Made by a program: the position numbers and the translations under genes
Assembly: GCF_037392515.1 (NCBI RefSeq)
Contig: NC_090280.1
Location: 76,892,504 to 76,956,503, forward strand
DNA length: 64,000 bases
Reading direction: 5' to 3'
Source of the DNA: Haliotis asinina
Lineage: Eukaryota > Mollusca > Gastropoda > Lepetellida > Haliotidae
In this document: positions 1 to 64,000 of the stretch, piece after piece
Position numbering within the stretch: position 1 is the first letter of the stretch
Layout: each line of letters opens with the position of its first letter
The notes under the pieces: generated by a model
Seen by the model: the letters and a program-made list of their open reading frames with translations, nothing else
The model's database searches: none
What the model was told of the DNA's origin: nothing

Positions 1-17
1 TTATGGGTAGGTTAGGG

Positions 18-32
18 TGGCATTCACGCTTC
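18..32 (-). other. 15-bp match to the 3' end of the Tan-like CDS
   Basis: These 15 bases equal 4702-4716, which hold the last two codons, stop and first bases after the stop of the first Tan-like gene. Looser similarity continues for about a dozen bases. It could be the eroded end of a further upstream copy or chance. Confidence 0.2.
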
Positions 33-532
33 TGCACATAATTCATCATCAACCTCTCTAGCCATAAATCTACCCCTAACAGTCAATACCGTCATGTCGC
101 GTCACGTTACGACAGACACTTGTCATTCATCAAGTATTCTGCCTCTGTTTCAACTCACTAATCGTGCCAAACAGATCTTCAACTTTTACCCAGAATTTTA
201 GCCCAGAATCATTAGTTTTGTGCACACCACGCCACACCACACACTTAAGTAGCTCCAGTGGATGGGTGAGTGAGTTAATATTTACACCGCACCCTGCAAA
301 ATTACAGATATATATAGTCTGTAAATACTAGAGTGTGGAACAGACAGTCCAGAGATCAGCAGCGAGTGAGCGTCGATCCAATAGTTGCTATGAAATATGG
401 TGTAAAAGATATGTAATATATAACCATCAAACTTGTAAAGGTAAATATTCAAGGGGTGTTTTGGATATTGTTTGATTACATAGTTTGCCACGTGTCCAGT
501 ATTCACAAAACGGGTTTAAGTGAAACACGTAC

Positions 533-588
533 CCAAACGTCAGACTGCAAGTGTGCAGAAGCAGCAACGATACAACCACGACCTTCAT
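533..588 (-). CDS. Possible signal-peptide exon of an unknown secreted protein
   Basis: On the minus strand an ATG at 588 opens a 56-nt stretch encoding a basic residue followed by a Val/Leu-rich run ending Thr-Phe-Gly, which looks like a signal peptide. It stops at a GTACGT donor (532-527). A TATTCCAG acceptor lies just 5' of the ATG. I cannot find the following exons; they would lie left of this point or outside the window. Nothing identifies the protein. A chance ORF between two splice-like motifs is a real alternative. Confidence 0.27.
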
Positions 589-596
589 ATTCCTGG

Positions 597-640
597 AATA
601 ATCATACAAGAGAGTGAGTGAGTGATTTGGTTTTAACATT
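597..640 (-). repeat. SINE 3' tail fragment
   Basis: The minus strand reads AAAACCAAATCACTCACTCACTC, the end of the common SINE, without the head. It lies directly upstream of the predicted acceptor at 592-593. Confidence 0.5.
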
Positions 641-1059
641 CGTGATCTTCCAGCTTTATGTTGGAGGAGAGCTCAGAATCATGCAGGTTTCATGCGTTGG
701 CCACTTTGAAACCTGGGGAGTTCTGGTGCTGAAAAGCCTTGAACTCTAATCATGAGAACCTGGATTCGAACCCCGGATCATAAGATTTGTAAGGGACATA
801 ACTCTGCTGCAGTGCCTTTGACAAATAATATATTGACACGCAACTCGAAAGTCGTTACAGTGAGAGAAATGTATATTTTTCTGAATTAGCCAAACTGGAT
901 TTGAAAAGAATGTTTCCGATCTTTTACAACACAAGATTTGGTGCTTTTTCTTTCTAAGCCTTGTACATACGTGTACTTGATTCCTATTTTGTAGAGCCTT
1001 ATTGTGCACAGTTTGATCAGAAAAAGAGATTTTGCTGAAGACAACTCTAAAAGATATAT

Positions 1060-1115
1060 CTATATATATCTGTATCTATCTATATCCATCTCTCTCTCCC
1101 CCCTCTCTCTGTCTG

Positions 1116-1149
<34 letters not shown>

Positions 1150-1152
1150 AAG
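1060..1152. repeat. TA/TC-rich microsatellite
   Basis: Mixed TATC, TC and TA dinucleotide runs without coding potential. Confidence 0.85.
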
Positions 1153-2500
1153 CATATAAGGACAACATCAATGGTATTGAAGACACCTGAATCGTGACCT
1201 GTCTTTATCAAACTAGTTCAGTGTTTAAACTTACAAAATGTTACGAACTGATATTCAGACAAGTTCTAAATACTAAGCCATCCCTCCGGTACGCTATCCT
1301 ATACCGATGGTATAGTGACACATATTTATTTTTTATGGAACATTTTTATGGACTGGTAGTTTAAAAAGTCACTTCTTTGATCATGGTGCAAAGTAAAAGA
1401 CTCCCTTACCTTATTCAGACTACCGGAATCAACTTAACACCACGTTGTAGGTCGTCACTTATCTGGATCATGATCCGCACGAGGCCATAGTTCGTGGACC
1501 AGATGTCAATATTCTTCCTATGGCGTGTTAGATAGAATGCCAGTCATGAAACAAAATCCTGAACTGTTTGCGCCGAATGATTGCTCAAATTATTCTAATG
1601 ATAAACTGACGGGCAAAAGAGAGTATCCCAAAAAGTTACCATTTCTCAAATTCTAAAGAAATATTTTTGTAGGTAAATTGTACACTAAAATATGTCTCCC
1701 CAACGTAGCAATTTGATACTTGTAGTGAAATTCAGGTGCACGTCGTGAATAAAACGTCAAAGTGGTAAATTGTACAAACCATGATTTTGGGCTTTCAAAG
1801 TTCAGGTGTTGATCCTTGAACACAGACTGAGTTGGGCCCGAGCTGTTCGTCGTTGGCAGCCACGGGAGGGTTGACGTGAACAGTCTACAGTGAACAGCGC
1901 GTTCTCCAGACGCGTGACCTTGTCTAACGTCAGACGTCTTCGGCTAGAGAGAGGCTGCTTGCCTTGCATGTATTGATGCAAGGGGTGGACATGCAGGATA
2001 CTAAAGTGATGGAAGCGAACATGTATTATGTGCAAGTCGGAACCTGCTTATCGTCTATGAGACTGAAACTGGTTTTCAGGGCCCTTAGTGAACTTACGCA
2101 TGTGTTACGCCACGTGTTTCTGTAGTATGCGAGTTTTATCTCAGGTTGAGTAAAGACCACTGATGTGTGTCTAGGGACTTTGTCAATAATGACTTCTTGA
2201 AAATGTTGTATACTTTCTTTTGTCGGTCAGTTTATATTTTTCTTAATATATAAAGGTAAATTTCGCGTTGCTATATGGAAAACCATGTTCTTTATATCCA
2301 TTTATATGAGAAAAGAACATTGGTTTCCCTTTTTCATTCTACTGGCTGCGAAGATCTACTGGGGTTTTGCTGACAAGCAAAGGCTTTTGCCTAGTGCGAG
2401 CTTCCGGAGTACAGTATTTCAGCAGGAACAGATGTTTGCAACGGTCGATTATTCAGCATGAGCAGGCTCCGAGACTAAACTCACTCATCACTATTTCTGG
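1153..2500. other. Non-coding stretch, nothing recognised
   Basis: Only short ORFs without family resemblance are present. I see no RNA gene or clear repeat here. Confidence 0.5.
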
Positions 2501-2505
2501 TAACA

Positions 2506-2672
2506 ATAATGAGTGAGTATGTATGATTTTACGCTCCTTTCCTTTCAGCAATGTTTCAGCAATGTGTTAGCAGTGTTCCAGCATTTCATGTCGGGGAGGC
2601 ACCAAAATGGGGTTTCACGCATGTTACCGGAGTGGATCGAATCCGGCTGTTCTACGTGACGAGTGAACCACA
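2506..2672 (-). repeat. SINE family A, diverged
   Basis: Minus-strand copy. The (GAGT)n-TTTTACGC tail, a body with repeated GCAATGTTTCAG-like words and a decayed B box are visible. Confidence 0.6.
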
Positions 2673-3109
2673 TTCCATACCCTGGAGTGCATGTCTTCAT
2701 GTTTTTTTAATGTCTTAATGCTTTTTTAAATAATGCACAATACACTTGTTCAACAATTATTGTTAGGTTGTTGTTCCCTACTTAATTACCTGTGCATCAC
2801 AGACGAAGGACAGGTATTAATGGTCGATGTATTATGGTAATTTTGAGGGATCCTTAACTGGTGTAATGATTTTATGCGTATTTTCAAAATCCACTCATGC
2901 ATCTAAATCATCACAGCTTGGTCATCACATCTATATCACAGGCTTAGGGTAACGGACCCTGGGCCCAGTATACAACCTATTGATAACTTGAGTAATGGAT
3001 CATGCGTTGTGTTAATCGTTCTTCAGGGTTGCATAGGGTGGTGATAAAGGATGGGCAGAGGATGTTCACTAACAAAAGATGCCACAATTTATGAATCCTT
3101 ACCCGTGTC

Positions 3110-3330
3110 AGAAACTATGACCTTGAGTTGTATTCAAGCTATATGGTGGGGGTCTGTAAATCATCGAGTCCGGACCAGACAATCCAGTGATCAACAGCAT
3201 GAGCACCCATCTACGAAAATGGGATATGACGAAATGTGTCAGTTAGTATGACCGCCCGCTCCGGTTAGTTGCCTCTTACAAGCATGGCTTGCTGAAAACC
3301 AACTCTACCCAGCATCATCACGGGTCTGAT
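3110..3330 (-). repeat. SINE family B
   Basis: Minus-strand copy of the second repeat family. It has the block around GGTCTGTAAAT.ATCGAGTC, the ATCAACAGCATGAGCA block and the TTAGTTGCCTCTTAC block at its 5' end. Confidence 0.75.
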
Positions 3331-3616
3331 GGGCTTGCTAATATTGAATTCTCTCCTAGATTCTCTCTTCCCCTGTTGAACACCGCCCATATCTTACACT
3401 CGTTAAGGAAGGAGCACCGCCATTTTAACTGGGTGCTTGATGGCGATACTTGATGACAGCGCGGTAACCAATGTCGCCATTTTTTTTCCAAACAGAGAAT
3501 AGTGAGTCGCATGCATACCGCTTGATTCAGGATTTTATTGAAACACAACCATTATTGCACTGAATACATCCAAAATCTTATCACTCGCTGTTCTGACAGA
3601 ACATAAAGGTTATATA

Positions 3617-3760
3617 GTGATTGAGTGAGTATGGTTTTACGTCGCTTTTTGAAATATTCCAACAACATCACGGCGAACACCAGAAATGGGCTTCACACAT
3701 TGTACCCATGTGGGTGACAAGAGAAAGCTTTAACCACGAAGCTACCATTACCGCACTTAA
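3617..3760 (-). repeat. SINE family A
   Basis: Minus-strand copy with tail, body (CACCAGAAATGGGCTTCACA) and head remnants of the A box. The B box is decayed. Confidence 0.75.
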
Positions 3761-4690
3761 AGTTACGTACGTTATGCGAGAAGCAGTATGTATCACCGTA
3801 TGGACGCATTTCGTGTCAGATTCATTTTGCGCCCAAATCTCAAAACTTCACAAGCTTCGGCAGCATTAAAACAGAACATTTCAAGGAAAAATGTCGATTC
3901 GTACCTTACTACCTATTGATGTAGCGCCAATAAATAGTATATTAAAACTAATACACCCTTCTTATCATGCGTGCAAATAATTAAGAGACTATACGGTACT
4001 CATTTCTGAAAGCAAATCAGTAAAAAATCTGTTCATTGCTTATAACAGCTGAGACAGCAGCGCCGCTTAAGTGGTATATTTTGTATAGTATCTGGGAAAC
4101 CTCAAACTCAAAAAATAAAATATTACGTGAAAAAATATTGTCATTGTCATGGAATCAGCTTTCGGCCGTCCGGTTTCGGGAGGAAGTGTTTAGACATGAT
4201 TAGTTTTAAAAATTCAAACTTGGAACTATTCATCCGAAAACCACGAAGTAAATGTACGCAAAATATCCAAAGTACAAATCACGGCAGATTATCTTGTATC
4301 AGTGGATCCTGTCTTTGACTATCCCGCGATTCGGGGGCTTATTGATCACTGGATTGTCCGATCCAGATTGAAGAGCGAATCAATGTTACCGGACGAGGGC
4401 TAAATTGGTGTTTTCTAAGAGAAAGAGACAGATGGTGCCCGTAGAATTGGACCCGCTTACCGTAACTGGTTTCACGAACCATATCCTATCCTATCATATC
4501 CAAATATTGTAAATATGCTATATTTGATATCACTACTTTGCCTTGTTTCCTTCGGAAACTCTTTCGGCAAAGAATTCGGGGACTGGTCTTAACGTTCTGA
4601 CTTCAGCAATTATTGGTGATTACTGTTAAAGCTCCCAACACCTTTGATCGTTTCTAGGATGACAATTATAAACTTGTCGTTCCATGATCT
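3761..4690. other. Non-coding, downstream of Tan-like gene 1
   Basis: No ORF with family resemblance. I could not identify a poly(A) signal for the gene at 4708-5826 here. Confidence 0.4.
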
Positions 4691-4707
4691 AAACACATAT
4701 ATGGCAT

Positions 4708-5826
4708 TCACGCTTCGCATTGCATATTGAATCGTAACAGTGGTCCTGTGTCGTTCGATGGATTATCCAAGTAAATATCAAATCGTTTGTTCAGCAAATC
4801 AAACATTCCGGTGCAAACTGTGGCATTTTCATCAGATGGGCGAACAGTTCGATAGATCGGAAATGTCGTATTATCAGTATCACCTAGGATATTCCGAACG
4901 TCCTTTGCGCATGTCGGAACCGGAAGTGACAATGCCCTTTCAAATCTTGCTCTCGATCTTTCAGCTGTTTCGACCTCAATGTCCAAGTGACGATACTCAT
5001 TCATGTGAAAATACGTAGACTTCTCGGGGTCATCAGATTCGTGTATTTCTTTGATGGACACTTTGGATTCGAACACATCTGGTGCTACTTCAACTGACCA
5101 CTGAGTGGACGTGTCCACTATAGAGCCGACATTGATGTTAAATCCTACGGATACGCCAAAACCTGTATTTGACACAATTTTCTTCACTTCGTCAATGTTA
5201 GAAGCTCTTAACACTGCTCTAAGCACAAAGTCTGCTGATCCTGCCTGGCCAATCGTCGGACCAGCCAGCCCATTGACCGAGAATATCATTCCATGGAAGT
5301 TATAGCCCATTGATATACCCGGAAGTCCCCCAGGGTAACAGAGGCTCGTGAACTTCTCTTCAACACCGTCGTCTCCTGTTATGGTGGCATCGATGACGTA
5401 GCCAAGGGTCCTTGCAAGATCTTCACCGTCTTCATTATGACCTATGACCTTAACATCCGGGCGGTTGATGTAAACGGTGCTGCAACCGAGATCCTCTTTC
5501 GTGGCTTGTGGGGGTTTCTGACTTAAGCCAAAGTAGATCTCCGTAAGTAAAGTATTAAGAAACAACGTCTCAAACGGCAACCCTGCGCCCAGAGCCTGTC
5601 CCCGGACTTCATCGAGGTACTTTGGAAAGTTTTTCTCCGTCCTGCTAAGCATGGCCTCCACGAAATCTCGTCCTTGGCGAGTGTCGTAAAATGGTAGCAG
5701 CGTGTCCTGAAGTAGTAATGACTTCTGAATGTATGTTTGTATGCGGGACTGGAAGGTGCTGCCGATGCTGTAGCCGACGTCAAAGTGGCTCCCCCTGGTG
5801 TATAACACGGGAAAAGAGGTCGCCAT
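4708..5826 (-). CDS. Tan-like Ntn hydrolase (peptidase C45 family), copy 1
   Basis: Encodes 372 residues in one coding exon. The fold family is C45 acyltransferase/amidohydrolase, which includes insect Tan (beta-alanyl-dopamine/carcinine hydrolase) and fungal penicillin acyltransferase. These are made as a proenzyme cut before a cysteine that becomes the nucleophile. Visible here: an N-terminal GSHFDVGYSIG motif (residues 12-22), the Gly114-Cys115 cleavage/nucleophile pair inside EDLGCSTVYI, and GHNED at 129-133. No signal peptide or membrane segment is seen, so a cytosolic enzyme is expected. I chose the ATG of MATSF because a T-run/CAG acceptor (5840-5838) lies 11 nt upstream, implying an unseen 5'UTR exon. 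The C-terminal third is nearly identical to the copy at 15949. The substrate is not shown by sequence; beta-alanyl amine hydrolysis is the family inference. Confidence 0.87.
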   Translation of the reverse strand: MATSFPVLYTRGSHFDVGYSIGSTFQSRIQTYIQKSLLLQDTLLPFYDTRQGRDFVEAMLSRTEKNFPKYLDEVRGQALGAGLPFETLFLNTLLTEIYFGLSQKPPQATKEDLGCSTVYINRPDVKVIGHNEDGEDLARTLGYVIDATITGDDGVEEKFTSLCYPGGLPGISMGYNFHGMIFSVNGLAGPTIGQAGSADFVLRAVLRASNIDEVKKIVSNTGFGVSVGFNINVGSIVDTSTQWSVEVAPDVFESKVSIKEIHESDDPEKSTYFHMNEYRHLDIEVETAERSRARFERALSLPVPTCAKDVRNILGDTDNTTFPIYRTVRPSDENATVCTGMFDLLNKRFDIYLDNPSNDTGPLLRFNMQCEA

Positions 5827-5837
5827 GTTGAATATAT

Positions 5838-5850
5838 CTGAAAAAAAAAA
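5838..5850 (-). promoter_or_regulatory. 3' splice site before the Tan-like 1 coding exon
   Basis: Minus strand shows ten T's followed by CAG, then 11 nt to the ATG. Equivalent acceptors precede copies 2 and 3, supporting a shared 5'UTR intron. Confidence 0.7.
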
Positions 5851-6140
5851 CATACAGAATTCTGTCAATGAATAAAATAGTATTACATTTATTGTTAATG
5901 CTGTTTAACAATACTGCAGTCCCTGACACATGCTATCTTTAGCACGTTTAATCAATTGCAACAGAAATATAACGTTTTACTTTTTTGCCGTAATGATTTG
6001 TTGGATATGATACATGAAATTTTGGCTTTTTGGCGAATTATTAACAGCACAATTTAATACGCGTTGCAACATAAACGAGAGATTGAAGAAATGAGTGAGT
6101 AGCATTTAAAAAATCCACGTAATATCATGGCTCGTGAGCT
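5851..6140. other. Upstream/intronic DNA of Tan-like gene 1
   Basis: AT-rich, without recognisable exons. The 5'UTR exon and promoter of the gene should lie between here and about 9 kb, but I cannot place them. Confidence 0.35.
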
Positions 6141-6145
6141 TATGG

Positions 6146-6302
6146 GTGAATGAGTATAATTTTATGCTGCTTTCAGTAATATATCAGCAATATCGCGATG
6201 GGGGTTAGCAGAAATGTGCTTCACACATAGTGGGGAATAGAACCCTGGTGTTCGGCGTGACGAACGACCGCTTTTACCGCTCCACTACCCAAACCGCCCT
6301 TG
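6146..6302 (-). repeat. SINE family A
   Basis: Minus-strand copy, tail to head. The GGCGTGACGAACGACCGCTTTTACC stretch is the tRNA-like head in antisense, slightly decayed. Confidence 0.7.
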
Positions 6303-6792
6303 AAAGAAGGTTAGATCACACTAGCGAAAGGGACACAGAGTGTGCATGTTTTATTTCGTCTTTACTCACGTACCTGAGTGCGATTCTTTTTGACAACAGG
6401 TATAAGCATTCCTGCACTTTCAGTGTGGACAGTTAAAAATTCATTCAGATCTTTGTGATTGGTAAATTCTTCAACTGGCTACTAAAAACTAATATTATAA
6501 ATGCTGCGACGTTCCAACATGCCTGTGTTGACATGGAGTTACTGATAGATAAGCATAACTGTTGCCTCTGGTGTCTAGCCAGTGTACATTTAGGTTATCA
6601 GGCAACGCTCTGCCGAGTCGCCGTACGTCCCGCCCTTTAAAATTAAGACTATAGATCAAGCAGGAGTCAGTCAGTAAAAGCAACTCTGTCGCCAGTGTTT
6701 TTTCAAATATATAATGTCTTCTTGTTATTGTTTTGTTCTTTGCTGCTTGTGTTTTGTTCCGTTTTTGTTTATGTTGATTTGGTTTGTTCGAA

Positions 6793-6848
6793 GGATCGAA
6801 TACCGGCATACAGCGTGACGAGCGAACGCTTCAACCACTGGTCTCATG
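6793..6848 (-). repeat. SINE family A head fragment
   Basis: Only the antisense tRNA-like head (B box to A box) is present. Confidence 0.6.
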
Positions 6849-7154
6849 ACGGCTTACCTGAACGTGGGTCTCCATTAGTTTTTTCAGTCTTAAATGGGGT
6901 TTAACGTGGTGACCTCCACTGACGTCCCGTCTAAACATGGGTCTCATATATTTCCTATGTACTGTTCCATACAAAAACACAGGTTCCATGACTTGTTGTC
7001 TAAACAGGGATCTCATGAGGTCTTACACAAGGGTCTAGAGGTTTAGAGCTCATCTTTATACACGGGTCGGTTAAGTCCTTATCAAAAATGGTCTTTTGAG
7101 GTTTTGTTCATTCGCCGATCTAACGGCTTCTAGACAAAACATAAATATTGCAGT

Positions 7155-7245
7155 GAGTATGTGAGTGAGCTTTGTTTCAAGAAACATTCCAACAGTCTTC
7201 GACGTGACGAGAGAAGACTTTAACCATTGGGCTACCCCATTGCTA
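7155..7245 (-). repeat. SINE family A, internally deleted
   Basis: Antisense tail joined directly to antisense head, with the body missing. Confidence 0.55.
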
Positions 7246-7357
7246 ATGTGTCTACACCGATCTCATGAGCACACGTGAAAACACTGAACTCCTAAACGTT
7301 TGTCTTCGCTCGGCCTCATGTGTTATCTCTTCTTTTGTCGACCTGCACGTACAACTT

Positions 7358-8771
7358 TAGCTAAGATACATAGCGGTCACTATATGAAGGAACCTCCATA
7401 GACCGCAATGGTGGAAATCCTTTGTTGCACTTTCGCGCACTCGTTACGACTATTGTGCACGAAAAACTTACATGAATGGCTTCTTTGTACTTATACCTAC
7501 ATGTGCGCCCTAGTTTCATTATCAAAATATTCCAAAATAAATATTTGCAAGCCATCAAACATCTCAGGCGATCGATCGCATATGATGCGGCGCCATTTTA
7601 AATCACGTGACGCGCAGGGATTCCCTCCCTAAAATTGTAACACTTGTTCCACACCTCGGTGCTTGTTTGTGTAACAAATGTTCATACATTTTCAGATAAT
7701 TTAAAGGATTGTGTGGGGACTTTCGTTCCCAATCAAGACTGACTGACCACCTAACCCTTTCAACAACTGTTTTGAAAGGAATTGCGCTGGAGTTTTCAAT
7801 GCTTCCTACAATTATTCATTATATTGGATCCTTTCTGCCACCTTGACAGTGTATTGATATTTCTGATTACAAAACATAGTTTACTGATAAGACATATTGA
7901 ATGTAGGAACTAAATACATGTAATTAATGAGTTAACGAATTAATTATCTCTAAATCCCATTAATGCATAAAAAATAAATAATAAAAGAAAACTTTAACAT
8001 TCCTCAGTTCACATTTCTGCTGCCTTGAATATCACATTTAATATTTCCATGTTGTGTTAGGTTTCAAGCACCCAGCTTCAATCCATGCAGAATGAATGCC
8101 AATACCCTTGTTTTCCGTATCCCTAACTTGACCCTTTTAGGCTTAGGGGATTTTCCACGACTATACATGACCTGGTGTTTTCTCCCTGATGTTTTTTTCC
8201 ATGCGTCTGTCCGTCATCATTTCTGGCTCTAAAACCATTTATTACTTTTCAGCATAAATTGGAAAAATATGGATCAGGGTCTAAAGTGGTGCCTTTTGCT
8301 ATTTGCATATATCTTTCACATTTTTCTTGTTTTTTTTTTATGGAGACGATTGGACTAAGTGAAAAAGGGCAGGGTTAGTCAGTCTAACTTGGAAACGAAA
8401 GTCTCCACACAATCCTTTTAATTTTTTTCATAAAGTGTGAAAATTTGTTGTAAACAAACAGCAAGTTGTGGAACAGGTGTGTTACTATTTTAGGGAGGGA
8501 ATCCCTGCGCGTCACGTGATTTAAAATGGCGCCACATCATATGCGATCGATCGCCTGAGAAGTTTGATGGCTTGCAAATATTTATTTTGGAATATTTTGA
8601 TAACGAAACTAGGGCGCACATGTAGGTATAAGTACAAAGAAGCCATTCATGTAAATTTTTCGTGCGCAATAGTCGTAACGAGTGCGCGAAAGTGCGACAA
8701 AGGATTTCCAATATTGCGGCCTATGGAGAGCGGCATAGCGTTCATGTAGTGAACGCTATGTATCTTAATCT
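7358..8771. mobile_element. Foldback DNA element with about 400-bp terminal inverted repeats
   Basis: Left arm about 7358-7755 and right arm about 8365-8771 are imperfect inverted copies. They run from a GATACATAGCG terminus through a shared GATCGATCGCATATGATG-type core to GTGTGGGGACTTTCGT. The central 600 bp has no ORF of note. The short ORFs in the arms mirror one another and are not genes. The element is absent from the paralogous block 15940-18960, so it probably inserted after that duplication. I could not define a target-site duplication. Confidence 0.8.
8732..8759. repeat. Short perfect hairpin at the foldback terminus
   Basis: CATAGCGTTCA and TGAACGCTATG flank a 5-nt loop, found only at the right end of the foldback element. 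Confidence 0.6.
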
Positions 8772-9445
8772 ATGCTATGTCAGCATAATCTGTACAACTC
8801 TGATCATGTAATGTTGCTTGATCGGAATCTATGTAAGCATTTGAAGTATGTATGTATTAAGACTACTGAAAACTAAGAGGCACCTACCGGTATATCTGTT
8901 TAACAAGGTGGTACACAAAGTGGCCTATTACAGGGTGTAGCTGCTGACGAGCTGTGGCCGACTACGAGGAATTGCACAAGGGAGGTAACTCTAAAAGGAC
9001 TGGCTTACAGGCGTAAAGTACAATCCAACAAACTGTGACATTCAATAACCAAAATTCATATTTTCCGTTGTATTCTAACCGGGGCTTTTGAGGTTGGTTA
9101 GATGATTCATCTAAAGCGCCAGGTCTATCTGTTTACTAGTTTGAGCTGACAATAGAGACTCACAATGCCAACGATCTTACTGAAAAACAATATGCACTAT
9201 ACTATGTAAGTAAATAACTCCTGAGGCAATTATGTGTTTGTACGTAGGTCAGTACGATATTGTTTACCAACATATACTTCAGAATACAGATATGAACTGA
9301 TAAAGTAGACAGTGTTGTACAAAGTGAAAAAACCCTCTTTAAAGCACTATTCATTCGTTGGCTTGCTTGAAAATGAACGTCAGTAAGTGACGTTGCAAGG
9401 AGAATTGAGTGCAGCCGTCGGAATGTTTAGGATTTATAGATTCGA

Positions 9446-10240
9446 TTGCAACAAACTGGCACCACTGCTAATCGCCCTAGGCCAGGTACACCACGTATGA
9501 CGTCAAATTGTGTTACGTTACCTGCGTTATCGTTTTCGAGGGCTAAAGAAAGCAGAACTGGGCTGTTAAGGGGTCGATTGTCGGTACAAATCACCCTAAA
9601 CCGGATGCGATCTGCTAACCTTCGTGTTCGACGACCATATAGCGGAACGCCATTTTCAGGCCATTATATCGACGTCAGTGTTTGCAGACGACACTTCCGA
9701 TGATCAGGGAGACAAAAGTGGAGTTGTCTTCAGTGATGAATCAAAATTTACCATGAGATTCACTGTTGGTTCGTTGAGATTGTGGAGGCGACGCCATTAG
9801 GTCAGGAAGTTGACAGAGTTGAGCGGAATTGTCATATTTTGGGGGTCTTTCTGTCGGAGCGTTCGTTGCCGACTTATTTATGGAAACCTTAATGGTGCAA
9901 CTTACTGCGACCAGGGGCAAACACCCGAACATATTCAATCCATGGCAGCACATGGTTCAAGTCTGCATTTGCAACAATGCCAGACCACTTTCAGTCATCT
10001 TGACCAGGAATTACCTACCTGCAGAACTCTGGAATTGTTCTTGACGCCGTCAAGGTTAATCCAATCGAGCACACCTGGGATGCTCTTGGTAAACGCCAGC
10101 GCACTCTCAGGAACCAAGCCCAGATTTTGCAGGATCTTGGTGCTGCTATGCATACGCTGTGACACCGACTCCCTACTTCTGTGTAAACACGTATCAGACA
10201 GTCCATGAGGAGGTGTTGCTTGGCATTTGTGAAAGGCAAA
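9446..10240 (+). pseudogene. Tc1/mariner transposase fossil 1
   Basis: Frame-broken transposase. In order: an N-terminal PRPGTPRMT motif after the helix-turn-helix region, an LRVRRPYSGTP block, VVFSDESKFTMR around 9720 (first catalytic Asp region) and NPIEHTWDALG around 10060 (catalytic Glu region). The second Asp block (DNARPH) is lost. Several stops and frameshifts make it dead. Confidence 0.8.
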
Positions 10241-10342
10241 TGAACGTTTGAAACATCAGATTTAATTACTTTGACTTTGTTTTACGAACATTTTATTGAT
10301 AAATCCAGTAACCACATGGAACTGATTTTTGACATTGTAAAC

Positions 10343-10383
10343 ATTCTCAGTTATTCTCAGTTATTCTCAGTTATTCTCAGTTC
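10343..10383. repeat. 10-bp tandem repeat, about 4 units
   Basis: Unit CAGTTATTCT. Confidence 0.9.
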
Positions 10384-10399
10384 GAACTAAACAAATACA

Positions 10400-11600
10400 T
10401 AATTGGATGCAACATTCTTGAGTAACTTCTTGTATATGTTATGTAACATAATTATTGAAGTTTCCAGTTTGACCAAGTATATTAAGTGTGTGATGGTGAA
10501 AGTTTATAATATTCTGGAATTAAGCACTAGCAGGAAATGCTGCTCTATGGAACTAGCCCAGAATAGCCGAAACCCACACTCACAAGCACCATGCGACAGC
10601 CCTATATTTGAGTCATTGTCGCAATGGGATCTTGAAGCTTTTGCTAAGCTTGTCACCTTATCGTATGAGAACTCGACAATGAGTGAGCGCGACAAGTAGA
10701 TCTCTCTTAGATATCTGCGGATGCATGGATATGATTGAATTGGATCAACGACAGGATGGGCAGCAGGTAAAGATGTACCCAGCAATTACAAACGTATGGT
10801 CGACAGCGTTCTGCGACACAGTGGTGTTACGGTTAAGAATTTGCCGTGACAAACGATGTAAGAATCCTCCTGTGAACCCACAAAACAGTCTAAAACGTTC
10901 ATATATTGTATTATAGATCCAAGCAAGAGAGCAAGTTATACAAGGTCACAAGTCAATTTCAGAATACCGATTTCAAATACAATACAAGAGAGACAAAATC
11001 TAAGGCAATGGGTCACAAAATGTAATATAGCAAACTCACCAAAGTCACAGTGCGAGAGAAAAACAGTTATGCAGAATGTAACACAGCGAGCGGTCTGACC
11101 GCTATGAAGATTCAGGCGTTGACAGATAGAGAAAGATATTACTCCAGTAAACTCTATGTCCGTGCCCGTCTAATGCACGGCAACCAACATTTATATATAC
11201 ATTCAGTCATTTCCCGAAAGTTCGAGCACATACGACCATCGCCATTCACATGGAATGCCCTCGAACAGTGTCCCGGAACTGCCCGGAACTGCCGGATAAT
11301 TTCCGGACCACCTGCTGCCCAAATCCTGAAAATCTTGACCACCTATTATACGAAATGTGACCCATCATAATTATTGGTCAAAACACTAAACATTGTGACC
11401 CAATAATAATTATTACTTAATTAATTAATAACAAAATACAAAGAAAACACACACTCGTAACAGCGGAAAGACGGGTTTTAAGTCATTTTCATTTTGCTAT
11501 TACATGCAGAAAGACCTAATGAAGGTTATAGGTACAAACGTTTCGAAAACAAATTTATAGAAATGCGTAATAATCTTCATAATTCCGTATATTTTTATAG
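10400..11600. other. Non-coding, nothing recognised
   Basis: The longest ORFs (about 100 codons) have no family motifs and overlap on both strands, so I treat them as chance. Confidence 0.45.
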
Positions 11601-11609
11601 TTTTTGTAT

Positions 11610-11666
11610 ATATATATTATATATTATATTATATATTAATATAATATAATTATATATTATTATATT
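11610..11666. repeat. AT-only palindromic tract
   Basis: Nearly pure TA/TAA with self-complementarity. Confidence 0.8.
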
Positions 11667-11730
11667 CGCATACCATTGATCTAATATGACAGGCTAGCAC
11701 GTTTGCAGTGAGTGGAAGACCAGAATAATC

Positions 11731-11860
11731 TGGGCTCCGTTTCACAAAGCTCTCGCAAGCCGTAGATTTCGTAACTTTCCTCGTAGCATTCCTTCTTCCT
11801 ATCTTTAACACTGGTTTAATGTAGTATTAGCGCAACGACCGCTTTGTGAAACGGGGCCCA
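11731..11860. mobile_element. 130-bp MITE-like element with 20-bp inverted ends
   Basis: The ends 11731-11750 and 11841-11860 are inverted copies (TGGGCTCCGTTTCACAAAGC) with one mismatch. It has no ORF. It sits immediately 5' of a Tc1 fossil. Confidence 0.7.
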
Positions 11861-11867
11861 GGACATT

Positions 11868-12250
11868 GCTGAAGTTCTTTTCACTGACGAATAAAGATAC
11901 TGTTATAACTTCATGGACTGTCGAGTCTGAGAGTGGTGTAAATTCCTACGTAACCCAACATGGCCGCTGTGGTGGGGGATCAATCATTATTTGAGAGTCC
12001 TTGTGGTACCACGATGACAGGTTGGGCCACAAGGATTGTAATCTGGATATATACACTGGACGATATGCTGATCTTCATAGTTGGAGTTTTTATGCATTCT
12101 CAGAGCAGGAGACTCCTCGCAACATGAAATGGTCAGTCCAGTCACCAGATCAAAGCATACTCGGACGTATGGAACGAGCTGCAGATCGCCATCTCACGTC
12201 ATTCATATATTTAGTAATTTCTTTCTTTCCTTTCAGATCTTCCTTCTAGC
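11868..12250 (+). pseudogene. Tc1/mariner transposase fossil 2
   Basis: Encodes EVLFTDE followed by a stop, then a CGGGSII block and RMERAADRH. These match the central part and the post-Glu part of Tc1-type transposases, with the DNARPH region deleted. It is paralogous to 19085-19600. Confidence 0.65.
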
Positions 12251-12486
12251 AGTCCTTTTAGCCATTCTCTAAACTGATTCACTTTAGCTATTGCCATTCA
12301 TTTGAGTGATATGATATTTAGTAATGCAGGTTAGCCTTTAAAATCAACTTTGATAATTTTTAAAGTCCATTCTCATATACAAACATGGCGTCAACCTCAT
12401 TTGGAAAGAGGTGGAAATGTGACGGTGCCAAATCTGATGAATGCGGAAGATCCTCAATCAAATCAAAGCAACTATCTTACAATTTA

Positions 12487-12662
12487 GGGCGGTGAGGTAG
12501 CCTAGTGGTTAAAGCGTTCGCTCGTCACGCCGGAGACCCGGGTTCGATTCCCCAAATGGGATACAATGGGTGAAGCCCATTTCTGGTGTCCCCCGCCGTG
12601 ATATTGCTGGAATATTGCTAAAAGCAGCGTAAAACTAAACTCACTCACTCACTCACTCACTC
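12487..12662 (+). repeat. SINE family A, full-length reference copy
   Basis: tRNA-like head with A box (GGTAGCCTAGTGG) and perfect B box (GGTTCGATTCC). A body with GAAGCCCATTTCTGGTGTC follows, then the 3' tail GCTGGAATATTGCT...GCGTAAAAC and (ACTC)n. The best preserved copy in the window, useful as consensus. Confidence 0.9.
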
Positions 12663-12980
12663 AACCCTAATCGTCATAAAAACTGGGCTGACATTACCAT
12701 GTCTGACAAAAATCAAACGGACATCACCAAATGCAAACTCAATGTGTCACTGGCTCTTAAGCTCAAAATGCTTTTGCCTCAGTATACAAGTTATGCGCAA
12801 AGCTGTATGTACTGTAGCTCTCCATTATATTTCAGCCCAAACCACGGTTGAATCCTCTTGTGCCAATATTTCACAGGCTTCAGTAGCATCAAAATATGAC
12901 ACGTGTGGAAAAATACCATTTCGTACCTTTCTCTATATTGACTCCTTTAAAAATAGATTAAAAGTAATAGATGCATCTGA

Positions 12981-13100
12981 TCATACTTAGAATGGTGGTT
13001 AAAGTGTTCGCTGGTCATGCTGAAGGTCCGGGTTCGAATCCCCACATCGCTACAGTGTGTTAAGCCTGGTTTGTCCAGACCAGACTTGAAGGTTATCATG
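12981..13100 (+). repeat. tRNA-like SINE head unit, solitary
   Basis: One copy of the unit found in triplicate at 15284-15650: CATACTTAG leader, A- and B-box head, then TTTGTCCAGACCAGACTTGAAGG. Confidence 0.75.
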
Positions 13101-13404
13101 TACTAGGCACATAAAGAAACTGTGCATACAAGAAATAAAAATCTAAATTTATCAAACCTGTGTAGACACATAAGGATTTAAACTCGTCCATGAGACGTGC
13201 AGTACGTTGTTGCATGTGTATTCTGGGAAAGAGAAACAGAGCAAATGAAAGCCACACAATACTGTCTCTTTGGAAAGACCAACCCCTGCCCTTGCGATCC
13301 TTAAAAAAATTAAACGGCTATTGAAACGCATATCATGCTAGGGCTAACGTCTGCATAACGTCATGAGGCCATTGGGATGGTCCGTAGGGGATGTCTCAAA
13401 GACA

Positions 13405-13821
13405 TGTGGCTGCCAAAGAACTCCTTTCCTGATTGTTCAGGGCAGCTTAACTGGTGTGGGCTATAGGGATCAGATTCTTCTTGACCTGCAACGTCATGGC
13501 CCTGGGTTACCATTCCATCAGGACAATGCCCGCCCTCATACGGCAAGGATTGCTATGGATTTCTTGCAACACTACAACGTTGACTTACTGCCTTGGCCTG
13601 CAAATTCACCGGATCTCTCACCGATAGAGCACGCTTGGGGCGAGATGGATCGACCTTTACGCCGTCTTCCTCATCCGCCAGATAACGTCCTTGACCTTGC
13701 AACAGAACTTGGGAGAATCTGGTGTGACATCCCACAAGCCTTCCTTGGACGTTTGATAGGCTCTATGCGTCGTGGATGTATTGCTGTTCTCAATGCCGAT
13801 GGTGGACATACCCGTTATTGA
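13405..13821 (+). pseudogene. Tc1/mariner transposase, 5'-truncated but open C-terminal half
   Basis: About 135 residues of a DD34E transposase remain open: RTPFLIVQGSLTGVGYRDQI, QDNARPHTA with the second catalytic Asp, and SPDLSPIEHAW with the catalytic Glu. There are exactly 34 residues between Asp and Glu, the Tc1 spacing. It ends with a GGHTRY-type C-terminus. The DNA-binding domain and first Asp are missing, so it cannot be autonomous. An in-frame ATG at 13363 lies in unrelated DNA. Confidence 0.88.
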
Positions 13822-13829
13822 GCTTGTGA

Positions 13830-15280
13830 CATGGTCTTTTGACGCCTGTCCCACGTGTGGGCTCGGGACGTCATTGTGATTGACTTTTCAATTGAAATTC
13901 TCCCGACTTGTTATGGTCTCATGATCCCTCCATTAAAAAATATATGTACCTTTGACATTGATATCGAACTTATCAAATGGAATAATATTTTGACAATGTA
14001 TGGCCAAGTCATGTTTTAATCATTATTAGTTCCTTAGTTTATACGTTTCAGTTTTAAGTAGTTGCATATAGTTCTAATATAGTTTATAGGTGCCAGCTTT
14101 AAAAAATACAATATAACAAACCCTCTCAGTTAAATGTATCCATGCACCCACAATCACTCAAATTAACAATAGCCACTCTACTGGGTCATTCCAGATTCTG
14201 ATCCATGCGCTTATGCTCTGCAAATGCTTCTTTTGCCCCGCAGCCTCAGTTTTTCTGGTCAGATTGCCACCGTTAGTCTGCTACGTTTTAAAGGTTAGTG
14301 TCACACATAGCTTGTATGTAGTCAACACAGATCATTTAAAGAGGATCAGGTCAATATATTGTGCATTTCGTGGAACATTTCTGGGATTTAATGTGAACTT
14401 TACCAGACTAGCACATATATAGTATATGTATTTATGGTATTGTATATAGTGTACTCATTACAGAAGTGTTATATTAATGCTTCCGTGTATAACTAAACTA
14501 AATGTATCTATTGTTCTCCAACTATCAGTACGTGGATGTGTAAATTAAGTGAAATTTATCTGAAGTACGTCACTGAATATCAACTAAATATTTACATTAA
14601 ATATGGCATACGCAGTTGGTCTCTACTAGTCTAAAACTAATCCAAATCATAACGGTAGGAGTTACGGGCCATTATAGTGTGAATGTATAATTGTGTGAAT
14701 GTATAATTGTGTGAATGTATAATTGTGTGAATGTGATATGAAACAGTGAGGGTAGATGTCAGATTTGTTGATTATATCATAACGTATCTTATATAATATT
14801 ATTAGTATTATCAAGGTTGCATTTTAATTTTCCTAGAATGATCTGCGACTTCACGACTGCATGAGAGCTTGTACTCACTCATTGCCACACAGTGGTAAGT
14901 GTACTATATAGGACCTTATAAGTATTAAACTTGATGCATTTTCCTCAGGTGCGATATATTTACTGAATATCCTAAATGGTTTATGTATGTATGAATAATT
15001 TTCATGTTGCTATTTATATTTCAAAATGTGTTCGTGCTAGTACATTACCAGGGCTAGCTCTATTCCGTGAACATATGGAAAGCGTGATACATCTATACTG
15101 TGTATGCTACGCTCAAATATGTACTTACATGAATGTATGTCTTCAGGGTGACCTCAAACGTTCATATTAATGGGAATAAATGGTTGTCAACAGTGACCAT
15201 CAGTAGCGTTGTGTTGTGTGCACCCCTCCACCAACATTAACCCCTATCCGCTACTACAAATGTACAGTTTCTCCATGTGC
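13830..15280. other. Non-coding, AT-rich
   Basis: Includes the 3' remnant of the Tc1 element in the first 150 bp. No host exons recognised. Confidence 0.45.
14677..14733. repeat. 16-bp tandem repeat, about 3.5 units
   Basis: Unit GTGTGAATGTATAATT. Confidence 0.9.
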
Positions 15281-15283
15281 CTA

Positions 15284-15705
15284 GTATACTTAGGATGATG
15301 GTTAAAGTGTCCGCTCGTTACGCTGAAGATCTGGGTTCAAATCCCCACATGGCCACAGTGTGTGTAGAACGTCACTTGTTTGTCCAGACCAGACTTGAAG
15401 GTTTTCATACTTAGGACGGTGATTAAAGTGTCAACTCATCACGCTGAAGACCCGGGTTCGAATCCCCACACGGCTACAGTGTGTTAAGTATGTCACTCGT
15501 TTGTCCAGACCATACCTGAACGTTATCATACTAAGGAAGGTGTTTAAAGTGTTCGCTCGTCACTCTGAAGGCCCGTGTTCGAATCCCCCAGTGGGTATAA
15601 TGTGTGAAGCACTTCACTGGTTTGTCTAGACCAGACTTGAAGGTTACCTGATGTTGTGGTTTGGCAGGAATATTACCGGAAGTTGGCTAAGAATAATGCA
15701 ATGAG
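15284..15705 (+). repeat. SINE with three tandem tRNA-like heads
   Basis: Three units begin at about 15286, 15407 and 15528, with a 121-bp period. Each has a CATACTTAGG-type leader, a GTTAAAGTGTYCGCTCGT-type A-box region, a B box and a TTTGTCCAGACCAGACTTGAAGG connector. After the third unit a degenerate common SINE body follows (GCAGGAATATTACC). Unit 2 has an intact GGTTCGAATCC B box. Confidence 0.75.
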
Positions 15706-15948
15706 TGACAATGGCTGCCGGAAGAATTGGAAGCGTTTGCTACTTTTACTAAGCAGTTCATAGATGTGATATGACTATTTTGACATGTACTCCAATGGTA
15801 TCTGTTTCGTCAAGAATTTGAATACTGGGCTGGGTGTTCTGAATTCAACGATTATCCGTGACCGTAGCTGCAGAAGCTTTAAACATTTAGAGAAAATAAT
15901 CTGTCATGTCAGGATTAAAACACCAGTATATTATTACCTAAGTGACAT

Positions 15949-17067
15949 TCACGCTTCGCATTGCATATTGAATCGTAACAGTGGTCCTGTGTCGCTCGAT
16001 GGATTATCCATGTAAATGTCAAATCGTTTGTTCAGCAAATCAAACATTCCGGTGCAAACTGTGGCATAGTCATCAGATGGGCTAACGGTTCGATAAATAG
16101 GAAATGTCTTATTATCAGTATCACCAAGAATATTCCGAGCGTCCTTTGCGCATGTCGGAACCGGAAGTGACAATGCCCTTTCAAATCTTGCTCTCGATCT
16201 TTCAGCTGTTTCGACCTCAATGTCCAAGTGACGATACTCATTCATGTGAAAATACGTAGACTTCTCGGGGTCATCAGATTCGTGTATTTCTTTGATGGAC
16301 ACTTTGGATTCGAACACATTTGGTGCTACTTCAACTGACCACTGAGTGGACGTGTCCACTATTGAGCCGACATTGATGTTAAATCCTGATGATACGCCAA
16401 AACCTACATTTGACACAACTTTCTTCACTTCGTCAATGTTAGAAGCTCCCAACAATGCTCTAAGAACAAAGTCTCCTGCCGCTGCCTTGTCAATCGTCGG
16501 ACCATCTAGAGCATTGACCGCGAATATCATACCGTGGTAGTTACAACCTATCGATACACCTGGAAGTCCCCCAGGGTAGCAGAGGCTCGTGAACTTCTCT
16601 TCAACCCCGTCGTCTCCTGTTATGGTGGCATCGATGACGTAGCCAAGTGTCCTTGCAAGATTTTCACCGTCTTCATTATGACCTATGACCTTAACATCCG
16701 GGCGGTTGATGTAAACGGTGCTGCAACCGAGATCCTCTTTCGTGGCTTGTGGGGGTTTCTGACTGAAGTAAAAGTAGATTTCCATAAGTAAATCATTAAC
16801 GAACAACGTCTCAAACGGCAACCCTGCGCCCTGAGCCTGTCCCCGGACTTCATCGAGGTACTTTGGAAAGTTCTTCTCCGTCCTGCTAAGCATGGCCTCC
16901 ACGAAATCTCGCCCTTCGCGAGTGTCGTAAAATGGTAGCAGCGTGTCCTGAAGTAGAAATGACTTCTGAATGTATGTTTGTATGCGGGACTGGAAGGTGC
17001 TGCCGATGCTGTAGCCGACGTCGAAGTGGCTCCCCCTGGTGTACAACACGGGGAAAGAGGTCGCCAT
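15949..17067 (-). CDS. Tan-like Ntn hydrolase (peptidase C45 family), copy 2
   Basis: Encodes 372 residues, collinear with copy 1 at 4708 and identical over most of its length. The nucleophile pair Gly114-Cys115 and the GHNED motif are intact, so an active, self-processing enzyme is expected. Differences from copy 1 cluster at residues about 171-227, between the nucleophile region and the conserved VDTSTQWSVEVAP block; the last 145 residues differ at only a handful of sites. A TTTTCAG acceptor (81-79 of 17000) precedes the ATG by 11 nt, as in copy 1. Probably a recent tandem duplicate, possibly diverging in substrate preference (inference). Confidence 0.87.
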   Translation of the reverse strand: MATSFPVLYTRGSHFDVGYSIGSTFQSRIQTYIQKSFLLQDTLLPFYDTREGRDFVEAMLSRTEKNFPKYLDEVRGQAQGAGLPFETLFVNDLLMEIYFYFSQKPPQATKEDLGCSTVYINRPDVKVIGHNEDGENLARTLGYVIDATITGDDGVEEKFTSLCYPGGLPGVSIGCNYHGMIFAVNALDGPTIDKAAAGDFVLRALLGASNIDEVKKVVSNVGFGVSSGFNINVGSIVDTSTQWSVEVAPNVFESKVSIKEIHESDDPEKSTYFHMNEYRHLDIEVETAERSRARFERALSLPVPTCAKDARNILGDTDNKTFPIYRTVSPSDDYATVCTGMFDLLNKRFDIYMDNPSSDTGPLLRFNMQCEA

Positions 17068-18033
17068 GTTGAATATATCTGAAAACAGAATTTTGTCGAT
17101 GAAGAAAATATTGTTACTGTATGCCAAATCGATTGAAATTACAAGAAACCAAACGTCTCTTCAGTTACCCACAGTAAGTGGCAACTAACCTTAAATTTCA
17201 TCAATGTTTAATGTACATTTTGTGAATTCTGCAAAGTATAGACGTAGAACAGGCCTACCAGAACACGCTCGAGAAGATATCATCGCTCTTGGAAGACATT
17301 GCTGGAATGTTGCTACAAGCGGCGTAAAACCATACCTACTAACTGGGAGACAAAACATCCGTCAGTATTAGGCCCGTGAGACTATGTGTGCAAAGTCCTG
17401 CGTCCAAAGTAGGTAGGATCACACGAGCAAAAAGGCACACAGTGTGGACCTGTGTCTTTTTGTTATTTTTTTCTTTTTGTAATTGTTAAATGTCATTAAA
17501 TTTTGGTTTCAGACCAACGGTAGAGAGTGCAATGTTTCCTTCTTTTCCAGAATATATGTATTCTTTAGTTCATTGGGTTGGTTTCATTTTACTTTCAGCC
17601 CATTCTAGTAGATCCTACCACAGCAAATATAGTAGATGAGTGTTTCATTTCTTGCTTGTTTGCTTGTCTGTGTTTTTCACAGCATGCGTATGCTTCCTTG
17701 CATTTTCAATGTGGAGATTTCATAAACAAGGTCGAATATCGAAAATTCATTGAGATCACTGTAATTTACACATTCCTTCAATGGCTACTGAAAAAGAACT
17801 GTGACCTAGCGTACAATATTCCAACATGCCTAGGCTAACAAGTTACTGATTACTGGCTAAATATAACCGTCTGCCCTAGCGTCTAGCCACTGCGGTGTAT
17901 TTAGGTTATCAGGCAACGCTCTGCCGATTTGACGTACTGTTTCTGTCGTAACAGTAGGTCAGGCAGCAATGAGGGGTGTCTCGCAGTCACACGAAAGCAC
18001 ATTATTTTGCCTACTGCCTAGCCCCCATCTCCT

Positions 18034-18059
18034 CCCCCCCCCCCCCCCCCCCCCCCCCC
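18034..18059. repeat. Poly-C run of 26
   Basis: Homopolymer; its length is likely unreliable in assembly. Confidence 0.95.
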
Positions 18060-19084
18060 GCCGGAACACTTGTCTTAATCTCTCATGAAGTTTCGTAAGC
18101 ACGGGTCTCACTTCTACTAAACACTGGACTAAATACTAAACACTTGTCTAAAATCGGGCCTCAAGCGTTGTCGGTAACATCGGCTGCACTGCACACACAG
18201 TGACACAGATGGGTCATGAAAACGCTGCTTCGTAGCAACGTATACGACTCGTTGATATATGTGCATGAATACTCTTTGAGTGTGTGAACACAGAAAACTA
18301 AGTGACACCTACCGAAATGTGTGTCGAACAGGTGTTATCGAAGCCGGCCTGTTACAGGGCAAAAGCCACTGAACTATGGCTGACCGTGTATGCACTTCCA
18401 TTGGGGAATTACATAAGGGAGGTAACTCTGATTGGGATTGGGTGACAGGTAAATTAAGGTAACTGCGGTTCGAATCCTGCAAACTGTGGCATTCAATAAC
18501 CACATTCACACGAATGCGTTTTTCATTGTCTTCCAGTTTAGACGTTTGCGGTTGGTTAGGTTTTCTTTCAAAAGATTAAAGACCACATATGTCTGACTGA
18601 CACTGTCAAAGATCTTGCTACTATGACATTTATATGCAAACTAACAGCTCATGAACTGAAACAATTCGTAAGGGAGGTAATTGTGTAAAGGATTGAGTGA
18701 ATTAACTAAACTGCGAGGTGGAATCCATCAAATGGTGACATCTACTTCTAAATATAGATCGATATATTCTTGACACTTTCCATGATAGGTTGTGGAAGTT
18801 GGTTAGGTTTTCCGTCACAGACATTTACCTATGCCGAAGATTAAAGCATCTATCGGTCTGCTAGTGTATAATGACAAAGACGACTCATGCATACAAGCAA
18901 AACAAGCAAATTATGTGTTTGTCCGTAGACCAGTACGCAATTCTTTAACAGGTGTAGTGTCTTTATTAGCATATTAAGTGAGTGATACTTAAGGTTTACA
19001 GCATTACAGGCGTACATGTTTCTACTAAAACACTGCGCAATCGTCTTAGTATAGCTGGACATTGGTCATTGTTGGGATATATTC

Positions 19085-19600
19085 GCACTGCACTGAACTG
19101 GACATACCGGGAAGATCAAGAGAATTGGACACTTCAGGACTTAAATGTTTTTCGCTAAAAGAGATACTGTCTTTAAGGATTGTCGATCCTGAGAGTGGTG
19201 TAAATCTATATTCTTACGTAACTCAACATAGTCACTGTGGTGGGGGATCAATCATTATTTGAAAGTCAACTTCTTGTGGTACCACGCTGACAGTCTGGGC
19301 CACAGGGATGACATTCTGAATGTATACGTTGGACAATATGCTGATGCAATGGGACCTGATAGCAATCTCATGGACGATGGTGTACAACCTTCAGAGTGGG
19401 AGTTATTAATAGCTCAGACATAATCTGACGTATGGAACGAGCTGCAGATCGCCATTTCACGACACCCTGTCCTTGTGGACATCTACAGGAACTCGTCTAT
19501 GCTCTTACTGAAGAATGGAATAGTTATACTGCAGTAGCTGGCTATGATCACATCAAGCGAAACACAAACGCGCTACTGAGAGATGCATTTTTAACCGTCA
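19085..19600 (+). pseudogene. Tc1/mariner transposase fossil 3
   Basis: Reads ENWTLQDLNVF, then a CGGGSIII block, then MERAADRH followed by ALTEEWN, in the order expected of a Tc1-type transposase, with stops and frameshifts. Related to the fossil at 11868-12250 but less deleted. Confidence 0.65.
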
Positions 19601-19872
19601 TCTTATTTTTGTCATTTTTTGACGTTTCAGTCATGATCACATTCCCTCTCTTTCACCTGTAATCTGAATGACAATTCGTCACAGGTGACATATGACGGAC
19701 GTATGCTTAACAAACAGTTGTTCACAATATTGTGTTTGGCTATTCAACAGATGCACCAAATGTGATGCCTCAGCTTACTAAGAAGTCATAAACCTCGAGT
19801 AGTGTATAGTAGGTACGGTTTTAATATCTGTTCCTATGCTAAGATACAGGATGATAAGCAAATATGGTTTCT

Positions 19873-19966
19873 GGTAGATTAACGTCGAGATGAGCTTTCC
19901 ATATTGAAGGTTAACATCCGGTAGTTTAACGTCGGGATGTGCTATCCATATTGAACGTTAACAATG
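19873..19966 (-). repeat. 47-bp tandem duplication across the end of Tan-like gene 3
   Basis: Unit 19920-19966 holds the last codons and stop of the gene. Unit 19873-19919 repeats it just after the stop, with a few substitutions and its own equivalent of the stop. Confidence 0.85.
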
Positions 19967-21050
19967 GTTCTATGTCCCTAGATGGATTATCGAAATATAC
20001 ATCAAGTCTTTTGTTGAGGAGGTCAAATATTCCTGTGCACGCTGTCGCGGCGCCATCTGTCGGGCGAACAGTTCGGAAAATTGGATGCATCAGATTTTCG
20101 ACATCACCAAGAATATTCCTAGCGTCCCTTGCGCAAGTTGGCACCGGAAGTGACATTGCTCTATCAAGCCTCGCTTTCGATCTTGCTGCTGTTTCGACCT
20201 TGATGTTCATATGACGATACTCATTCATGTGAAAATACGTAGACTTCTCGGGGTCATCAGATTCGTGGATTTCATGGATGGACAATTTAGATTCGGACAC
20301 TCTGGGCACGACTTCGACTGACCACTGAGTGGACGTGTCCACTACGGAGCCGACATTGATGTTACAACCGGTCGATATTCCATTACCTGCGTTAGTAATA
20401 ATGTCCTTCACTTCGTCAATGTTAGAAGCTCTCAGCATTGCCCTCGTCAAGAAATTGGTCGGTGTTGTCACTCCAACCGTTGGTGCCACTACAGTGTTGA
20501 TCGAAAATGTCAACCCGTGTTTGTTAAAACCCAATGACGCACCCGGAAGACCCCCGGGGTAGCAAAGGCCCGTGAACTTCTCTTCAACGACGTCGTTTTC
20601 AATTATAGTGGCATCGACAAAGTAGCCGAGATGCTTCACCAGATCTTCACAGTCCTCGTTATGACCTATGACCTTTACATCCGGGCGGTTGATATAAACG
20701 GTGCTGCATCCAAGATCCTCACGTGTAAGTCGTGGCGTGTTTTTAGAGTAGCCAAAGTAAATCTCCAACAGCATATTGTTGACGAACAACATCTCAAACG
20801 GCAGTCCGGCCCCTTGAGCAGTGCCCTGGACCTCGTCGAAGTACATGGGGAAGTTCTTTTCCGTGAGGGTCATAATGGTCTCGACCAAATCTCGTCCTTC
20901 GCGAGTGTCGTAAAAGGGAAGCAGGGTCTCCTTGAAGAGAGCGGACGATTCTAAGTAGGTCTGTATGCGGGACTGGAAGGTGCTGCCGATGCTGTAGCCA
21001 ACGTCGAAGTAGCTCCCTTTGGTGTGCAACACAGGGAACGATGTCGCCAT
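19926..21050 (-). CDS. Tan-like Ntn hydrolase (peptidase C45 family), copy 3 (diverged)
   Basis: Encodes 374 residues. Same architecture as the two other copies: MATSFPVL start, GSYFDVGYSIG motif, Gly114-Cys115 nucleophile pair in EDLGCSTVYI and GHNED. Divergence from copies 1 and 2 is spread throughout, so this is the older paralog. The C-terminus is different (ends NMDSTSRR). The open frame extends 79 codons upstream of the chosen ATG, but a TATTCCAG acceptor at 21065-21062 lies 11 nt upstream of it and the MATSF start is conserved in all copies, so the extension is likely intronic. Cytosolic amidohydrolase; substrate inferred only from family. Confidence 0.87.
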   Translation of the reverse strand: MATSFPVLHTKGSYFDVGYSIGSTFQSRIQTYLESSALFKETLLPFYDTREGRDLVETIMTLTEKNFPMYFDEVQGTAQGAGLPFEMLFVNNMLLEIYFGYSKNTPRLTREDLGCSTVYINRPDVKVIGHNEDCEDLVKHLGYFVDATIIENDVVEEKFTGLCYPGGLPGASLGFNKHGLTFSINTVVAPTVGVTTPTNFLTRAMLRASNIDEVKDIITNAGNGISTGCNINVGSVVDTSTQWSVEVVPRVSESKLSIHEIHESDDPEKSTYFHMNEYRHMNIKVETAARSKARLDRAMSLPVPTCARDARNILGDVENLMHPIFRTVRPTDGAATACTGIFDLLNKRLDVYFDNPSRDIEPLLTFNMDSTSRR

Positions 21051-21555
21051 ATTGGATAAGTCTGGAATACAGAACATGTTTGCTTGATTTCTTTTCGGTG
21101 AATACGTGAATTTTGTTTTACGTAACAATGGCAAGGAAATCAATGGGATTCGTCCCTCCCACCAAATCCTCCGTAGTAGACCCTTGAAGTTTCGGGTAGG
21201 AGAGAACAAAGCATTTTGCGCAGTGACTCCTACTTTATTTCTTGAAAACGAATACAAACATGCAACTTCGAATGATGTTCCGCACAAACATCATTCACAC
21301 TCCCTACCTCTTCTGGGCACCATGGCGATTACATTTAAACGTTCTCTCCCTTGGTTTGTGTCAGAATCATATGCTAGTAAGTTCGTTTTGCAACTTTGAT
21401 TCTCGGTGTGCCATCACTGTACCAGTTCTTAAAACATTCAATAAGTGGTAAACGTTTAAGTCACAGAGAGACGTCCTAAAATATGAAGCTGGCATGCCGT
21501 GAAAAAAATTGAAACAGTGTTCAAAGTAGGGTAAACTGGATTATGTCTATCACAT

Positions 21556-21590
21556 ATTATGTGTGAAACCCATCTCTGGTGTCCCCCTTT
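21556..21590 (+). repeat. SINE family A body fragment
   Basis: TGTGTGAAACCCATCTCTGG fragment directly before a second partial copy. Confidence 0.5.
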
Positions 21591-21611
21591 ACTGCCACTC
21601 ACCCAGTCCTT

Positions 21612-21745
21612 GAGACGGTAAGGTAACTCGCCACCCTGACCCCCGGGTTCGATTCCCCACATGTGTGAAGCCCATTTCTGATGTCCCCTTTCGTATATTG
21701 CTGAAATATGGCTTAATGCAGCGTAAAACTAAACCCTCTCACATG
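21612..21745 (+). repeat. SINE family A
   Basis: Shortened head with an intact B box (GGTTCGATTCC), body and the GCGTAAAACTAAAC tail. Confidence 0.75.
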
Positions 21746-22159
21746 TGTATTTCAAAGCTTTGCGCGAAAACCATAAGCACTATGCTTGAGGAATAATAGT
21801 TATTGGGTTCCTTATTAATATTCAGCATTCATTTGTCTTCATGTCGAATAATGTATGGAATATAGATACTGTTGCACCGGCTGCTACAGGTAATAATTTA
21901 ACAGGAGTGCACATTTATATCTGTAACTGTCACTGAGAATTGTATTGGTAACGGCGTTTAGCCAAACGGACAAATGCAACATATGTTATATTTGTGAATG
22001 CGTTCTGCCATTATAAAACTAATACTTCATTGTGATAAAATTGTATGATCATTGTCCAAACCAGAACATGAGTTATATCAACCAGTTCAGACGATAACTG
22101 AATATTAAGATGATCCGAATTTTCACTGTCGCCACTAGTACAAACATGTAATATACTAC

Positions 22160-22477
22160 TGCTTGACAAGTGAGCCACGACCTGAGAAATGATCCCAATT
22201 TCCAGAACATTCCATCTGAAACAAAAGGGAAACACCTTGTCGTCTAAATATTAAGCTCAATTTCCTCGCGCGAATCGTGTCGTGATGGTGTTTTGCTGAA
22301 CTAAATCGCTCTACAGGACATGTGTTAAACAGTAGCGGTATTGATTTCACGCCACGGTCAGCGTGTATTGCACGTGCTTAATCGCCAGTCTACCTGTAGC
22401 AACCAAGCGTATTCGTCCAGATTACTTGCCTCGCCTGCTTGTCACAATCGCGTTCACTGCTCTGGCTCATCTAATAC
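22160..22477. mobile_element. MITE, copy 1 (truncated right end)
   Basis: Same sequence and orientation as 33941-34299. The left terminal repeat has a short internal deletion, and the right terminus stops after CTCATCTAATAC. Confidence 0.8.
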
Positions 22478-22527
22478 AAAATATCATACATCTGTTACAA
22501 CCTATGCCAGAATCAAGTTTACTCGGG

Positions 22528-22680
22528 GCAGCGGGTGGCTTAGTGGTTGCATGAACTGTCCGTTCGTCATAGCGAAGAACACCACACACATGTTCAATGA
22601 GTGAAACTCATTTCTGGTGTTTCCTGCCGTGAAATATTTGTAAAAGCGCCGTAAAAGACAACCAATTCACTCACTCACTT
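22528..22680 (+). repeat. SINE family A
   Basis: Head with A-box remnant (GGTGGCTTAGTGGTTG), body and (ACTC)n tail. The B box is deleted. Confidence 0.7.
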
Positions 22681-22966
22681 CGTTCCAAACCGACCAATAA
22701 TTTCTAGATCTCTGCAAGGGATGAAGAATAGTATTATTGGGCGTTTCAGACTCTATAATCATCCGTGACTGGTTCGAATCCAAAGTTCTCCATCCTTGTT
22801 CATTGGTTTGTCAGCGCCATTTACTGCTCTTAGCCACCCCGTAGCACTGACGTCGGCAGCACTGTAGACGTTCCTTCCTTCAGGTCATCAATACTGTCAA
22901 AAGAGGCGTTACACACACTCCCATGAAAGTATCTTCGTCTTTGCAAGTGAGTGAATGAATGACCTC

Positions 22967-23122
22967 ATTTAGGAGTGAATGAGGTTTTACGCCGCTTTTA
23001 CTGTTCCAGGAAAAACACAGAGGGAGCACACGAAATTGACTTCTCACGCTGTACCCAAGTGGGTAATCGAACTCAAGGGTTTTCTTGACAATGGAGCGTT
23101 TAAACCACTAGACTACCATAGC
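22967..23122 (-). repeat. SINE family A
   Basis: Minus-strand copy with tail (GGTTTTACGCCGC), body and head (AAACCACTAGACTACC). Confidence 0.75.
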
Positions 23123-23129
23123 ATTCGTT

Positions 23130-23885
23130 CGACTGAGATCGGTTTGTTAAGATGGCCCCTGCCGTATTGCGTAATACAACTGTCCCGTCTGTACCCCAAA
23201 GATAACATTACGATTTACGAATCTAAATTACATAGCTTGGTACGACTGCAGGATATCAATGACCTTTCTACCCCGCGTGTTGTGTATTTAGGTCATCTGT
23301 GTTTACTAAGGCTTAACAGCATGAGTGATAAATACTTCAATATCTTAGCTGACCACGACTGGGGCCTTCCTTGTGATCTCAGGGGGCCTTCAATGTGAGC
23401 TCAGAGACGTTGCAAAATACCTGACTACAGTTCCAGCTCATAACCGTATATTCCTCGGTTTTCTGTATTTATAAAACTGGTCTTAAAGACATTAACGTCT
23501 TTCATACAAACGGTACTAATGTTCCTGTGCATGGGAGGCTCGATAACACATCCCCAGAGGGAGAATGTGCACCGTCCTCAAAGGCGGATACGGCTCTTTG
23601 ATAAACTTGGGTGCACAGTTTTGAGAGAAGGGGTGCATATACTTATTTTTCGCGAGTTTTTATGCTCTTTCAATAAACTTTCAGGACGAAAAATGAGGTT
23701 GCGAACTCCTGCAACGCCCCTCTGGATCCGTCTATGCTGCTTGTGTCACAGTGAGGGAGGTATCACGAATGTTGTTGAATTATTCTTTAGCAATAACCAG
23801 GAACTTGTTTAAGGACTTGATCGTCATATTTGTTCTAAATGTTTTTAATTAGAGATTAATGTTTTCAACCTAGAGGGAGCACCGA
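23130..23885. other. Non-coding, nothing recognised
   Basis: One 97-codon ORF has no family features. Confidence 0.4.
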
Positions 23886-23886
23886 G

Positions 23887-23979
23887 TATGTATGTATGTA
23901 TGTATGTATGTATGTATGTATGTATGTATGTATGTATGTATGTATGTATGTATGTATGTATGTATGTATGTATGTATGT
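23887..23979. repeat. (TGTA)n microsatellite
   Basis: About 23 uninterrupted units. Open in both directions, but not coding. Confidence 0.97.
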
Positions 23980-24499
23980 GTCTGCGTGCGTGCGTGCATA
24001 TGTACGTGTGTCATACATACGTGTAGACAAAATCAATAAAGGTGACATTAGCTATTTCAAAGCTGTCAATAACACAGTGCCCGCATATCCATACATCGCA
24101 TGAATAAGATAGAGCCTTAAAATCAACACTTTGAAATGTCACATACCTGTGAGGCTAGATCTACGTTGATGAAGACTATCTGGTAGTGCGCGATGGTCGC
24201 TGGTGCACTCTGGACCCTCCCTGAACAAACACCCACAAGTGGGCGGCCAATCATCGGATGTGAAGAAGGGAGGCAATTCAGTCTGGCATAATGTGCGAGA
24301 CAAATTTACTCTGCATGGGGTAGTCGATACGTGTTCCATTCCAGGCACGAACTCTTTTGTGATAAATATTTGATTTGTTACATTTGATAATGATGTTTTT
24401 TTAATTTTCTCTATGAATTTGTTTTGTTACATGTAGCGAATTATTACTTTTAAAACACTGGATCCTTTTAAACTTTATATGTACAGAAATCATACTAGT

Positions 24500-26053
24500 T
24501 TACAAAACTCGTGCAATCAATGCTTGTGCCAGTTTACATAATACGAGAGAAGCAGTTATCAGAATGAATATCAAGAACAAAAACACATCCAGACAGACGT
24601 ATTTGTACCAAGGAAGGTCAAGACCAGCAGAGCGCATATGTGAGTCGCCATATTTGATCACGTGATCAATCCAATACGCAATTTGTTGTCGAGAATTCAT
24701 TGGCCTATCCCTCAAAAGTTTAGAAGCTCTCAACACATTCTTTTTAAACACTGGATTTTCTACGATTTGGCTGATGGCATCTGCAAAGTCTGCTGCCGAA
24801 TTTCTGTACAGATCTAAAGCTAAGCCATATCCCTTGTGTTGTAATCTTTGAGTGTTATAATACTGATCAGCGAACATTGGAACTCCTAACATCGGTACAC
24901 CGTGGTATATGCTTTCGAAATAACCATTATTTCCTCCGTGGGTGATAAACAGCTTAGTTTTGGAACTGCCAAGAAGGTCATTTTGGGGTATCCATTTCGT
25001 CAGAAGGCACTTAGTCTGGTTCCACGAAGGTTTATCAGATTTCCATACAAAGTTATAATTGGTCATCGAAAATGCCTGTTGTAACTTGTCTGTCAGTTCC
25101 GTGGAGAGAGTTGTGACACTGCCTCCGAAAGAAACTATCACCACGGAATCTGATATGTCATAAAAGTCTTTGAATCTTCCAGAAAGCATACTAGAATTTC
25201 TGGCAGAAAGACCTCCTACTAGAATCGTGTTTGGCATCAATGGTCTTGGAAAGTCCGCAACAAAGTCCTGTTCAACCATCCATAGCTTAGCGTTGATCAT
25301 GAGCTGTGTAAAGGTGATAGGGGTGTTGTCCGGCGCATAGGTCACCACGTCGCTTTCATAAATGAAGGGAGGCAAGTCAAGCTTCATCAGATATGCCAAC
25401 GTGTTCTTTACCCTCTGCAAGAAGGTCATGCTATCCGTTCCTATGTCACCATGAGCGAGATAAGGTAAATAGGAAGGTAGAGTTGGATTTCCACTTCGCC
25501 AAGGGTCGTATGAATTTCCAAGTATGCAGAAAGGCAAATCCAGTATGTATGGAATAATGATTAACGGAAGACCAATATCGCCATTTGCAATGACCAGATC
25601 AAAGCTCTTATCCCTGATCTCTTGAAGCATGTCCGAATCTGTAAGAATCTTATGGTTTATCTCTCGTACTTTTGAAAAGGAAGAAATAGGGATGGTTCTT
25701 ATATCAATCATTCTGTTTAAAGTGTTTTTCCAGTTTGTCACTGTTACAATAAACTTTGACAAAGTCCATCCTGGGTCCAGAGCGCTGAGGAAAGCGGAAT
25801 ACAATTCGTCGTTCACATCCATTGATCCAAGTCCTTTCATTCTGATCAAATTGAGGCTTGAGTTCGTGACTGTGGACGATAGGTAGTCAGGGTAAGCCGT
25901 CCACAGTTCGTGTCCGTATCGGCTGAGGTCGTCGATGGCGAAGTTCATTGTTTGCAGATGACTGTACTGAGGGAAGGTGAGGTATAGTACCTTTCCTGCT
26001 TCCGTGCACCACGTCGTAGCCAGCACAGAGAGGATCACGGTTGCTGGAGTCAT
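24500..26053 (-). CDS. UDP-glycosyltransferase (GT1, UGT family)
   Basis: Encodes 517 residues in a single exon. It transfers a sugar from a UDP-sugar to small lipophilic acceptors, with the active site in the ER lumen. Order of parts: a hydrophobic N-terminal signal peptide (MTPATVILSVLATTWC), a conserved His in YSHLQTM, and the GT-B C-terminal donor domain with WIPQNDLLG and FITHGGNNGYFESIYHGVP, whose HGG...E and following FADQYYN bind the UDP-sugar. A transmembrane segment (YVCLDVFLFLIFILIT) and a short tail without a dilysine signal end the protein. Length matches animal UGTs. I chose the second in-frame ATG because it starts the signal peptide and follows a TCGCAG acceptor; the first ATG adds 14 residues. 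The spot expected to hold the catalytic-dyad Asp reads VIANGD, so its assignment is uncertain. Confidence 0.92.
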   Translation of the reverse strand: MTPATVILSVLATTWCTEAGKVLYLTFPQYSHLQTMNFAIDDLSRYGHELWTAYPDYLSSTVTNSSLNLIRMKGLGSMDVNDELYSAFLSALDPGWTLSKFIVTVTNWKNTLNRMIDIRTIPISSFSKVREINHKILTDSDMLQEIRDKSFDLVIANGDIGLPLIIIPYILDLPFCILGNSYDPWRSGNPTLPSYLPYLAHGDIGTDSMTFLQRVKNTLAYLMKLDLPPFIYESDVVTYAPDNTPITFTQLMINAKLWMVEQDFVADFPRPLMPNTILVGGLSARNSSMLSGRFKDFYDISDSVVIVSFGGSVTTLSTELTDKLQQAFSMTNYNFVWKSDKPSWNQTKCLLTKWIPQNDLLGSSKTKLFITHGGNNGYFESIYHGVPMLGVPMFADQYYNTQRLQHKGYGLALDLYRNSAADFADAISQIVENPVFKKNVLRASKLLRDRPMNSRQQIAYWIDHVIKYGDSHMRSAGLDLPWYKYVCLDVFLFLIFILITASLVLCKLAQALIARVL

Positions 26054-26307
26054 GGCAGCAGCATCTGCGATAGTGAAAGCTGAAGGATAATTCATCCATC
26101 GGTTAAAGCCAAACTACATGCATGTTCTTTACCATCTTTAATTTTTAATGGTGTTGTATCTATATTGACTTTTGTCACCGACCTCCGTTTACTCAATTAT
26201 GACAAAGATATCCATCTTTTATGCATTCAGTTTGTCTCGCTGCTGCATACTGGTGGGGCAAGACATGCTCAGAGTTTTGCACCTGTGTGAACACAGCTAT
26301 AGTGTCG

Positions 26308-26430
26308 GTGTGTTGTAATGACGGTTAAAGGGCTGGCTCGAGGTGCCGAACACCCTGATATGATTCCCCATATGGGTACAATGTGTGAAGCTCACTTCTG
26401 ATGTCCGCCACCGTGACGTTGATGAAATCT
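26308..26430 (+). repeat. SINE family A, 3'-truncated
   Basis: Degenerate head and B box, then GGGTACAATGTGTGAAGCTC body. The tail is lost. Confidence 0.65.
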
Positions 26431-26449
26431 TGTTAAAGAGTTACTTGGA

Positions 26450-27700
26450 TAATTGGATATTTTTCACCGTTATGATGTCTTTTGCGCTAATTAGAACTGT
26501 TCCCCTTGGAAATCGAGTCTGGTCATAGACCGATGGGGAATTCGAGACTTGATTTTCTGAATGGCTTTATTACTATAGCGCTGATTATTTTACTGCATAT
26601 TATTGATGCGGCTTCTGCGGATTTTATAGCTTCGTATTACTCCGATTGGTTGTAAAAAACTATTCACGAGGTATTTCTCGTAATAGAATGGAGATGCTGT
26701 ACATTTTATAGTTTAATTAAATTTGAGATGTTAACTTACTGTAGCGTAAAACCCCGAAAGACTAACAGAAATAGCGGACTCGTAATTATTAATGAAAAAG
26801 TAGATAGGAAACTGAATGAATTTAGATATTTCAAACTGGCAATATTTTCGACATTACTTGATTGTTCAGTTTTAGAAAAAAGAATCTTACTTATCGTTTG
26901 CTGAAATGAGATCAAGACGAAATCATCTCCAATACAGCGTGTAACTATGTTTAACCATTGCTACATTACCATCATTTTAGCAACTTGCCAGAAATAACAG
27001 TATAATATGTTCTTGAAATATTCATATCAATGAGAATGCGTGTCCATCTATACTTACATGTCTTAAAACACGAGCGAACGTCCATATTCCGCCTACGACC
27101 TTTTCTACGCGCTGTCACGAGAATGGTGCATGGCCTCTGCATTATATTTTTATACGTTTTTATCCAAGATATATTAATTGAAAATGGTGTTAATGAATCA
27201 GTTGGTGGTGTTTTATACTGATAAGCGAGGAAGATGGGACGTTTGATAACTCTTTGATATTCAACTCATTTAACCGCAGTATCAATAACTGCCATATGTT
27301 ATTGCAATGAAAGCGATTTCATCGTTGTCCTTGACCTTGGCTCGCTGGTGCTACAATGTTCAGTGTATTAATAACCTTGTATCAGATCCCATGTATCTCA
27401 ACACGCGAACTTACACAACAGTCGATGCTATATACTTTAAATTTAAAAAATGCAACATGTACAATGAAATTGTTTATTAAAGTTTCCCGTTTCTTCATTA
27501 TGTTACATAGGCATAATAATCTACCACGTGACCTGTTTTGCCACGCCCTTTGGGACCCGAGGTATGACGAGAGGCCTCAATAGCCAGACACCCCATAAGA
27601 CAGATACCCCCGAAGTCAGACACCCACTAGTTAGACAGTAGAGTAGGGAAGAATCAAGCGCACCTTTACGTTGACAATGGAATAGTCTCTCTCTATATAT
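26450..27700. other. Non-coding, AT-rich
   Basis: Upstream of the UGT gene, so it may hold its promoter and a 5'UTR exon. I see no clear TATA or exon. Confidence 0.4.
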
Positions 27701-27929
27701 AATATGACAATGCTACCTTTAAAAGAAGCTGCAGACAGTGTTGAAACCCCACACCTTCTTTACCACGACACAGCCCAGGCAGCTAAGCTTCCATGACAGA
27801 TGCAAGGCCATGACATGGTTACATGATAGTGAATGCCATAAGAAGTGTTGTCCGCTGTCTTCAGCCCAGCCCTGGTTAACCAAATCATATTTCACTAACA
27901 ACGATTCATTACACCCATCGTGCCGCCTG

Positions 27930-28205
27930 CTCTGTCATATATCGTGCCCTGTCTTACAGCGTGCTCTGTCGTACAGCGTCATATGTCAGACAGCGTGCTA
28001 TGTCGTACAGTGTGCCCTGTCGTACAGTGTGCTCTGTCGTACAGCGTCATATGTCATACAGCGTGCTATGTCGTACAGCGTGCTCTGTCGTATTCTGTCG
28101 TACAGCATGCTCTGTCGTACTCTGTCGTACAGCGTGCTCTGTCGTACTCTGTCGTACAGCGTGCTCTGTCGTACTCTGTCGTACAGTGTGCTCTGTCGTA
28201 CTCGT
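27930..28205. repeat. Minisatellite of TGTCGTACAGCGTGCTC-type units
   Basis: Early part has irregular 15-18-bp units. The part from about 28100 is a regular 27-bp higher unit (GTGCTCTGTCGTAC plus TCTGTCGTACAGC). The unit length is a multiple of 3, so several frames stay open on both strands. Those ORFs are by-products. Confidence 0.9.
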
Positions 28206-28219
28206 ACATCGTGATCTGA

Positions 28220-28870
28220 CAAACGGAAATCTGGAAATCCTGGAGGTCTCAATACGCGGTTCGGGCGCTAGAAAGGTTTTATATGAATCACATATTACGT
28301 TACAAAAACCCACATAACAGGTGTAATCAGTGTGCCGGATGAAATGTGAATCATTGTACGACGTCATCAAACAGGGGCACTCTGTGAAGTCTTAGTTAAA
28401 GACATCCTGTAAAACCAGAATGTAACATACAGAAATGCGATTTTTTTCAAAGTTTAAAGGCAAAATTAATTTGTAAATACCATTTTCTAATGAAACACGG
28501 AATTCAAATTCAGTTGTCTGTAGTGTCTTCACTTTCATACGATAAAATTCAGATCGGCTGAAAAGTAGGTCATTGTCTGAACTGGTTAATGTTTCGGTTT
28601 GCTACAAGTGGGTCGGTGTACATCGTACAGCTGCAGTACAGTTGAACCCCTTATGTAAGAAATGCGATCATGCGATGGACGGCCGATATACCAAAGTCTA
28701 TTCAACGTCTCCGAGAATGGTTCATAGTCGTACGAGTTCATGCCTTCTGCTCTAGTCTCCAGAGGATTTCAATATGGCTGCTGTTTATGAGCCAAGGTTA
28801 CTAAAGTCCAATTCGAGGATACTGTTAGTCATACTGGTAGCTGCAGACCTAGAAGTCTGAGGTAAGAGAG
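28220..28870. other. Non-coding, nothing recognised
   Basis: Short ORFs only. Confidence 0.4.
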
Positions 28871-28874
28871 AGTG

Positions 28875-29075
28875 GGTGAGTGAGTGAGTTTGTTTGTTGA
28901 CATCGCATTCAGCAATATTCCTGCTATGCGTCAACGGTCTGTATATAATCGTGTTTGGACCAAATAATCCTGTGATAAACAGCATGAGCATCCATCTGCG
29001 CAAATGAGATGACACGTGTCAACCAAATGAGCGAGCATGACCATCCGATCAAATCAGTCGCTTCTTGTTGCAATG
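28875..29075 (-). repeat. SINE family B
   Basis: Minus-strand copy: GTGAGTGAGTTTG tail, GTCTGTATATAATCG, AACAGCATGAGCATCCATCTGCG and GACACGTGTCAACC blocks. Confidence 0.75.
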
Positions 29076-29799
29076 TGTTATCATATAAACTTGTTTAACA
29101 CATGGTCTACAGGAGGACGCTGGTGTAAATAGTGAACCGTTAGTAAATACTATAAAGTATACATGGGTTTGATTTAAAATATTCATCAAATTTAATATAC
29201 TCATTGAAGAGCTTCGTTAGGTTCCGTCGTTTGCAAACTGTGTCTTTTGTATGAAGAAAGTGGGAAATAATTGCGCCCTTCCTGTCCCTCTACTTTCGAA
29301 TGTATACTCAACCGAAAATATAGTATCTAATAGTTTATGATATGATCCGTGTAATACTTGAGTATTGTGGTGGTTCTTAACTTTTGTTGTTGAGAATATG
29401 AAATGATAACAGATAAAATGTTGTGTGTCAGTCTTCGATAACAAGATAGTTTTATAACTAATATCGGACAACTTGAGCTGTGTCAACTGTATCGTAGCCA
29501 GCCTCCGTGTTGGAGTTTCTATAGCACCTAGAAGGTTGGTGTTTGGACCCCGAGAAGGTATCTCATTAGATAACGTTAGGATATGGTATTTGTTGTTGCC
29601 CAGCCTTGTGCTCGATATTTAGGACTAAAACACGGACTGGTCAGACTGGGATCAGTAAAATGTGGTGCAACCATGTTTAACTACGTATCATATTGTTGTG
29701 ATGTAAAACGTCTGAAAGAAACGCCCCCAAACATTTTTCTGGTCGAAAACAAAATTAAGCAAATTATGGCAACATTAAAAGTTTATAGTGAAAAAACAA

Positions 29800-30525
29800 T
29801 AATTCAGCACCAGTAAATAATGGATAACAAGAAGAAAAACGAGGCAGTTCGTGATCTAATATCACATGAATGGCACTGGGTCGCATTATCCAGTATTCCA
29901 TCACAAATGCAGAATAGACTGGGAGCTTTTACAAATCTGGGCAGCACATATTGTTCAATACTGGGTGTGCCCACCCCAGTGATGTAGGCCCGAACCCGGC
30001 GTCGAACTGTTGGTGAGTCTTCTGACGTCCTGATTATGGAGCCGACGTCGTTCTTCTTGCCCGGGAAACTGCTAAAGCGTTCCTCTTCAATGGCTGATTT
30101 TGGCGTTTCCGAATACAACGTCCCACTTGACCCAGAAGGCGCTCGGATGGGGACAGATCTTGAAGAGCTGGAGCCTACTCTCGTCACTAAACCGCACTCT
30201 TCGCTAGTTCCGCTGCTGCCAGTGTGGCATAGTCCTGGTCCATCTCAGTCTGGCACGTCGATGTTGGCACGTTAACGCCATGTCCTTGATACAGATACCA
30301 TGATGGCGGAATCGTCTGCCGGAGTCTGTCTGCTGTCTGGATGTCCGTAGTGTCCTCTTCAACTTCCAGTCGAGAACGTGTGGCAAGTCTGGCGATGGTG
30401 AATTTGCAGCATCCCATGGTCCTAGCCTCATGCTCTTGTGTTGCTCCCACTTGTAGCATCCCGATTGCTCTCTCCCTCTGCTTTGCTGTTAAACGTGGTA
30501 TGTTCCTGTTTGTCAGTCGATTAAA
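29800..30525 (-). pseudogene. Tc1/mariner transposase fossil 4
   Basis: On the minus strand the frame from about 30520 reads PRLTAKQRERAIGMLQVGAT then KFTIARLATR, the N-terminal helix-turn-helix of a Tc1-type transposase. Further along (about 30195-30160) FSDESRLQLF marks the first catalytic Asp region. Frames change and stops follow; no DNARPH block is readable. Confidence 0.75.
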
Positions 30526-30839
30526 ATAGTGTAATAAAATAGAAATGGTCAGCTTTTATACTCTAATTTGACACAGGTAATGTTGTGCACAATTTCCATT
30601 TTACGCGTGAAAATTCATGTTTTTTCCCCAAAATACGAAATGCAAGTGCAGGCGTTCAATGGGAATACATATGCTGTGTTCGTTAGATGTGTTTTAAGCT
30701 ATTTTCAAACAGACTGACAATTATTTTGACAATTTACAGTCATGTGTATTTGTGTGGTGTTTCGTTTAGGCTTAGTTTACATACAGGTCGCTATATCTAG
30801 AATTGGTCGTCAATAACTCAAGCATGTCATCAGAGGGGA

Positions 30840-31008
30840 CTATCAGGATCAGGTCAGACTTGCTGACTTGGTTGACACATGTTATTGTATCCCAGTTGTG
30901 TAGATCGATGCTCACGCTGTTTATTATTATAATGTCTGATCAAGACTCGATTATTTACAGACTGCTGACATATAGCTGGAAGAGTGCGCCGTAACGGTAA
31001 ACTCACTC
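30840..31008 (+). repeat. SINE family B
   Basis: TGGTTGACACATGTTATTG, GATCGATGCTCACGCTG, ACTCGATTATTTACAGAC blocks and a GTAAACTCACTCAC tail. Confidence 0.75.
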
Positions 31009-31429
31009 ACTTCTACACCAATAATTGATAAAACTGTCATGACACTATGCAGTCATGTAAGTGTCGTTTTGTCAGTAATAAAATCATATCGTGTTTGTCA
31101 AGATCATAACAAACAAACAAACACACTACAAGCCTGGTTCTTGGGAATATTTTTCAAAACACATGGTAAAAGAAAGTGATCGTGACTCACAAACACCGTG
31201 TAGGTGTCCCAAAATCTGCCCTTGCCAAACAACGTGGCCAGCGGAACGAAGACGATTCATTTGATGTTGACGGTTTCATGACACGCCCAAAATGAGCGAC
31301 TGGCCCGCAATCATCTCATTTCTACACTCCTGCTGATGCGGCGGCATAACACTGTAGTAGGTGATGACGTCTCTGTGAGTATCGGTTGCACAGGGACTTT
31401 CTGATGTATGGCCATTCTGACTGACATGA

Positions 31430-31678
31430 CCAGAAGGTCATGAAGGTCCCATGAAGGTCCTTGTTAGAATATTGGCCTTCAGTAACACATGCTAGTCGTA
31501 AGAGACGACTAACGGGTTCGGGTTGACACGACTTGTTTGACATATGTCATCGGTTCTTCATTGCGGAGAGGAATGTTCATGCCGTTGATAACTGGATTGT
31601 CTGCTCCCGGACTCGATTATTTACAAAGCGGCTCTAGCTGTAATATTGCTGAGTGCGGCGTAAAACTAAACTCACTCT
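31430..31678 (+). repeat. SINE family B, longer copy
   Basis: Includes the 5' block CGTAAGAGACGACTAACGGG, then CTGGATTGTCTG, GACTCGATTATTTAC and GCTGAGTGCGGCGTAAAAC with an (ACTC) tail. Confidence 0.8.
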
Positions 31679-31681
31679 TTC

Positions 31682-31775
31682 GTTCGTTCGTTCATTGATT
31701 GATTGATTGATTGATTGATTCAGTCCGTCAGTCAGTCAGTCAGTCAGTCAGTCAGTCAGTCAGTCAGTCAGTTAC
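31682..31775. repeat. TTCG/GATT/CAGT tetranucleotide tracts
   Basis: (GATT)5 followed by about twelve CAGT units, grown from the preceding SINE tail. Confidence 0.9.
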
Positions 31776-31796
31776 TCATTCAGTCCTTGAAAATGT

Positions 31797-31885
31797 GACT
31801 CCCATTTCTAGTTTCCCACGCCTTGATATTGCTGGAATACTGCTAAACGCGGCGTAAAACCATACTCACTCACTCATTCCTCGAG
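31797..31885 (+). repeat. SINE family A, 3' half
   Basis: CCCATTTCTAGTTTCCCACG body and GCGGCGTAAAACCATACTCACTCACTC-type tail. Confidence 0.7.
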
Positions 31886-31945
31886 ATGGTAAGGTAGCTC
31901 GCCATGCTGAAAAACTCACTCACTTCTTATTCCCTCAGCTGGACA

Positions 31946-34900
31946 ATGCACTGGGCACTTCTTGTACTGCCCCTGGCGTGGGCTATCCCGACACCCATCA
32001 TCACCCCACTTTCCCCGTCTGGACTAAAATGGGAAATACCAGGTGAGTCTTTTATTCCGTCCAGGCACGCGAGATCCGAATTGATCTTCAGTAACCCATG
32101 CTTGTCTTAAGAGACGACTAACGGGATTGGGTGGTCAGGTTCGCTGGCTTGGTTGACACATGCCATCGTACCCCAAATGCGTAGATAGGCGCTTCTGCTG
32201 TTGATTACTGGATTGTCTGGTCCAGACTCGATTATTTACAAACCGCCGCCATATTGCTGGAATATTGTTGAGTGCTCCACGAGAGGTTCAATAGCAAAAG
32301 GACAAGGGGGAGGGGGAAGGGGAAGGTGGGAACACCCCTAGATGTAATGATGAAACGGTAACGTGTGTATGATAACGCAATAATGCAAGTGTTTCCATGG
32401 CAACAGACGCTGGTTATGACCTGGTGGCCGTTCACTTCAGCATCAATGCAGATCTCCCCGGCGTCCAAGCCGGTCGCTACAACGTTGACATTCCGAGAAA
32501 GCAAGGTTAGTATGTATGAACAGCACATATTTGTTTGTTTGTTTTTGTGTTGTTTTGACGCCATATTCAGACAAACCGGAGACTGATATCATGAACAACG
32601 GGCCACGATGACGCGAGTCAGTCTGGTCTCCCTTTTGTCGCTTCTACTACTCACGTCTAACTATAACCTTGAATAATTAGGGATGTGTATCTGCAAATAT
32701 ATCATGCTGCACCACATTGCGATTCAGGTACCCACATTGCGATACGTATTGCGATATACTGAAACCTTAAACGTTTGAGAGTGTTTCGTTTAACATACTG
32801 GCATACCAGTAAAATCGTGCAGTTCTACTGAATATAAGCAACACAGACCCACATCCTAGTCTTCTTTTATTTCTATAACGTTATCTGAATACAGACTGAC
32901 TGAAAGATCAATTTACACAAACATAAGCAATCCCTATATTAGTCTATCATCGCAACCAGACTGTTTTATTACCATATGAACAGAATATTTCATAATAAAC
33001 TTTTCAGAGCATTGTGACGTCATCACTTTTGACGTCGTATTTAGTGACTGTCAGAATAGCTGGTTAGCACTGCACGAAAATGACAGGTTATTACTGTTTA
33101 CAAACTGAGACAAAACTAGTATTTACTTCATGCTCTTTTACCAAATACGATGTATATCTTATCGAGTGTCACTTGTGAAATACTACATCAGTGATCACGG
33201 AAAAGATCCTCTTAGTGGCAAATAAGAACACTACAGACAGCAAAATGCCAGTGTTTTGTAACATAAAAGAGACAGGAAGCGGCTCAAAAAGTCATACGTG
33301 TGGTAAATGTCAAAAAACGTCAGGCCGATCTTTGACATCTACTCACTTCTCACATGGTTGACCCAGAAACATGTTGTCAGCAGACGAGCCAAGGGAGACA
33401 ACTTCCAAAGAACGTAGCTCTGGACGAAATGAATTCCGTCATTCCAGGTCCATAAAAATATTGCTTTATGTTGTCACAGGAGTGAAAACACAGACAGTGA
33501 AATGTGATATTTCCATGGAAAGAAGACTTTTTGTTGGATAAATTCACATGTCACACATGTAAATCATAAGATAAATGGCTGTGTTATTAATACAATTCCT
33601 CCCTTATGTCGTGTAATACAGGAATACACTGGCAATACCTTTTAAACTTTCATTTTATGCCTGATATAGATATAGATATAAAATGGATATAAAAGGCCAA
33701 TCAAAACAAAAATCAACAACCAACATAGAATTAATAGAAATGGAGACTGTTTGTCTCCTTTGCTGTCATTGTGAAGCTGGATACACTTAGTTCACTGACA
33801 AACTGAGACCAGACTCACATTGGTCAACTGTATCCAGTATAGAAGACTAAGATTAGTCATCCAAATTGATTTTTTAGAAGAAACAGACAATGATTACACA
33901 ATGCTCTTTAGAAAGTGGTCAGATTTAACACAATGTCTTATTGCTTGACAAGTATTAGATGAGCCACGACCTGACAAATGACTCCAATTTGCATATATGG
34001 GACCGCCCTACAGATTATTCCATTTGAGACAAGAGGGAAACAGATTGTCGTCTAAATATTGAAGTTCAATTTCCTCGTGCGTATCGTGTCGTGATGGTGT
34101 CTTGCTGAGCTAAATCGCTCTACGAGACACGTGTTAAATGGTAGCAGTGTTGATTTCACACCACGGTCAGCATGTATTGCACATCATCGCCAATCTACCT
34201 GTTGCAACCAAGTGTGTTCACCTAGCTGCAGATTACTTGCCACGCCTGCTTGTCACAAACGCGTTCACTGCGCTGGCTCATCTAATACTTGTCAAGCAGT
34301 AGTGATGTGCTTTCGATTAGGTGCCTGACTCTGGGTTTGAATCCCGCACAGGACACGGCCTAACACAAGTACTAGAATTTATAATTTACTGAGAAAGTGT
34401 AGTCCCAAACAAAACACATGTCTGACCCAATGCAAAATATAAATGATGTACCCAGTGTTTCCTAAACTGGGATAATCTAGATTTTTCCAAATATTACATA
34501 GGATGTAAAGCCATATATAAAAACAATATTCTTAAGCTTGTTTCTCATTACGCGACCCTAAGATATTATATATACTTTTTACACTTGAAAATGTGCATGA
34601 ATGTTTCACACTTCCATGATTTGATTTTCTATGGGATGAAACTTGTAAATGTCCACAGAAATCAAGGGGTTTTGAACATAAATTAAAAATAAAATGTAAA
34701 AATAAAAAAAACCCCTCGACCAATATGTTTTAAAACAGGCGATGAGAAACAAGAATATTATGTATGTGGTCTACCAGTAATTTAAAACCACACGCTGCGC
34801 GTTCGCTTTCAAATGAAATTTGGAAACTGTCAATTCGAAGTAACATTACTCTAATCTTAAAACAACACGGATTGCGGATGTGTTGAGACAGATTTTGTCA

Positions 34901-37900
34901 TTGATCTGTACAATTCTGTTTTATCAGGCTCGTCGTGGGTATATGTGCAGAAGGGTGTTACCTTACATCCGGGCGATAAAGTCCACTATTGGCTGTATGC
35001 ATTGGCAAATGGAAGGCCGTCTCAGGACCTAAACCAAGTGTGGACCTATAGTAAGTGGTAGAATGGTTTACGAGGACTATTGGTTTCACTTATGTACGTG
35101 TAGCCACAAAATAAGGTATGGGCGTACAGTAAGAGAGAAAATGGTGGACGAGCATTATTGTTTTCATGTACAGTTTGGGCGTACAGTAAGCATATCCTGG
35201 TTGAAGAGGTCATTTGTTTTCATGTACGATGACTCACAAAATATGCTTTTGGCCGACAGTCAGACAGGAATTAACTGAAGAGGACAATTGTTTTCATGGT
35301 CGAGGGCCTAAACCTGGGATTAGCCTACATAATTTCGGAATGTTTAATGAGGTCAATTTGTACTATGCGATGAAAATATTAGTACTTTGACATGGTTATG
35401 GCTTAACAAATGTGAGAGTATTCTACAACAGAATAAATTGCAATACTGAATTTAGACGCGGGTCTTCTCATGAACCTGTCCATGATCTATAAATGGGCAG
35501 TAAGAGTGACTTTCAGAAACCGGCACCTGTTTTGGACCTTCATGTACCTGACAAAATCACTTTCATACACTTATTTTGTTAAAAAGGTGGTAAAAATACA
35601 CAGGCTCCGGTTACTCATGCACCTGTCACTCAAGCACCTGTCACTCAAGCACCTGCCACTCACGCACCTGCCCACCATCCAAAGACGGAAGCAGCCACTC
35701 AGAAAACGCCATCTAGCGGTCAGAACATAGACAGCGTCAGCTTCAACGCTGTCCCGAAAGACTGCGACGGTAAGAACGTTTGCATTGTCTCCTCTTCACG
35801 AAACCTATGTATCACATGTACATTTGGTGGCATTCAACGTGCATCACCTTGTCTTTATAGATAGTGTACTGCAACAACTGTTCTAACTCTCTTGTGTGGT
35901 TTGGAGTTTCTTGTGATTCAAATGATCATTGGGCTAACGTTTGTTTTTCTGATGGATTTCTTGGTTGAGCAAGATAGAGTGAAACAGGGGAGGTGGGATA
36001 GCCCAATGGTTAAAGAGTTCGCTCGTCACGCTGAAGACCCTGGTTTTCGATTCCACACATGGGTACAATTTATGAAGCCCATTTCTGTTGTTCCCCGCCG
36101 CGACATTGCTGGAATAAAGCGGCGCAAAACCTCACTCACTCACTCTCTCAGAGTAAAATAAATAAAAAAGAAAGATTATGTATTCATGTGTGATGGTGGT
36201 TATCGATGAAAAAAAAGCAACAAAAAACAAAAAAGAAACGTTAATTTAGTATTTTCGCGAGTGATAATTAGTTATATTTATCATAGCTGTAACTTTGGCG
36301 ACTCAACATAAGATCATTTAATTAACGTCTCAATCGGTCATTCATTTTTTCAAGCTTGTACTTTAGCATTCCTTTGCAATTGTTTTCAACTGTATCTGAA
36401 AAGAACTGTTCTATTCTGGTCTCGTGAATGTTATCTGTCGAAGGTCACTCCAAAGGCTTCTATGAACTGCAAGTTGTTATTTTCTTGGTATTCACTCGCT
36501 CATTGTTTTGCTGCAGATTCGCCAGTTTGCACGAGCTACCCGTGCCTCATCTTTGACGATGAGTTCGACACCTTGGATCTGAAGACATGGGAACACGAGA
36601 TCACAGCTGGGGGAGGCGGGGTAGGTATATCCACCCCATGAGTCAACTCGGCTTACTTCAGACCCATGAGTGCACTTGGCCCATTTCAATGCCTTGAGTT
36701 ACCGCGGCTCATTTTCAACCCCATGAGTCAACTCGTCTCATTTCAACCCCATGAGTCAACTCGTCTCATTTCAACCCCATGTGTCAACACGGTTAGCCTG
36801 GGAAGACCTCCGCCCTAGAACATATTTCTCGATGTGACAAACACAACATACTGAGTTGGCATGAATGAGTGTTTCTATGTTAAAAAAAGAAAATAATTTT
36901 TAAAGAGAATATAAGCAAACATGTCTGGTAACATCGTTTTTTGAAAACTAGAACTTTCAAGCTTGCCAGCGGTACCAAATACATCATGCTGCACCTACAA
37001 TCGACGTGTTTCAATTTTCTACACCAAAACCCCTGCTCTATAACCCCGAGCAATATTACCGATGGACAAGACAGCAATAAAAACAAGTATAGTATATATA
37101 ATGTAGCAGTTTTTTGCAATATTGTCAGCCTTAACAAACGATCCATTTTATTGTTTTGTAGCTACTTCAGTTCAGTTTTCAGAAAGCTGTGCTCCACATG
37201 TGCTTGAAATCCGTGAAGATCCTGGTTAGAATTGGTCTTCAATGTTCCATTCTGGTCGTAAGAGGCGACTAACGGGATCGCATAGTCACGCACTCAGTGT
37301 TCGCGTTAACGAAGAAACCTGCGGTTTTCCCGCAAACAAAATTAATGAAAACGCGCAAAGATAATTTTGCGTGGTTGTTTTGACGCATTGCTTGATTTTA
37401 GAAAGTACTTTAAAACAGCAACATGTGAAGAACAAGAAAGTTTATAATGATTAATGATTGTAATGATAATTTCACGTGCAAAAGATTTGGAATACACATT
37501 TTAATAATTATTTCATATCTGCAAGCACTCTTACAAAACCTACAGTGAACACTGCGCTCGCTGACTGGTTTGCCACGTGTCATCGTGTTCCAGTTGCGCA
37601 GATTGATGCTCGTGTTGTTGATCACTGACAGTTGATCACTGCATTGTCTGATCCAGACTCAATTGTTTTTTTATTGTTAAGAGCAGCGTAAAATTAGCCA
37701 CGTCTTAAGCCGGAAACGTAAGCGTTTGAAGCATATGTAAAATCTTGTTTCTTTTGTTACAGAACTGGGAGTTCCAGTTCTACACAAACAACCGAACTAA
37801 CAGCTACGTCAGGAACGGTATTCTTTACTTGAAACCCGTACGTTAAACATGAGAAATTCTTTCAATATAAATTATTATATCGTTGTTTATGCATTTTGTG

Positions 37901-40900
37901 GTTTTTGTTGTTCCAAAACCAGAAGTTACAACCACGTACATAAATTTATTTCAGATCGTTTGGATAGCATATATGTTTCCCAGTTCGTAGTTTCAGCAAA
38001 AAGTGTGGTTTGTTAGAATACGATGAGAGTCATGCTTTTATTACTCATGTCACGCCCTCGAAAAAAAAACCCCGATAATTCTCATACCAAACTTAAGCAT
38101 GCTCATATTTAATACACAGATAGATCTGAGTTTCAGGGAAATTTCTGAGAATAGAATTTGCAATTATACGTTGGCTTCAAGGGGAGAACGCCCCCCACCC
38201 CCACCCAAAACAAAAAACAAAAAACGAAACAAAAACAAAAACAAAAACAAAAACAAACACACACACACACACACACACGCACGCACGCACGCACGCACAC
38301 GCGCGCGCGCACACACACACAAACAAACACACACCACTGAATCCTTTTCTGTCCTCGACCCGGCCGGGGCATGCAGCCCATTGGACCCAGGCATCTCAAG
38401 CTATTTTTCTCTCTGGGGGTAGGAGCTCTGTATAATTGTATTTGCTAATCAGACACCTGGCATAGAGTGGAAAAAAGGTCCGGGTTCCATTCCTAGATAG
38501 CTTCTATCTCAGTTTACAAGTAACCTGTTTGCCTCGTAGGACAAACATGTGTTTCTGTAGACAAATCTATCCAAGAACTAACTACCATTCTTACATTCAT
38601 GACTTAGAAAAATGCCCTGCTTGCAGACATTGACGTCCGATCAGTATGGCACCAACTTCTTGGAACACGGCAAACTAGAACTGTGGGGTGAGTTACCTCC
38701 CTTATCGCACTTTCACGTAAAAGATCCACACACGTTCATACAGACTTTGAATTTATTCCCGGTATATGTTTCATTTGGAAAATATCGGATTTATTTAAAT
38801 TGATCCGACATACAAAATTGCGTTTGGTATGTTGCATGTAGTTCCACCGGCGATATCTATTTCATTTCCGTGCTGATGATCAAGTTCTACGACTCAGAAG
38901 TGATCGGCGTCATTGAAAATAACAGAATATGCCTCAGCGCACCATAATCCGCCACCACCTCCGTGGCGTTGTGGTAAGAGTGTCCGCTCGAAAGCTGAAG
39001 GCCTCGGGTTCGATGCCCGACCGCGTCATACCAAACGTCGTTCAAATATAGTATGTCATGGTCCCTGCCTGGGTACAACAAAAGGGAGTCAGTATAATAT
39101 CAGTATAATGTGTCTGAGTGGGGTATTCATGCTTAACCGTATTGTTTCTCAGTGAGCTAGGACTATAAAGCAAGCTGAAGTCTGGGCTAGTACAAGCAGC
39201 CACGGATGCTCGTCATCGTGTGAAAGAAATGTTCTTAAATACGACGTTCAACTCATTTTACCTCACCTCACCATAATCCGATTTTAATGCGTACGAGAAG
39301 CTTGATCTAAGACTAAATGCAGACATATCTTTTCCACCTGTAGGCGCTGGTCCCTATGACACGTGTACAGGAAACCAGTTCTATGGCTGCGAGAGGCAGG
39401 GCGTTCCTGGGCGTGTTGTAAACCCTATCCAATCAGCGAAGCTCAGAAGCTCACGTGGTTTTAATTTCAAATATGGAAAGGTTGAGATCGAGGCTAAGCT
39501 TCCGACTGGAGACTGGCTGTGGCCAGGTAGGTGGTCGTGGTCTGAATATTTGATATTCTGTATAGCCCATGTTTGGTTTTCACAGAAAGTACTGCAAACA
39601 TTAATAATGATTTGATCAAAAACCCGATGTAGTTGTAAATGTTTATGCATTTAAATACGCAGTGAGCTAAGTCCCCTTTAGCAATATTCAAGCAATATCA
39701 TGGCGTGGGACACGAGAAATGGCCTCCACACATTGTACCTATATGGGATGTTTTGTTGTTTCACGTCGCACTCAGCTATTCCAGCTATATGGCAGTGGTC
39801 TGTAAATAATCGAGTTTGGGCCAGACAATGCAGTGATCAACAACGCGAAGATTAATTTCGCAGTTGGGATACGATGACATGTGTCAACCAGGTCAGCGAG
39901 CGTGACCACCCGATCTCATTCGTCGCTTCTTACAAGAATGGGTAAATGAAGACCAGTTCTAACCCGGATCTCGAACCCGGGTCTAATCTATAAGCTATCC
40001 CACCGAGGAAGCCGCCCCTTCAAATACCAAGTAATTTATGAGCGAATTTAGTTTAAAGCTGCCCTGTATTTTAGTTATATCACAAGGTGTCGCTTTATCT
40101 ATTTTCTTTCAAGGTTATTGCTGTGGTGCTGACAAAACAAGAAACACCCTGTCGTAACACAAAATGATGGCATTACTTACTGTTTGTTTGTTGTTTAATG
40201 CTACACCCACCCATTTTAAAGTTTTGAAGGAGGTCGGTCTGTAAATAATGGAGTCTATTATTCAAGCCAATTGACTCCAGTGATTGTGATTAGTGACTGA
40301 CAGCACGAGCACATGTTTCCGAGCCTTACCATCCCATTCCGTTTATAGTGCATCGAGAACGTCATTCGTGCGTACACTCGACTAATATTTAGGTTTTATA
40401 TACATGATATACACGTCTACATTCTAATGAGTTTGTCTTCCGCAGCAATTTGGATGATGCCGACATACGATGCATATGGCGGATGGCCTGCTTCCGGTGA
40501 AATCGACATCATGGAGAGTCGAGGTCAGTAAGCATGCGCACTGGACAGTTTATGATCCGTGCTTCGTATGGTCGTTATCGTGAGAATGATAGGCGATGCG
40601 CGGACTGAAAAAAACCAGTATGTCATCAGAGGTCGCGGCGAGCAAGGGAGGGATAGTAGTAACGATTTTGCGCATTTATTTTGCTTATGAGTCATGTTTG
40701 AACTGGTGTATTTTGCTAGGCAATCTGCACTACACAGAACCCAATGGTCAGTCGCAGGGCGTGAACCATATGGGCAGCACGATCCACTTCGGCCCTGACT
40801 GGACGCACGACAGATGGGATCGTGGACATGCAGAAAGGTACGGCCACTCACAAATCGGTCTACTGTCCATACTGTAAACAAACATGAACATATGTCAGAA

Positions 40901-43900
40901 TTTGGCTACAAGCATATATTTAACCTCACTGTGTTCCTTTTGAATGTATATAGAGAATCTCACCAAAGTATATATCAACACAAGTTGATAAAGTTACAAA
41001 TGTTTTCATCTTTATCAACGAGTGTTGATATAATTGACATCAATAGACACGACGGTGACATTCTATTTATCGTAAAAATATCGTCATTTTCAATTAAAGA
41101 TGTGCATCGCTCAACACTGTATTACCATTAGACTTGCAGTGCAGCGATGTCATAGCATTGTGACGTCATCAAATTATTGACGTCATAGCATTGCAGGACA
41201 TTGTCCAGAATCTACACTCAAAACGATTTCTCCTAGGAGATTTCATGTGATCTCACTCAAACGATACGGGTTTGGGTGATAAATCAATTTATTATCCATA
41301 TAGTGACACATAACCGAGTACATAAAATTCATATGTTGCACATGTGGAATAAACCCTAAAACGAATTTCATTGGTCAGTTATCCGACCATGACCTCCATG
41401 ACCCCACTGGAATGTGGAACTACCTTTTTCCATTCATAACCTTTTACTTCAAATGTACTAAGAATGTTCAGTCTCGCTACTACGAGAACAAACCAATGAA
41501 ATGCTATCAAATACAAAACGTTACAAACAAGCAATTTTCACACACCGTGTTTATTGATACGAGATTTCAAGAAAAGGTAAAATAAATTCGGCTCGATAAA
41601 GACAAGTGGAGCACACGTCACTGGCGACAAACGACTAACTAATCACAGTGTCCGCAAACATGATTCAGAAGTTGCAAGACAATAACGTAGCTTCAAAGCA
41701 AATCATGCAAGTGTCTAGACATAACAATGTACAGAGTGTGAACAATTATTCATGCCTTTCTATGTGGGGATATATACCCGTGAAGATCAGGGTCAGACTT
41801 TGTCATCAGCAGCCCGTGCTTGTTTTTACAGGCTGCCGTCATATGAATGGAATATCGCTGAGTGCGGCATTAATTATAAACAACAAGCAAACAAATACAC
41901 AAAACTGATCCAAGATGGCTACCGCTACTACTTTTGTGAACACGTGACCATTTGTTTATTTCAGGGACTGCAAACATGGAACATTTGGAGATTCTTTCCA
42001 TAAGTACGGTCTTGAGTGGGATGAAAACAACATGAAGTAAGTGCTGCACCATTCACAGTAAATCTGATCTTAGCGTTGTCTACTGCAACCGTATGACTGA
42101 TAGCATGTTTCCTTCAATCCGATAAACAATTGAATTAGAAATGTAACCCTGTAAATAAGGTAGTGCTTTAGATCTCTATCACCAGGTGCACAGGGGTTTC
42201 TTTCGTCCTCAAAGATTTAACTGTTAAGTATTTTCCGGAACGGATATCCGCAGTTTGCAAATACAGTCGAACCCCGTTTATCCGGACGTTTTGGTTTCAC
42301 TCGAAAATCGTCCGGATAGCGAGACGTCCGGTTAATCGTATCAAACAAGCAAAACGTGAAAATTAAGTGAAAGCAAATTTTTTTTTCATTTACGTATCTC
42401 AATAAATCAACAGTGTACCAATAATGCATGGAAGGCGGAACGCAGGTTACAAGTTGTCCGGTTGTCTCGGACGTAATCATGTAGCGTGTGGAGTTTCAGG
42501 TGGTAAGTTAGATGAAAAACGTAAATCGATGACAAAAAGTCTGTATTTTGCCAATCGCATATTCTGTTTTTTGTAAATTTTCAATGCCCTAATAATATAT
42601 GTCGAACTTGTGCTGTCTGCAGAAAGTAAACTTCCGGACGGGATCACATGACGTAGATCGTGTAGCAGGATATGTGGGGTCCTAGTAAACGGGGTTCGAC
42701 TATAGTGCCGCAAAGCTTTTACAACTACTGAGTTATCTATGTAGAAAATACTTACGCCTACGTTGAAATAGTTTTGTCTCCGTATATGATATGATGATAA
42801 TAATATTTTATTACTTTGTCATGCTGTTTCAGAATATAATATACAACTGTGAAATATATGCATGTCGCAACCGCCCCTAATAAGTTCTAAAAGACTCCAC
42901 ATTTAAAAATAATACTATACATAGACCAAATAAATAAATAAATGAATGAATGAATGAATGAATGAATGAATGAATAATGACAAGCATCCAGATACATTAA
43001 AAACTTACTCGGACAGGCACACCAACTCCCTCAGTCAGACACAACGGATCACTCGAACAGACATACCATCCCAGTCGGTCAGACACTCAGACCCATTCAT
43101 TTGGACAGGCACACCAACTCCCTCGGTCAGACTGGTTCAGTCGAACAAACGCACCGACTCACTTGAACAGACTCATTCTTTACAGACACACAGACTTAAT
43201 CGAACAGACACAGCGACTCACTTGAACAGACCTACCGACTCACTCGTACAATCACATAAAGTTATTAACAGATACACTGACTCACTTAATGTTTGTGCGT
43301 ATCTAGACTCGTGATAATGTCTTGTAAGGTCGCTTCCCGGGTTGGATATAATATATTCTAGTAAATTATGTTTTATGTATAAGATTCGTAGTATATTGGA
43401 CATTTATATTCATTTGGCTTTTTGGTATTTTCACAACTTATTTAAATCATTTCAAACTACCAAACTATCAGCGTTGAAATATATTAATGAAAACCCAAAT
43501 AAACTCCACACATGAGTTCTTATGACACGAGTACTGAGACAATGAATGTTCTGCTTGTACCTCAATAAAGACATGCCAGTGAATACCTACTTCGTCTGCC
43601 TGTTTTCCCCGTCAAATAGGTTCTTCCTTGATGACGAATTAATCCTCACTGTGGATCCAGGTAACGACGGATTCTGGAAATATGGCGGTTATGACAAAAC
43701 ACATTTTAACAATCCTTGGGCTGGAGCATCAAAGATGGCCCCCTTTGACCAAGAGGTAAATATACATTTTTATCTTACTTTACACATAAATGTCGCTTTC
43801 TGACTGGCTGAGCGTTCTTCTGTTATTTTGAATCTAGCGATGCTTACGAAATGGCATTCCAGTAAATACATTTTGACTAAACGTTCTAATTTTGTCCCTC

Positions 43901-45681
43901 TGAACATTAAGAAGGGGAATTACACCTCTGCGAATTTACCTGCGGGAAGATAATACCTGCGGAAAGAAAGGCAAGATGCAAGATTTGAATCGCTTGATTC
44001 ACACATGCTGACTGAAGTGTACGATCCGATACCCAAGCTTCAAACAGTTCAAAATTAACACTGCGGTGTTCAAGATAAATACGTTGTGTATTTTGTATTA
44101 GAGAGACAGGTTTTACTTTTCGCTAGGAAGACCTCTTCCCAGCTTTTACTTTTTGCTAGAAAGACCTCTTCCCAGCTTTTACTTTTTGCTAGAAAGACCT
44201 TTTCCCAGCTTTTACTTTTCGCTAGAAAGACCTCTTCCCAGCTTTTACTTTTCGTTGGTAAGATTGCTTCCCAGGTTTTACTTTTCCTAACTTTATATGA
44301 ACATCAACACTCAAATGATCGATGAGTGTTTGAAATCAGCTGAAAAATCTCGTTCAAGATTAAACTCACAATACTAATGTTTTCCCAGGCGATATTGGAA
44401 CCGCAGTTGTCATATCCATAGGCAGACGCTCTACCGCACGGCACTGGGCCGACGAAGATTGATTATTTGCTTCTAGTTACTGTCATTAAACTGATTTTAC
44501 GCGCGCTTCAGTTATTGTTATGTAGTTTAAATGATCACCTACGTTTTAATTACCCATCATTGACATAATATGTTAGAGAAAACACTTCTTCTCGGTTTTG
44601 GTAGACAATGTAAAACCATCGGGGTTGGGAAATCCCACGGGGCTCCGCCCCTCGGGATTTCCCTCCTTCTCCGGTTATATTGTCTACCAAAACCTCGGAG
44701 GCGTGTTTCTCCTATACATGATGTATCCAGGTTACAATACAGATAGATGAAGTGTCAGAAGTGTTGTCTTTTTGAAACATGATAGCATGATAAGGGCATG
44801 CGATCTGATATATGCGCTGGTGAGCCGAAGGTCAGTGTTTTTGGGGTGTGGGTGTCATGTGGACTGAGGGTGTTGTGTACTGTGTGGAACTGCGATCCGG
44901 GTGTTTTATAACCAGGACACTTTTAAGGCAACAAGCTCACTCACTCCAGCAATTTGAAGGTGAGGGACCGATAAATATGCTTCGTCCATTGGTACAATGT
45001 GGGGAATCGAACCCGGTCTTTGGTGTGACGAGAGAAAACTTTCCTCACTAGCCTTCCCCACCGATTTCTCACGTAGAAGATGGCAAGAGAGAACTTGTTG
45101 AAATATGTAGGACATGGACATTCTCCATACTGGTCTCATGTTCACACGTTTACAACGTTTCTTGCTTCTATAATCGCAGTGACCCGTGAAAGTTCGGGGT
45201 AAAATAGGCTTTCAGCAACCCATGCTTGCCATAAAAGGCAACTATGCATGTCGTAAGAGGCGACTAACGGGATCGGGTGGTCAGCCTCGCTGACTTGGTT
45301 GACATATGTCATCGGTTCCCAGTTGTGCTGATCTATGCTCATGCTGTTGATCACTGGATTGTCTGGTCCAGACTCGATTGTTTACAGACCGCCATCATAT
45401 AGCTGGAATATTGCTGAGTGCGGCAAAAAACTAAAATCACTCATTCACTCACTCTATAATCGCAGTTCTACATCATCTTCAACGTCGCTGTGGGAGGACA
45501 GGCCTACTTCCCCGACAACCTCGTCAACGCCGCCTACCCCAAGCCATGGAAAGATGCGGACAGCACCGCGTTCTGGAACGCCAGGAATCTATGGTACCCC
45601 ACGTGGAAACCCACAGAAAACAACGGGGAGGGGGCGGCTCTGCAAGTGAACTACGTCAAAGTCTGGAAACTGAAGCCATAA
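31946..45681 (+). CDS. Secreted CBM39 + GH16 beta-1,3-glucanase / glucan-binding protein, 13 coding exons
   Basis: Exons: 31946-32042, 32407-32505, 34928-35050, 35587-35769, 36517-36620, 37763-37837, 38627-38687, 39344-39526, 40446-40523, 40720-40837, 41965-42036, 43620-43755, 45466-45681. Every intron is GT-AG and phases agree, giving 514 residues. Order: signal peptide (MHWALLVLPLAWA), CBM39 glucan-binding module (about 16-107), Thr/Pro/Ala linker (108-150), GH16 jelly-roll domain (about 168-514). The active-site motif GEIDIMES keeps both glutamates, E327 (nucleophile) and E332 (acid/base), with D329 between. It is preceded by the aromatic WPAIWMMP and YGGWP segments. Arthropod pattern-recognition relatives often lose these glutamates; here an active endo-beta-1,3-glucanase is plausible. 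Role: extracellular glucan recognition, or laminarin digestion in an algal grazer. The first exon starts after an acceptor (31937-31938), so a 5'UTR exon lies upstream, unseen. Exon 4's acceptor was chosen as 35585-35586 because the nearby CAG at 35601-35603 breaks the frame. Confidence 0.93.
32085..32280 (+). repeat. SINE family B in intron 1 of the GH16 gene
   Basis: Full set of family B blocks from TCTTAAGAGACGACTAACGGG-type start to GCTGGAATATTGTTGAGTGC; the (ACTC) tail is lost. Confidence 0.75.
32407..35050 (+). CDS. Exons 2-3 of the GH16 gene: CBM39 core
   Basis: Exon 2 encodes DAGYDLVAVHFSINADLPG and the following AGRYNVDIP. Exon 3 encodes SSWVYVQKG, LHPGDKVHYWLYAL and the NQVWTY end. 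This matches the N-terminal beta-sandwich of beta-glucan recognition proteins. The 2.4-kb intron between them holds a MITE. Confidence 0.85.
32600..33935. other. Intron 2 of the GH16 gene, proximal part
   Basis: No ORF or known repeat. Contains a TGACGTCA site at 33015-33022. Confidence 0.5.
33941..34299. mobile_element. 359-bp MITE with perfect 25-bp terminal inverted repeats
   Basis: The ends 33942-33966 and 34274-34298 are exact inverse copies (core TGCTTGACAAGTATTAGATG). The element is flanked by TA on both sides (33939-33940, 34300-34301), as expected of Tc1/mariner-mobilised DNA. No coding capacity. A second, truncated copy is at 22160-22477. Confidence 0.88.
34302..34927. other. Intron 2 of the GH16 gene, distal part
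   Basis: AT-rich; nothing recognised. Confidence 0.5.
35587..35769 (+). CDS. Exon 4 of the GH16 gene: repeat-rich linker
   Basis: Encodes SGKNT then about four 5-residue units of the type APVTQ/APATH, a HHPKTEAATQKTPSSGQN stretch and the entry to the GH16 domain (SVSFNAVPKDCDG). The units are 15-bp tandem DNA repeats, likely length-variable. Thr/Ser/Pro content suggests an O-glycosylated flexible hinge. Confidence 0.85.
35987..36152 (+). repeat. SINE family A in intron 4 of the GH16 gene
   Basis: Nearly full length. A box GGTGGGATAGCCCAATGG, B box with one inserted T, body and (ACTC)n tail. Confidence 0.8.
36700..36800. repeat. Short tandem repeat in intron 5 of the GH16 gene
   Basis: Three to four copies of a unit of about 28-29 bp built on CCCATGAGTCAACTCGTCTC. 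Confidence 0.7.
37213..37690 (+). repeat. SINE family B split by about 270 bp
   Basis: 5' blocks at 37213-37285 and 3' blocks at 37555-37690, with unrelated AT-rich DNA between. Confidence 0.6.
38207..38334. repeat. (AAAAAC)n then (AC)n/(GCAC)n microsatellite
   Basis: Compound simple repeat in intron 6 of the GH16 gene. Confidence 0.95.
38955..39272 (+). repeat. SINE family C
   Basis: tRNA-like head with A box (TGGCGTTGTGGTAAGAGTG) and perfect B box (GGTTCGATGCC). The body of about 200 bp is unlike families A and B and ends AAATACGACGTTCAACTCA. Single copy here. Confidence 0.65.
39661..39745 (-). repeat. SINE family A body fragment
   Basis: Antisense body from GCAATATTCAAGCAATATCA to GTACCTATATGGGA. 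It abuts a family B copy. Confidence 0.6.
39753..39985 (-). repeat. SINE family B
   Basis: Minus-strand copy, complete from the CACGTCGCACTCAGC tail to the CGTCGCTTCTTACAAG 5' block. Confidence 0.8.
40185..40390 (-). repeat. SINE family B, diverged
   Basis: GTCTGTAAATAATGGAGTC and GACAGCACGAGCACATG blocks remain. Confidence 0.5.
40446..40523 (+). CDS. Exon 9 of the GH16 gene: catalytic motif
   Basis: Encodes IWMMPTYDAYGGWPASGEID and the following IMESR. Both catalytic glutamates and the intervening Asp are in this one exon, starting and ending in phase 1. Confidence 0.93.
41160..41186. promoter_or_regulatory. Paired TGACGTCA (CRE-type) sites
   Basis: Full palindromes at 41161-41168 and 41178-41185 in intron 10. 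The flanking sequence (AGCATTGTGACGTCATCA) recurs at 33007-33024 in intron 2. Confidence 0.35.
41790..41880 (+). repeat. SINE family B fragment
   Basis: Fused 5' and 3' blocks with the middle deleted, ending at GCTGAGTGCGGC. Confidence 0.5.
42264..42702. mobile_element. 439-bp pogo/Tigger-like non-autonomous element
   Basis: Ends CAGTCGAACCCCGTTTATCC and its inverse (CGGGGTTCGACT-) flank a TCCGGA-rich interior. TA dinucleotides border both sides (42262-42263, 42703-42704). The terminal motif resembles pogo/Tigger ends. No transposase. Confidence 0.75.
42928..42974. repeat. (TAAA)n/(TGAA)n microsatellite
   Basis: Tetranucleotide run. Confidence 0.93.
42985..43275. repeat. Degenerate minisatellite
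   Basis: Repeating words CACTCGGACAG, CAGACACAC and GACTCACT(T/C)GAACAGAC in irregular order. The 114-codon ORF over it is a by-product. Confidence 0.75.
44098..44287. repeat. 33-bp tandem repeat, about 5.5 units
   Basis: Unit built on TTTTACTTTTCGCTAGAAAG plus ACCTCTTCCCAGC. Since 33 is a multiple of 3 an 11-residue repeat is open, but it lies in intron 12 and has no splice logic. Confidence 0.92.
44575..44715. repeat. Large imperfect hairpin
   Basis: Exact inverse arms 44596-44609 / 44679-44692 (TTTTGGTAGACAAT) and 44627-44636 / 44654-44663 (GGGAAATCCC), with a GGGGCTCCGCCCC apex and outer imperfect arms. Probably a small foldback element. Confidence 0.75.
44932..45063 (-). repeat. SINE family A
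   Basis: Antisense copy with GGGGAATCGAACCCGG B-box region and A-box end. Confidence 0.75.
45185..45455 (+). repeat. SINE family B abutting the last GH16 exon
   Basis: Complete copy ending in a CACTCATTCACTCACTC tail. Only a short TATAATCGCAG separates the tail from exon 13, so the tail occupies the polypyrimidine position of that acceptor. Confidence 0.8.
45466..45681 (+). CDS. Exon 13 of the GH16 gene: C-terminus
   Basis: Encodes FYIIFNVAVGG at the start and VNYVKVWKLKP at the end, the last strands of the GH16 sandwich. Stop TAA at 45679-45681. It begins in phase 0 after a CGCAG acceptor. Confidence 0.93.
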   Translation, partial: FYIIFNVAVGGQAYFPDNLVNAAYPKPWKDADSTAFWNARNLWYPTWKPTENNGEGAALQVNYVKVWKLKP

Positions 45682-45757
45682 ACTGTACCGGTGCCATACG
45701 TGGGTATTGTAGTTCTGGCACTGTACCGGTGCCATACGTGGGTATCGTAGCTCTGGC
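45682..45757. repeat. 38-bp tandem duplication in the GH16 3'UTR
   Basis: Units 45682-45719 and 45720-45757 differ at two sites. The unit starts immediately after the stop codon. Confidence 0.92.
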
Positions 45758-45803
45758 ACTGGGATAATTTAGTAGACGCGGAGTGATATACTTGAAACGC
45801 TGA

Positions 45804-45809
45804 AATAAA
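45804..45809 (+). terminator. Poly(A) signal AATAAA of the GH16 gene
   Basis: Canonical hexamer about 120 nt after the stop; the only one nearby in this orientation. Confidence 0.75.
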
Positions 45810-46059
45810 ACAAGTCAATTTCTGCGCGTTATTCTCGTTATTTCTTGGATAATGGGCCAAAAAATCGGGCGAACCCCGAAAATATGTTTTGTCATGATGT
45901 TCCCTAGCACAATACTGGGTTTTCTGGCTTAATCCAACGGGGAGAAGTAGAATTGGAAGTCTTTGATTTTTGGCGGCCATCTTGGCCGATCTTACAGGTT
46001 TAATAATTACATGACGGTTTTGCCAAATTTGGACTTTTTCCCCACTGTTAGTAAAAATG

Positions 46060-46295
46060 AATGAGTGGGTGAGTTCATTTTTACACCCTAGTCAGCAATA
46101 TTCAAGCTATGTAGCGGCGGCCTGTAAATAATTGAGTTTATGATTAACTGCATGAACGTGGACCAAGGCAGTTGCAATACGCTCATATGTGTCAATCAAG
46201 TCAACGAGGCTGTCCATCCGATCCTGTTAGTCGCCTCTTACGACAAGCATGGGCTACTGAAGACCAATTCTAAGCCGGATCTTCTCGGGTATCAT
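46060..46295 (-). repeat. SINE family B
   Basis: Minus-strand copy with (GAGT) tail remnants, the GGCCTGTAAATAATTGAG block and TTAGTCGCCTCTTACGACAA at the 5' end. Confidence 0.75.
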
Positions 46296-46299
46296 TGAA

Positions 46300-46890
46300 T
46301 ACACTACACCAGACACTACAAGCACCTTCTGAATGTGGGCGATATATCCGAAAATCAAATAGACTTGAATGGATTTGACTGATGGAGCGAAAAAAATGAA
46401 GTCACGACATCCTGACGGCACGACATTAATTCATTAATTCAAAAGACAGTGTTGGTTCAAATGTCGGGTATTTGACGGTGGCTAGGATTTATTTAGGGAT
46501 TATTATTTTTTCCGGTATAGTTGCAGTACCAGATATGCATGAAAATATATACTGTAAGTCTGAATACGTTTTTGGGGAACCATCTTCCAAGATTCTTATG
46601 AACTGATATGCCCAGACTGTTTGAAACAGATAACTAGTGATTCCTGTCACCTGTACAACATACACTATCCTTACTATAGTCTTTACTGTGATAACAAGAA
46701 CCGTATATAGGGTTTCCCGGTGATGAATGGGCACTTGAGGTATCTGTTATTAGAAATGCGTCACATAATCCTAATATGATGTCATCAGTAATAAAACTGA
46801 ATTATTTACGGCAATTTGATGATATGACGACACGTTGCCCCTACAAACAAGGAAAACATCGGAACATTTGATAGGAACTAGGGAATCTGT
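46300..46890. other. Non-coding
   Basis: The last 130 bp (from 46760) resemble 48780-48885; otherwise nothing recognised. Confidence 0.45.
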
Positions 46891-46894
46891 CGAG

Positions 46895-47047
46895 AGGCGG
46901 TGAGGTGGCCTAGTGGTGAATGAGTTCACCACCGAGACCCGGGTTCGATTCCCCACATGAGCGCAGTGTGTGAAGCTAATTCCTGGTGTACCCCGCCGTG
47001 ATATCGTTGAAATACTGCTAGGAGCGGCGTAAAACTTAATCACTCAC
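46895..47047 (+). repeat. SINE family A
   Basis: Head with A box and perfect B box (GGTTCGATTCC), full body and GGCGTAAAACTTAATCACTCAC tail. Confidence 0.85.
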
Positions 47048-47049
47048 AA

Positions 47050-48270
47050 CCATACATGATGAGAATAACCCCAAAATATCTCTGTCCCTGCACCCAACTG
47101 TGGTGAGAGCCATCAGTTCGAATTTGAACATCTAGTATTGAGCAACTGAGTGATTAAGTAAGTTTTACAGTATAAACATTCGGGCATAAATATATTCAAG
47201 TTAAACCATAATATCAGAAATATTAATAAAAACTCGTCAAAAGTATTCAAACACATCACAATCGAATACCGGCCCCATTTCTGTTTTGTTTCATTAAAAA
47301 AAAAAATCAGATATGGTTGAATACTTTCTATTACCCGACAGTTACAGATCTTACCGATATGCGCATGAAATGGTTACCATGGCGACCAGCATGTCATAAA
47401 TCACTGATTGCACAATAAATCACTGATTACTGATAAATCCATAGAGGCGATTAGATTGGATGCTGTTTAAACAGTAGGTTGGATAAAAGATCCTATTTTT
47501 TCAAAAGACATTTATCATTATTTCAAATATCATTTATTTCGTTTTGTTTTTCCATTATTTTTATATAATTTTGCCTATTTTCTGTTTAATATTTCTTTCT
47601 CAGACACGGAATTGTAACAGAACTACCGCGAAAAACATCGTACAACAACATAAACAGTTAATTGAAATAATTATAAATTTTCCCGTATTGAGCCGTTTGC
47701 ACGAAATAGAACGCCTTCAGATATTCCGACATTGTTTCTCTTGACGTCACACTGACGTCATATTTGAACCCTTGCTCCGCGCGGATGGGCACCGAATCCA
47801 CTGAAGCTTGCTGGAGAGACAAAAATGGCATGGACACACTTATGGTCCAAATGTGAGAAAGATGTTCCCTTTAAATTCAGTGTAAAACGCCAAATGCTTA
47901 TTAACGCAGTACACCCGGCGCTGAGTTCAGCAGCCTGTCTTATCGGGTAACAGTAATATCAGATTTATCTTCCTTTTTGTCAAAAGGAGTAAACGGATTT
48001 CAGACGTTCATGATCAAATGACGTCATGTTTTGTGACAACGGAATCGCACTGAATGACGACACACGCCGTAAGTCCACATTGTAAAGTAAGTGTAAATTA
48101 TAGCAGTAAACTGACTGTGCTCCCACAACTGGCATTTTTATCATTGACGTGCATAATAAATATCATCGAATGTTATTTACCCCATAACCAACCAGGAAAG
48201 AAACTATGATTTCGAAATCAACTCACTCACTCAGCAACTACTGTTTTACTATTTACGGCATCCCGCCAGC
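47050..48270. other. Non-coding, AT-rich
   Basis: No coding features. Holds the paired CRE-type sites at 47742-47760. Confidence 0.45.
47742..47760. promoter_or_regulatory. Two TGACGTCA sites 11 bp apart
   Basis: Perfect CREB/ATF-type palindromes at 47742-47749 and 47753-47760, one helical turn apart. No gene start is evident nearby. Confidence 0.35.
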
Positions 48271-48271
48271 T

Positions 48272-48405
48272 TAAATGAATAAGTGAGTATGGTTTTACGC
48301 CGCTCTTAGAAATGTTCCAGAAATGCCACGGCAAAGGCCACACGAAGTTTTCTTCGCATGTTGTAAACCCCTGGGCAATCAAATCCTGGCCGTGACCCGT
48401 GAACG
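48272..48405 (-). repeat. SINE family A
   Basis: Antisense tail (GAGTATGGTTTTACGCCGC), body and decayed head. Confidence 0.7.
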
Positions 48406-48432
48406 CTATGGCCTTATGCATTATCACCACGG

Positions 48433-48588
48433 GGTGGTGTGGTAGCCTAGTGGTTAAAGAGTTCGCTCGTGACGCCGAACACCGGGGATCGATTCCTCAC
48501 ATGGGTACCACGTGTGGAGTCCATTTCTGGTGTCTGGTGAGATTGCAGGAATTTTGCTAAAGGCGGCGTACAATATTCACTCACTTCC
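48433..48588 (+). repeat. SINE family A
   Basis: Head GGTAGCCTAGTGGTTAAAGA intact, B box mutated to GGATCGATTCC, short body, tail partly decayed. Confidence 0.8.
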
Positions 48589-48905
48589 TTACGATTATCA
48601 TCATCAAGTTGTTTTAGTTATATAGTGTATCAAGTAAATGAGACCGGGAATTTCGCATGGCATGCATCAACATTCTAAACATTCTGTGTATTTGCCATTC
48701 ACTGCAAGACAGGCGGTACCCGCATGATAGATAGTCTCTGGTTCCTAAGCGACGACTGGCCACATCATATAATGGTAACTGTGACGTCATCAGTGATAAA
48801 ATTCAAATATGTACGAAAATTTGATGACACGTTGTATGTACAGACAAGGAAAAATTAGAACATTTGATATGAACAAGGGAATCTGTCATTACAATTGACC
48901 ATACC

Positions 48906-48957
48906 GTGGTGAAAGAGTTCGCCATCGAGACCCGGGCTCGATTCCCCACATGGCTGC
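48906..48957 (+). repeat. SINE family A head fragment joined to family B
   Basis: Head with GGCTCGATTCC runs straight into an antisense family B copy at 48955. Confidence 0.6.
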
Positions 48958-49148
48958 GGTCTGTAAATAATCGAGTCTGAACCAGACAACCCATTGATCA
49001 ACAACATGAGCATCAATCTGAGCAATTGGGAAAAAAAGTCAGCGAGGCTGACCACCCCGTTAGTCGCCTCTTGCGACCAGCATAGTCACCTTTTATGGCA
49101 AGCATGGGTTGCTGAAAGCCTATTCTACCCCGGGACCTTCACGGGTCT
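48955..49148 (-). repeat. SINE family B
   Basis: Minus-strand copy, with both TTAGTCGCCTCTTGCGACCA and GGCAAGCATGGGTTGCTGAA blocks. Confidence 0.75.
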
Positions 49149-49149
49149 G

Positions 49150-49660
49150 ACTGTGGAGGTAGCACAGTGAGGTAAATGTGAACTGTCATACCTTGGTGAT
49201 ATCAGATTACTCCCAGCTGATATCAAACAGACCCACGTGTCACATGATACTAGTGATACACAGATAATTATCTGTACTTCTGAAGCAAACACAGTGTGTT
49301 ACCCTAACGCTGATGTTACAAATTCTCCTGTGGCTAAGGGAAACAGTTCCTCGAGTGTTCATAGCATTATACTGTCTGCAGATAATATCTTATATTAATG
49401 TAATTTGATGCTTATGATGACGATGCTGCTGCTACTGCGGCTGCTGCTGCTGGTTGTGGTGGTGAATTTGAGTTTCTTTTCTAGATTCAGCATTGCATTC
49501 TGTATGTGTGTATGTATGCGTGCGTGCGCGCGTGTGTATTATCTGATTCGAAATTAATCTGATTTGAAATTCTGACGAACACTGTCAATATACATTATTT
49601 CACCCCTTTTCATGTACCAGGTGATCCCTGTGATCCTGGGTACATTAAAAACATAAAACA
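49150..49660. other. Non-coding
   Basis: Contains short GCT and TG/CG runs near 49425-49540; nothing else. Confidence 0.4.
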
Positions 49661-49663
49661 CAA

Positions 49664-49966
49664 ACTGCAGTTTTCCATATTTGAACCTCAAGTTTGACTT
49701 TTCTTGCCGATTCAAATGCCGAAACCCGAATATGAAGAAAAGTCAAACTTGAGGTTGAAATATTGAAAAATGTAGATTTTTCTCTTCATGTTTTTAAGAT
49801 ACTCTTCTAGGGGCCCATGGAACCTTAGAAGGGGTGAGGTAGTGTATATTGACACTGTTCGTCATAATTCCTAATCCGAAAAAAATATTCAGATTCGGGA
49901 TTCAAATGCTGAAACCCGAATGTGAAGAAAACTCAAACTTGAGGTCCAAATATGGAAAACTGCAGT
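49664..49966. mobile_element. 303-bp inverted-repeat element
   Basis: Ends 49664-49706 and 49925-49966 are inverse copies (ACTGCAGTTTTCCATATTTG...CAAGTTTGA). A third, internal copy of the same arm lies near 49733-49780, so a hairpin can also form within its left half. No ORF. Confidence 0.75.
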
Positions 49967-50380
49967 GAACATCACGCGCATGCTTACTAACGTTGCACAA
50001 GAAACATTTGTGACCGGTACACAATCAGTTAAAAACAAGCGCGTGAAACGAAATCATGAACCGTGGTTCGGAAATGAATGTAAATTTCACAGAAAAGAAT
50101 TCAACAAAGCGAAGAAACACTTAAAAAATAATATCACGAACAAAGAATCGTTCCGTGAATCTTCGAACGAGTACTAGAAATGTATGTATAGGAACATTCG
50201 ATAATATAAACAGCAGTTGCACGACAGGTTGGGAAATTCACAAAGATACTCTCCTCGTGAATTCTAGAAGTTTAATAAAATTTGCGGAACAAAGATGGAG
50301 TGATGCAATTCCAAATGTCGATGTTGTTCAACAACATTATGGTAAAGTCCTGTTCGATTTGTATTTACCATATTCATAGT
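49967..50380 (+). pseudogene. LINE ORF2 fragment (endonuclease-RT linker)
   Basis: Open reading KRNHEPWFGNECKFHRKEF then KAKKHLKN matches the linker between endonuclease and reverse transcriptase of many non-LTR elements (pattern PW.N.EC...R..Y.KAK). The frame changes at about 50165 and the sequence then decays. Starts exactly at the border of the inverted-repeat element. Confidence 0.6.
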
Positions 50381-50782
50381 GGCAGTTGAGTATTTAGTAA
50401 TAAAGATAAATACCCCTCAATACCCTTCAATACTTGTACAACACAACCACTTCACTTCTTCTTGCAGACAGTAAGGGTGTTAATGATATCTGAGGTGGTA
50501 TGATTTATCACAATGCGTAATCTATCTGATCAAGTTCTCAGATATGTCTGCGATGTCACCATAAGGAGCTACTGAACAAGCGTTACTGCTCCGAGAGCCA
50601 TGGTGGACGGTAAGAATGAAAGTCTCCCCAGATCAAAACCAGGAAACCTTGTTGGTTTTTTGACGTCGTCCTTTTACAGGGGACGTGTTAGAATCTGCAA
50701 ATGTAGGCGACGTGACAAAAATTTTGTCAACTGTCCCTTCATCTTCACATACCTTCACGTGACAGTGTGGGTGAATATGAGG

Positions 50783-50788
50783 TATAAA
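50783..50788 (+). promoter_or_regulatory. TATA-box-like motif
   Basis: TATAAA in GGTATAAAAT about 600 nt upstream of the IL-17-like sequence; association uncertain. Confidence 0.25.
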
Positions 50789-50892
50789 ATACACCCTTGG
50801 TTGCTGCACATACCAACCCGAACCCTCGAAAAGAAATATTTGTTTAAAGTTTCGCTGACGCTTACGGCCATCACATCTCCACCGAGTGTCTT

Positions 50893-51165
50893 ACCGACGT
50901 CACAGAAGACCTTCTCCACTGAAGACCTTCTTCCACCAAGGCTTACCCACGTCACAGATCTTCTTCCACCGAGGCTTACCGACGCCACAGAAGATCTTCT
51001 TTCACTCAGGCTTACCCACGTCACACAAGATCTTTTCCACTCAGGCTTACCAACGTCACAGAAGACCTTCCACTCAGACTTACGTACGTCAAAGAGGACC
51101 TTATCGTCCACTGAGGCTAACGGACTTTCGAGAGGACATTTTACCACTGAGGATCTTCTGCATCA
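50893..51165. repeat. Minisatellite upstream of the IL-17-like sequence
   Basis: Units of about 33-37 bp containing GTCACAGAAGACCTTC and CACTGAGGCTTACC with variable spacing. It opens frames on both strands, so the 233-codon ORF spanning it is not taken as a gene. Confidence 0.85.
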
Positions 51166-51301
51166 CAGAGAACCTTCATATGTGGTTGTCGTCATGATGA
51201 CGTTCGTCGTGGAGGATGCTGCCAAAGTTCGAAACGTAACCACAGTTCGGTCTGGTCAAAAGTGCATGCAGACATCAAACCTTGCGCAGATCTTCACGTG
51301 A

Positions 51302-51650
51302 TCAAACAATCTGACTGGGCCAACACCCGGGTCTCTCTGCAGTTCTCAGACATGTCCCTGGGACGTGAGTCGCAGCCTTGAAAATCCAGTATGTGAACGT
51401 TCCATCTGCCCTTGGTACTACACGGTCAGGCATTTTGTTGACAAACTACTACCCTCAAGAACTTACGGAGGCCAGATGCAGATGTCGTTACTGTGTCAAT
51501 TACAGCATCAACGTATGTGAACCAGTCCTCATCAACATCCAGATTTTAGAGACCAGTGGCTGTGTAAATGGCGTCTTCACATACCAACTACAGACGGTTG
51601 TAATAGCAGTTAGTTGTACATGCACCATGGGTCGTCTCTCGGCAGGTCTT
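51302..51650 (+). pseudogene. Interleukin-17-like cytokine sequence, frame-broken
   Basis: Two adjoining frames together show the IL-17 cystine-knot pattern. The first (51302-51424) reads SSQTCPWDV and ERSICPWYYT. The second (from about 51444) reads NYYPQELTEARCRCRYC, then VCEPVLINIQILETSGC and TVVIAVSCTCTM. The order RS.CPW.Y / YP..L.EA.C.C..C / C...Y / V.VSCTC is the family signature. The frames differ by one nucleotide between 51425 and 51443, and a TGA at 51299-51301 closes the first frame upstream, so no signal peptide can be joined. It may be a pseudogene, a sequencing indel, or the last exon of a gene whose first exon is elsewhere. IL-17s are secreted immune cytokines expanded in molluscs. 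Confidence 0.62.
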
Positions 51651-51724
51651 GGCGCAACGGTTGCGACTGGTTTTTTTTGTCATCACAGAAACACTTGCAA
51701 TCTGCAAACTGCTGAGTAAGCCCA

Positions 51725-52030
51725 TATTCGGTAATCACAACCTTTATTACTCCTTTACAAACATTTTTTTAAAATATTGCCTTTGGTGTGCTCTTAACAT
51801 ATATCTCGCAGTTGTAGTCTCTGATGAGTTTTTGAAATGGTTTGATGTTTTAGATTTATTTGTTTGTGAAAATATTTAGTAAATATATTCGTGTTTATGT
51901 ATACATTGTTTAAAAAATACTTTTGTTGGTAACATTGGATATGAAAAATATTAATAAATAGTTTTCAATGTAATTAAGTGTGTTGAATGTTTCTCCCAAC
52001 GATGTAAACGCAGTTCCCTCTCTTTGCCAC
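51725..52030. other. Non-coding
   Basis: AT-rich; nothing recognised. Confidence 0.4.
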
Positions 52031-52036
52031 TTTTTA

Positions 52037-52190
52037 GGGCGGTGGGGAAGCAAGCGTCCGCTCGTCTCGCCGAAGACACGGGTTCGATTCCCTACAAGGG
52101 TACAAAGTGTGAAGCTCATGTGTATTGTACCCAGCCGTGGTTTTGCTGGAATATTGCTGTTCGCGGCGTAAAATCAAACTCTCTCACTCG
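52037..52190 (+). repeat. SINE family A
   Basis: Head slightly deleted in the A-box area, perfect B box, body and tail (GGCGTAAAATCAAACTC). Confidence 0.8.
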
Positions 52191-52194
52191 CCTC

Positions 52195-52835
52195 TAGATG
52201 CGTCCTCTTTCACAAAGCGAACCCATAAGGTCCATTTTTCGCGTGCGTCGTCCGTGAATTGTTAAGGACCTCACTCAAACGGAAGTCGGCTTGTTCTTGT
52301 TGGCTGAGAGCCTGTTCCTTCAATCTTTTGATTGGTACATATATAGGTACAACTTATCGTAATTAATCGCATACACAGCCATGGTAAAACTGATTGGTAT
52401 ATCTAACATACGATGTTTAAATTGCTGCACCGTTTGTAATATTTCAGAACTGAGAATTTTGTATCTGTCCAACTTGACCCTTCGTGCAACACTTTACGGG
52501 GATATCTGGGAGCCCTGGGCAGCTTAATTGTTTTAGGTCTCCTGAATTTGAAGGAAGTCCTTGTTTTTCCTGTTCCTGTTATCATGGACACCACGTAGGA
52601 CTGTACGGATGTGTATGTACCTGAGATATTTTCCCAGCTGATGGGTAAGTATTGAAAGCAAGTCGTCCGAAACTGAATTTGTTGACATTATTCTTGCAAG
52701 AGTTAATTAACAGGTGGGCTTTCACTTATGATGACACACTTATGGCCAACTACTGTTGTAGGAATCCTACAGCCGATACTGTTCTGGACCCTTTTATACA
52801 TAATTCCTCAAAACTATTTTGCTTTCCTGCTTTGG
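52195..52835. other. Non-coding
   Basis: No family resemblance in the short ORFs. Confidence 0.4.
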
Positions 52836-52837
52836 AC

Positions 52838-52975
52838 CTGTGTGGTAGTCGTTAAAGTGTTGACTCGTAATGCCTAAGACACGAGTTCGATTCCCCACGC
52901 AGGTGCAGTGTATTAAGCCAATTTCTGGTGTCGCCCGACGTGGTATTGCTAAAATGCCGAAAAGCATTCTCTGTC
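52838..52975 (+). repeat. SINE family A, tail lost
   Basis: Head GTGTGGTAGTCGTTAAAGTG, B box AGTTCGATTCC, and body to GGTATTGCTAAAATG. Confidence 0.7.
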
Positions 52976-52979
52976 ACTG

Positions 52980-54020
52980 CCTGTACCAAATGCGTATAAT
53001 CTGAGAACAGTCCGTGAATAATCTATGTATGAATCGAACATAACCCAGCGATATCCGCTGATTTCATTTAGAAATGTGATAACATTGTATTTGTTTCTGA
53101 CAGAGGGTAGGGACAAGAATTAATTGCATACTCACCAAGCATGTTATTGTATAGTCTCACAGTCCCTGAACCACATTTTCTTCCCAATGGCCAAGCCCTC
53201 TCTGCAATGGCAAACCCTTAAATGAAGCAAGTCTAGATTTCCTAGTCTCCCTGGGGCTCCTTCTAAATTTACATGGGTAGATTGTTACTATAAAACTTAT
53301 ATATATTCAGAGACTAAGGATTATTCTAATTATTGTGCTATACATAATACATTGATATAACTTGAATGAATTCCAAATACATGTAATATTCCTGATGATT
53401 CATAATACTGCTTTATGCATACCGCATTGTGATGTACGTGCATGGTGTTCTATGCTATGGACGAATCTATGCTATGGACAAATCAATGTGTGTGTGTGTG
53501 TGTGTGCGTGCGTGCGTGTGTGTGTGTGTGTGTGTGTGTGTATACATACGTGCATATATTTAGTATTCACTGGATAATTTGAACTCAACCATTCTAAAGT
53601 ACATTTTGCAAAACATTCCAAACTGTTTATAGCTGCTGTATACACATGAGCTGATGTATTGTAAAACAAATTCCTCGTGTTGAAAAGATTATTGTCATGA
53701 GTTCCATGATTTGTAGATAATATGTCTCGCTAACCATTTCTGATGTCTATGATAAATTATTACATAAATATATTTTGTAAAAGTAAGAGTAAAATACTTG
53801 TTTTTGAAAAAGTTGTTGTACGCACTAGCCGTTGGCATATACGTTTATTCAACTTGTTAACTAAGGGTCAAACGTGTCGATCGGGATTCGACCATGTTGG
53901 TCTTTGTGCTAAATTTATGAAATACGCAAACTGTTTCAGGACTTACCTTGGTATGAAAATAGCTAATTCTACCAATCATGTAGTAATAGGGCTGTACCGA
54001 TCCATCGAACTATCAACAGG
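52980..54020. other. Non-coding, AT-rich, with a (TG)n tract
   Basis: Microsatellite of TG/CG dinucleotides at 53487-53541; no exons recognised. Confidence 0.6.
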
Positions 54021-54044
54021 TTGAAGTTGTCGACGGTAGAAATG

Positions 54045-55245
54045 AAACTGAACAATCTGAACAAGCTGAAAAAGCTGAACAATCTGAACATGCTGAACAA
54101 GCTGAAAAAGCTGAACAAGCTGAACAAGCTTAACATGCTGAACGTGCTGAACATGCTGAACAAGCTGAACATGCTGAACATGCTGAACAAGCTGAACAAG
54201 CTTAACATGCTGAACAAGCTTAACATGCTGAACATGTTGTACAAGCTTAACATGCTGAACATGCTGAATATGCTGAACATGCTGAACAAGCTGAACAAGC
54301 TGAACAAGCTGAACATGCTGAACAAGCTGAACATGCTGAACATGCTCAACAAGCTTAACAAGCTGAACAAGCTGAACATGCTGATCAAGCTTCACATGCT
54401 GAAAAAGCTGAACAAGCTGAACAAGCTTAACATGCTGAACGTGCTGAACAAGCTGAACATGCTGAACAAGCTGAACAAGCTGAACAAGCTTAACATGCTG
54501 AACAAGCTTAACATGCTGAACAAGCTTAACATGCTGAACATGTTGTACAAGCTTAACATGCTGAACATGCTGAACAAGCTGAACATGCTAAATATGCTGA
54601 ACATGCTGAACAAGCTGAACATGCTGAACATGCTACATGCTGAACAAGCTGAACAAGGTGATCATGCTGAACATGCTGAACAAGCTGAACAAGGTGATCA
54701 TGCTGAACAAGCTGAACAAACTTAACATGCTGAACATGCTACATGCTACATGCTGAACAAGCTGAACAAGCTTAACAAGCTGAACATGCTGAACAAGCTG
54801 AACAAGCTTAACAAGCTGAACATGCTGAACAAGCTGAAAAAGCTGAACAAGCTGAACATGCTGAATATGCTGAACAAGCTGAACATGGTGAACAAGCTGA
54901 ACAAGCTGAACATGCTGAACATGCTGAACAAGCTGAATATGCTGAACAAGCTGAATATGCTGAACAAGCTGAACATGGTGAACATGCTGAACAAGCTGAA
55001 CATGCTGAACAAGCTGAACATGCTGAACGTGCTCAACAAGCTTAACAAGCTGAACAAGCTGAACATGCTGAACAAGCTGAAAAGCTGCACATGCTCAGCA
55101 TGCTGAACATGCTGAACAAGCTGAACATGCTGAACAAGCTGAACTTTCTGAACATGCTGAACATGCTGAACAAGCTGAAAAAGCTGCACATGCTCAGCAT
55201 GCTGAACAAGCTGAACATGCTGAACATGCTGAACATGCTGAACGT
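54045..55245. repeat. 1.2-kb minisatellite of 9-bp units
   Basis: Over 120 units of CTGAACAAG or CTGAACATG, with CTTAAC variants. Units differ mainly at one A/T site. A block with TGTTGTACAAGC recurs at 54235 and 54541, 306 bp (34 units) apart, showing a higher-order duplication. Since 9 is a multiple of 3, ORFs of 100-230 codons exist on both strands with low-complexity products (LNKLNM, VQHVQL, FSMFSL); I do not call them genes. Confidence 0.95.
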
Positions 55246-55249
55246 CTTG

Positions 55250-55575
55250 GTGCTTGGGACATAATAACAAAAAGCAACATCGGCAGGGAATTACGATGGA
55301 CAGTATCAAAGAAGAACATTGCTACTTCGCCACTTGTACGATTTGACAGTGGCACTGAAACCTATGAGAGTAAGATTCAGATTTACCATCACATCGTCAA
55401 TATTTCAGCCATACCGTGATCAAAGCAAGTCATATATTAATAATATATAGAATTTGATTGTAAAATCTGTCGACACGGTGCATGAATATCACATATATTG
55501 ATATATAAACTAGTATTTTAACCACAACTAGTAACACTATTCGAGTCCATATAAAAACGATATATAGATCACCAT
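55250..55575. other. Non-coding
   Basis: Nothing recognised. Confidence 0.4.
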
Positions 55576-55581
55576 CAGCTG

Positions 55582-55733
55582 AGTGAGTTCTGTTTTACAC
55601 CGCTTTGAGCAACATTCTAGCAATATAACGGCGGGGAATACCAGAAATGGACTCCACACATAGTACCAAAGAGGGCAATCGAACCATGGACTTCTGTGTG
55701 AACGCTTTAACCACTAGGCTGCCCCACCGTACC
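55582..55733 (-). repeat. SINE family A
   Basis: Near full-length antisense copy: tail GAGTGAGTTCTGTTTTACAC, body, head GCTTTAACCACTAGGCTGCC. Confidence 0.85.
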
Positions 55734-55739
55734 CCGTCA

Positions 55740-56485
55740 TCAACTAAAGGAAGAGCACCTTACTAAGATATATGCTGCCAATCTAATTACAGACATTCAT
55801 TAAGTGTGTACAATACCATGACTGCAAGGCCTATACGTGCCCTCCATCCACGCTAGTTAATTGAACAATGCACTGCATATTGGTGAGTCATCAGTCTTTT
55901 AGTTTTCTCGGTTTTTGAATACATTTGGCGGACAGTTGAACTGAATAGAAACAAAAATATATCCTACAAAACCAACAACAAAACAAGCTATGATTAAATG
56001 CTGTCCGACATTTGTAAATCAAATGTGTTAATAAAGTAGCAACAATATTTTCATGTGATTCATCGACATTATTAAAATTTCTATATCATCTGGATATCAA
56101 AACATCACAAGCTGATAAATATCCACTCACGAGTCACGCTCGTATGATTACAGGTTGTATGCATCAAAAAAGGTAAATGCAACACTTGTCATCGACTGAT
56201 CACATTTAATATATAAACTGTTCAGTTCAGTAATTCAGTAAGGACATGGTTATTTGAAAAGTTGCAATATTACATGATCGTTTTATCAAGTTTTGACTAT
56301 TTTCTCACTGTAAATAAAATAGAGTGAGATTATTTTACGCCGCACTCATATTATATGTCTTGCGAGGAACGCAACATGAAATACATAAATGTGTTTACTT
56401 TTAAGTAAGGTTGATAAATGTTATATTCAACGGTTGTTTTTATCTGCCTTGGGCTAGTACTTTAGACTATGTAGCAAATCTGCCA
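55740..56485. other. Non-coding, AT-rich
   Basis: Nothing recognised. Confidence 0.4.
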
Positions 56486-56489
56486 GCGG

Positions 56490-56665
56490 GTTGGTTGCTA
56501 TTTCGTTTAACGCTGCACTGAGCAATATTTTAGCTATATGAAGGCAGTCTGAAAATAATCGAGTCTGGACAACACAATCCAGTGGTCAACAGCATGAGCA
56601 TCGTTCTGTACATTTGGGATACGATGACATGTGTCAACCAAATCAGCGAGTCTTGACCACTCATT
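56490..56665 (-). repeat. SINE family B
   Basis: Antisense copy: AACGCTGCACTGAGC, AATAATCGAGTCTGG, CAACAGCATGAGCATCG and ACATGTGTCAACC blocks. Confidence 0.75.
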
Positions 56666-57264
56666 TACGAAAAAATGCCAAACAACCAGAGGGACAGAGA
56701 CATAGGTGTTTTATCATAGTCTCACCTCAAATATGGTACGTACATTATATTGCACGAAAGCTAAAGACGTGTATACAAAAGAACCTGAGTCACTCCTTTT
56801 ATAGGTATGAGGGACTTCTGTGAAAACAACATTGTAATTAAAATATACATAAACACAATTAAGAGCAATTTGTATATGAAATATATTTTTCGTTTACCTA
56901 GAATAGTAAGAACAGCACAATCTATTGACAGTCCGTTGCATTATTGAAATCTTGCCATAAAGGAATTGCACTTTTCAAATAATACTCTCATACAGCGGAG
57001 AACATAAAATGACGAGGCACTGATACTCGACACTGGTTTTGCAATGAAAACACACTCTTTCGTTTCCTTGTAGATTACTGTACTTCCCGGTCCAGGCATT
57101 ACAGTCAACTTACAATGACGTTATTATCCAGCATTATGTATAGTTCATATCACAAGGAGCTAATTATATAAGTTGGGTTTCTTTCTTGCTTGGACCGTGT
57201 CTATCGTGAATATCAATCCGTCAGTCTCAAACAAACTGGTAAACAAATAACATTTACATACAGA

Positions 57265-59215
57265 ATGGCAATATTTTTAAAATATGCTTCAGATATCCTA
57301 GTACCTTACCTTACAATTCTATTTAATATTATGTTTGAAAATGCATATTTTCCTGAAGCCTGGTGCGTAGGTGTTATTGTGCCCTTACATAAAAGTGGTA
57401 GTATCCATACTCCATCCAAGTATAGAGGTATATCTCTGCTGAGCGTCATGAGCAAACTGTACACTTCTATTATTAACAATAGGTTAACCTATTGGTGTCT
57501 TGTATATGGTAAAATCGTAGAGTCTCAGGCTTGGTTTCGGCGTGATTACTCCACTATTGATAACATTTTCCTTCTTCTGTAAAGAGTAAAATTAAAATAT
57601 ATGGTCTCTTTGCGGATTTTGCCAAAGCTTTCGATAGTGTTAAACATATGAAGTTGTGGTCAGTTTTAAAACAGCAGGGTGTTTCTGTTAAAATGATTAG
57701 GCTAGTACAGTCTGTATATAAATCTGTCAAAACTTATGTTAAACATAACAACGCCTTTTCTGAAAGTTTTCCATGCTCAGTCGGTGTTCGCCAGGGTTGT
57801 GTCCTTAGCCCCCTTCTATTTTCTATTTTTATTAATGAGTTGGCAGCTGAAATTGAGCAGAATTCGGGTCCAGGTATACAGCTACATCTTGATATCACAC
57901 AGTTGTTTCTGTTACTATTCGCTGACGACGTTATATTGCTTTCAGACACCATCATAGGGCTACAGAGACGTATCGATGCATTGGAGAGGTTTTCTGATGA
58001 ATATGGTCTTAACGTTAATTTAGATAAAACTAAAGTAGTTGTCTTTAAAAGGGGTGGATCTTTATCTCGGAAGGAAAGATGGTTCTATAATGGGAAAACG
58101 CTAGAATACGTCAATTCTTACAAGTATCTTGGCATTACATTTACCAGAACATTGGCTTGGTCTAGTCGTTTTATAAGTGCTTCTATTCAAGCTAAAAAGG
58201 CTCTGTTTGCAATACTACATTCTCTAAAACATATAAAGGGTGCATCTTCAGATTTATTCTTCCGCATCTTCGATGCTAAAATTGCTCCTATCCTCCTTTA
58301 CGGTGCAGAGGTGTGGGTGTTTTATCAAAATGACTATGTTGAGTCTGTTCATACTCTGGCGTGCAAGGAGTTCCTAGGAGTAAAACTAGCAATATCCAAC
58401 AATATAGCTCGTGGTGAATGTGGTCGTTTTTCTATGTACATTCAGGTGTATAAAAGGTCAATTAAGTTTTGGTTGAAATTAGTGCCTATGCCAAATTGTC
58501 GTAATCCCGAAAAGTGTTACAACATGTTGGTGCAAGCTGCTAAATCTGGAAAAGATAATTGGGCTACTAGGTGTAAGAAGTTGTTGTACAGTTTAGGTTT
58601 TGGGTATGTTTGGGAACAACAAGACGTTATTAATCCAGGTGTATTCTTATCGGAGCTCATTTCTCTCTTGAAATTTGTTCATGAACAGAATTGGCGAAAT
58701 TCACTCCAAAGCAAAACTTTCATATATTCTTGTTTTAAATCTTATCTTTCAAAGGAGTCTTATATAGAGTGTGTAAATGTAAAGAAGTTTAGATATGCAT
58801 TAGCTCGGTTCAGGTGCTCCGGTCATCAGCTTCACATTGAAACGGGGCGGTATTCAGATATTAGTCGAAATAATAGGGTGTGTAACGTGTGTAAGCTTGG
58901 CTATGTTCAGGGCGAGTTTCACCTTCTCTTAGTTTGTGAGTCTTACAAGGAGTTGAGGCAACAATATATACCTTGTAAATATTATTCCTTTCCAAATATG
59001 GAAAAATTTAACATTATAATGTCAACTTCTAATGGTGGTCTGATAAGGAACCTATCTATCTACATCTATAAAGCTATGCTCTTTAGATCAGTATCCCTGT
59101 GTTAGCTAATGCAACATTTTATTGTATGTACGCCTTGACATGTCACAGCATGTACTGTAGTCATGGGCCGATGGCCTACACTCTTGGAAATAAATGAATT
59201 GAATTGAATTGAATA
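57265..59215 (+). mobile_element. 5'-truncated LINE with reverse transcriptase, one frameshift
   Basis: Encodes the reverse transcriptase and C-terminus of a non-LTR retrotransposon, which copies its own RNA into a nicked genomic site. In order: FLKYASDILVPYLTILFN, VIVPLHKSG and YRGISLL (57280-57460), GLFADFAKAFDSV with the first catalytic Asp (about 57605-57645), SVGVRQGCVLSPLLFS, LLFADDVILL with the catalytic Asp pair, and a C-terminal CCHC knuckle (CNVC...EFHLLLVC). A frameshift near 57583 separates the first 100 codons from a 485-codon open frame (57648-59105). The 3'UTR ends in AAATAAA and an (AATTG)n tail at 59196-59214. No endonuclease remains. Clade uncertain; its tail is unlike that of the SINEs here. 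Confidence 0.9.
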
Positions 59216-60550
59216 ACACCAATGAACAGTACCGCATAAATGGTTTAGGTTTTAATATTTGATATTGATACTGAAATCCGGTTTTCGAATTGGTTGACTA
59301 CGTAAAGTACGTGATTATATTGGCAACAAGGGAAATTAATGTAGATCACCTAATGTATCACCCTGATTGATTGGTTAAGTGATTTGATTGTTGTGATTAA
59401 GCCATTATGAATATGTTCCAGATCAGCTGTTACTTCATTAAGCTATATTCATAATATACTCTTCAGTTACTAATAAATATAGGTTATTATGCTCGTGTGT
59501 TTTAGGATGGTTAATATCCTGCATTAGGAATATAAATTGTATTCAGCGATCCTTGGCGAGCTAAATATATAGTGTGTTTTGCTGATGCAGGATATTTATC
59601 ACCCCAAAACACTCTAGTGTGATAACCTATTTATCATACAATGTCATTCTTAATTCATAATTCATTTGCCACAGATCATACAATTAAACTTCGTGGGATG
59701 TGCCCGCATATCTATGACGTCATAAATATGTGTGTAGTAATAAGTGACATCACAAGCTCGCTGACGCTATTTTCTACTGATCACTCATTTGATTGCGTTA
59801 CATCATCGGGTGTTGTTGAAATGAAAAGTGAGAAAAGGGTTTGAGTTGACTAGATTTCACACATTTACAATGTGACCCCTACCTTTCCTACAGATGTAAT
59901 GTATGTATGAATGAATGTATGTATGTATGCATATTTATTCTTCACTTTACGCCACGACCATAGGGAACGTGTGCGACATAATGAATATCCTTTAGTTGTT
60001 AATTTAAATACTTTAAGCGATTCAGAACAAACACGACGATTGATACGTGCATGACATTTATAGTAAAATAATTTATTGATACATACGATTTATTTTGTGA
60101 GCATTTTTGTACCACTTCCAGCTTTTGTCAAACTGACAGGTTTATTATAATTATATACGGCAAACATAACTCTCACTGAAAGTAGGTTAGTAGTGACGAT
60201 GCAGAAACCAGTAATTTGTAAATGACCGAAAATGAAAATGCAACATTTCCCCCCGCCAATGGTTTTCAACTGAAGTTAATCCTCCAATACTTTTCAACTG
60301 AAGGTCATCTTCCAGAGTTTTTTTAGTGACAGTTTGTTCAGTAGTTCAGGCCATGACCTATAGAACAGTTGTTGTATAGTTTTACATCCCACAGTCACCT
60401 GGATAGATAAATATGCATAGTTTACATATATTACTGTCTAATATTGTATATTTCTTGAATTTAACAGGATTTTCATTTTTTGTTCATCTTTGTACACAGT
60501 TGAGATCATAGGGAGGTATCTTGGTTCTAACTGGTAATGTTTAAAATGAG
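59216..60550. other. Non-coding, AT-rich
   Basis: Includes a short (TGTA/TGAA) run near 59900. No exons recognised. Confidence 0.45.
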
Positions 60551-60556
60551 AAGAAC

Positions 60557-60710
60557 ATGAAACTCATCCTCGGCAAATTCAGAGCTGGTGTATTACATTT
60601 TAAAAATAACGTAGGTAGGTGGCAAAATATTGATGTATCTCACAAGAAATTGTCGCGAGTGTAAAATAGATTTAGAAGATGAATATCACTTTTTGTTGAA
60701 ATGTCCAGCT
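60557..60710 (+). pseudogene. LINE ORF2 3' fragment (CCHC knuckle)
   Basis: Reads KLILGKFRAGVLHFKNNVGR and, after a frameshift, CRECKIDLEDEYHFLLKCP, the same C-terminal motif as the element at 57265 but a different sequence. Confidence 0.7.
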
Positions 60711-60989
60711 TAAAAAAATCTTCGGGAAAGAGAGGGGATCCCATTGGCAATCCATGGATCTGTAGAGCTGGCCATTCCAGCTGAAGTATGAAGTCTCGAA
60801 GCATTTACTTATGAGATCGACGATGCTTTGGGCTGTGAGTTTGGTGTTTAGGTCTGATAGAGATGTTTCCAGTCAAGTGGATAGGATGTGAATGGCTTTG
60901 ATGGGTATATTGGTAAATAGGTCTACCACGTCGGAACTGACTAACGTTTTGTGTGAATGGTGTTTCTCAGTTGTTGTACCAGGGATGCC

Positions 60990-62793
60990 GAATCTTTCAC
61001 AAAGGAGCTGCCAGTTTTTCAACTGGTTTGCTCGAAGCTTGATTATGGCTCCATCGTATATGATGAAGCCTGCAAAAGCAGCCTATTAGACTAAAGCAAC
61101 TATTAGATGCAGTCCATCATCCAGTTCTAAGACTTTGTCTTGGGTCCTTCGGAACTTCGCATGTTCACAGTCTCTACGTTGAGGCCGATGAGCCAAGGGC
61201 GCATAAAAATTATCATTACAATACATATATATTACAAAATGATATTCTAACGACTCCAACCCTACCTTTAACTGTGTCTTCAATCCCCTATAAGAGGATT
61301 TGTACAACTTTTCCCTTGTTCCGCCTCTTGGGCTCAGAATTAAACCATTCACCTCTGCTGCAGACATTAAGCTTGAAACTATATCTTCTTCTCGTTTGCT
61401 ATTTTTCGCCCCCTTGACAGTTGGTTAGACCGCACGTTGACCTAATTTTAACCACATAACCTGAAACAAATGAACTACAGTATTAGCAAGAATTTAGTCA
61501 AGAAAAAATGTAGTGCATATGAATCCTTATTTACAAATGGGTCCAAGGATGCTGGCACAGTAGCTTGTGACACTGTTATTATATCTGGAACTGTATCTTC
61601 TCGATTGCCTGAGAACCGCTCTATTTTCACAGCAGACGCTAACGCCATATTAAGAGCCCTAAAATTTATCAATACACACACTAAATATAAATATATAATC
61701 TTTTCAACTCTCTCTTGCCTTCAGGCTATTAGAAATCTTTCTTGTAAACATCCATCTTTAACTGAAATTATTGAATTGTATAATGATCTTGCTACTGGTC
61801 ATCTTGGTACTGGTCATCTTGGTACTGGTCAGTACGACATCGTCTTCCAGCCACGTAGGCATTTCTGGTAACGCCGATCTTGCTGCCAAGGCAGCACTCA
61901 ACGAATCTGTGACGCCATCTATATGTATTCCATATTCTGATTACAAAGCTAGCATTGGAACCTACATTCGTGATATGATGTAGAAGAAGTGGGACACTCT
62001 AGTAGGTATCAATAAATTACATGCAATAAAACCCTATACCGGTTACACCTACTTAGATTGTCAGCCCAGAGATCATCATGCGATCGTGCGACGATGGCGT
62101 ATGGCCATACCAGATACACTCACTAATATTTATTGAAATCCCTTGTGATGAAGACTCATGGTCAAACATGTCCTGTTTGTCTGTATGGAATATTCCATCA
62201 CAGGGGAAACCTATTTCAAATCATCGTCTATGAATGATCTTTTTACTGTCACTTGTCATTTAATTACTGCAGTTTAAAAAGAATTAGATTTGTTAAATCG
62301 TTTGTAAGACGACAAATATTTTAAGATTGGAAGTTTAAATTAGTAACTTAGATTGTCATGGGGAAGTATTGTAAAATTATTGTCCTCCAGAGAGGGTACG
62401 TAAGTCCCAAAACATTCAAAGTAAGTTAAAACTTTCATATATGTATGTGGCTAACTATGTCTAAATTGCTAACAGCTAAAGGGATGGTGAAACTCCAGCT
62501 TGGGTTCATGCAGGAAGCAAATGGACTGTAAGTCCCCATGGTCCCTAGTGTGGTGATCTACCTTCAGTTGTTGGCAATCTATAGTCTGTTATCACATTGT
62601 CTTGTTATTTCTGGTTTATATGGTTTAGATTTAATTACTAGTTTTAAATGGGTATCTGTGATATTCTAGTTGTTTCGTCAACAGGGTGTTAGTTTCTAAT
62701 TTTATTTATTTTTACAATATCATTATTAATTGTTCTCGTCACGATATGGCTGAAATATTGCCGATGTGACGATAAATATTAACTCACTCACTT
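60990..62793 (+). mobile_element. 5'-truncated LINE remnant with RNase H domain
   Basis: Several frames on the plus strand give, in order: SKLDYGSIVYDEACKS (about 61035), LDAVHHPVLRLCLGSFGTSH and SLYVEADEPRAHKN (about 61090-61205), then an RNase H-like domain (61515-61900) with TNGSKDAGT, RLPENRSIFTADANAI, FSTLSCLQAI and SSHVGISGNADLAAKAAL. The expected DGS and SDS aspartates read Asn and Thr, and there are frameshifts, so it is dead. A GTACTGGTCATCTTG-type triplication lies near 61793-61830. This arrangement suits I-type non-LTR elements that carry RNase H. The 3' end (62741-62793) is a TATGGCTGAAATATTGCCG...AACTCACTCACT tail closely resembling the SINE tails. Confidence 0.8.
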
Positions 62794-62906
62794 GATGATG
62801 TGCATTCAATCTTTTCTTTTTAAGTCAAAGATGGCCGTGGGAGGCGCCGATTGACAATCTGTGCGTAGGGCTCACTGTTGGTGAATCATATTTAATGATT
62901 TTGCAG

Positions 62907-63017
62907 AACTTGGAACAGGGGGGCAGTGCTGGAAATATGACGAAGCAGTTTATCAGTCCATATAAAGAAGATGTAAGGCCACAGAGCAGCTTTCTGTTTT
63001 ACGTTAACCAAACGACG
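62907..63017 (+). CDS. Possible internal exon, 37 codons, unknown protein
   Basis: A TTTTGCAG acceptor, 111 nt open in phase 0 (starting NLEQGGSAGNMTKQFISPYK, ending FYVNQTT) and a GTACGA donor. The codons look non-random, but I recognise no family, and no neighbouring exons are in view. A chance ORF is equally possible. Confidence 0.22.
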
Positions 63018-63082
63018 GTACGAGTGAGTATGGCTCACACCTGTGAATATTTTCTGAAAGCATGTGTGTCCAATGTTATCCC

Positions 63083-63305
63083 TGAAGATCCAGGTTAGAA
63101 CTGGTGTCCAGGAACCCATGATTGTCGTAAGAGACGACTAAATAGGGTCGAGTGGTTAGTGTTGCTGACTTGGTTGACACGTCATCGCATTCCAGTTGTG
63201 TAGATCGATGCTCATGTCGTCAGTCACTGAATTGTGTGGCCCAGACTCGATTATTTACAGACCCCACCACAGAGGTGAAATATTGCTGCGTACGGCGTAA
63301 AACAA
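63083..63305 (+). repeat. SINE family B
   Basis: Complete from TCGTAAGAGACGACTAAATA to TTGCTGCGTACGGCGTAAAAC. Confidence 0.8.
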
Positions 63306-63595
63306 CAACCAACCAGACCAATCCGTCCAGTGTAGGGCGCAAAGCCCGACGTCGGACATGGGAGTCAGTCATTAAGCTAAACCATTAACATAGGTCTAAG
63401 GCTGCACCAGCCCACGGGATGGTAAATGGGGCGAATGTGTGTATTAACGAAATGACTCAATTGTGTTTGTTGGTCATAGGTACCAGTATATACTTTATAC
63501 TTCCCAGTGTTAAGACACAGTGTTGAATGTAACATAGCACCTACCCTGTCCATGGACAAAGATTTGTAAGCTAGCCCAGTTCAGTTTATCTGAAG

Positions 63596-63665
63596 GACGA
63601 TGGGGTAGCCTAGTGGTTAAAGTGTTCGCTTGTCACGCCGAAGACGCGAGTTCAGTTCGCTTTTA
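63596..63665 (+). repeat. SINE family A head, plus strand
   Basis: GGGGTAGCCTAGTGGTTAAA to a decayed B box (AGTTCAGTTCG). Faces the antisense head at 63685. Confidence 0.8.
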
Positions 63666-63684
63666 GCACAAGCGAGGTACAACA

Positions 63685-63775
63685 TAAGCGCGCTACACAG
63701 TGTGCCCTTGGGGAATCGAACCCGGTCTTCGGCGTGACGAGCGAACGCTTTAACCACTGGGCTAACCCACCGCTT
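63685..63775 (-). repeat. SINE family A head, minus strand
   Basis: Antisense head with intact B box (GGAATCGAACCC region) and A box. Forms an inverted pair with 63596-63665. Confidence 0.8.
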
Positions 63776-64000
63776 CCAGCTCAAAGATATGTCTACATAA
63801 GGACAGGCACATCACAATGAACTATGCCAAAAACAAATACCGAAAAAATAAATGAAATTGACCCACAGGTTGATTGATGTACTGGACCTATTTGTGTAGA
63901 GTCTAAAAACGTGGAATCACAACAATAATTTGTGCTATGTTACCAGCTGTTCACAAATAACTTAATCAAACAGGATCACACATATTTTGTACATTCAAGG
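63776..64000. other. Non-coding to window end
   Basis: Nothing recognised. Confidence 0.4.

Follow-up and report, generated by a model that had tools for sequence, protein, structure and literature searches.

A common tail hairpin points to an I-superfamily-like LINE clade as the candidate partner of two SINE families in Haliotis asinina

A stretch of 64,000 nucleotides from the genome of Haliotis asinina (hereafter the window; NCBI RefSeq assembly GCF_037392515.1, NC_090280.1, positions 76,892,504 to 76,956,503 of the forward strand) contains an RNase H LINE together with copies of two SINE families, SINE A and SINE B, and all three were predicted to end in the same kind of tail. Since SINEs are mobilised by LINEs whose 3′ end they share, the original prediction took this tail to point to the partner LINE of both families. 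The locus thus raises the question of whether the tail is the LINE's own end, whether the likeness goes beyond a simple repeat, and how closely this particular LINE can be tied to the elements that it might serve.

The LINE copy at 60990-62792 (plus strand), recognised by tblastn and genome matches, is decayed and 5′-truncated. With pieces of ORF2 from a relative (L045) as query, tblastn placed coding remnants with broken frames at 61023-62283, RT and RNase H included; the sequence downstream of them is 3′ UTR and extends to 62792. In L045 itself, Pfam identified endonuclease, RT and RNase H domains in ORF2 (PF03372, PF14529 and PF00078 at 57-2798, PF00075 at 2834-3748), as well as RT and RNase H in a single frame at 6854-8911. 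This is the combination of apurinic-type endonuclease, RT and RNase H that defines ORF2 of the I superfamily, and from this domain content we assign the clade as I-superfamily-like. Full-length copies measure about 6.1 kb (L033, 3335-9460), with ORF1 followed by ORF2; ORF1 pieces of L045 contain a CCHC motif, recognised by eye, and both pieces tested were without a Pfam match. When the 1.143-Gb assembly was searched with the 3′ end of the LINE (62500-62793), the window itself was recovered along with at least 39 other copies at 81-83% identity, a lower bound since scoring covered the best 40 of 5105 first-look candidates, and one further match of 44 bp comprised the tail only. Several pairs of copies are 96-98% alike over their common length.

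Some of these matches lie in larger repeats. The stretches L033 (C17) and L034 (C4) are 99.3% identical across the whole 9.9 kb, flanks included, which reflects either a segmental duplication or a small contig that was misplaced. At G000 C1:38718784-38735016 (minus strand), the LINE 3′ end is matched seven times, every 2655 bases exactly, which marks a tandem array with a LINE 3′ end inside it. A tandem array of another kind, with about 134 copies of the 9-bp unit CTGAACATG, occupies positions 54048-55243 of the window.

The tail of the window LINE (62733-62792, plus strand) reads TTCTCGTCACGATATGGCTGAAATATTGCCGATGTGACGATAAATATTA followed by ACTCACTCACT. Its stem has the 5′ arm CGTCAC at 62737-62742, read from the letters and backed by the fold of the window tail (z -2.86) and by the covariance model R1 described below, and the 3′ arm GTGACG at 62766-62771, backed by the letters and the analysis of pairs. 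Between them lies the loop region GATATGGCTGAAATATTGCCGAT (62743-62765), the portion most common to the SINEs according to the alignment and identity comparison, and the terminal (ACTC)n, evident from the letters and from a comparison of 30 loci, spans 62782-62792. The tail had been placed correctly by the original prediction; we corrected the extent of the ACTC run and added a further 3′ end of the clade on the minus strand at 55521-55368.

We found neither a LINE that stops short of the tail nor a SINE fragment inserted into its 3′ UTR. Hairpin and (ACTC)n come last in 30/30 LINE loci, with flanks that diverge beyond them; these loci are the best matches to a query that contains the tail and include the window copy (L001), while L004 and L005 have a flank in common and count as one event. 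A SINE-type stem was absent from all 16 LINE tail rows examined. Furthermore, the target-site duplication score was 8 or higher in 7/16 LINE copies vs 0/240 mismatched flank pairs (the 16 copies come from the 20 stretches L031-L050; L034 was excluded because it duplicates L033, and L035-L037 because they had no placed downstream flank). This tail is the native 3′ terminus of the LINE and no inserted SINE. A variant LINE end was seen in L024 (1441+, a locus also contained in L050 at 9219+), with the loop ATATTGCTGAAATATTGTTGA on a GTCAC/GTGAC stem, where LINE 3′ UTR sequence directly follows the hairpin and the ACTC repeat is missing.

On the SINE side, the window carries a SINE A copy with a tRNA-like head, the tail hairpin and (ACTC)n at 12490-12663 (plus strand; letters, genome matches and model R1), and a SINE B copy with the tail hairpin, an ACTC-like repeat and a 14-bp flanking duplication at 45181-45458 (plus strand, its end set by eye; genome matches and model R1). 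Pol III A and B boxes were recognised by eye in the SINE A head (TAGCCTAGTGG, GGTTCGATTCC), and ARAGORN reported zero tRNAs in the window. Both families are numerous: at least 39 other copies of SINE A exist at 93-95% identity (40 scored, the window's included, of 3729 first-look candidates), and at least 39 other near-full matches of SINE B at 92-94% (40 scored, the window's included, of 6316). In 12/12 fetched copies the SINE A tail ends in GCCGTGATATTGCTGGAATATTGCTAAAA(A)GCGGCGTAAAACTAA(A)CTCACTC or close variants, the exceptions being two changes in the 5′ arm of L058 and one in the 3′ arm of L053. Intact SINE B tails end in GACCGCCGCCATATAGCTGGAATATTGCTGAGTGCGGCGTAAAACTAAACTCACTC, and in the window SINE B tails are found, for example, near 45390 and 31631. 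By eye, the heads of the two families are unrelated and their common part begins at the 5′ arm of the stem. Among the near-full-length copies to which the duplication test was restricted (8 SINE A, 5 SINE B), SINE B scored 12-14 in 4/5 copies vs 0/20 null pairs reaching 7, and SINE A scored 7 or more in 1/8 copies, with null pairs at 1/56. SINE B is thus a retroposed element, with a defined 5′ end, an (ACTC)n end and target-site duplications that are similar in size to those of the LINE, and some of its copies are 93-98% identical to one copy, i.e. of low divergence.

Two observations concern variants of SINE A. Three tandem units of 121 bp with a SINE A-like head lie at 15286-15646 of the window, and at G000 C13:35072033 and C12:25832475 a SINE A variant carries TTCTCGCCGTGATATAGCTGG in its tail.

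As a shared microsatellite could by itself make tails look alike, the comparison of LINE and SINE tails was made with the ACTC repeat excluded. The window LINE tail scored 28 and 29 against the SINE A and SINE B tails, values reached by 0/5000 single-letter shuffles, and a LINE family consensus, drawn by eye from the 30-locus comparison, scored 23 and 24, reached by 4/5000 and 1/5000. For individual tails (window, L033, L044b and L024a), scores against the SINEs were reached by 0-3 of 2000 shuffles, and L038b stood barely above them, with 80 and 62 of 2000 reaching its score. The other LINE of the window (57265-59215 by the earlier coordinates, plus strand), with an (AATTG)n tail ending ...AATAAATGAATTGAATTGAATTGAAT, had been proposed as an internal control; the last 51 bp before its repeat scored 10 against both SINEs, which 1675 and 1737 of 2000 shuffles reached, so that it does serve as a valid control. 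The predicted likeness between the end of the LINE at 60990-62793 and both SINE tails was thereby borne out, by the letters and in the repeat-free shuffle tests, and the 3′ sequence common to SINEs and LINE extends beyond the simple repeat (4/5 LINE tails in one shuffle test).

A covariance model (R1) built from 14 LINE tails, with zero SINE rows and with repeats excluded, also recognised the SINEs. Its training alignment (A2) omits both window tails, which were kept as a test, and includes L038 4539-, a match by construction. In a search of 27 kb from 10 chosen loci, which included 5 of the 12 fetched SINE A tails, intact SINE B was found at E 4.7e-8 (the same insertion in L022 and L049, another in L038), SINE A at E 4.2e-7 to 9.2e-6 (L003 and those five fetched tails) and a damaged SINE B in L049 at E 0.1. 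In the window, the two LINE copies ranked at the top, one of them being the additional decayed 3′ end of the clade, which has this tail hairpin too (55368-55521, minus strand, 43.2 bits). SINE A and B tails made up 11/13 matches ranked 3-15 (the two exceptions are 24758+ and the LINE itself in reverse) and 2/8 matches below rank 15; the tail module of the SINE A copy (12590-12639, plus strand) was recognised at 20.0 bits (E 0.0029). At E ≤10 the model recovered about 13 of about 22 SINE-like tails in the window, 3 of them below E 0.02, and missed about 9; the weak scores belong to old SINE copies.

Alignment of LINE and SINE tails suggests that what is retained between them is a loop and the pairing beneath it. 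Our alignment A1 comprises 16 LINE and 3 SINE rows, was made with MAFFT and was not fitted to the stem; it leaves out L024 1441+ (no ACTC), L039 (broken), L011 1031+ (deletion), L029 (close to L030), L048 (close to L028) and near-identical copies. In the stem columns (7-12/38-43), 93.9% of cells are paired, compared to 5-67% in slid versions, and a larger structure pairs 87.1% of the cells. Neither the percentage paired nor the covariation score was reached by any of 500 shuffles; the count of three pairs changed on both sides was reached by 19/500, and that of further pair types by 493/500. The three SINE rows show U-A to C-G and A-U to G-C changes and the LINE row at window position 55415 shows a G-C to A-U change, but since the SINE rows are related and the changes mostly follow one LINE/SINE split, these represent few independent events. 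Stem letters thus differ between LINE and SINE with pairing kept, and loop letters are largely common, with mean identities of 0.85 (LINE-LINE), 0.71 (LINE-A), 0.75 (LINE-B) and 0.79 (A-B). Relative to shuffled sequences, folding is better for the LINE hairpin (z -2.48, -2.86) and no better for the SINE A hairpin taken alone (z -0.46, -0.08). Taken by alignment and pairing, the tail hairpin appears to be conserved across the LINE and SINE tails.

Within the LINE clade the tail is well kept. We checked 17 more LINE tails from the fetched stretches and the window: for L038 4539- and L039 6874+ the alignment to references was limited to the last 57 and 37 bp, respectively, L020 1834+ is a tail-only LINE copy, and the remaining 14/17 align further upstream, at 66-88% to a reference other than self. 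Across 11 LINE lineages, the last 48 alignment columns have a mean pair identity of 0.86 vs 0.63 elsewhere, the latter value being lowered by a ragged 5′ end (0-0.17 in the first 60 columns). Another 48-column stretch of the 3′ UTR alignment reaches 0.94, and the tail is therefore one of two conserved islands and not the sole one. The second island (about 90 bp at about 62480-62580 of the window, ...GTAAGTCCCCATGGTCCCTAGTGTGGTGATCTACCTTCAGTTG) is more conserved than the tail, with 20-column bins at 0.89-0.93 in the 11 lineages, and a search of 62250-62850, the region of tail and second island, gave nothing above the gathering score in Rfam.

Which LINE, then, would be the partner? Over the whole tail, mean identity is 0.82 among LINEs, 0.59 and 0.61 between LINE and SINE A or B, and 0.85 between the two SINEs; neither SINE tail exceeds 0.67 to any of the 16 LINE tails, and the SINEs have the CGCCG/CGGCG stem in common. 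A search of the genome for GACAGGTT followed 25-55 bases on by a SINE-type stem, an exact pattern that misses a diverged 3′ UTR, gave one match, by letters a SINE A. As a positive control, GACAGGTT with a LINE-type stem gave 5 distinct matches in 347,875 LINE-rich, partly overlapping bases. Exact-pattern searching for LINEs with a SINE-type stem yielded 17 places in the genome, of which 3 were fetched. Among the candidates considered, L063 and L064 proved by letters to be SINE A variants. L065, intermediate at 46.3 bits, was also rejected as a LINE: SINE B sequence lies further up in its 5′ flank, as extended by L066, and the best match of the L065/L066 flank to the LINE ORFs had an E of only 1.7, so that a truncated SINE B is the likeliest identity.

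The failure to find the SINE-type stem in the LINE clade implies that the donor may be extinct or unsampled, or that the SINEs altered their own stem. The prediction of a partner LINE hence stands at the level of the clade and not for this LINE family as direct source, given that identity between the SINE tails (0.85) exceeds that of either to any LINE tail (≤0.67). Our data partly support a partner that would lie in this LINE clade or in a close relative of it, either extinct or unsampled. The pair is a candidate at clade level, no single LINE tail among the 16 being near-identical to a SINE; the clade is the likely partner, and the window LINE itself is not established as the direct source.

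We consider it probable that the tail is a transposition signal and that ORF2 of this RNase H LINE clade copies both SINEs, and the common module suggests that the short elements spread by borrowing the copying enzyme of the window LINE's kin. The LINE RNA would end in a hairpin with the largely fixed loop GAUAUNGCUGNAANAUUGC on its stem, a short linker and (ACUC)n; the ORF2 protein would recognise the sequence of the loop and the shape of the stem, and target-primed reverse transcription would begin inside the ACUC repeat. Two SINEs whose heads are unrelated and whose 3′ module is the same would then be mobilised in trans by the ORF2 protein of the clade, the serving LINE lying within the clade rather than being an extinct sister. 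A loop that is kept on a stem that changes with pairing kept is the pattern that a loop-specific, stem-general reader would permit. This mode of recognition is modelled on zebrafish L2 LINEs, in which ORF2 binds the tail hairpin via the region between endonuclease and RT, and reading is specific for the loop and general for the stem; one element with a swapped stem retained about half its rate, and in UnaL2 stem changes reduce the rate (PMC4176376). We suggest only tentatively, and would not favour it at even odds, that ORF2 recognises the loop and is indifferent to the stem's letters, so that the SINE stems could drift towards a higher G+C content, a compensatory divergence under one shared reader.

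Other origins of the likeness have to be set against this reading. A chance resemblance of A+T-rich tails that happen to end in a common microsatellite is hardly credible: (ACTC)n is by itself weak evidence and L038b rises little above shuffles, yet the likeness persists when the repeat is taken away and the control LINE, albeit a single one, sits at shuffle level. It is also very improbable that the LINE is a chimera that acquired its end from a SINE. In its favour stand the abundance of both elements and the presence of two or more LINE copies in several fetched stretches; against it, the tail is terminal at every one of the 30 loci, no LINE row has the SINE stem, deep LINE lineages carry the LINE-type tail, and the tail can still be aligned where the other 3′ UTR cannot (L038 4539-, L039 6874+).

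The best match of the A and B tails is to each other, as expected if the tail were a SINE-borne module passed from A to B or from B to A, its LINE likeness an old relic and present mobilisation due to something else. We regard this as unlikely in view of the low-divergence copies (SINE B 93-98%, LINE pairs 96-98%), the duplications of similar size and the retained stem pairing. A considerably stronger contender, to which we give somewhat less than an even chance, is that another LINE lineage with the CGCCG/CGGCG stem, extinct or unsampled and related to the clade, was both source and server of the SINE tails, the observed LINE being a cousin with a homologous tail. It would account for a SINE stem and linker seen in none of the 16 sampled LINE tails, and for a search with LINE context and SINE stem that returned nothing other than one SINE A by letters. 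Against it, the SINE tails match this clade in loop, length, linker position and ACTC repeat, and that search used an exact pattern that would miss a diverged 3′ UTR, its control resting on 5 matches in 347,875 bases. This alternative overlaps with the reading that we prefer, mobilisation by the LINE clade, which places the partner at clade level only.

MetaSINE, V-SINE/RUDI and other mollusc SINEs, which we liken to ours by description only, have tRNA-derived heads and LINE-like tails, and the loop letters and end repeat of UnaL2 and ZfL2 differ from those of the LINE described here. UnaL2 with UnaSINE, and ZfL2, are of the stringent type, with a 3′ hairpin read by ORF2, as proposed for ours, a specific loop, a stem read by shape and an end repeat, but belong to the L2 clade, unlike the I-superfamily-like LINE found here (PMC4176376). 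Closer in this respect is the mosquito Gecko SINE with the I-clade LINEs MosquI and I-74_AAe, a tRNA-type SINE with an I-clade LINE 3′ end, although host and SINEs are others and the likeness is one of description, not of letters (PMC3747384). The same source mentions 58 SINEs with a partner LINE, and its Table 1 lists no mollusc, a single Protostomes row (Gecko, I-clade LINEs) and an Anolis SINE paired with Vingi (PMC3747384). Nimbus (BgI) and Ingi LINEs of gastropods belong to the I superfamily (PMC11203168, PMC10294476), to which the LINE described here is likened by its domain content. Nimb and Ingi are named as I-superfamily clades across molluscs, along with an unknown clade in one cephalopod (PMC10294476), and Table 1 of PMC11203168 has no entry for Nimbus or Ingi under Haliotis. 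For bivalves, LINE donors are given as known for just three of eight SINE families (PMC10294476). Our literature search, which did not reach some mollusc SINE papers, recognised no publication in which a mollusc SINE is matched with a LINE of the I superfamily. We therefore present a candidate new SINE/LINE pair of a kind that is already known, the mosquito I-clade pair being in print (PMC3747384).

If the reading is correct, it would provide a partner clade for two SINE families with at least 40 copies each and an I-superfamily-like candidate pair beyond insects. Furthermore, the tails form a natural series in which the loop is fixed and the stem has changed, which could be used to test how a LINE protein reads its RNA.
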